This document shows, piece by piece, positions 1-33,482 of a stretch of DNA of 33,482 bases; positions within the stretch are counted from its first letter, which is position 1; each line of letters starts with the position of its first letter. Origin of the DNA: Sulfurihydrogenibium sp. (lineage in GTDB: Bacteria; Aquificota; Aquificia; Aquificales; Hydrogenothermaceae). The stretch covers positions 1 through 33,482 of the forward strand of contig NZ_DAIDMN010000005.1 in assembly GCF_027448985.1 (NCBI RefSeq). Direction: 5' to 3'. The position numbers and the translations under genes were made by a program. Under the pieces are notes generated by a model. The model was not told the DNA's origin. It saw only the letters and a list, made by a program, of their open reading frames with translations, and made no database searches.

Positions 1-77
1 AACTTCTTCATTTTAGCTTTAAGTTTTGCTACTTGTCTTGGTTTGTTTTAAAATTATTTAAATTGGAAATTAGAGTT
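1..77. repeat. Left copy of 77-bp exact terminal inverted repeat (reverse complement of 33406-33482)
   Basis: Bases 1-77 are the exact reverse complement of 33406-33482; identity stops at base 78. Confidence 0.97.
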
Positions 78-241
78 ATAAATAAAGTTATTGCTAATAT
101 AACTTGACTTTGATGGTTAGAAGGTGCAATTATTATAAGGGCGAGTATAGTCAATAAAATCAAAAAAACTACTTTTAAAATTTTTTCTTCTAAGGATAAA
201 CTGTTAAATCTTTTTATATTTTCTTTGATTTTATCAATCAT
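29..241 (-). CDS. Small hypothetical membrane protein (70 aa); last ~15 codons lie in the terminal repeat
   Basis: ORF with two hydrophobic segments; start overlaps the end of the upstream ORF. Confidence 0.5.
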   Translation of the reverse strand: MIDKIKENIKRFNSLSLEEKILKVVFLILLTILALIIIAPSNHQSQVILAITLFITLISNLNNFKTNQDK

Positions 242-509
242 TTTTCTTGTTAAAGATTAATGATTTTAAGGTACTTATTCGTGTTATCCTTTCACTGATA
301 TCATTTTCCACCATAGCTCTTTCTTTTTCTATTATTTCAAAAGGTAAAATTCCTTTTTTCTCAACTTTTTCTATAAAAGAGATAACATTCCATGATTTCT
401 TTATTTTCTCTAGTTCACTTTCCAAATAATAATCATTTTCATCTAAAACTTCACCTTTTTCTTTTTTATCTGAAGTTTTTAACGAATTTTTTATAAAATC
501 TATCTTCAT
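234..509 (-). CDS. Hypothetical charged protein (91 aa)
   Basis: ORF preceded by ctggaggaaagtaaa (Shine-Dalgarno-like); overlaps the 70-aa ORF by 8 nt. Confidence 0.55.
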   Translation of the reverse strand: MKIDFIKNSLKTSDKKEKGEVLDENDYYLESELEKIKKSWNVISFIEKVEKKGILPFEIIEKERAMVENDISERITRISTLKSLIFNKKND

Positions 510-570
510 TTTACTTTCCTCCAGAACAAAAATATCATAACATAATTATCGGCTGAATCCTCAAATTTCC

Positions 571-1596
571 TTAACACAAAGTCAAAATTTTATCTATGGC
601 ATCAATGTTGGATAAAGTCTTTATTCTGTTAAATAGATTTTGTAAATCTTTTGAAAAACTCTCTAATAAAGCAGTTTTTACACTTTCTAAGGTCAAGTTT
701 TTTTCTTCTATTATTTGACATAAACCTAAATCTTGCAGCCATTTTATGTTGTAGTATTGGTGGTTTGAGGCTGCGTAGGGATAAGGGACGAATATCGCGT
801 ATTTTCCAAAGGCTAGTATTTCGTTTACAGTTCCGGAACCGCTTCTTGATATCACTATATCTGCAACTTCGTATAAATCTTCCATATGTTCGTAGTAATC
901 GTAAATTGTTAGGTTTTGTAAATCCGTATTGTCAAATTCCCATTTTCCTTTTATTAAAATAAAGTTAATATCAGGCATGTCTTTGGCAAGTTGTACTGTT
1001 AGCTGAGATAACTTTTTTGAACCTTGACTTCCACCTAATACTAGAACGGTTTTTTTGTCTGTAGGTTTATACACATAGTTCTTTGCTCTTTCAATAATAC
1101 TTCTTCTAAGGGGCATCCCTACCAAATACGTTTTTTTAGGATTGAAGAATTTACTGCTGTATTCAAACGTTATAAATATTTTTTCCGCAAAGAATGACAG
1201 TATTCGGTTTGTGTAAGAAGGTATAGAGTTTTGCTCATGGATGTATAATGGTGTTTTTGTTAAAAAAGAAGCAACTCCCAAAGGAAAGGATGTATAACCT
1301 CCAAAGCACAAAGAGAATGATGGTTCTTCTTTTTTTAGTAGTTTAACAACCTTCAAGGTCGTTTTTATTAACGAAATAGCTCCTTGTATCTTTCCTAAGA
1401 AGTTTTTTCCTCTAACGGCTTTCATCGGGAATAGATGTATCTCATCTGCGTATTCAAAGCCTTTTTTTCCTTCTATGCCTTTGTCTGTTCCTACATAGAC
1501 TACTTTATAACCTTTTTCTTTTAGTGCTTGTGCTACTGCCAAAGCCGGATAGTAATGTCCTCCTGTTCCTCCACCAGATATAAAGACCGTTTTCAT
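571..1596 (-). CDS. murG: UDP-N-acetylglucosamine--N-acetylmuramyl-(pentapeptide) pyrophosphoryl-undecaprenol N-acetylglucosamine transferase
   Basis: MKTVFISGGGTGGHYYPALAVA N-terminus, HEQNSIPS, SRSGSGTVNEILAFGK and PYPYAASNHQYYN motifs. Start moved to the internal Met (ORF begins at 1620). Confidence 0.95.
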   Translation of the reverse strand: MKTVFISGGGTGGHYYPALAVAQALKEKGYKVVYVGTDKGIEGKKGFEYADEIHLFPMKAVRGKNFLGKIQGAISLIKTTLKVVKLLKKEEPSFSLCFGGYTSFPLGVASFLTKTPLYIHEQNSIPSYTNRILSFFAEKIFITFEYSSKFFNPKKTYLVGMPLRRSIIERAKNYVYKPTDKKTVLVLGGSQGSKKLSQLTVQLAKDMPDINFILIKGKWEFDNTDLQNLTIYDYYEHMEDLYEVADIVISRSGSGTVNEILAFGKYAIFVPYPYAASNHQYYNIKWLQDLGLCQIIEEKNLTLESVKTALLESFSKDLQNLFNRIKTLSNIDAIDKILTLC

Positions 1597-1597
1597 T

Positions 1598-2695
1598 CTA
1601 TCTCCTTTTTGCATAAACAACTTTCACTGGTTCTTTTGAGATTCTTAAAAGAATTCCTATATATACAAAAGACATTATTAAAGATGAACCACCATAGCTG
1701 ACAAAAGGTAAAGTAAATCCGGTAGAAGGGAAAAGGTTTAAATTTACAAATATATGAAAAATTGAGTTCATCGCTAAAATGTAGGTTACTCCAAGACCAA
1801 GTATTTGAGTAAATAAATCTTCCTTTTCAAGGGATGTCTTTATACCTCTGTAAAAAATTATGAAAAATAAAATCATAACTAAAGATGTTCCTATAAGACC
1901 TGTCTCTTCTCCTATAAGAGAAAATATGTAGTCTGTATGGATTTCCGGAAGGTATTTTAGTTTTTGAGTACCCATTCCTATTCCTTCTCCAAAAGGTCCT
2001 CCTTTTGCAAAGGATAGCATAGCCTGAAATGGTTGATAGCCTTCTTTTGAAGAAGGGTCTGGATTCAACCAACCTTTTAGTCTACTTACAGCATAATGAC
2101 TTTTAAAGATGAAAAAGGCTATAAATATCGGAATTATTAAACCTACAGGAGCTAAAACATACTTTAACTTAGCTTTGGAAGAAAAAAGAATCAATCCTGT
2201 AAGTATAAACAAAAACAAAGCTGCACCTTTGTGAGGCTCTACAGCAACTAAAATACCTACAATTCCAACTACTGTATAAATAACGATAACCGGTTCTGGA
2301 GAGTTTAATTTTTCTTCTTTTCTGTCTAAATATTTAGCAAGAAACAAAACAGTTGCAAACTTTACAAATTCAGATGGCTGAAACTTAAAAAATCCAAGAT
2401 TTATCCATCTTTTGGTTCCTGTTCCATCGGAAGGTAAAATAAGAACAACAATCAATAAAATTATTGAAATCAGAAAAATCAAGTAAGCATTTTTTTTCCA
2501 AAAACTTATAGGTGTTGCAAAAGCGATGTATCCAGCTATAGATGCCAGAATCAAAGCTAAAATATGTCTTTTTAAGTAGTAAAAAGGGTCTGTAGTAGAT
2601 GTATAGGTAGCACTGTAAACAGCAACTATCCCTATGATAACCAACAAAACGAAAGATACAAATATTAACCAATCTACATAAAAACTTCTAACCAT
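1598..2695 (-). CDS. ftsW: Peptidoglycan glycosyltransferase FtsW (SEDS family)
   Basis: Multi-TM protein; KRWINLGFFKFQPSEFVK, FSLIGEETGL, GFTLPFVSYGGSS; between murD and murG. Confidence 0.93.
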   Translation of the reverse strand: MVRSFYVDWLIFVSFVLLVIIGIVAVYSATYTSTTDPFYYLKRHILALILASIAGYIAFATPISFWKKNAYLIFLISIILLIVVLILPSDGTGTKRWINLGFFKFQPSEFVKFATVLFLAKYLDRKEEKLNSPEPVIVIYTVVGIVGILVAVEPHKGAALFLFILTGLILFSSKAKLKYVLAPVGLIIPIFIAFFIFKSHYAVSRLKGWLNPDPSSKEGYQPFQAMLSFAKGGPFGEGIGMGTQKLKYLPEIHTDYIFSLIGEETGLIGTSLVMILFFIIFYRGIKTSLEKEDLFTQILGLGVTYILAMNSIFHIFVNLNLFPSTGFTLPFVSYGGSSLIMSFVYIGILLRISKEPVKVVYAKRR

Positions 2696-3971
2696 TTTTC
2701 TTTTCTAAACTTTTTACGATATTTTTAAACTGTTCTCCCCTGTCTGCATAACTTTTAAACATGTCAAAGCTTGCACATCCGGGGGAAAGTAAAACGGTAT
2801 CTCCTTTTTCGGCATTTTCGTAAGCTTTCATAACAGCTTCTTCTAAATCTTGTGCTGTTTCTACCTGTGTAAATTTTTTTATCATATTTTTTATTTCTTC
2901 TTTGTCTCTTCCTATTACAATAGCTTTTTTAACTTTATTTTTTAACTTTTCTCTTAAAGTAGAAAAATCTCCACCTTTATTTATTCCACCTAAAATTAGT
3001 ATAATCTTGTTATCAAAGCTATCGATGGCTTTTTCAACAGCTTGGACGGTAGTTGCTTTTGAGTCGTTGTAAAAGTAAATACCACCTATCTGTGATACAA
3101 ACTCAATTCTGTGTGGAAGTGGCTGAAATTCTTCTATAACTTTTATAACTTTGTCAAAGTTTAGTTTATACATGTATGCTGACAGTATACTTGCCATTAT
3201 GTTTTGTAAGTTATGTAGCCCTATGAGTTTAGGTTTTATTTTAAATTCAAGTTTAAAGCTATCTTTTAGTACCAAAACGTATCCATCTTTTTCTTTGTTT
3301 TTTAAGTATATCCCTTTCTTATCATCAGGAAGTTTTTGCAAAGAGAAGTAATATATTTTACTTTTGGCTTTGATGTTTTTCAGTAGATTATCATCGTAGT
3401 TAAGTATAAGAAAGTCATTTTCTGTCTGGTTTTTAAATATTTTGAATTTTGATAGAATGTAATGTCTCATCTTTTTGTGCCAATCAAGGTGGTCTTTTGA
3501 GATGTTAAGTATTACTGCTACGTTTGGTTTAAAGTTTTTTGTGGAGTAAAGCTGAAATGACGAAAGCTCTAAAACAGCCAGGTCATAGTTTTCTTCTAAT
3601 GCGTTTATAAATGGAATTCCGTAGTTACCTCCTACAAATACATTCTTATTGGTTACATTTTTGAATATCTCATAAGTCAAGGATGTTGTGGTAGTCTTTC
3701 CATCTGTTCCAGTTATTGCGATAACATCTCCGTGGAAGTGTTTATAACCAAACTCAATCTCTGAAATTATAGGAATTCTTGTTTTTTTTGCAAATTTGTA
3801 AATTTCTTTGAAAAATGGAACTCCGGGAGATACTACTATTAAATCTATTCTTTCCGGATTGATAGCAGATAAATCATCATTTTCATCTAAAATTAGATTC
3901 TCAATCCCTTTTTTATCTAAGTAATTTTTTAAATCTGTTCCTGTCTTGCCTTTTCCATAGATTAGAATCAT
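2688..3971 (-). CDS. murD: UDP-N-acetylmuramoylalanine--D-glutamate ligase
   Basis: ITGTDGKTTTTSL, LELSSFQL, NISKDHLDWH, LPHRIEFV and LSPGCASFDMFKSYADRGEQF motifs. Confidence 0.95.
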   Translation of the reverse strand: MILIYGKGKTGTDLKNYLDKKGIENLILDENDDLSAINPERIDLIVVSPGVPFFKEIYKFAKKTRIPIISEIEFGYKHFHGDVIAITGTDGKTTTTSLTYEIFKNVTNKNVFVGGNYGIPFINALEENYDLAVLELSSFQLYSTKNFKPNVAVILNISKDHLDWHKKMRHYILSKFKIFKNQTENDFLILNYDDNLLKNIKAKSKIYYFSLQKLPDDKKGIYLKNKEKDGYVLVLKDSFKLEFKIKPKLIGLHNLQNIMASILSAYMYKLNFDKVIKVIEEFQPLPHRIEFVSQIGGIYFYNDSKATTVQAVEKAIDSFDNKIILILGGINKGGDFSTLREKLKNKVKKAIVIGRDKEEIKNMIKKFTQVETAQDLEEAVMKAYENAEKGDTVLLSPGCASFDMFKSYADRGEQFKNIVKSLEKKNG

Positions 3972-5506
3972 TTTATCTTCTCAACCTCAAAATTTGTTAT
4001 ATTTCTTTTCTCTTTGCTAAACTCTATCCCTATCATGTAAATCTCTTTATACTTGTCTTGGTATTTTTCGTAATACTTTTTCTCTTTTATCTGGTCCAAT
4101 GCTTTTCCTTCTTGGGTTTCTTCTATCACTTTAAACTCTATTATGTAAACTTTGTCGTGTGCTATCACAGTTAGGTCTATCTTCCCTCTGTTTGTAGCAT
4201 CTTCTGTGATGGTTGTTAAACCACTTCCGGTAAGTAGTGCGTATATTACAGATGCGTAAAATCCTTCATACTCTTGAATGTTGTTTTTCCTATACCAGTT
4301 TGTTGGTATGCTTGCAAAAAAGCTGTAAAGTGTTTGTTTTATTTTTTCTATGTCTGATGATAAAAAGGCTCTTATCAGGTTTAGCTGGGTTTTACTTGCT
4401 TGGGGTGGGGGTATTATATGGGTTAAAAATGCATCGTTGAAACTTGTTTTTACTTCAAGGTTTGGATATGTCAGTAGATAGTAGCTTTTGTTTGATATTC
4501 TGTAATGGTCTTTTATAGTCAGGTATCCGGATTGAAACAGTAGATTTTCCGGATATATGTAATCAATATCAAGGTTAGATAGTATCTCTTCTCCTACTTC
4601 TAAGTTCTCTAAATCTGGAAGGTAGTACTGGTTTTTTTGAAAGAGTTTTATCAAAAATGTGGGTGTTCCGGTTTCAAACCAGTAGGGTCTAAACATTTTG
4701 TTGGCAAATAGTAGTAGTATGTCAAATGGGTTGTAGACTGGCTCTCCTAACCAGTTGTAGCCGTTATACCATCTTTTTACTTCTTCTTTGTCAAAGTCTT
4801 TTATTCTGTCTTCAAAGACTGTCTCTAACTCTGTTTGGGTATATCCGCATATGGTTGCAAATTCTGGAAGTAGTGTTATATCCATAAGTTGGTTTAGCCC
4901 ACTGAATATTGATACTTTTGAGAATCTTGATACTCCGGTCAAAAATACAAGGTGTAGATATGGGTCAGATGGTTTTAGTATCTCAAAGAATTTTTTGAGT
5001 ACTTCTCTGTTGTTTTTTGCTTTTTGGGTGTCTTCTATAACATCCAGTATTGGTTTGTCGTACTCGTCTATCAATACCACTACTTTTTGGTTGTGTTTTT
5101 CATACAGTTTTTTGATTAGTTCTTGGAATTTTAGGTTTGGGTGTTGGTTTTGTAATTCTATTGAGTATTCACTTGCATTGGTGTCCAATAAGTAGTTAAG
5201 AGAATGTTCTAATCTTTCTATCGTGTCTGTTAAGGCTATGCTTAGATCTATCCTTACAACCGGATATTTTTTATCCCAATCCCAGTTATCATACAGGTAT
5301 AGACCTTTAAACAGTTCTTTATTTCCACTGAATGCTTCTTTTAGAGTATCTAAAAATAGAGATTTTCCAAATCTTCTTGGTCTGCTTAAGAAAAAGTATT
5401 TTCCTTTTTCTTGTAGTTTTTTTACAAATGGTGTTTTGTCTACATAATAGTATCCTTCCGTAAGTATCTCTTTTAAATTCTGTACTCCTATTGGTAGTTT
5501 TTTCAT
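3968..5506 (-). CDS. AAA-ATPase-like protein with C-terminal PD-(D/E)XK nuclease-like domain (AAA-ATPase_like / PDDEXK_9 family), copy 1, intact
   Basis: PIGVQNLKEILTEGYYYVDKTPFVKKL, SRPRRFGKSLFLDTL (Walker A-like), VVVLIDEYDKPIL (Walker B), C-terminal GKIDLTVIAHDKVYIIEFKV. Confidence 0.85.
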   Translation of the reverse strand: MKKLPIGVQNLKEILTEGYYYVDKTPFVKKLQEKGKYFFLSRPRRFGKSLFLDTLKEAFSGNKELFKGLYLYDNWDWDKKYPVVRIDLSIALTDTIERLEHSLNYLLDTNASEYSIELQNQHPNLKFQELIKKLYEKHNQKVVVLIDEYDKPILDVIEDTQKAKNNREVLKKFFEILKPSDPYLHLVFLTGVSRFSKVSIFSGLNQLMDITLLPEFATICGYTQTELETVFEDRIKDFDKEEVKRWYNGYNWLGEPVYNPFDILLLFANKMFRPYWFETGTPTFLIKLFQKNQYYLPDLENLEVGEEILSNLDIDYIYPENLLFQSGYLTIKDHYRISNKSYYLLTYPNLEVKTSFNDAFLTHIIPPPQASKTQLNLIRAFLSSDIEKIKQTLYSFFASIPTNWYRKNNIQEYEGFYASVIYALLTGSGLTTITEDATNRGKIDLTVIAHDKVYIIEFKVIEETQEGKALDQIKEKKYYEKYQDKYKEIYMIGIEFSKEKRNITNFEVEKIK

Positions 5507-5614
5507 TCTATCACCACGAACTGTTTTATTTTACATTTTAACATATTATTGGAGATAAAAATCACAAATAAATCCAATATAAATCCGTTTTAAATACGAC
5601 TATCTATTTTGTGA

Positions 5615-5620
5615 TATAAT
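5615..5620 (+). promoter_or_regulatory. Consensus -10 (TATAAT) upstream of the export operon, flanked by a 7-bp inverted repeat TATCTAT/ATAGATA (5601-5607, 5631-5637)
   Basis: tatctattttgtgaTATAATactacgcgatatagata; AGGAGG ribosome site follows, before a TTG start at 5658. Confidence 0.5.
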
Positions 5621-5657
5621 ACTACGCGATATAGATAACGGTCTTTAGGAGGATATT

Positions 5658-8198
5658 TTGAATATTTTAAAATTAGTACTGATGGGGATTTTACTTTTTA
5701 ATTTTTACAAATCTTACTCTCAAGAAGGTGCCTTAACTCCTTCTTCAAACCAAATAACATCTCCGGATACGGGACAAAAAGCACTACCTCCCTCAGATAT
5801 TTTAAACCAGTTAAACCAAAATCAGACTATACAACCAAAGCAGTTAGAAAATCAGAAAAATACAAAGCAAAGTTCAGAAGAAAAAAAATCAGGTGTACAG
5901 GAGATTCAACAGCAAGAAGAACTTCAACAACAGGAAAATCTTTTGACTAAAAAAACTCTTCAAGAAGAGACTTCAGATTTAGAGGAAAATATAAATAAAA
6001 TATACAAAGATATTCTTCAAAACAGAAAATTAAAACAGTTTGGATATGAATTTTTTAGAGTATCTCAAAAAGCGTTATCTCCGGTATCAGATGATTATGT
6101 ATTGGGACCAGGAGATAACTTAAAAGTTTACCTATGGGGAGACCCGGTAGATATATTGTCTATCGATAGAGATTTAGATTTAACAGTATCAAGAGATGGA
6201 AGTGTATACATTCCAAACTTAGGTGTTATGACCGTAGCCGGATTAAAGATAGCTGATTTCAAAAAGATATTACAACAAAGACTATCAGGAAAATTTAAAA
6301 ACCTTAAAGTCGATATAGTACTAAATAAGTTAAGAACTTTTAAGGTGTATGTTACAGGTTTTGTAAAAAATCCGGGTCAAATGACTGTAAATCCATTGGA
6401 CACTCTGATAGATGCCATTACATACGCGGGTGGAGTAAGCAAATCTGGAACACTCAGAAATATAGAAATAAAAAGAAAAACTCCAGATGGCTTGATTACC
6501 TACAAAGTTGACCTTTATGATTTATTTATAAAAGGTATTCCTACAGATATAAAGTTAAAAGAAGAAGATACTATATATGTACCTCCTATTGGTGAGACTG
6601 TGGCAATATCCGGAGATGTTAAAAGACCAGCTATTTATGAGCTAAAATCAGAAAAAGAGTTAAAGGATATACTACAGTTTGCAGGAGGACTAAACCCATC
6701 AGCAAGTGAAGTTTACATCAGAATATCAAGATTTTCCAAAGATGGTGTAAACATCTACGAAGGAAACCTTACAGACGAAAACTTCTTGAAAACAAAACTA
6801 CAAAACGGAGATTTTATATTCTTTGGTAAGAAACCAAATGTCATAGAAAACGCAGTTTTAGTTAAAGGAGATGTTTACTATCCTGGTTATTATTCAACAA
6901 ATGACACCAAAACACTGAAGGAACTGTTGGAAAAAGCAAAACCTTTGATAAATGCAAACTATGTTCGTATCGTTAAGGCAGATAAATCTCAGCTTGATTT
7001 TAATTTAACAGACATATATCAGAAAAACATAGATGTTAATATTAACAAATCTGATGAAATAATCGTATACAGTAAATTTATAGAGGAACCTGTATATATA
7101 TCTGGAGAAGTAGATAATCCAAAAACCATACCTTATTATCCGGATTTAACCCTTGTTGAAGCATTAAGGGATTTAAAGTTTAAAGAAGATATGAGAAAAT
7201 TAAAAGCCATAGTAATCAGAGGTGAGGATTTTGAAGATATATTAAAAAAGCAAAAAATAAATTCACTCACTGATAAAGATTTGACAAATGACCTTCAATT
7301 GCAAAACAGATATCAATCGGTGTACCTGTATGACCTTCTTGTAAAGTACAATGATACTAAGAATGTTAAACTTTATCCTGGAGATGTGGTTATAATAACA
7401 AAAACGTACGCAAGTGAAAAGGCTCCTTCCGTTACTATACTTGGTGAAGTTAAACATCCGGGAAAATACGAAATAACTGACAGTACAACCTTGGCAGAGA
7501 TAATTAAAAAAGCTGGAGGATACACAGAAAACGCTTTTCCTCAAGGTTTGATATTTATCAGAGAATCCGCTAAAAAGCTCCAAAAAGAAAAATTAGAAAT
7601 AACAATGACCACTTTAGAAGAAGAGTTTATAAAATCCGCAAAACAACTAACTTATTCCAACGAAGAAGAAAAGCAAGCAGCTATGACTGCTCTTCAAGAG
7701 CAAAAAAATCTTTTGCAAATAATGAAGAAAAAAGCAGAATTTGGACTTGGTAGGATAGCTCTTGAGATACCACCTACAATTCAAGAACTAGAAAAATCAA
7801 ACCAAAACATAAGACTGGAAGATAACGATTTGATAATAGTTCCATCAAGACCAAGTTATGTTCTTGTTTTAGGTGATGTTTATAATCAAGTAGCATTACC
7901 TTACATAAAAGGATACAAACTAAAAGATTACCTTGAAATGGTTGGTGGACCGGGTAAAAACGCAGATAAGAAAAATATTTATATAATAAAATCAAATGGA
8001 AGGGTAATATCAGCACAGTCTTATGGAAGGTCTTTCTTACTTTGGTCTGGAATAGAAGACTATCCACTTTCAGAAGGAGATACAATAGTAGTCCCATCTG
8101 AACTGAAAGTACCTATAATGTGGAGACCCCTTATAAAGGATGTAGTCCAGATAATATTCCAGTCTATATCAACAGCAGTATTGGCTAAGAGGTTATAA
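5658..8198 (+). CDS. Polysaccharide export outer-membrane protein with multiple SLBB domains (Wza/GfcE-like)
   Basis: Signal peptide; DDYVLGPGDNLKVYLWG (Poly_export); repeated SLBB-like segments (VTGFVKNPGQMTV, ISGDVKRPAIYEL, ILGEVKHPGKYEI). TTG start with AGGAGG. Confidence 0.88.
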   Translation: MNILKLVLMGILLFNFYKSYSQEGALTPSSNQITSPDTGQKALPPSDILNQLNQNQTIQPKQLENQKNTKQSSEEKKSGVQEIQQQEELQQQENLLTKKTLQEETSDLEENINKIYKDILQNRKLKQFGYEFFRVSQKALSPVSDDYVLGPGDNLKVYLWGDPVDILSIDRDLDLTVSRDGSVYIPNLGVMTVAGLKIADFKKILQQRLSGKFKNLKVDIVLNKLRTFKVYVTGFVKNPGQMTVNPLDTLIDAITYAGGVSKSGTLRNIEIKRKTPDGLITYKVDLYDLFIKGIPTDIKLKEEDTIYVPPIGETVAISGDVKRPAIYELKSEKELKDILQFAGGLNPSASEVYIRISRFSKDGVNIYEGNLTDENFLKTKLQNGDFIFFGKKPNVIENAVLVKGDVYYPGYYSTNDTKTLKELLEKAKPLINANYVRIVKADKSQLDFNLTDIYQKNIDVNINKSDEIIVYSKFIEEPVYISGEVDNPKTIPYYPDLTLVEALRDLKFKEDMRKLKAIVIRGEDFEDILKKQKINSLTDKDLTNDLQLQNRYQSVYLYDLLVKYNDTKNVKLYPGDVVIITKTYASEKAPSVTILGEVKHPGKYEITDSTTLAEIIKKAGGYTENAFPQGLIFIRESAKKLQKEKLEITMTTLEEEFIKSAKQLTYSNEEEKQAAMTALQEQKNLLQIMKKKAEFGLGRIALEIPPTIQELEKSNQNIRLEDNDLIIVPSRPSYVLVLGDVYNQVALPYIKGYKLKDYLEMVGGPGKNADKKNIYIIKSNGRVISAQSYGRSFLLWSGIEDYPLSEGDTIVVPSELKVPIMWRPLIKDVVQIIFQSISTAVLAKRL

Positions 8199-8200
8199 TT

Positions 8201-9370
8201 ATGGAAGAAAAAAATGTAAATACAACTTCTCAACAACAATGTTATGAAGATGAAATAGACCTTTTTCAACTTTGGGAAACCATATGGAACAATAGAAAAT
8301 TTATAATGATTTTTACGGGAGTTATAACATTTTTAACGGGAGTGATATCTTTTATCCTACCAAAAACCTATACAAGTGAGGCTGTGATAGTTCCGATTTC
8401 AAAAAGTAGTGGTGGGAGTGGACTCTCCGCTATCGCTGCAATGGCAGGACTACCAGTAGGGACAGACCAAAATCAATCTAACGTAAAAGCTGTTTTAGAA
8501 AGCTTAACTTTAAGAGAAAGAGTGATAAAAGATTTGAATCTTATCGATGAGATACTTGAAGACTCAAAAGAAGAGTATAAGTATCCTTTACAAGTAGCTG
8601 CAGAAAAAATAAAGAAAAACATAAATGCTAATGTTAATCAAAAGGAAGGAACTATTAAAATAACCGTTGATTGGAAAAATCCAGAAATGGCTCAAAAGAT
8701 AAATCAAAGTGTGATAGATAATTTAAGAAAAATCTTAAACGAGAAAGCTTTTACAGTTGCTAAAATGAACAGAGTTTTCTACGAAAATGAATTAGAAAAA
8801 ACAAAACAACAATTAAAAGACGCTATGGAACAGCTAAACAAGTTCCAAAAAGAAAAGCAGGTAATAATGCCAGAAAATCAACTACAAAACCAGTTACAAC
8901 TTTATGCCAACTTAATAGCAGAAAAATTACAACTTGAAGCTAAAATAAACTCTATGTCAACAGTCTTGACAGCAGATCATCCCCAGTTGAAAGAAGCTTA
9001 TAACAGACTTGCGTACCTAAATCAAAAGATAGCGGAAGTTGAAGGAAAGATAAAAACAGACTCTCCTTTATCGACAGAGAAAACTTTATCTGTGATTCCC
9101 GATTATGCTCCTATATATATGAAAGTTCAGCAACTGAAAGCAAAATACGAAATTTTAGGAAAATTGTTGGAACAAGCAAGAATAGATGAACTTAAAGAGA
9201 ACTTGTACGTAGAAGTGATAGACTATCCTACATATCCGGAAAAACCATCAAAACCAAAGAAAAGATTGATGGTAGCTGTAGCATTTGTAAGTAGTTTATT
9301 TTTAGCAATATTTATAGTCTTTATAAGAGAAGCTATAAAAAATAGAAAAAAACGATTTGCAAATTTATGA
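8201..9370 (+). CDS. Chain-length determinant / Wzz family protein (no kinase domain visible)
   Basis: N-terminal TM after IDLFQLWETIWNNRKFIMIF, long coiled region, C-terminal P-x2-P-rich segment (YPTYPEKPSKPKKRLMVA) plus TM. Confidence 0.85.
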   Translation: MEEKNVNTTSQQQCYEDEIDLFQLWETIWNNRKFIMIFTGVITFLTGVISFILPKTYTSEAVIVPISKSSGGSGLSAIAAMAGLPVGTDQNQSNVKAVLESLTLRERVIKDLNLIDEILEDSKEEYKYPLQVAAEKIKKNINANVNQKEGTIKITVDWKNPEMAQKINQSVIDNLRKILNEKAFTVAKMNRVFYENELEKTKQQLKDAMEQLNKFQKEKQVIMPENQLQNQLQLYANLIAEKLQLEAKINSMSTVLTADHPQLKEAYNRLAYLNQKIAEVEGKIKTDSPLSTEKTLSVIPDYAPIYMKVQQLKAKYEILGKLLEQARIDELKENLYVEVIDYPTYPEKPSKPKKRLMVAVAFVSSLFLAIFIVFIREAIKNRKKRFANL

Positions 9371-9385
9371 TTTATGTGTTATATT
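9357..9385 (+). promoter_or_regulatory. Predicted sigma-70-type promoter for the YjbE/GfcA-like gene, overlapping the wzz-like 3' end
   Basis: TTGCAA (9357-9362), 17-bp spacer, TATATT (9380-9385); strong ribosome site taggggg follows. Confidence 0.6.
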
Positions 9386-9417
9386 TTTAATGTAAAAACA
9401 GTAGGGGGTAAAAAATC

Positions 9418-9717
9418 ATGAAGAAATTTTTAGCAGGATTTGTAGCGTTTGCAATGTTAGGATTATCAACTCCAATCTTTGCAGATGAAGCAGCAGCAGG
9501 AGCAGGTGCAGGAAGTGGTGCAGGAGCGACAGGAGCAGGTGCTGCAGGAGTAGGAGCAGGTGCTGCGACAGCAGGTGCAGCGGTAGGAGCAGGTACATTA
9601 GCTGCAGTAGCTGTTCCAGCAGCGATAGTAGCTGTAGGTGTGGTAAGTGCTGTAGCTGTTAGTAGTTCATCCGATAGTGGAACGACACCTACTCATAGTA
9701 CAACACCTACTCATTAA
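9418..9717 (+). CDS. Small secreted Gly/Ala-rich protein, YjbE/GfcA-like
   Basis: Signal peptide, Gly/Ala-rich region, hydrophobic helix, SSSSDSGTTPTHSTTPTH tail; directly upstream of a YjbH homologue. Layout matches E. coli YjbE/GfcA. Confidence 0.75.
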   Translation: MKKFLAGFVAFAMLGLSTPIFADEAAAGAGAGSGAGATGAGAAGVGAGAATAGAAVGAGTLAAVAVPAAIVAVGVVSAVAVSSSSDSGTTPTHSTTPTH

Positions 9718-9737
9718 CCTCTGATTATTAGGTTGTT

Positions 9738-11699
9738 ATGTTTTATAAGAAAAGGGGGTTTTTTATACCCCTTTTTTTGTTTGCTTTCTTTCATTCATCT
9801 TACGGTGGTGAAAGTGTTTCCAACTTCGGTAGAACCGGATTGATAGAGAATCCATCAGCATACACTATAAAAGATGGACATTTAACACTCGGGTTATCCC
9901 ATGTTTATCCTTACACAAGAGTCTTTATTAATTTAGGATTTCTTCCAAGGTTGGAGATTGGAGGAACAGTTACCCAAATAGAAAGTATCAGATTTTCAGA
10001 AGGTGTTTGGAAAAATTATGGTAAATATAAAGACAAAGCATTTTTTCTAAAATATCAACTTTTACCGGAAACCAGTTACTATCCTGCCATTTCTGTAGGA
10101 TACGATGATTTTCACGGAACTAAACTTTTTGAAAGTAAATATATCGTAGCTACAAAGTACTTAGAAACTCCAATTCCACAGATTGTTACCTTAGGTTATT
10201 CAAAAGGTAAATTAAACGGAATTTTTGGAGGAACGGAAGTACTAATTCATCCAAAACTATCTTTTTTAGCGGAGTATTCACCTTTAAAAACGGAAGAACT
10301 TAAAGGTTTTTATGGTCACAGGTTAAAGAATTCAGAAAAAATAAACTATGGCATCAGTTTCAGACCGTACCAATGGTTTCAATCTAACGTTTTTGTTGAA
10401 AGAAACAAAAAAATAGGTTTTAATTTAAGTATTACAGCTCCTATGGGAAAGGGTCTTCCACACTTACCGAAACACTTTATTCTGTCTCAAGAAGATGTAA
10501 AGGAAATAAAAGAAGGTGACCAAGTTAAATTCTATGAAAAAGCTCTAAAACGTTTAGATTTAGATCATGAGAAAGTTTACATAGAACAAAGTACTTTAAT
10601 TATAGAATACAACAACAACGGATATCTGTATGAAAGTGTCGCATTAAAAAAAGCTTTAGATATTCTAAAAGTTACATACTTTCCAAATGTTTCAAAGGTA
10701 AAGGTTATTTTAAAGTACAAAAACATACCTATCACTTCTTACGAATTTGAGGGTTATTCAGTAAACGAGTATATCAAAGGAAAAATAGATTTTACATACC
10801 TTATAAAGAACTCAAACTATGAAATATCTCCTATGTATGAATCAGCCAAAAAAATTTTTATAGATAAACCTTACTTTGATTTGAATATAAAATTTAGAAC
10901 TTTTTTAAATGACCCTTCCGGGGCATTTAAGTATCAGTTTTCAGTGGATACAAGTGTTTATCAACAATTTTCTGATAGTGTATTTTTATCATCTACAATA
11001 TCTCTACCTATTTACAACAATATCTCATCTTCAAATGAACCTTTGATGTCAAATCCTGTAAGGTCTGATGTGGCAGAGTACTTAAAGCAAAACAAACTTA
11101 GAGTTTACAACTTATCTATAAATTATTTTGACAACATCTTTAAAAACACTTTTGTTGGTATATCTGTTGGATACAACGAAATGATGTTTGCAGGAATAGG
11201 TGGGGACATTTTACACTTTTTTAAAGATGGAAGAATAGCTGTTGGTATAGGTGGTGATTATGTAAAAAAGAGAGACCCTTATAAAGTTTTAGGTTTCAAA
11301 GATTACTGGCTTTACGATTACTATGTAAGTGGATATTATCATTTTAAATATCCGGAAGTTCTTGTTAATGTGAAAGCCGGCAGATTTTTAGCTGGTGATA
11401 AAGGAGTGAGATTAGAAGTTTCAAGGAATATAAACGGTTTTGAAGTTGGTTTTTGGTATACAAAAAGTGATACATCTGATTTTATAGGAGAAAATAAAAA
11501 CTATTCTGATAAAGGAGTTTTCATAAGAATTCCTTTAAGGATATTTAAACTAAAAGATACTAACCAAATTGCTTCATTTAGCTTAGCACCTTGGACAAGA
11601 GACGTAGGTCAGCTATCCGGAAGACCTGTCGATGTATATCAAACAGTAAAATCAAAAATGCCTTTCTTTATTCAAGACAACGCAGAAGCACAAGAGTAA
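9738..11699 (+). CDS. yjbH: YjbH/GfcD-family exopolysaccharide outer-membrane protein
   Basis: Signal peptide; GRTGLIENPSAYTIKDGHLTLGLSHVYPYTR N-terminus typical of YjbH; beta-strand-rich C-terminal half. Confidence 0.8.
   Translation: MFYKKRGFFIPLFLFAFFHSSYGGESVSNFGRTGLIENPSAYTIKDGHLTLGLSHVYPYTRVFINLGFLPRLEIGGTVTQIESIRFSEGVWKNYGKYKDKAFFLKYQLLPETSYYPAISVGYDDFHGTKLFESKYIVATKYLETPIPQIVTLGYSKGKLNGIFGGTEVLIHPKLSFLAEYSPLKTEELKGFYGHRLKNSEKINYGISFRPYQWFQSNVFVERNKKIGFNLSITAPMGKGLPHLPKHFILSQEDVKEIKEGDQVKFYEKALKRLDLDHEKVYIEQSTLIIEYNNNGYLYESVALKKALDILKVTYFPNVSKVKVILKYKNIPITSYEFEGYSVNEYIKGKIDFTYLIKNSNYEISPMYESAKKIFIDKPYFDLNIKFRTFLNDPSGAFKYQFSVDTSVYQQFSDSVFLSSTISLPIYNNISSSNEPLMSNPVRSDVAEYLKQNKLRVYNLSINYFDNIFKNTFVGISVGYNEMMFAGIGGDILHFFKDGRIAVGIGGDYVKKRDPYKVLGFKDYWLYDYYVSGYYHFKYPEVLVNVKAGRFLAGDKGVRLEVSRNINGFEVGFWYTKSDTSDFIGENKNYSDKGVFIRIPLRIFKLKDTNQIASFSLAPWTRDVGQLSGRPVDVYQTVKSKMPFFIQDNAEAQE
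9750..9778 (+). terminator. Rho-independent-terminator-like hairpin inside the 5' end of yjbH
   Basis: AAAAGGGG (9750-9757), 10-nt loop, CCCCTTTT (9768-9775) continuing to a T run through 9778; 8-bp stem. Confidence 0.6.
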
Positions 11700-11712
11700 T
11701 AAAAACAATCAT

Positions 11713-11756
11713 ACTATTTAAAATTTTATGGTAAACTATTTAAAAATATTTGGTTA
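11713..11756 (+). repeat. Two 22-bp tandem direct repeats upstream of bioB
   Basis: actatttaaaattttatggtaa / actatttaaaaatatttggtta; 18 of 22 positions identical. Confidence 0.8.
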
Positions 11757-11768
11757 ACGAGGTGGATT

Positions 11769-12773
11769 ATGGATTTTATAAAAGGTCTTGCAGATAGAGT
11801 TTTAAGTGGAGAAAAACTATCTAAGGAAGATGGTTTAAAGATACTTTCTATAGAAGATGATTACGTTATGGATTTGGTGGAGGAGGCTGCGAAGGTTAGA
11901 GAGGCTGTGTTTAAAAATCAGATGGAGTTTTGTAGTCTTATAAATGCTAAAAATGGTGCATGTAGTGAAGATTGTTCTTTCTGTGCTCAATCATCTCATT
12001 TTAAAACACCTATAAATGCTTACTCTCTTGTAAGTAAACAGCAGATGCTTGAAGGTGCTGAAAAAGCTGTAATGATAAATGCAAACAGATACTGTATTGT
12101 GGTAAGTGGTAGGAGAGCAACCAAGGAAGAAGTTGAAAAAATCGCCGATGCTGTAAAAGAGATAACTAAAGCTTATCCGGTCAAGGTTTGTTGTTCACTT
12201 GGGACAATAGATGAAGAAGATTTAAAAGTATTAAAAGAATCCGGAGTAGATAGGATAAACCATAACCTTGAAACTTCGGAAGATTTCTTTAAAAACATCG
12301 TTACAACCCATACATGGAAAGAAAGATACGAAACCATTAAAAAAGTACAAAAGGTTGGACTATCTACATGTAGTGGTGGAATATTTGGTATGGGGGAGTC
12401 TGATGAAGACATAGTAGATTTAGCAATAACATACAGAGATTTAAAAGTGGATTCCATTCCTTTAAACTTTCTGATGCCAATACCCGGAACACCGCTTGGA
12501 AACGCACATAACCTTACTCCTTTAAAATGCTTAAAAATAGTAGCACTGTTTAGACTTTTTAATCCGGATGCAGAAATAAGGTTATGTGGAGGAAGAGAAG
12601 CAAATCTTAGAGAGTATCACGACGTAGCCTTTGAAGTGGCAAACTGTCTTATGGCAGGTGGCTATCTGACAAGAGCCGGTAGAGAGCCCGGCAAAGACGA
12701 GGAGATGGCAAGAAAGTTAGGAAGGGAACTTGTTAAGAACAAAGGAAACTTTATCAAAAATGTTGTAAGTTGA
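11769..12773 (+). CDS. bioB: Biotin synthase
   Basis: CSEDCSFCAQSSHF radical-SAM cluster, NHNLETS, GGIFGMGES, NFLMPIPGTPL; aggtgg ribosome site. Confidence 0.97.
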   Translation: MDFIKGLADRVLSGEKLSKEDGLKILSIEDDYVMDLVEEAAKVREAVFKNQMEFCSLINAKNGACSEDCSFCAQSSHFKTPINAYSLVSKQQMLEGAEKAVMINANRYCIVVSGRRATKEEVEKIADAVKEITKAYPVKVCCSLGTIDEEDLKVLKESGVDRINHNLETSEDFFKNIVTTHTWKERYETIKKVQKVGLSTCSGGIFGMGESDEDIVDLAITYRDLKVDSIPLNFLMPIPGTPLGNAHNLTPLKCLKIVALFRLFNPDAEIRLCGGREANLREYHDVAFEVANCLMAGGYLTRAGREPGKDEEMARKLGRELVKNKGNFIKNVVS

Positions 12774-12776
12774 ATT

Positions 12777-12806
12777 TTGCAATCAAACTATTAAATTTAG
12801 TATAAT
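12777..12806 (+). promoter_or_regulatory. Predicted promoter for 12840-13604
   Basis: TTGCAA (12777-12782), 18-bp spacer, TATAAT (12801-12806). Confidence 0.55.
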
Positions 12807-12839
12807 TAATAATCAACTGAACAAGTAAGAGGTAAAACT

Positions 12840-13604
12840 ATGGATATATTGGAAGAAAGATTATCTCTTGTGGAAGAGACTATAATGAAGATTCTTTACA
12901 TACAACAGGAGAATGAAATAGCGATTAACAAATTTGGAAAGGAAGTGGAAATTTTCAAAGACAATGTAGAAAAAATGATTATTGAAATGAAACAAAATAC
13001 AGAAAATCTTAAACAAGAGATGAAAGAGTTTAAAGATGAGATGAGACAGTTTAAAGAAAACACAGAAAAAATAATTGCCGAGATGAAACAGGATACTGAA
13101 ATTCTTAAACAAGAGATGAAACAGTTTAAATATGAGATGAAGGAAGAACATAGAAAAATGAACAAACAGTGGGGAGAACTTGCCAACAAAATGGGAACTA
13201 TAGTTGAGGATATAATATTCCCGGCTACAAAACCAGTCCTTGAAAAATACTTTAATTGTGAATTAACGGACCTTGGTATGAATATAAAAAGGAAAAGAGG
13301 TAACTTAAAAGATGAGTTTGACGTGATAGCTGTAAGTGAGCCATGTAAAACGGTGTATTTGATAGAGGTAAAAGCAACTCCAAAAGTAGAGTATATAAAC
13401 GAATTTAAAGACAAAAAGATAAACAGGTTTAGGAATTTATATCCGGAATACAACGATTATAAACTGGTTCCAATATTAGGCTCTTTAAGAATAGAAGATG
13501 ATATTTTAAACTATCTAACAAAAAACGGCATTTATGGGATGGCTTACAGAGAATTGGATTGTATGGATATATTAAGCTTTGAAGATATAAATAAAGCAAA
13601 TTAA
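12840..13604 (+). CDS. Coiled-coil protein with C-terminal PD-(D/E)XK nuclease-like domain (DUF3782-like)
   Basis: N-terminal coiled coil; C-terminal KDEFDVIAV...TVYLIEVKA resembles a D...ExK core. Confidence 0.7.
   Translation: MDILEERLSLVEETIMKILYIQQENEIAINKFGKEVEIFKDNVEKMIIEMKQNTENLKQEMKEFKDEMRQFKENTEKIIAEMKQDTEILKQEMKQFKYEMKEEHRKMNKQWGELANKMGTIVEDIIFPATKPVLEKYFNCELTDLGMNIKRKRGNLKDEFDVIAVSEPCKTVYLIEVKATPKVEYINEFKDKKINRFRNLYPEYNDYKLVPILGSLRIEDDILNYLTKNGIYGMAYRELDCMDILSFEDINKAN
12984..13140 (+). repeat. Internal in-frame 96-bp duplication in the coiled coil (second unit partial)
   Basis: gaaatgaaacaaaatacagaaaatcttaaacaagagatgaaagagtttaaa at 12984 recurs as gagatgaaacaggatactgaaattcttaaacaagagatgaaacagtttaaa at 13080. 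Confidence 0.75.
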
Positions 13605-13613
13605 GGAATGAAG

Positions 13614-14843
13614 ATGGATAAGATACTGGTTCATATATGTTGTGGAGTAGATAGTGTTTACGCGTTGAGAAAGTTAAAGGAAGATTTTCCAAACAGTCAG
13701 CTTATAGGCTATTTTTATGACCCTAACATACATCCTGAGGAAGAGTTTGAACTCAGATGGATTGAAACAAAAAGAGTGTGTGATGAACTTTCGATAGAGT
13801 GTATCAAAGGAGAGTATGAGCTGGATAGATGGGTTGAAGCTGTAAAAGGTTATGAAAATGAGCCAGAAAGAGGAGAAAGATGTACAATCTGCCACGATGT
13901 AAGATTATCAAAAAGTGCTTACGTTGCAAAACAACTTGGTTGTAATAAAATGACAACGGTTTTGATGATGAGTCCTAAAAAAGACTTTGACGTGTTAAAG
14001 GAAGTAGGAGAGAAAGTAGCATCCCAGTATGGTATAGAGTTTTTAGCTGTTGATTTTAGAAAAAACGGTGGAACTCAGATAATGAACAAACTCTCAAAGG
14101 AATCTCAACTGTATCATCAAAACTACTGTGGTTGTATATACGGACTTTTTGGTCAAAAGAAAAATGTAGAGTTTTATCCGGAACTTGTATCCTTTGGAAA
14201 AGGAAGGTTAGCAGGGAGTAGAGAAGAGCTTTTGTTTGTAAAGCAGATAAGACTTTTTGCAGAAAACCTTGGATTAGAATGTAAAGAGGAAGAGTTTAGT
14301 TTTATAGGATGGAGACTGATATCTTCCTCTGTAAAGTTAAACAAAGATTATGTAAACCATAAAGTCCTTCCATACTCGGCAACTATCAAAGGAGTTGTAA
14401 GAGGAACAGTTTTAGATGTGGATGGTAATAAAGTGTTATTAAATAAGGATAATGTAGAAGTATTTTTAACCGACAGTCTCAATGAACCTGTTTTACACGA
14501 ACATAGAGCTTTTACAAAACCTGTATTTTTTATATCTGAAAAAGTTAATGTAGGTGATAAGTTAGAGTTTCAGTTGAAAGCAGAGTTTGACCCTACCATG
14601 AAATCACAGAATCTTTACATAGGTGATAGAGAAACCTTTAAAGAAATTAAAGAGTTTTACAGTGATACAGATATGGAAGGAAATCAGGGCTACAAGTTAG
14701 AGGAAATTTGCAGATTTATAGAAAACAACAAAGATAGTATAAAAAAAGGTGAGTTGATGGTAGCAATTTACGGAGCTCACTTGGTTGGTAATCTTGGTAA
14801 GAGATTTTCTTCTATACGTACTCTGGAGTTTTCTGCTCAATAA
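13614..14843 (+). CDS. queH: Epoxyqueuosine reductase QueH (DUF208) with long C-terminal extension
   Basis: VHICCGVDS, ERCTICHDVRL, YHQNYCGCIYG cysteine motifs. Start set to the second Met because aagga is better spaced (ORF begins 13608). Confidence 0.88.
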   Translation: MDKILVHICCGVDSVYALRKLKEDFPNSQLIGYFYDPNIHPEEEFELRWIETKRVCDELSIECIKGEYELDRWVEAVKGYENEPERGERCTICHDVRLSKSAYVAKQLGCNKMTTVLMMSPKKDFDVLKEVGEKVASQYGIEFLAVDFRKNGGTQIMNKLSKESQLYHQNYCGCIYGLFGQKKNVEFYPELVSFGKGRLAGSREELLFVKQIRLFAENLGLECKEEEFSFIGWRLISSSVKLNKDYVNHKVLPYSATIKGVVRGTVLDVDGNKVLLNKDNVEVFLTDSLNEPVLHEHRAFTKPVFFISEKVNVGDKLEFQLKAEFDPTMKSQNLYIGDRETFKEIKEFYSDTDMEGNQGYKLEEICRFIENNKDSIKKGELMVAIYGAHLVGNLGKRFSSIRTLEFSAQ

Positions 14844-16752
14844 GTTTTTTATTTAGCTTTTGAATGCTGTAGCAAAAGGAAGAGTGGGACCAAGTAAGAG
14901 GACATACAGATAGAGGTTCTCCTGTATAAGGGTCAAACTGCTCTGCCAAAAGCCCTGCTTGAGTTCTTCTTTTTAAAACCCAGTTTAGTAATGAAAAGGC
15001 TTTATCGAAAAGACCTACCTCCGTGTACCAGTTTGCAAGCCATAAAGTGGTTATTATCCAAGGGTTTCCGGGGGTGTTTTCTGATACTCTGTGGTAGTAA
15101 TCGTTTTCGTACCTTGCAAGACCACCTATTCCATCTTTTATCCATAACCCTTCTTCTATGGCTTTTACCGTGTTTATCATCCGGTAATCTTCCGCTTCTA
15201 CCACGTCAAACTCATGGATAAGTAAGAGACTACTCTCCAACGTTTTATCTTTTATGATGTTTCCGTTCTTATCTTTGTATATGCCTCTTAAAAATCTTCC
15301 GGATTCTTCGTCGTAAAGGTAGGTTAGTATCGCCTCTCTTATTTTTTCAGCTTTTTCTTTGTATATAACCGCTTCTTCCTTGTTTCCTACCAAAACTGCC
15401 AATTTAGATGCAGCTACAAGTCCAGCGTAAACGGTTGAAGCTGTGTAAGTAAACACTCCCCTTCTTTCTTCCCATAAATCGTAACTTTCTAAAGGTAAGT
15501 GGGTTTTAGGGTCTGTGTAGCTTACCATAAAGTTTGCTGCTTTTCTTACAAAACCGTTGTACATCATATCTATGAATTCTACATCTTTGCTGTTTAAGTA
15601 ATGGTTGTACAAAGCAACCACAACTAACGCTGTTTCATCTTCCTGAATTGGAAGTTGGTAGTTTTCATCTTCATCACACCACGGATGCCAAGATGAGCCA
15701 GCTGTTCCATCAGGAGAGTATTTGTGAAGTAAATACCCATAGTTTGTTATGTGTTTTTTACAAAACTTAAAGAATTTTTCGGTTAAACGGGTGTATCCGG
15801 CGTTATCTAATGCCATACAGATAAAAGCACCATCACGAGGCCATAGATAGCTGTAATGGTCTTTGTTGAATTTGTATATTGATGTGTCGTTTGCAGCAAC
15901 AACAGCTCCTTCGTTATCAAAGTGTGCTTTTATCGTTAACAAACTTCTGTAATACTGATTTTTTAAGTCTCTTGATAAAGCCGGAATTAGTCTATCCTTT
16001 GTTTTTATCCAGCTTTTCCAGTAATCTTCCGTTTCTTCTAAAAGATGTTCCAATCCTTCCTTTTCCACTTTATTTTTTAGATTTTCAATCTCTTCGTATT
16101 TTTTTCCAACGAGGATGTAGTAGAAAAATTCTTTTGATTCTAGTGGTTGAAGTTCCCCTTTTACTCCCCATCCACTGTCTATCTCTCCTTGCATTATTTT
16201 TGTCTTTGATAGTATTCCGGATTCTATCTCTTTCCATGCTCCGGATTCGTGATTTTTCTTTGCTACTGTGTATTCGTAATCAAGACCTTCCGATGAAATA
16301 TAAACATAAGTGGAACCTTTGTAGTGAATCAAACCTTTTAACTTTGGGTCGTAGTAAGCGGTGTTTCCAATTTCGGATTCGTTTAATCTAAAACAGTGAT
16401 AAAAAAATACTTTAAAATCTTGTTTTTCTGAGGATAGATTTGTTATCTTAACTTTGTGAATCAGGATATCACTGTACTTGTGAATTGTTGATGTAAATTC
16501 TAATTTTATGTGAAGGTCCTGATTTGTTGCTGTAATTTTTGCAACTAAAGAGTTTTCTTTGTAATCAAAACTTTTTTCCCAACTATCATCTATCCATCTA
16601 AACTTTCCATTTACCCATACTCCTATGCTGTTTGCTTGTGAGTTTAGATGGTTGTACATTCCAACGTATGGAAAGTAAAAATCTCTTATGGCAATATCTT
16701 TATCTATGTTTACAAAAAATCTTCCATTACTTAAAACTATCTCTTTATTCAT
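14812..16752 (-). CDS. Glycoside hydrolase family 15 (glucoamylase-like)
   Basis: YLWPRDGAFICMAL, LWEERRGVFTYTASTVYAGL, NPWIITTLWLANWY motifs. Confidence 0.88.
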   Translation of the reverse strand: MNKEIVLSNGRFFVNIDKDIAIRDFYFPYVGMYNHLNSQANSIGVWVNGKFRWIDDSWEKSFDYKENSLVAKITATNQDLHIKLEFTSTIHKYSDILIHKVKITNLSSEKQDFKVFFYHCFRLNESEIGNTAYYDPKLKGLIHYKGSTYVYISSEGLDYEYTVAKKNHESGAWKEIESGILSKTKIMQGEIDSGWGVKGELQPLESKEFFYYILVGKKYEEIENLKNKVEKEGLEHLLEETEDYWKSWIKTKDRLIPALSRDLKNQYYRSLLTIKAHFDNEGAVVAANDTSIYKFNKDHYSYLWPRDGAFICMALDNAGYTRLTEKFFKFCKKHITNYGYLLHKYSPDGTAGSSWHPWCDEDENYQLPIQEDETALVVVALYNHYLNSKDVEFIDMMYNGFVRKAANFMVSYTDPKTHLPLESYDLWEERRGVFTYTASTVYAGLVAASKLAVLVGNKEEAVIYKEKAEKIREAILTYLYDEESGRFLRGIYKDKNGNIIKDKTLESSLLLIHEFDVVEAEDYRMINTVKAIEEGLWIKDGIGGLARYENDYYHRVSENTPGNPWIITTLWLANWYTEVGLFDKAFSLLNWVLKRRTQAGLLAEQFDPYTGEPLSVCPLTWSHSSFCYSIQKLNKKLIEQKTPEYV

Positions 16753-17464
16753 TCAAAATACTCCTGATCTCTTTTTTGGATAAGTATCTGTATTGGTAAG
16801 GTTTTAAATGTCCTAAATCTATACTATCTATTTTAATCCGGATTAACCTTTTTACTCTATGACCAAAACTATCCATGAATCTTCTTATTATCCTTTTTTT
16901 ACCACTGTGTATCTCAACAAGTAGCCATGTTGAGTTATCCTTTACTTCTAAAATTTTTATATCATCCGGTTTAAAAAATCCATCTTCTAAAACTGTTCCT
17001 TCTTTCATCTTATTTAATGTCTCTTGTGAGACTACACCTTCTACCAACACTTTGTAAACTTTTTTTATCTGACTCTTTGGATGGGCTACTTTGTTTGCAA
17101 ACTCTCCATCGTTTGTCAGTATCAAAAGTCCTTCACTGTTGTAATCAAGTCTTCCAACGGGAAACACTTTATGGTTTATTTTCAGCTCTCTTAACAAATC
17201 TGTAAGGGTTTTTCTTCCAAATCTATCTTTGCCTAATGCCGACAGGTATCCAACAGGTTTGTATATGACAATGTATACTTTTTCTTCTTGTGGTTTTATA
17301 ACTTTTCCTTCCACTTCTACTTTGTCTTTTTCCGGGTCCACCTTTGTACCTAAATCTTTTACTATCTGACCGTTTACTTTTACTTTTCCCTGTAGTATAA
17401 GGTCATCTGCTTTTCTTCTGGAGCAGTATCCGGATTGTGCTATATACTTGTTGAGTCTTACCAT
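16745..17464 (-). CDS. rluB: Pseudouridine synthase, RsuA/RluB family
   Basis: S4 domain RLNKYIAQSGYCSRRKAD; PVGRLDYNSEGLLILTNDGE; GKKRIIRRFMDSFGH. Confidence 0.88.
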   Translation of the reverse strand: MVRLNKYIAQSGYCSRRKADDLILQGKVKVNGQIVKDLGTKVDPEKDKVEVEGKVIKPQEEKVYIVIYKPVGYLSALGKDRFGRKTLTDLLRELKINHKVFPVGRLDYNSEGLLILTNDGEFANKVAHPKSQIKKVYKVLVEGVVSQETLNKMKEGTVLEDGFFKPDDIKILEVKDNSTWLLVEIHSGKKRIIRRFMDSFGHRVKRLIRIKIDSIDLGHLKPYQYRYLSKKEIRSILNE

Positions 17465-18063
17465 TTTTGTACAACTACAAACTTTCTTTCTGGTAAACCT
17501 TTAAACTTCATCGATGTGGTATATGGTTTGAGCTCTTCTTCTACTTCTTTTCCTTTCATTATTATCAGTAGCCCACCTTCTTTTAAGAGGTTTTTACCTA
17601 TTTTCAAAACTTCAAAGGTTTCTCCCGTTGCTCTACTTACCACTATGTCAAATTTTTCTTCAACTTCTTCCGCTCTTTTACATAAAACTGTGTAATTTAT
17701 TTTTAGTTCTTTTGATAACATCTCTAAGAAAATACATTTTTTTCCTACAGACTCTATTAGGTATAGGTCTATTTTGTCTTGGTAGTATATTTTCAGTGGC
17801 ACTCCCGGAAAGCCGGCTCCAGTTCCAAAGTCAGCTATTTTTTTCCCAGATACATCTATTGCTTTACTTTCAAAAAGTTTGACCAAAGTTAAACTGTCTA
17901 AAAAATGTTTTGTTACTATCTCTTCTTTTTTTCTGATTGATGTAAGGTTGTAGACTTTATTCCACTTTAAAAGCATATTTAGGTATGTTTGGAATTTTTC
18001 AAGTTGGTTTTGGGAGAGTTCTATACCGTTTTGTTTTGCAAGGTCGTAAAGTAAGTCTATCAT
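17458..18063 (-). CDS. rsmG: 16S rRNA (guanine527-N7)-methyltransferase
   Basis: NLTSIRKKEEIVTKHFLDSL, IADFGTGAGFPGVPLKI, SVGKKCIFL. Confidence 0.93.
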   Translation of the reverse strand: MIDLLYDLAKQNGIELSQNQLEKFQTYLNMLLKWNKVYNLTSIRKKEEIVTKHFLDSLTLVKLFESKAIDVSGKKIADFGTGAGFPGVPLKIYYQDKIDLYLIESVGKKCIFLEMLSKELKINYTVLCKRAEEVEEKFDIVVSRATGETFEVLKIGKNLLKEGGLLIIMKGKEVEEELKPYTTSMKFKGLPERKFVVVQKW

Positions 18064-18728
18064 TTTAAAACCTTTTTGGTTTTTATGTAAAAGATGTACA
18101 AATCAAGTTCAGATTGGGTAAGATTTAAATCTTGACAGATTTTTTCTAAGGCTTCTTCACATTCAAGGTAAACTTTTTTCGTTATTGTTTTTCTTGGACT
18201 GACTAATCCGGATTCAAATAAAAATCTTGATATATGTCTGTCTATTATAGCCACATCGTCAAAACCTACATTTCTTAAAAAGTGGGATGCTTCTTTGTAG
18301 CCGTATCCTTTAACATTTTTTACAAGATTTTCTCTTACTTTTTTTCCATCTTTTTCTTTTGCTATATCTATTAGAAAATCTTCCAAATCTCTCAGAAGTA
18401 CTATCCTTTCTGCTCTCTGCACAGCAAACCTATGACCGTGAGAACTTATTATCTGATAGAGTTTTTCTAAAGGATAACTTTTGAATCCTTCTATCCCTAC
18501 TTCAGCTTGTATTTTTATTCCGGATGAAGCTTTGAAGTTTGCAGTCAATATACAAAAACAAGCTTCCGAGAATACATCTGCTTGATAAGGTTGAATGTTT
18601 AGAAAAGGTTTAAAATCAAAGGTTGTTATTCCTTTTTCTTTAAGATTTTTAAACTGTGATATCCTTTCTTTTACTTTGTCTGAAACTTCAAGTATAGCTT
18701 TTTCTATAGACTCTTTTGGTGGAATCAA
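18060..18728 (-). CDS. N-glycosylase/DNA lyase (Ogg2-type 8-oxoguanine glycosylase)
   Basis: Helix-hairpin-helix VKGYGYKEASHFLRNVGFDDVAIIDRHI with candidate catalytic Lys/Asp. Confidence 0.85.
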   Translation of the reverse strand: MIPPKESIEKAILEVSDKVKERISQFKNLKEKGITTFDFKPFLNIQPYQADVFSEACFCILTANFKASSGIKIQAEVGIEGFKSYPLEKLYQIISSHGHRFAVQRAERIVLLRDLEDFLIDIAKEKDGKKVRENLVKNVKGYGYKEASHFLRNVGFDDVAIIDRHISRFLFESGLVSPRKTITKKVYLECEEALEKICQDLNLTQSELDLYIFYIKTKKVLK

Positions 18729-19429
18729 ATTTTTGGAACACCTCTCAAAACGTTGTATCCGTTATAAAAAACTCCTTCTGAATCTACAAATACGTTGTGG
18801 ATTATCTCTCTTCCACTTATTTTTACTTCTTGTTCATCAAAGACTATTTTTAACTTGTCTGCATTTCCTATGGTTTCAAAGGTTACTTTGTTAGTAAAGT
18901 AAACTGTTTTACTTTCTCCTTCCTTTAGATTTATTATTGTTTTTTCTCCGTCAACATTCATCGTTATCCACACGTCTCCTTCTGAGATAAGGGTTATGTG
19001 GTCTATCGGATTTTGTGTTTCCCTCTGATTTTGGAAATCTGATGGATTAGAGTAACTTTGTTTTATCTGATTTATTTGAATATTCGTAGTTTTGTTAAAA
19101 AGGTTGGCATTTGCGTAAATAAACAAAAGTAAAACTAAACCTGCAACTGTGTGTGGAAACAACTTTACAAATACGTTTAAAACCTTAGTATCTATTCCCG
19201 GATTTTTAGGTATCATGTTTTCATCTTTATTCTCTTGTGGAATATCTATATTCAGAAATTTAGCAACTTTTTTAGCGTAAAGTCTGCCATAAGAGTCTTT
19301 GGTAGAAAAGTCTTCATCATTTTCTAACTTTTCAAGAATGTACACTGGAATATCCAACTCTTGAGATAATCTTTCTAAAGAAAATCCTCTTGTTTCCCTC
19401 TCTAATCTTAATGTTTCATTGAATTTCAC
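18725..19429 (-). CDS. RodZ-like protein: helix-turn-helix, single TM, C-terminal DUF4115-like domain
   Basis: LRLERETRGFSLERLSQELDIPVYILEKLENDE HTH, then one TM and a beta-rich C-terminus; GTG start. Confidence 0.78.
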   Translation of the reverse strand: MKFNETLRLERETRGFSLERLSQELDIPVYILEKLENDEDFSTKDSYGRLYAKKVAKFLNIDIPQENKDENMIPKNPGIDTKVLNVFVKLFPHTVAGLVLLLFIYANANLFNKTTNIQINQIKQSYSNPSDFQNQRETQNPIDHITLISEGDVWITMNVDGEKTIINLKEGESKTVYFTNKVTFETIGNADKLKIVFDEQEVKISGREIIHNVFVDSEGVFYNGYNVLRGVPKI

Positions 19430-19469
19430 TTTTCGGCATCCGAAGGTTTTTTCTTTAGATTTTATTATA

Positions 19470-20402
19470 TCACATCTTGTAAATTTCTGTTAGTATTTCC
19501 TTACCACCTTTCTTTATAAGAATGTTAGCTAACTTTTCACCTAAATCTTTTGCTTGATTTAAAGAATCATCTGATATTTTCTCTGACAGTGTTTCTTTTA
19601 TAAATCTTTTTCCTTCTAAATCTGCAATGAATCCGGATATTTTAATATCTCCATCGATTATTTCACAGTATGCTCCAAGTGGAACTTGACAACCTCCTTC
19701 CAACGTCTTTAAAAAACTTCTTTCTGCGGTTGCTCTAATAAAACTCTCTCTATCGTTGATGGTTTGTAAGATGTTTAAGACTTTCTCATCGTCTAATCTT
19801 GCTTCTATTCCGAGAAATCCCTGACAAACAGCCGGAATCATCTCATCCGGAGAAAACACATAAGACACTTTACTATCAAGTCCTAATCTTTTTAATCCGG
19901 CGTATGCAAGGATTATAGCATCGTACTGACCTTCTTCCAACTTTCTTATCCTTGTATCAACGTTTCCCCTTAAATCTTTTATCTGTAAATCATCTCTGAT
20001 TTTCATTATCTGTGATTTTCGTCTTAAACTACTTGTTCCAACTACCGCTCCCTTTGGTAGTTCATACAATGATTTATACTTTGTAGATAAAAAAGCATCC
20101 CTTGGGTCTTCCCTTTTGGTAATAGCTACAATGCCAAGACCATCGGGAAGTTGTGTAGGAACATCCTTTAACGAATGGACCGCAACATCTATATCGCCTT
20201 TTAACATTGCATCTTCTATCTCTTTAACAAATAGACCTTTTCCACCTATTTTTGCCAATGGAACGTCTAATATCTTATCTCCTGAAGTTGTGATTTTAAC
20301 AATTTCTACGTCCACATTCGATGTTTTTTTTAGAAGTTTTGCTATGTAGTTTGCTTGCCACAGTGCCAACTGGCTTTTTCTTGTTCCTATCCTTATTTTC
20401 AA
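19470..20402 (-). CDS. hemC: Porphobilinogen deaminase (hydroxymethylbilane synthase)
   Basis: IRIGTRKSQLALWQ, AVHSLKDVPT, GTSSLRRKSQI, LRGNVDTR, LEGGCQVPLGAY. Confidence 0.97.
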   Translation of the reverse strand: MKIRIGTRKSQLALWQANYIAKLLKKTSNVDVEIVKITTSGDKILDVPLAKIGGKGLFVKEIEDAMLKGDIDVAVHSLKDVPTQLPDGLGIVAITKREDPRDAFLSTKYKSLYELPKGAVVGTSSLRRKSQIMKIRDDLQIKDLRGNVDTRIRKLEEGQYDAIILAYAGLKRLGLDSKVSYVFSPDEMIPAVCQGFLGIEARLDDEKVLNILQTINDRESFIRATAERSFLKTLEGGCQVPLGAYCEIIDGDIKISGFIADLEGKRFIKETLSEKISDDSLNQAKDLGEKLANILIKKGGKEILTEIYKM

Positions 20403-20438
20403 AAATCACTCCTTGAAGTTTTTGTTAAAAAATTATAC

Positions 20439-21968
20439 TTAATTTTTAAGTAAGACAGAAGTTGGATTTTCAAAAAGGTCTTTTTTCTTGATTATCACTT
20501 TCAGCTCTTTTATATCTTTTAATTCTTCTAAATACTCTTGTCTTGTTAAGATGTTGACTTTCCCTTGTTTCATAAACTCTTTCACTTCATCTGGAGAGTT
20601 GAGTGGTACTATCCTTTTTTTTAAGTAAAAAGAAAAAGCCGGATTGTACCTTTTGTAATAACCAATGGGTAAGTCTTTGTCTATGTAAGGAAGTATTACT
20701 CTAACGGAAGATTCTCTGTCAACTTTTGGCATGACTACATAAAAGAACACCAAACTCATTAAAACAGACGAGACAAATAAAGAACCAATAACTTTACTGA
20801 TCTCTTTGTAAAAGATGATAGAGGAAACTGCTCCAAAAGTCAAAATAAAGAAAAACCAAGAATAATCAGCAATTAAATAAAGATTTTTATCACCTTTCAA
20901 AGAAAAGTAAAGGAAAAAAGGAATTGAAGAAGTCAAAACCAAATAGAAAATCAAACTATAAAAATACTTGAAATTTTTTAACTTTTCTAATGTAAAAGCA
21001 AGAAGTATTGATAAAGCCGGATAAACCGGAACTGTGTAGTTTGGAAGTTTAGTTTTTGAGATACTAAAAAAAAGAGTATAGATAAAAACAAAGATAGCTA
21101 AAAGCAAAATAGATGGATTAAATCTACTTTTAAAAACCTCTTTTGTCATTTGTGGTAAAAATACACTAAAAGGTAACATACCTACAAAAACGAAGATAAA
21201 CGTGATTAAAAATATACCACCGTGACCTTCCATAGAATCAGAAAAACGAGAGATGTTGTGTTTAAACAAAAATTCTTTAATCCATACCCAATCTGTTTTG
21301 ATTCCGACAGCAACATACCAAGGAATGGATATCAGAAAAGTCAAAATTAAACCTTTAAAAATTTTCATCTGTTTCAACACTGAAAGTTCTTTCCTTAAAA
21401 GTAAAAAAATAAAAATGGTAAAGGATGGTAAAACAAAAGCAACTAAACCTTTTGATAAAATTCCAAATCCTAATGAAATGTAAAACAGATATATATATTT
21501 TTCTTTTTTTTCTTGATAAAACAGATAAAAAGAAAATATTGAAGCAGTGATAAAAAATATCAAATATGGGTCTGGAACAGCCATATGAAACTGAAACACA
21601 AAATGCAACGAAGAAAGTAAAATAATGTAAGAAAAAATAGCTATTTTTTCATCAAAAACCCTTTTAGCAAAAAGGAATGTTAGCATTACTGTAAAGCTTC
21701 CAAACAAAGAAGAGAAAAATCTTGCTGAAAACTCGTTAACACCAAACATTTTATACGCGAACATCATAAAGTAGTAGTGTAAAGGTGGTTTGTCTGTTCT
21801 AAGTTCATAGTTGAAAGTAGGAACTATAAAATCTCCCCTTTCAAGCATCTCCCTTGCACATGAAGCATTTTTGGCTTCATCAAGACTAAAGATAGATATT
21901 CCCCATATGTTAGAAACAAACAGTAAAAAAGCAAAAAACCAAAGGAAAAAGTTTTTAAAAAACTTCAT
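20439..21968 (-). CDS. ArnT-like / GT39-type membrane glycosyltransferase
   Basis: Multi-TM; SLDEAKNASCAREMLERGDFIVPTFNYELRTDKPPLHYY. ATG start 21968 preferred over the TTG at 21971. Confidence 0.82.
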   Translation of the reverse strand: MKFFKNFFLWFFAFLLFVSNIWGISIFSLDEAKNASCAREMLERGDFIVPTFNYELRTDKPPLHYYFMMFAYKMFGVNEFSARFFSSLFGSFTVMLTFLFAKRVFDEKIAIFSYIILLSSLHFVFQFHMAVPDPYLIFFITASIFSFYLFYQEKKEKYIYLFYISLGFGILSKGLVAFVLPSFTIFIFLLLRKELSVLKQMKIFKGLILTFLISIPWYVAVGIKTDWVWIKEFLFKHNISRFSDSMEGHGGIFLITFIFVFVGMLPFSVFLPQMTKEVFKSRFNPSILLLAIFVFIYTLFFSISKTKLPNYTVPVYPALSILLAFTLEKLKNFKYFYSLIFYLVLTSSIPFFLYFSLKGDKNLYLIADYSWFFFILTFGAVSSIIFYKEISKVIGSLFVSSVLMSLVFFYVVMPKVDRESSVRVILPYIDKDLPIGYYKRYNPAFSFYLKKRIVPLNSPDEVKEFMKQGKVNILTRQEYLEELKDIKELKVIIKKKDLFENPTSVLLKN

Positions 21969-23384
21969 CAAGTAGGTATAACCTTCTCAACTTCAAAGTT
22001 AACAATATTCCTTTTCTCTTTACTAAACTCTATTCCAATTAGGTATATCTCTTTGTACTTGTCTTGGTACTTCTCATAATATTTTTTCTCTTTTATCTGC
22101 TCTAAAGCTTTTCCTTCTTGGCTTTCCTCTATCACTTTAAACTCTATTATGTAAACCTTTTCTTGTGATATCACCGTCAGGTCTATCTTTCCTTTATTTG
22201 TGGTATCTTCCGCTATGGTTGTTAAGCCACTTCCGGTAAATAATGCGTATATTACAGATGCGTAAAAACCTTCGTACTGGTATATGTCGTTTTTCCTGTA
22301 CCAGTCTGTTGGTATGCTTGCAAAAAAGCTGTATAGGTTTTGTTTTACTTGGTCTAATTCTGCGTTCTCTAATGCTTCTGCTATCTTTATCTTATACTCT
22401 GATGGTTCTGCGTCGTAAAATAGGTACTCTAAAAGTGTACTGTTTAGGCTCATTTTTACTTCCAAGTTTGGATAGGTTAGTATGTATATGGTCCTTGCTC
22501 CTATCTTTTTTGTTTATAAGTAATTTTATCAAAAATGTGGGTGTTCCGGTTTCAAACCAGTAAGGTCTAAACATTTTGTTGGCAAATAGTAGTAGTATGT
22601 CAAAAGGGTTATAAACAGGTTCTCCAAGCCAGTTGTAGCCGTTGTACCATATTTTTACTTCTTCTTTGTCAAAGTCTTTTATTCTGTCTTCAAAGACAGT
22701 TTCTAAATCTGTCTGGGTATATCCACATACGGTTGCAAATTCTGGAAGTAGTGTTATATCCATAAGTTGGTTTAGTCCACTGAATATAGATACTTTTGAG
22801 AATCTTGATACTCCTGTTAAAAATACAAGGTGTAGGTATGGGTCTGCATCTTTCAACACAGAGTAGAAATCTTTTAACACTTCTCTGTTTTCTTTTGCTA
22901 TATCCGGTTCTTCTATCCTGTCTAATATTGGTTTGTCGTATTCGTCTATCAATACCACTACTTTTTGGTTGTGTTTTTCTGATAGTTTTTCTATAAGCTC
23001 TTTAAACCTTAAACTTAGGACTTCTTCCGTTAATTTAATGTTTTCTTCAAGTGCAATTTTATTTATGAAAGAGTTTATTATCTTAATTAGTTTATCTTTG
23101 TTATCAACCACACCACTACCAAAACTTATATGTATAACCGGATATTTTTTATCCCAATCCCAGTTATTATACAAATACAAACCTTTAAACAGTTCTCTGT
23201 TTCCACTGAATGCTTCTTTTAGAGTATCTAAAAATAAAGATTTTCCAAATCTTCTTGGCCTGCTTAAGAAGAAGTATTTTCCTTTTTCTTGTAGTTTTTT
23301 TACAAATGGAGTTTTGTCTACATAGTAGTATCCTTCCGTAAGTATCTCTTTTAGGTTTTGTATTCCTATTGGTAGTTTTTTCAT
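21968..23384 (-). pseudogene. AAA-ATPase-like/PD-(D/E)XK gene, copy 2, disrupted by internal deletion with frameshift
   Basis: ORFs 22392-23384 and 21968-22465 match the N- and C-terminal parts of copy 1. The segment between FLIKL and the TYPNLEVK region is missing and the frame changes. Confidence 0.88.
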
Positions 23385-23455
23385 CTAAATTATCCCTAAG
23401 TTAATTGTATTCTAAAAATTAATTTTATCATAACTCTGTAATATAATATAAATGG

Positions 23456-25183
23456 ATGTATGAAAAAATTTTTTATTGGGCTTTAGAGTATATACAAAGA
23501 GCTCCGGAAGAACCGGGAGTCTACATTTTTAAAAATGAAAAAAATCATTACGTATACATCGGTAAAGCTGTTAATATAAAGAACCGTCTTAAAAACCACT
23601 TTCAACAATTAAAAACAGACCCAAAAGAAAGGAAGATATTCTCTGAAAGTAGTGTTATCCAATGGATTATAACAAAGTCTGATTACGAAGCGTTTGTTTT
23701 AGAAAGCGAACTGATAAAACAGTACAAACCAAAGTACAACGTAAGATTAAAATCCGGAAGTGGTTATCCGATGCTTGTTATAACAGATGAAGAGTATCCA
23801 ACAATAAAGATAAGTAGAAAGTATGGAGAGATAAAAGGGAGTTATTTTGGACCATTTTTACCTGCAAAAACTGCAAGAGCTATGAAAGAACTTATCCATA
23901 AACTATTTAAATTACGAACATGTGACCCACTACCAAAAAGAAACATAGTGTGTTTTGACTACCACCTTGGACTTTGTTCAGGACCCTGTGCCGATAAAAT
24001 ATCTAAAAGGGACTACAACGAAGATGCACAGGTTACCAAAAGTTTTTTATCCGGAAATGTAAAAAACGTCGTATATCAACTTTACGACAAGATAAACATC
24101 TACACCCAAAAACTTATGTTTGAAAAAGCTGCTACCGTAAGAGACCAAATAAAAGCGATAGAAACCGTTATAAGAAAGCAGGAAGTTATGGGTATTCCTT
24201 TGGAAGAAGCTGATATTTTTTACTTTATAGGAAAAAAAGTTTATCTGATTGTAATAAGGGGGCATACAATAATAGGAAAAGAAGAGTTAAAATTACACAG
24301 TGAAGAGTTTGAAGAAGGAAACGAAGTATTCATTTTAACTTCATACTACACAGATAACTACATTCCTGAAAAAATAGTGTTAAATAAACCCGTTGAAGAC
24401 TTAGAGAATTTTAGACAATGGCTTTTGAAATCAAAAAATAAAGAAGTTGAAATAGAGTTTAACATACCTCAAACGATAGAAAATTTTATAAAGAGAAACA
24501 TTAAGGTAGATGATTTAGATTCTTTAAAAGAAAGTTTTGAAAAAACATTTGGATTTAGTCTTCCAAGCCGGATTGAATGTTTTGATATATCTCATCTGCA
24601 AGGAAGTTTTACGGTAGGTTCTTGTGTAGTATGGGAAAATGGAGTTATGAATAAAAAGGAGTACAGAAGGTTTAAAGTAAAATCGGTTGGACAGATTGAT
24701 GACTACGCATCTTTAAGGGAAGTCCTTACAAGAAGATTTAAAAAATACTTTGAGATGGAGAATCCTCCTGAACTTGTTTTGATAGATGGAGGAAAAGGAC
24801 AACTTTCTCAAGGAATAGAAGTTAGAAATAAACTTGGTTTGAATATAAGAGTTTTCTCAATAGCTAAAAAAGAAGAGATTTTATACACAGATGATGGTAA
24901 GGAAATTAGACTTTTTGAAAATCAAGATTTGTTAAAGTTATTTACACAATTGAGAGATGAAGCTCATAGATTTGCTATCACCTACAATAGAAAATTAAGA
25001 GAAAAAGAGACTTTAAAGTCCGTTCTTGATGGTATAGAAGGTATAGGAGAAAAGAGAAAAGAGATACTCTACAGAACCTACAAAACATTGGATAACATAC
25101 TAAAAGCCTCCGATGATGAGCTTAAAAAACTTGGGATTCCTATCTCTGTTGCCCAGAGGATAAAGAGTTATCTGACATCTTAA
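23456..25183 (+). CDS. uvrC: Excinuclease ABC subunit C
   Basis: PEEPGVYIFKNEKNHYVYIGKAVNIKNRLKNHF GIY-YIG domain; RIECFDISHLQGSFTVGSCVVW; VLIDGGKGQL; C-terminal HhH. Confidence 0.96.
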   Translation: MYEKIFYWALEYIQRAPEEPGVYIFKNEKNHYVYIGKAVNIKNRLKNHFQQLKTDPKERKIFSESSVIQWIITKSDYEAFVLESELIKQYKPKYNVRLKSGSGYPMLVITDEEYPTIKISRKYGEIKGSYFGPFLPAKTARAMKELIHKLFKLRTCDPLPKRNIVCFDYHLGLCSGPCADKISKRDYNEDAQVTKSFLSGNVKNVVYQLYDKINIYTQKLMFEKAATVRDQIKAIETVIRKQEVMGIPLEEADIFYFIGKKVYLIVIRGHTIIGKEELKLHSEEFEEGNEVFILTSYYTDNYIPEKIVLNKPVEDLENFRQWLLKSKNKEVEIEFNIPQTIENFIKRNIKVDDLDSLKESFEKTFGFSLPSRIECFDISHLQGSFTVGSCVVWENGVMNKKEYRRFKVKSVGQIDDYASLREVLTRRFKKYFEMENPPELVLIDGGKGQLSQGIEVRNKLGLNIRVFSIAKKEEILYTDDGKEIRLFENQDLLKLFTQLRDEAHRFAITYNRKLREKETLKSVLDGIEGIGEKRKEILYRTYKTLDNILKASDDELKKLGIPISVAQRIKSYLTS

Positions 25184-26864
25184 CTTTATCCGGTTTTTGT
25201 TTGTAGTAAAACATTATTCTATCAACAAGGTTCTTCAAAACAGTTGCAGAAACACCACCACCACCAATGTGTTCTCCCGGAAACTTGGGTTTTGGTTCGT
25301 TTGCAAACACTACAACTGTGAACAATGGTTTTTCAACCGGAAAAAATCCAGCAAACCACGTGTACCATTTTGAGTTTGAAAGAGCTTTTATTGTAGGGTC
25401 GTATTTTTGAGCTGTTCCGGTTTTACCTCCTATTGTAAAAAATTCAGATTTTCCGGATTTTGCTGTTCCATCTTCAACAACCAGCTTAAGGACAGGTTTT
25501 AATTTTTTTATACTCTCATCACTTAAAACTTTACGGATTACTTGTGGCTCAAAAGTTTTTACATAATTTCCGGATTCATCTGTAAAACCTTTCAAAAGCA
25601 TTGGTTTAACTAAATATCCACCGTTTGCAAAAGCAGAATAAGCAACACCTACCTGTAAAGGTGTTGCAGTCCAGTTTTGACCTATGGAAGCGTAAGCGAT
25701 GTTAACAGGTCTGTAATCTTCCTTTAGAAATCCGGATGCTTCTCCTGGAAAAACACCTGTTTTTTGACCAAAACCCATATCTCTCAACTTTTTATAAACA
25801 GCTTTAGGGTCCAATCTTAAAGCTATCTTTATGGCTCCTACGTTTGAAGAGTGTTGTATGATTTGAATGGGAGTTAGAAGACCAAACCTTTTATGATCTT
25901 TTATCTTTACACCATCAACGTATACTGCTCCATTTTGGCAATCAATGATTTCGTTTAAATTAACCTTCCCTTCATCTATAGCCTCTGCCAAAAAAATTGG
26001 TTTTGCTACGGAGCCAACCTCATAAGCATGTTGGAATATTATATTTTTTCTATTTTTATACATTTCATAGTTGTTAGGGTCGTAGTTAGGATATGTCGCA
26101 GCAGCAAGAATCTCTCCTGTGTAAGGGTTCATTATCAAAACCGCAGCTTCCAATGGATTTCTCTCTTGAACCAACTCCATCAAAGACTCTTCCGCTATGT
26201 ATTGAACGTTCATATCTATAGTTAAAACAGCATTGTAAGTTTTTTTAGTTATATCTGCATCTTCAATAGCTATAAGATTTCCTCTGGCATCTTTTAGAAA
26301 CCTTATTTTTGCTTTACCACCACCAAGGTAATCGTTAAGTTGATACTCCATACCTTCCAGTCCAAGACCCGTTTTTTTACTTACAAATCCGATGGTACTT
26401 CCGGCTACTGAACCAAAAGGGTAAAATCTCATACTACCATCAATTATTCCTATGTTCCATTCCTTTAAGTCTGACCTTATCCTTTCAAGCTGTGGTTTTA
26501 AGGATTTATCCACGTTAGATGCTATAACTGTATAATTTTTTCTATCTTGAAGGATTTTTCTTAGGTTTTCGTAAGGAATTTTTAAAAGTAAAGATAACTG
26601 TTTTGCTACATTTTCTTTGTCTTTTATGTACTTGGGAATTACGTACACAGACAAAGTAGGAACACTTATAGCGGTAAACTTTCCATTTCTATCAAATATA
26701 GTTCCTCTTGGTAAAAGTACTTCTTCGTATTGGTAATATTGACTTTCTATGCGTTTTTGATAGTAGTCTCTGTTGAAAATCTGAAGACTCAAAAGTTTTC
26801 CAAATGCTGCTAAGAATGCGATAGAGAAAATCCCAAAAACAAGGTAGGTTCTAAATTCATTCAT
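25140..26864 (-). CDS. ftsI: Penicillin-binding protein, FtsI/PBP2-class transpeptidase
   Basis: YEVGSVAKPIFLAEA (SxxK), QHSSNVG (SxN), GGKTGTAQKY (KTG). Confidence 0.93.
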   Translation of the reverse strand: MNEFRTYLVFGIFSIAFLAAFGKLLSLQIFNRDYYQKRIESQYYQYEEVLLPRGTIFDRNGKFTAISVPTLSVYVIPKYIKDKENVAKQLSLLLKIPYENLRKILQDRKNYTVIASNVDKSLKPQLERIRSDLKEWNIGIIDGSMRFYPFGSVAGSTIGFVSKKTGLGLEGMEYQLNDYLGGGKAKIRFLKDARGNLIAIEDADITKKTYNAVLTIDMNVQYIAEESLMELVQERNPLEAAVLIMNPYTGEILAAATYPNYDPNNYEMYKNRKNIIFQHAYEVGSVAKPIFLAEAIDEGKVNLNEIIDCQNGAVYVDGVKIKDHKRFGLLTPIQIIQHSSNVGAIKIALRLDPKAVYKKLRDMGFGQKTGVFPGEASGFLKEDYRPVNIAYASIGQNWTATPLQVGVAYSAFANGGYLVKPMLLKGFTDESGNYVKTFEPQVIRKVLSDESIKKLKPVLKLVVEDGTAKSGKSEFFTIGGKTGTAQKYDPTIKALSNSKWYTWFAGFFPVEKPLFTVVVFANEPKPKFPGEHIGGGGVSATVLKNLVDRIMFYYKQKPDKVKMSDNSLSSGQQR

Positions 26865-27177
26865 TTACATCTATAAACTTTACCTGATTGTAATCCACTT
26901 TTTTCATTCCACCTTCTTGTTTTGCTATCTCACTTATTCTTTCAGGAGAAGATAAAACGGTTATCTGATTTTTTAATTTAAAGTTTTCCGCTACCAAATA
27001 GTTCTTTTCCATGTTGAGTTTTGTTATTTCGCTTTCTACTTTGTAGTTAAGTTGGCTATACAAAACTAAAACCAAAAGAGAAGTTGCTATAATAAACAAA
27101 CTGGATTTGTATTTAGAAAATCCTACCTTTATATCGTTAACAACTTCATCGTTTTTTAAAATCAAATCTTTTATCAT
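26857..27177 (-). CDS. FtsL-like small bitopic cell-division protein
   Basis: Single TM followed by a coiled segment; between rsmH and ftsI. Confidence 0.7.
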   Translation of the reverse strand: MIKDLILKNDEVVNDIKVGFSKYKSSLFIIATSLLVLVLYSQLNYKVESEITKLNMEKNYLVAENFKLKNQITVLSSPERISEIAKQEGGMKKVDYNQVKFIDVNE

Positions 27178-28058
27178 CAGAGCCTCCTTGCCACTCTCAT
27201 TTTTGCACTTCTTGAAGCTGGATTTTCTTTAATCTCATCTTCCTGTGGTGTTATAGGTTTTTTCGTCAATATTTCCAAAAACTTTAATTCTTTGTATTTT
27301 TTGAAGGTATTTTTAACTATCCTATCTTCAAGAGAGTGGAAGGATATTGCTATCAAAACTCCTCCTTTATCCAGTAGTCTGACAGCTTTTTCTAAAGCTT
27401 CTTCAATTTCGTTTAACTCGTTGTTTACTTCTATTCTGATGGCTTGAAATGTTTTTGTAGCTGGATGAATTTTTGAATGTCTTAAATTCGGTGGATAAGC
27501 CTTGTAGATAATATCAGCAAGTTCTTTTGTTGTTTCTATCTTTTTTCTTTTTCTATAATCTACGATACTCTTTACTATCCTGCGGGCAAACTTTTCTTCT
27601 CCATACTCGGATATTACTTTTAAAAGATGTGGTTCAGTGTAGTAGTTAACAACATAGTAAGCTGTTAAATCAGAAGATGTATCCATTCTCATATCGAGAG
27701 GTTCTTCTCTCTGGAAAGAAAATCCTCTTGGAAGTTTAAGTTGAAAGTGGGATACACCAAAATCGAATAAAATTCCCACAATAGGTTTTACATCCAAATC
27801 TTTTACGACTTTGTCTAAGTCTTTAAATGAAGACTTTACTAAATGGTACCTTCCTTCAAACTCTTTTAACCTTTCTTTTGAAACTTCAAGGGCATAATCG
27901 TCTTTGTCTATACCAATTAACTTAACTTTGGGATTCTGTTTTAGAATAAGGTAGGAGTGTCCACCACCACCTACCGTTGCATCTATAAAGTACCCTTCTT
28001 TTAAATCTTTTGTAAACTCTAAAACTTCCCTATATAAAACAGAATAATGACTTATCAA
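27177..28058 (-). CDS. rsmH: 16S rRNA (cytosine1402-N4)-methyltransferase
   Basis: HYSVLYREVLEF, DATVGGGGHSYLIL, PLDMRMD, HPATKTFQAIRIEVN, SFHSLEDRIVK. TTG start. Confidence 0.95.
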   Translation of the reverse strand: MISHYSVLYREVLEFTKDLKEGYFIDATVGGGGHSYLILKQNPKVKLIGIDKDDYALEVSKERLKEFEGRYHLVKSSFKDLDKVVKDLDVKPIVGILFDFGVSHFQLKLPRGFSFQREEPLDMRMDTSSDLTAYYVVNYYTEPHLLKVISEYGEEKFARRIVKSIVDYRKRKKIETTKELADIIYKAYPPNLRHSKIHPATKTFQAIRIEVNNELNEIEEALEKAVRLLDKGGVLIAISFHSLEDRIVKNTFKKYKELKFLEILTKKPITPQEDEIKENPASRSAKMRVARRL

Positions 28059-28823
28059 CTAAACAGTTAACCTTTTTGTTGGAATTTTATAAACATCATC
28101 CATTATATCTATACCTGTTTGGAGTGTTTCGACCCAATTTATAAATTTGTTTACCATATCTTTACCTTTAAAGATTGCTCCATGTTGTGGTGCTATGATT
28201 TCTATATCAAGCTGTCTAACCATCTTTGCCCAGTTTCTTAACGCTCTACCACTGTTGATATACCTTTTATGAAATCCTTCCATGTACTTAATGTGCTCTT
28301 CAAAGTTTTCAACGTAAATATAATCCTGCCCTAAAGACGCTCCAAGGTCTCCAGAGTAAAGAATTTTTGATACAGGGTCGTAGACTTGAAGATTTCCGGG
28401 AGAGTGAAGCCAATGGGCAGGAAGTATGTAAATGTCAGTATTTCCAAGTTTTATTATCGCTCCTTCATCGTCTAATCCTATAATTCTATCTGCAACAAGT
28501 CTATCAACACCAAAGTGAGGAATGAACCTGAGCCACAGTTTTGATGCAATAGCGTAGGCTTTTGTTGTCATAAGCCATCCGTTGGCTGCAGCAACGATGT
28601 CAGGGTCTTGATGGGAAAAAAATATCCACTGTAAGTTGTCAACACCTATTATCGTTCCAATTTCCTGAAGAAGATGTTTGAATACTTTATGTCCTCCGGG
28701 GTCTAAAATCATACCTTTACCACTGTCAACAATCAAATGGACATTTGCTTGAACCATTTCTCCATGTCCAAAATCTTCTAAAAGAATGTTTTTATGGGTC
28801 CCATTGTCAAATAAGATTTCCAT
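28059..28823 (-). CDS. Metallo-beta-lactamase-fold diiron protein (flavodiiron/ODP-like, no flavodoxin domain)
   Basis: FFSHQDPDIVAA, LPAHWLHSPGNLQVYDPVSKILYSGDLG, IAPQHGAIF. Confidence 0.75.
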   Translation of the reverse strand: MEILFDNGTHKNILLEDFGHGEMVQANVHLIVDSGKGMILDPGGHKVFKHLLQEIGTIIGVDNLQWIFFSHQDPDIVAAANGWLMTTKAYAIASKLWLRFIPHFGVDRLVADRIIGLDDEGAIIKLGNTDIYILPAHWLHSPGNLQVYDPVSKILYSGDLGASLGQDYIYVENFEEHIKYMEGFHKRYINSGRALRNWAKMVRQLDIEIIAPQHGAIFKGKDMVNKFINWVETLQTGIDIMDDVYKIPTKRLTV

Positions 28824-29286
28824 CCTTTTCCTCCTTTCTTTTTAAAGCGTTAAATACTCTTTCGTCAATTTTAAATATTTCATCAAATAAAAAATACTCT
28901 ACTTTTGTTTTTTTTCTACTTTTTTTATATAAAAGTTCTGCTACTTCCGGATAATCTTTTACATGTTTGTAAAAAAAAGGTCTCCCAAGACTGTCTCTGA
29001 ATCCTGCCAACAAAACACCTGTAAGTATAATGTCTATATCTATTGTTGGATAGTTGTCATACATACACATCGCTAAGGAACCTACAGCAGCTGTTCTTTC
29101 TAATATTCCACTTTCATAATTTCTTCCTTTTTTATCTTTTGCTTTTTCAAAAAGTTCAACCATCTCTTTATTTTCAAACACTTTGTTTAAGAGTTCTTTG
29201 TACTTTGGTTTTCTAACGTTGTTTTTCAACAAATTAATCTGATGCCATAGAAAGTCCAAAGCGTACGGTGTTTTATTCACCTTCAA
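28807..29286 (-). CDS. Small protein resembling a degenerate HD domain
   Basis: YESGILERTAAVGSLAMCMYDNYPTIDIDIILTGVLLAGFRDSLGR resembles an HD-domain helix pair lacking the H...HD ligands. Confidence 0.5.
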   Translation of the reverse strand: MKVNKTPYALDFLWHQINLLKNNVRKPKYKELLNKVFENKEMVELFEKAKDKKGRNYESGILERTAAVGSLAMCMYDNYPTIDIDIILTGVLLAGFRDSLGRPFFYKHVKDYPEVAELLYKKSRKKTKVEYFLFDEIFKIDERVFNALKRKEEKDGNLI

Positions 29287-30655
29287 TTAGCCTCTTGTTG
29301 ATTTTTATCTTTGCTTTTTTCTTTAAGTTGTCAACGTACATCTGGTATATATCGTTAAACTTCTGGCTTTTTATTATGGGTTCTACAGTTTTTTTCATCT
29401 CTTCCATTTTTTCTTTATCGGCTTGGGTTAACTGAGACAGTTTAAATATCAAAACTCCTTCATCTGTGTTTATCGGTTTTGATGTTTGACCTACTTTAAG
29501 ATTGGTGATGTTGTTTAAGTAATCCGGTTTTACACCGTACTTTACCACAAACTCCTGAATTGTCATATCCGAGATGTTTGATTTTTCTACTTGGTTGTTG
29601 GAAAGTAAGGTAGTTATATCGGTTGTTTTATGGAGATTTTCCACTGCTTTTTGGTATTCTTCCCTTTTTAATTTTTGAGTAATTTCTGATTTTATCTCTT
29701 CAAAAGGTTTTGTTTTAACTACTTCTTCTTTAAATACTCCTATGTAGTAAGCATTTTGAGTTTTTGAAAATGAAACTTTTTTATCTTTTGACAAAGAGTC
29801 TACATCAGGTAAAATTTCAGATGGTAAGTTTTCTGGTTTTTTATCCGGATATATTTCTCCTTCAAAAAGCTTTTCTACTCCTTCCGGAATATTCTCCAAA
29901 TTTCCGGATTTTGCTTTAACAAATAAATCTTTTGCAAGATTTTCCGCTTTCTCTTGCCCAAGTTTTGTGATATCTATTTTGAATATTTCAACCTTTTTTC
30001 CCTGCTGTGTTGCATAATCATTTTTATGCTTTTCATAGTAATCTTTCACCATCTGGTCAGTTATAACAGGTTCTTTGGGTTTTATTAAAGTTACTTCTCC
30101 GGATACTTTTGTCAGTTGCTTTTTTGTAAATGTTTCTACTTCTTCGTCTGATACGTACAATGAAGACAAAAGAATCGCTTTAATATGGTTTACGGTTAAC
30201 TGCTTTTGTAAAATAGCCTCAAAACCTTCCGGAGTTAATCCCATAGAGTTTATTATTTGAAGATAAGTATTTTTATCAAATTTACCGTTTACTTGAAAAG
30301 CCGGAATGTTTAAAAGCTCCTCTTTCACCTGCTCTTTTGTCGCAACCAATCCCTCTTTTTCCGCTTGCTGGTATATAAGCTCGTTTTCTATAAGAGTATC
30401 GATTGCTTGTTTTGCTATTTCTTTTTTAAAAGGTGATATATCTATATTTTGACTTTGTAGATTCCTTGCCATCATCTCATAAGTGTAGTTAAACTCGTAA
30501 ATAGGAATCTCTTTTCCGTTTACTTCAGCCGCACCATTTATCTCACCACTGAGTTTGTATATAATGATAGCTACTAAAGATGTAGCAACAAAAGCAAAAA
30601 CTGTAATGTAAAGCACTAAATTTTTCCATTTAGAACCGGCTATTTTTGTAAACAA
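29273..30655 (-). CDS. SurA/PpiD-like membrane-anchored periplasmic chaperone / peptidylprolyl isomerase
   Basis: N-terminal TM, AAEVNGKEIPIYEFNYTYE (SurA_N_3-like), long helical domain, parvulin-like region. Confidence 0.8.
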   Translation of the reverse strand: MFTKIAGSKWKNLVLYITVFAFVATSLVAIIIYKLSGEINGAAEVNGKEIPIYEFNYTYEMMARNLQSQNIDISPFKKEIAKQAIDTLIENELIYQQAEKEGLVATKEQVKEELLNIPAFQVNGKFDKNTYLQIINSMGLTPEGFEAILQKQLTVNHIKAILLSSLYVSDEEVETFTKKQLTKVSGEVTLIKPKEPVITDQMVKDYYEKHKNDYATQQGKKVEIFKIDITKLGQEKAENLAKDLFVKAKSGNLENIPEGVEKLFEGEIYPDKKPENLPSEILPDVDSLSKDKKVSFSKTQNAYYIGVFKEEVVKTKPFEEIKSEITQKLKREEYQKAVENLHKTTDITTLLSNNQVEKSNISDMTIQEFVVKYGVKPDYLNNITNLKVGQTSKPINTDEGVLIFKLSQLTQADKEKMEEMKKTVEPIIKSQKFNDIYQMYVDNLKKKAKIKINKRLIEGE

Positions 30656-30688
30656 TCCCTGTCTCCTTAAAAATTTTGAGAAATATTA

Positions 30689-30694
30689 TATAAT
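30689..30694 (+). promoter_or_regulatory. -10 element (TATAAT) placed so that transcription would start at or near the ispA start codon
   Basis: tattaTATAATatttaaATGg; no Shine-Dalgarno sequence in the remaining leader; weak -35. Confidence 0.45.
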
Positions 30695-30700
30695 ATTTAA

Positions 30701-31567
30701 ATGGTTGATATTAAAACTTATCTAAAACAGCAATCTGATTTTATAAATAAGGTTTTACAGAGTTATATCCCAAAAGGTATACCTAAGGAACTTTTTGATG
30801 CTATGGAGTATTCGTTAACAGCTGGAGGAAAAAGATTAAGACCTATTCTTGTTTTAGAGTCTGCCAAAGCTGTTGATGAAAACATAAATGTAGAAGATTT
30901 TTTAGATGTTGCGTTAAGTGTAGAATTTATTCATACTTACTCTCTTATCCATGATGACCTTCCTGCTATGGATGATGATGATTTGAGAAGAGGAAAACCG
31001 ACATGTCATAAAGTGTTTGGAGAGGCAATAGCAATCCTTGCTGGTGATGGACTACTCACATACGCTTTTGAGATGATTTCTAACAACAAAAAAATCAATC
31101 CGGATATTCTTTTAAGAGTCATAAACGTTTTATCTCATAATGTAGGTGTTTATGGAATGGTAGCCGGTCAGGCTGCAGATATTTTAGAAAGTTTTAAAGA
31201 TATAGAGTTTATTCATACAAACAAAACTGCAAAATTTATATCCGGATGTTGCCAGATAGGAGGATTGCTTGCATCCGCTTCAGAAGAAGAAGTTAAAAAT
31301 CTAAAAAACTATGGACTTTATATAGGTCTTGCGTTTCAAATTTGGGACGATATTTTAGATGAGATGGGAGATGAAGAAAAAGTAGGTAAAAAACTCCATA
31401 AAGATAAGGAAAAAAATAAAGTCACGTATCCATCTGTTTACGGTTTGGAAAAATCTGTAGAAATAGCCAAATCATATGTTGAAAAAGCAAAAGAAGAGAT
31501 TAAAAATTTAAAAAATCCGGATATATTATTATTTCTTGCAGATTACATAGTAAGTAGAGAACTTTAA
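30701..31567 (+). CDS. ispA: Polyprenyl synthetase (farnesyl/geranylgeranyl diphosphate synthase)
   Basis: GGKRLRPILVLES, IHDDLPAMDDDDLRRGKPTCH, AFQIWDDILD. Confidence 0.93.
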   Translation: MVDIKTYLKQQSDFINKVLQSYIPKGIPKELFDAMEYSLTAGGKRLRPILVLESAKAVDENINVEDFLDVALSVEFIHTYSLIHDDLPAMDDDDLRRGKPTCHKVFGEAIAILAGDGLLTYAFEMISNNKKINPDILLRVINVLSHNVGVYGMVAGQAADILESFKDIEFIHTNKTAKFISGCCQIGGLLASASEEEVKNLKNYGLYIGLAFQIWDDILDEMGDEEKVGKKLHKDKEKNKVTYPSVYGLEKSVEIAKSYVEKAKEEIKNLKNPDILLFLADYIVSREL

Positions 31568-31570
31568 GAG

Positions 31571-31951
31571 GTGGTTAAGATGAAATACGGAGAAAAAGAG
31601 ATATTAGAGGCAAAGTTAGAACCTTGGCCAAATCCTTATCCAGATAGAAATTACATTATAGATATAACTTTTCCAGAGTTTTCGTGTCTCTGTCCAAGGT
31701 CTGGATATCCGGATTATGCAACAATAAAGATAACCTATATTCCGGATAAATACATAGTAGAACTAAAATCTTTAAAACTCTACTTAAACAAGTATAGAAA
31801 CCAGTATATATCTCACGAAGAAGCAACTAACAAAATATACGAAGACTTATACAATCTCCTAAAACCAAGAAAATTAGAAGTTGTAGGAGATTGGAACCCA
31901 AGAGGAAACGTAAAAACAATAATAAAAGTTAGTAGTGAAGATAATAAATAA
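31571..31951 (+). CDS. queF: NADPH-dependent 7-cyano-7-deazaguanine (preQ0) reductase
   Basis: [44 protein letters not shown]; short (type I) form. Confidence 0.95.
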
Positions 31952-32392
31952 CTATTTTTTTAATTTTTCTAAAATCTTTTTATAAGTATCTTCATATTTT
32001 GGGTCTTTTTTAATTGTTAAAGCTTCCTCTATGTACTTCTGGGCTTCTTCGTATTTTCCTAACTCATACAACACGTAAGCTAAATTATTTAAAACATCCG
32101 GATTTCTTTCTTTTTCCAATGCCTTTAAATAATACTCAACAGCTTTTTCTTTTTCCCCTTTTTTATAGTAAAGGTTACCAAGATTAAAATAAGGTAAGTA
32201 CCAATCCTTATTTTTATTTATTGCTTTTTTATACTCCTTTTCTGCTAAATCGAACATAGATTTTTTTTCATATACCACTCCTAAATCGTTGTGTTCTGCA
32301 GCAGATAAAGGATCATCGTATACAATAATTTTAGGTAGAGAACAAGAGGTAATAAAAAAAATAGTTGAAATTATAAAAAGTCTTTTTTTCAT
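31952..32392 (-). CDS. TPR lipoprotein resembling the C-terminal half of PA2778-family proteins
   Basis: Lipobox-like FFITSCS; AAEHNDLGVVYEKKSMFDLAEKEYKKAI and further TPRs. Confidence 0.78.
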   Translation of the reverse strand: MKKRLFIISTIFFITSCSLPKIIVYDDPLSAAEHNDLGVVYEKKSMFDLAEKEYKKAINKNKDWYLPYFNLGNLYYKKGEKEKAVEYYLKALEKERNPDVLNNLAYVLYELGKYEEAQKYIEEALTIKKDPKYEDTYKKILEKLKK

Positions 32393-32877
32393 TTATAAAC
32401 CACTAAAATAACTTTACCCAATTTTTCCCATTTTTGTTTAAAATCTTCATAAGAGATAAACTCCTTTTCTTTGTATCCTGTATTAACTATAAAACCTTTT
32501 TCATTATAACCTATAATCACGATATAATGTGGTTTAGATATTAACCAAAATCCTAAATCTATTAAAGCTATTACAGGCTTTTTTTCATCAATGAAAGATT
32601 TTATCTCTGTAATATCCGATGTTTTTAAAATAGTATAAAATCCTTTTTCTTTCGCAAAATTTTCAAGGTCTGTTATTAGTGCACCTTTTAATTTAGGATT
32701 ATAAATAAACTTAGCAATATCCTCTTGGTCTGTCTTTTCGCCGTAAAATTGGAAAATAGAAGATAAAGAGGCAGGACCACAGTATTCATCTTTTTGTTTT
32801 ACAAAAGGAACAGATAAAATGTTTGATGCGAATGAAAAATCCAAAAATATAAATATAAATAATATAATCTTTTTCAT
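32389..32877 (-). CDS. Secreted C39-like cysteine peptidase resembling the N-terminal half of PA2778-family proteins
   Basis: Signal peptide; VPFVKQKDEYCGPASLSSIFQFYG (Q...C), PHYIVIIGYNEKGFIVNTG (H). Confidence 0.82.
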   Translation of the reverse strand: MKKIILFIFIFLDFSFASNILSVPFVKQKDEYCGPASLSSIFQFYGEKTDQEDIAKFIYNPKLKGALITDLENFAKEKGFYTILKTSDITEIKSFIDEKKPVIALIDLGFWLISKPHYIVIIGYNEKGFIVNTGYKEKEFISYEDFKQKWEKLGKVILVVYK

Positions 32878-32880
32878 ACT

Positions 32881-32916
32881 TTTAGAAAAAGTAAATGAGG
32901 GGGTGTTATCCCCTCA
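32881..32916 (-). terminator. Intercistronic terminator/attenuator-like hairpin between the PA2779-like and C39 genes
   Basis: Minus strand TGAGGGG (32916-32910), 7-nt loop, CCCCTCA (32902-32896), then T-rich tttactttttct. Confidence 0.55.
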
Positions 32917-32922
32917 ATGTAT

Positions 32923-33321
32923 TTATCTAATTATGATTTCTTTATTTAACAATTTAAGAATGACTATGATAAGTAAAATAATTACCAAAATACCAATCGC
33001 AAAACCTATTCCATCTCCACCTGCCAAAACTTTATCAGATGCTTGAGCAAGCATATGTATCTGTTGGTCGTTCATTTTTGATAATTTTTCCTTTACTTCT
33101 TCTTCTGATAAGCCATAAGCTTTTAATTTTTCTTTTACAATTTGATTTTCTAAAGCTCTTTGAATCTTATCTATATCTATATTTCTCTGATTTTCTATAA
33201 CAGATTGGTTATTAGACATTAAAGAATCAACCATTGCTGCTGGTGCTGATGCAGTTGATAATAAAGTCATATAACCTGCCATCGCTACTGCTATACTTGC
33301 TTTCTTTAATCTTTTTATCAT
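32923..33321 (-). CDS. PA2779-family-like small secreted protein with a C-terminal GG-TM-basic tail
   Basis: Signal peptide, short helical region with EEVKEKLSKMNDQQIHMLAQASDKVLAGGDGIGFAIGILVIILLIIVILKLLNKEIIIR. Confidence 0.75.
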   Translation of the reverse strand: MIKRLKKASIAVAMAGYMTLLSTASAPAAMVDSLMSNNQSVIENQRNIDIDKIQRALENQIVKEKLKAYGLSEEEVKEKLSKMNDQQIHMLAQASDKVLAGGDGIGFAIGILVIILLIIVILKLLNKEIIIR

Positions 33322-33352
33322 TTAGCTTACCTCATGACATAAATTTTTGTTA

Positions 33353-33381
33353 ATTTTATATTATAGTTTGAAAATTGTCAA
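33353..33381 (-). promoter_or_regulatory. Predicted strong promoter for the PA2779-like gene
   Basis: Minus strand TTGACA (33381-33376), 17-bp spacer, TAAAAT (33358-33353). Confidence 0.65.
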
Positions 33382-33405
33382 TATATCTAATAAATTAAAT
33401 AATCA

Positions 33406-33482
33406 AACTCTAATTTCCAATTTAAATAATTTTAAAACAAACCAAGACAAGTAGCAAAACTTAAAGCTAAAATGAAGAAGTT
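33406..33482. repeat. Right copy of 77-bp exact terminal inverted repeat
   Basis: Read directly against bases 1-77. Confidence 0.97.

Follow-up and report, generated by a model that had tools for sequence, protein, structure and literature searches.

The protein families PA2778 and PA2779 have both been named already and lie side by side in annotated records, and no functional study of them was found in the open papers searched. Among the systems that they most closely resemble, the leaders recognized by ComA are characterized by hydrophobic residues at positions -15, -12, -7 and -4 (PMC10885120), while the periplasmic C39 peptidase FapD is exported by the Sec route, and Fap secretion depends on its Cys (PMC5557850). 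Rhombosortase, in turn, anchors VesB, and in those rhombosortase systems that have a single target the gene of the enzyme adjoins that of the target (PMC3237569).

The cassette described here is a conserved two-gene unit, which comprises three genes in the window, that is, in the whole stretch of 33,482 nucleotides that was analysed. We conclude that its C39 peptidase and its PA2779-family protein constitute a dedicated, extracytoplasmic double-glycine protease/substrate pair for which cleavage is proposed, and we assign a probability of roughly 0.6 to the reading that the exported C39 peptidase cuts the membrane-held PA2779 protein after the double glycine (GG) and in this way frees its helical N-terminal part.

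Composition of the cassette

Three consecutive genes on the minus strand (33321-32923, 32877-32389 and 32392-31952) encode, in this order, a PA2779-family protein, a C39 peptidase and a TPR lipoprotein, the latter two matching the PA2778 model in the order of a split PA2778 protein. An earlier note on this DNA had placed three minus-strand genes here, with the small secreted protein ending in the tail LAGGDGIGFAIGILVIILLIIVILKLLNKEIIIR and with a 4-nt overlap between the C39 and TPR genes, and the sequence bears out each of these points.

32923..33321, minus strand: PA2779-family protein (DUF6627), 132 aa, proposed substrate (profile matches)
32389..32877, minus strand: C39-type cysteine peptidase, 162 aa, with signal-peptide-like N-terminus (profile matches; model pLDDT 91.3)
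31952..32392, minus strand: TPR lipoprotein, 146 aa (profile matches)
32342..32353, minus strand: lipobox ITSC of the TPR lipoprotein (sequence; SC-S-x-P in 16/16 detected homologues)
32389..32392: overlap of the C39 and TPR genes, 4 nt (sequence)

The first gene product belongs to the PA2779 family, scoring 101.9 bits against NF033919 (PA2779_fam; cut-off 40) and 49.6 bits against PF20332 (DUF6627; cut-off 27). The C39 protein lies above both Pfam cut-offs (PF03412, 53.9 with a cut-off of 22; PF13529, 58.7 with a cut-off of 24) and aligns to positions 2-144 of NF033920, the PA2778-family model (92.6 bits), and the TPR protein aligns to positions 169-254 of this model (49.3 bits). Since the match is thus divided between two proteins, neither of which alone reaches the cut-off of 150, the cassette represents a split relative and not a full member of NF033920. 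The view that a PA2778-like protein has been split in two is well supported for the C39 half. For the TPR lipoprotein a resemblance, at the level of sequence, to the TPR half of the fused type of PA2778 is plausible, with the reservations that (i) PilW scores above NF033920 (62.7 versus 49.3 bits), (ii) direct pairwise comparison with one fused PA2778 protein gives a weak match (41 aa, E 0.007), and (iii) TPR repeats are generic. Sequencing error as the origin of the split was rejected, because a TPR gene with its own lipobox is located 3' of the C39 gene in 16 loci.

The TPR lipoprotein occurs as a separate gene in family f1 only, which is the family of the window; in family f2 the PA2779/C39 pair is followed by unrelated genes, and a TPR gene next to it was not found. 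Hence the TPR gene, which the earlier note had counted as part of the cassette, lies outside its core, and the minimal unit consists of substrate and C39 peptidase.

The cassette is located at a contig end (window 31571-33482), and a QueF-like gene convergent with the TPR gene (31571-31951) abuts the latter end to end. Elsewhere in the window, an ATPase-like gene (MKKLPIG.QNLKEILTEGYYYVDKTPFVKKL...) is present in two closely similar copies (21968-23384 and 3968-5506), the former of which is split into two reading frames. A search of the window for Rfam families found none.

Co-occurrence of the two genes

In a survey of 136 Aquificota species genomes, an intact PA2779 protein was found in 46, and a PA2778-type C39 protein (at least 150 bits) in exactly these 46. 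The presence or absence of the two proteins agrees over 30 genera, although, because of shared ancestry, the 46 genomes do not represent 46 independent cases. The C39 gene lies directly 3' of the PA2779 gene in nearly all genomes with the pair; in one genome (G031) the two are found on different contigs, and their link is thus independent of position. In another (G055; L049, PA2779 gene at 8667-8957, minus strand), one additional A in the A-run shifts the frame of the PA2779 gene, which is truncated before its membrane helix, a TnpB-like reading frame is located 3' of the broken gene, and the C39 gene is absent.

A search with the single window C39 protein as query retrieved one distant cyanobacterial C39 protein only. 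No relatives were found in viral contigs or phage records, and a search of 98 cyanobacterial genomes for PA2779, conducted without a positive control, found none. Likewise, the loci inspected revealed no neighbour gene common to different lineages that would hint at the role of the part proposed to be released.

The double glycine and the preceding helix

Features of the PA2779 protein that bear on the proposed cleavage are as follows.

33238..33321, minus strand: signal-peptide-like N-terminus, residues 1-28 (cleavage site judged by eye)
33022..33069, minus strand: pre-GG helix, residues 85-100 (low-confidence model and alignment)
33016..33021, minus strand: G101-G102, with the proposed cut after G102 (invariant, 48/48)
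32956..33012, minus strand: C-terminal TM helix, residues 104-122 (sequence; the low-confidence model gives a helix at 104-125)
32926..32955, minus strand: conserved tail KLLNKEIIIR (alignment)

The 46 Aquificota proteins were aligned with two betaproteobacterial ones (n = 48, two phyla), and GG conservation beyond Aquificota thus rests on these two proteins, the pairs of which were taken from plasmids. Six columns only are invariant in this alignment (E58, L66, G70, L91, G101 and G102). The double glycine, the lack of which among homologues had been named in the earlier note as speaking against cleavage, is accordingly kept in 48/48 proteins from the two phyla, and its presence by chance was rejected. 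In the signal region, A26 and A28 are conserved. The structure model of the PA2779 protein is poor (pLDDT 60.9) and was used for helix boundaries only.

With -1 assigned to the second Gly, L91 at -12 is invariant, I88 at -15 is I, V or L in 47/48 proteins, and L99 at -4 is L in 41/48. Most of the ComA leader register is thus present before the GG; only position -7 misfits, which is mostly Asp, unlike in ComA leaders. This polar -7 counts against the cleavage reading, and an invariant GG located between one helix and a TM helix could also be structural. The same features bear on a rival explanation, according to which the PA2779 protein would not be cleaved at all but, as a membrane anchor, an activator or an inhibitor, would place its GG in the active-site groove of a peptidase whose real substrate is another protein. 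Co-occurrence and a GG placed in groove register would appear identical in such a case, and KLLNKEIIIR, which lies C-terminal to the proposed cut, shows strong conservation, stronger than would be needed in a fragment that is thrown away. The ComA-like helix register with its invariant L at -12, in contrast, fits a substrate, and we consider a non-cleaved partner rather unlikely.

A scan of the complete genome of a relative (G098) for tails consisting of GG, TM helix and basic end yielded the PA2779 protein only, besides one helix of a 1013-aa transporter-like protein, and the pair hence appears to be dedicated. The Azoarcus PA2779 protein, as annotated, stops right behind the helix and is devoid of the basic tail, which counts against the cleavage reading. 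The layout of motif, helix and basic tail, with one enzyme adjoining one target as in dedicated systems (PMC3237569), and the acyl intermediate formed in Cys enzymes could also be reconciled with a sortase-like transfer, in which the Cys enzyme would cut at the GG and attach the C-terminal Gly formed by the cut to a lipid or another amine, thereby anchoring the protein. Such a transfer is improbable, however, as the peptidase is modelled with a C39 hydrolase fold, neither an acceptor nor a feature for lipid binding was found, and the tail is present once in the genome scanned.

Active site and modelled fold of the peptidase

32794..32796, minus strand: Q28, oxyanion-hole Gln of the C39 peptidase (48/48)
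32779..32781, minus strand: C33, nucleophile (48/48)
32527..32529, minus strand: H117, catalytic His (47/47)
32479..32481, minus strand: T133, third catalytic position (T 36, D 6, S 4, N 1)

The earlier note had named absence of the catalytic Cys and His from most cassette members as a finding that would speak against its proposal, and had doubted activity because the usual Asp position reads NTG. The former was not observed, with Gln and Cys present in 48/48 and His in 47/47 C39 partners. The latter doubt is not borne out either: the column holds T, D, S or N across homologues, all of which are able to hydrogen-bond the catalytic His, so that NTG is no argument for inactivity, activity itself being predicted; we thus rejected inactivity owing to NTG. 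The predominance of Thr over Asp at this position might nonetheless be taken to indicate that an inactive peptidase acts as a chaperone, a role that C39-like domains play in some type 1 secretion transporters. Given the conservation of Gln, Cys and His in two phyla and a third position that is always one of four residues, and considering that the Cys, kept here, is usually missing from C39-like domains that have lost catalytic activity, this appears very improbable.

The best structure matches of the C39 model (pLDDT 91.3) are 3erv, the ComA peptidase 3k8u (TM 0.86 over the target), PCAT1 and the leader-bound peptidase 6mpz, and the sequence profile matches ComA with an E of 1.3e-7, making ComA the closest solved relative by sequence. 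The protein is thus modelled as a ComA-type double-glycine protease. In Azoarcus KH32C, the annotated start of the PA2778-family gene AZKH_RS25055 (L051:5052) misses the region of the catalytic Cys, and the frame extends upstream of that start with ...DAPFFPQEDYQCGPAAL.

Proposed mechanism

In the proposed cleavage, the signal peptide would export the PA2779 protein until its C-terminal helix halts it in the inner membrane, with the short basic tail remaining in the cytoplasm and the helical N-terminal part residing outside; we infer this topology, and with it the direction of release. The C39 peptidase would likewise be exported, and would probably be held or guided by the TPR lipoprotein (family f1) or by the TPR half of the same protein (Proteobacteria). 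It would then recognize the amphipathic pre-GG helix as ComA recognizes its leader and cut after the second Gly, so that a helical part of ~70 residues is freed from the membrane anchor. Cutting at the GG, as put forward in the earlier note, is thus far supported in part, namely by the conservation of the GG and of the catalytic residues, by PA2779/C39 co-occurrence, by the ComA-like fold and by the leader register; FapD provides a precedent for a C39 peptidase exported to the periplasm. A published report of cleavage of a PA2779-family protein was not found in the literature searched.

Relative expression of protease and substrate

33353..33381, minus strand: promoter-like TTGACA-17-TAAAAT upstream of the PA2779 gene, 11/12 (similar frequency in shuffled sequence)
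32896..32916, minus strand: terminator-like intergenic hairpin (PA2779/C39) with a U-rich tail (z -3.2)

The intergenic hairpin, which had been missed in the first reading of the DNA, has counterparts at the same place and of different sequence in loci L003 and L005 (z about -3.4), and it may possibly act as an attenuator of the C39 gene. In genus g14 (L012, L014, L016 and L044), the C39 gene beside the substrate lacks ATG, GTG and TTG in the stretch checked. In 4/4 of these loci an ATA, preceded by the ribosome-binding sequence GAGGTGAT, overlaps the TAA stop codon of the substrate where others have GTG, and this ATA is likely to be the start codon. The relocated C39 copy in G031 (L063) starts with ATG. 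In P. stutzeri DSM4166, one PA2779-family gene ranks among the top 3% of expressed genes (PMC10155442). Taken together, this high expression, the hairpin, the ATA start in g14 and the start-less C39 frame of genus g18 suggest that the substrate is produced in excess over a sparingly made protease.

A predicted substrate-protease fusion in genus g18

In all five g18 species with the pair, the C39 frame contains no ATG, GTG or TTG and codes for no signal peptide; it opens at the stop codon of the substrate, in the -1 frame. The loci concerned are the following.

L023, 1684-1890
L034, 5500-5737, minus strand
L037, 955-1192, minus strand
L039, 8489-8692
L041, 8992-9198

An ordinary start codon was rejected, as none is present in 5/5 species; one of these is also devoid of ATA, ATT, ATC and CTG in the stretch checked. 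The -1 frame is stop-free across the final ~60 codons of the substrate, back to an A7-A8 run, and a slippery heptamer of the type X_XXY_YYZ (A_AAA_AAG or A_AAA_AAA) lies in frame in 5/5 species; in 2/5, the closest upstream stop codon in the -1 frame is located just 16 nt before the A-run. With codon usage and the protein sequence taken into account, an open -1 frame of this kind has a probability of 2-6% per genome, and the frame is open in 5/5 g18 species versus 2/41 other genomes tested. Moreover, T at positions where it would create a -1 stop is found in 0/43 cases after the A-run versus 22/88 before it, with 35/169 at harmless codons after the run and 74/217 in other f2 genomes for comparison. 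Since synonymous sites are (nearly) saturated between three lineages, the g18 cases are not mere copies of each other. A pseudogene was rejected, dN being 0.014-0.285 versus a dS of 0.2 to saturated, which indicates purifying selection.

Such heptamers belong to the kinds that slip strongly in E. coli (PMC4066793), and A-runs of this length could also slip in transcription (PMC3711429). The sequence pattern of an A-run followed by a stop-free -1 frame is likely to reflect either a programmed frameshift or transcriptional slippage. No stimulatory RNA structure was found downstream of the g18 slip site (z -0.3 to -1.5). At -1 frameshift sites, a downstream structure of this kind is common, not universal.

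Ribosome or RNA polymerase would then slip on the A7-A8 run within the substrate gene, so that the majority of translation yields the GG-TM substrate and a minority yields a fusion. The latter would comprise the signal peptide and the first helices of the substrate, a Gly-rich linker and the C39 peptidase, and would be devoid of both the GG site and the membrane helix. Because the predicted fusion supplies the export signal that the g18 peptidase has lost, the peptidase would be expected to act outside the cytoplasm. We consider it quite probable that the g18 protease is made solely as such a recoded substrate fusion, and that a low enzyme:substrate ratio is established throughout Aquificota by means of hairpin attenuator, AUA start or frameshift. 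We know of no precedent for a peptidase tied to part of its own substrate, and such a fusion would count against the cleavage reading; the g18 peptidase, apparently joined to the N-terminal part of its partner, fits the anchoring or carrier role that a non-cleaved PA2779 protein might play.

Implications

As far as the open literature searched is concerned, the split form, the optional TPR gene and the tests of GG and active site are new; the most important new element is the evidence that points to a recoded fusion of substrate and protease. If the C39 peptidase is indeed a double-glycine protease of the periplasm that comes with a single substrate of its own, two uncharacterised families would turn into one testable system, and free-standing periplasmic C39 peptidases, of which FapD is the studied example with an unclear target, would gain their first clear target. 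Making a protease inside the gene of its own substrate by frame slippage would, if true, constitute an unusual way to set the enzyme:substrate ratio.

Comparison with known systems

PA2779 (NF033919, DUF6627) and PA2778 (NF033920) pairs represent the same two families in the same gene order as the cassette in the window. The pairs of Azoarcus and Eleftheria are annotated as PA2778/PA2779 and have GG, Q, C and H in common with it. Their PA2778 proteins, however, combine C39 and TPR in one polypeptide, in Eleftheria with a lipobox, whereas in the window C39 and TPR are encoded separately and the lipobox belongs to the TPR protein.

ComA and PCAT are among the closest solved folds to the window C39 peptidase, ComA being closest by sequence, and their leaders share with the PA2779 protein an amphipathic helix before the GG with hydrophobic residues at -15, -12 and -4 (PMC10885120). 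The window C39 peptidase is free-standing and exported, with no ABC transporter, while ComA and PCAT are the peptidases of ABC exporters; likewise, the GG is followed by a membrane helix in the PA2779 protein, which has a polar -7, and by a secreted peptide in ComA/PCAT substrates. FapD of the Pseudomonas Fap amyloid system is an exported C39 peptidase like that of the window, but belongs to a different operon, and in contrast to FapD, whose target is unclear, the window peptidase has one obvious partner encoded alongside.

Finally, the GlyGly-CTERM/rhombosortase systems and the PA2779 protein have a C-terminal Gly motif, a membrane helix and a basic tail in common, and the analogy drawn in the earlier note thus holds for the layout. 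It does not extend to the type of enzyme, a rhomboid-family intramembrane serine protease there and a C39 cysteine peptidase here, nor to the number of tails: the GlyGly-CTERM tail is usually, though not universally, found on several unrelated proteins, whereas the PA2779-type tail occurs once in G098.
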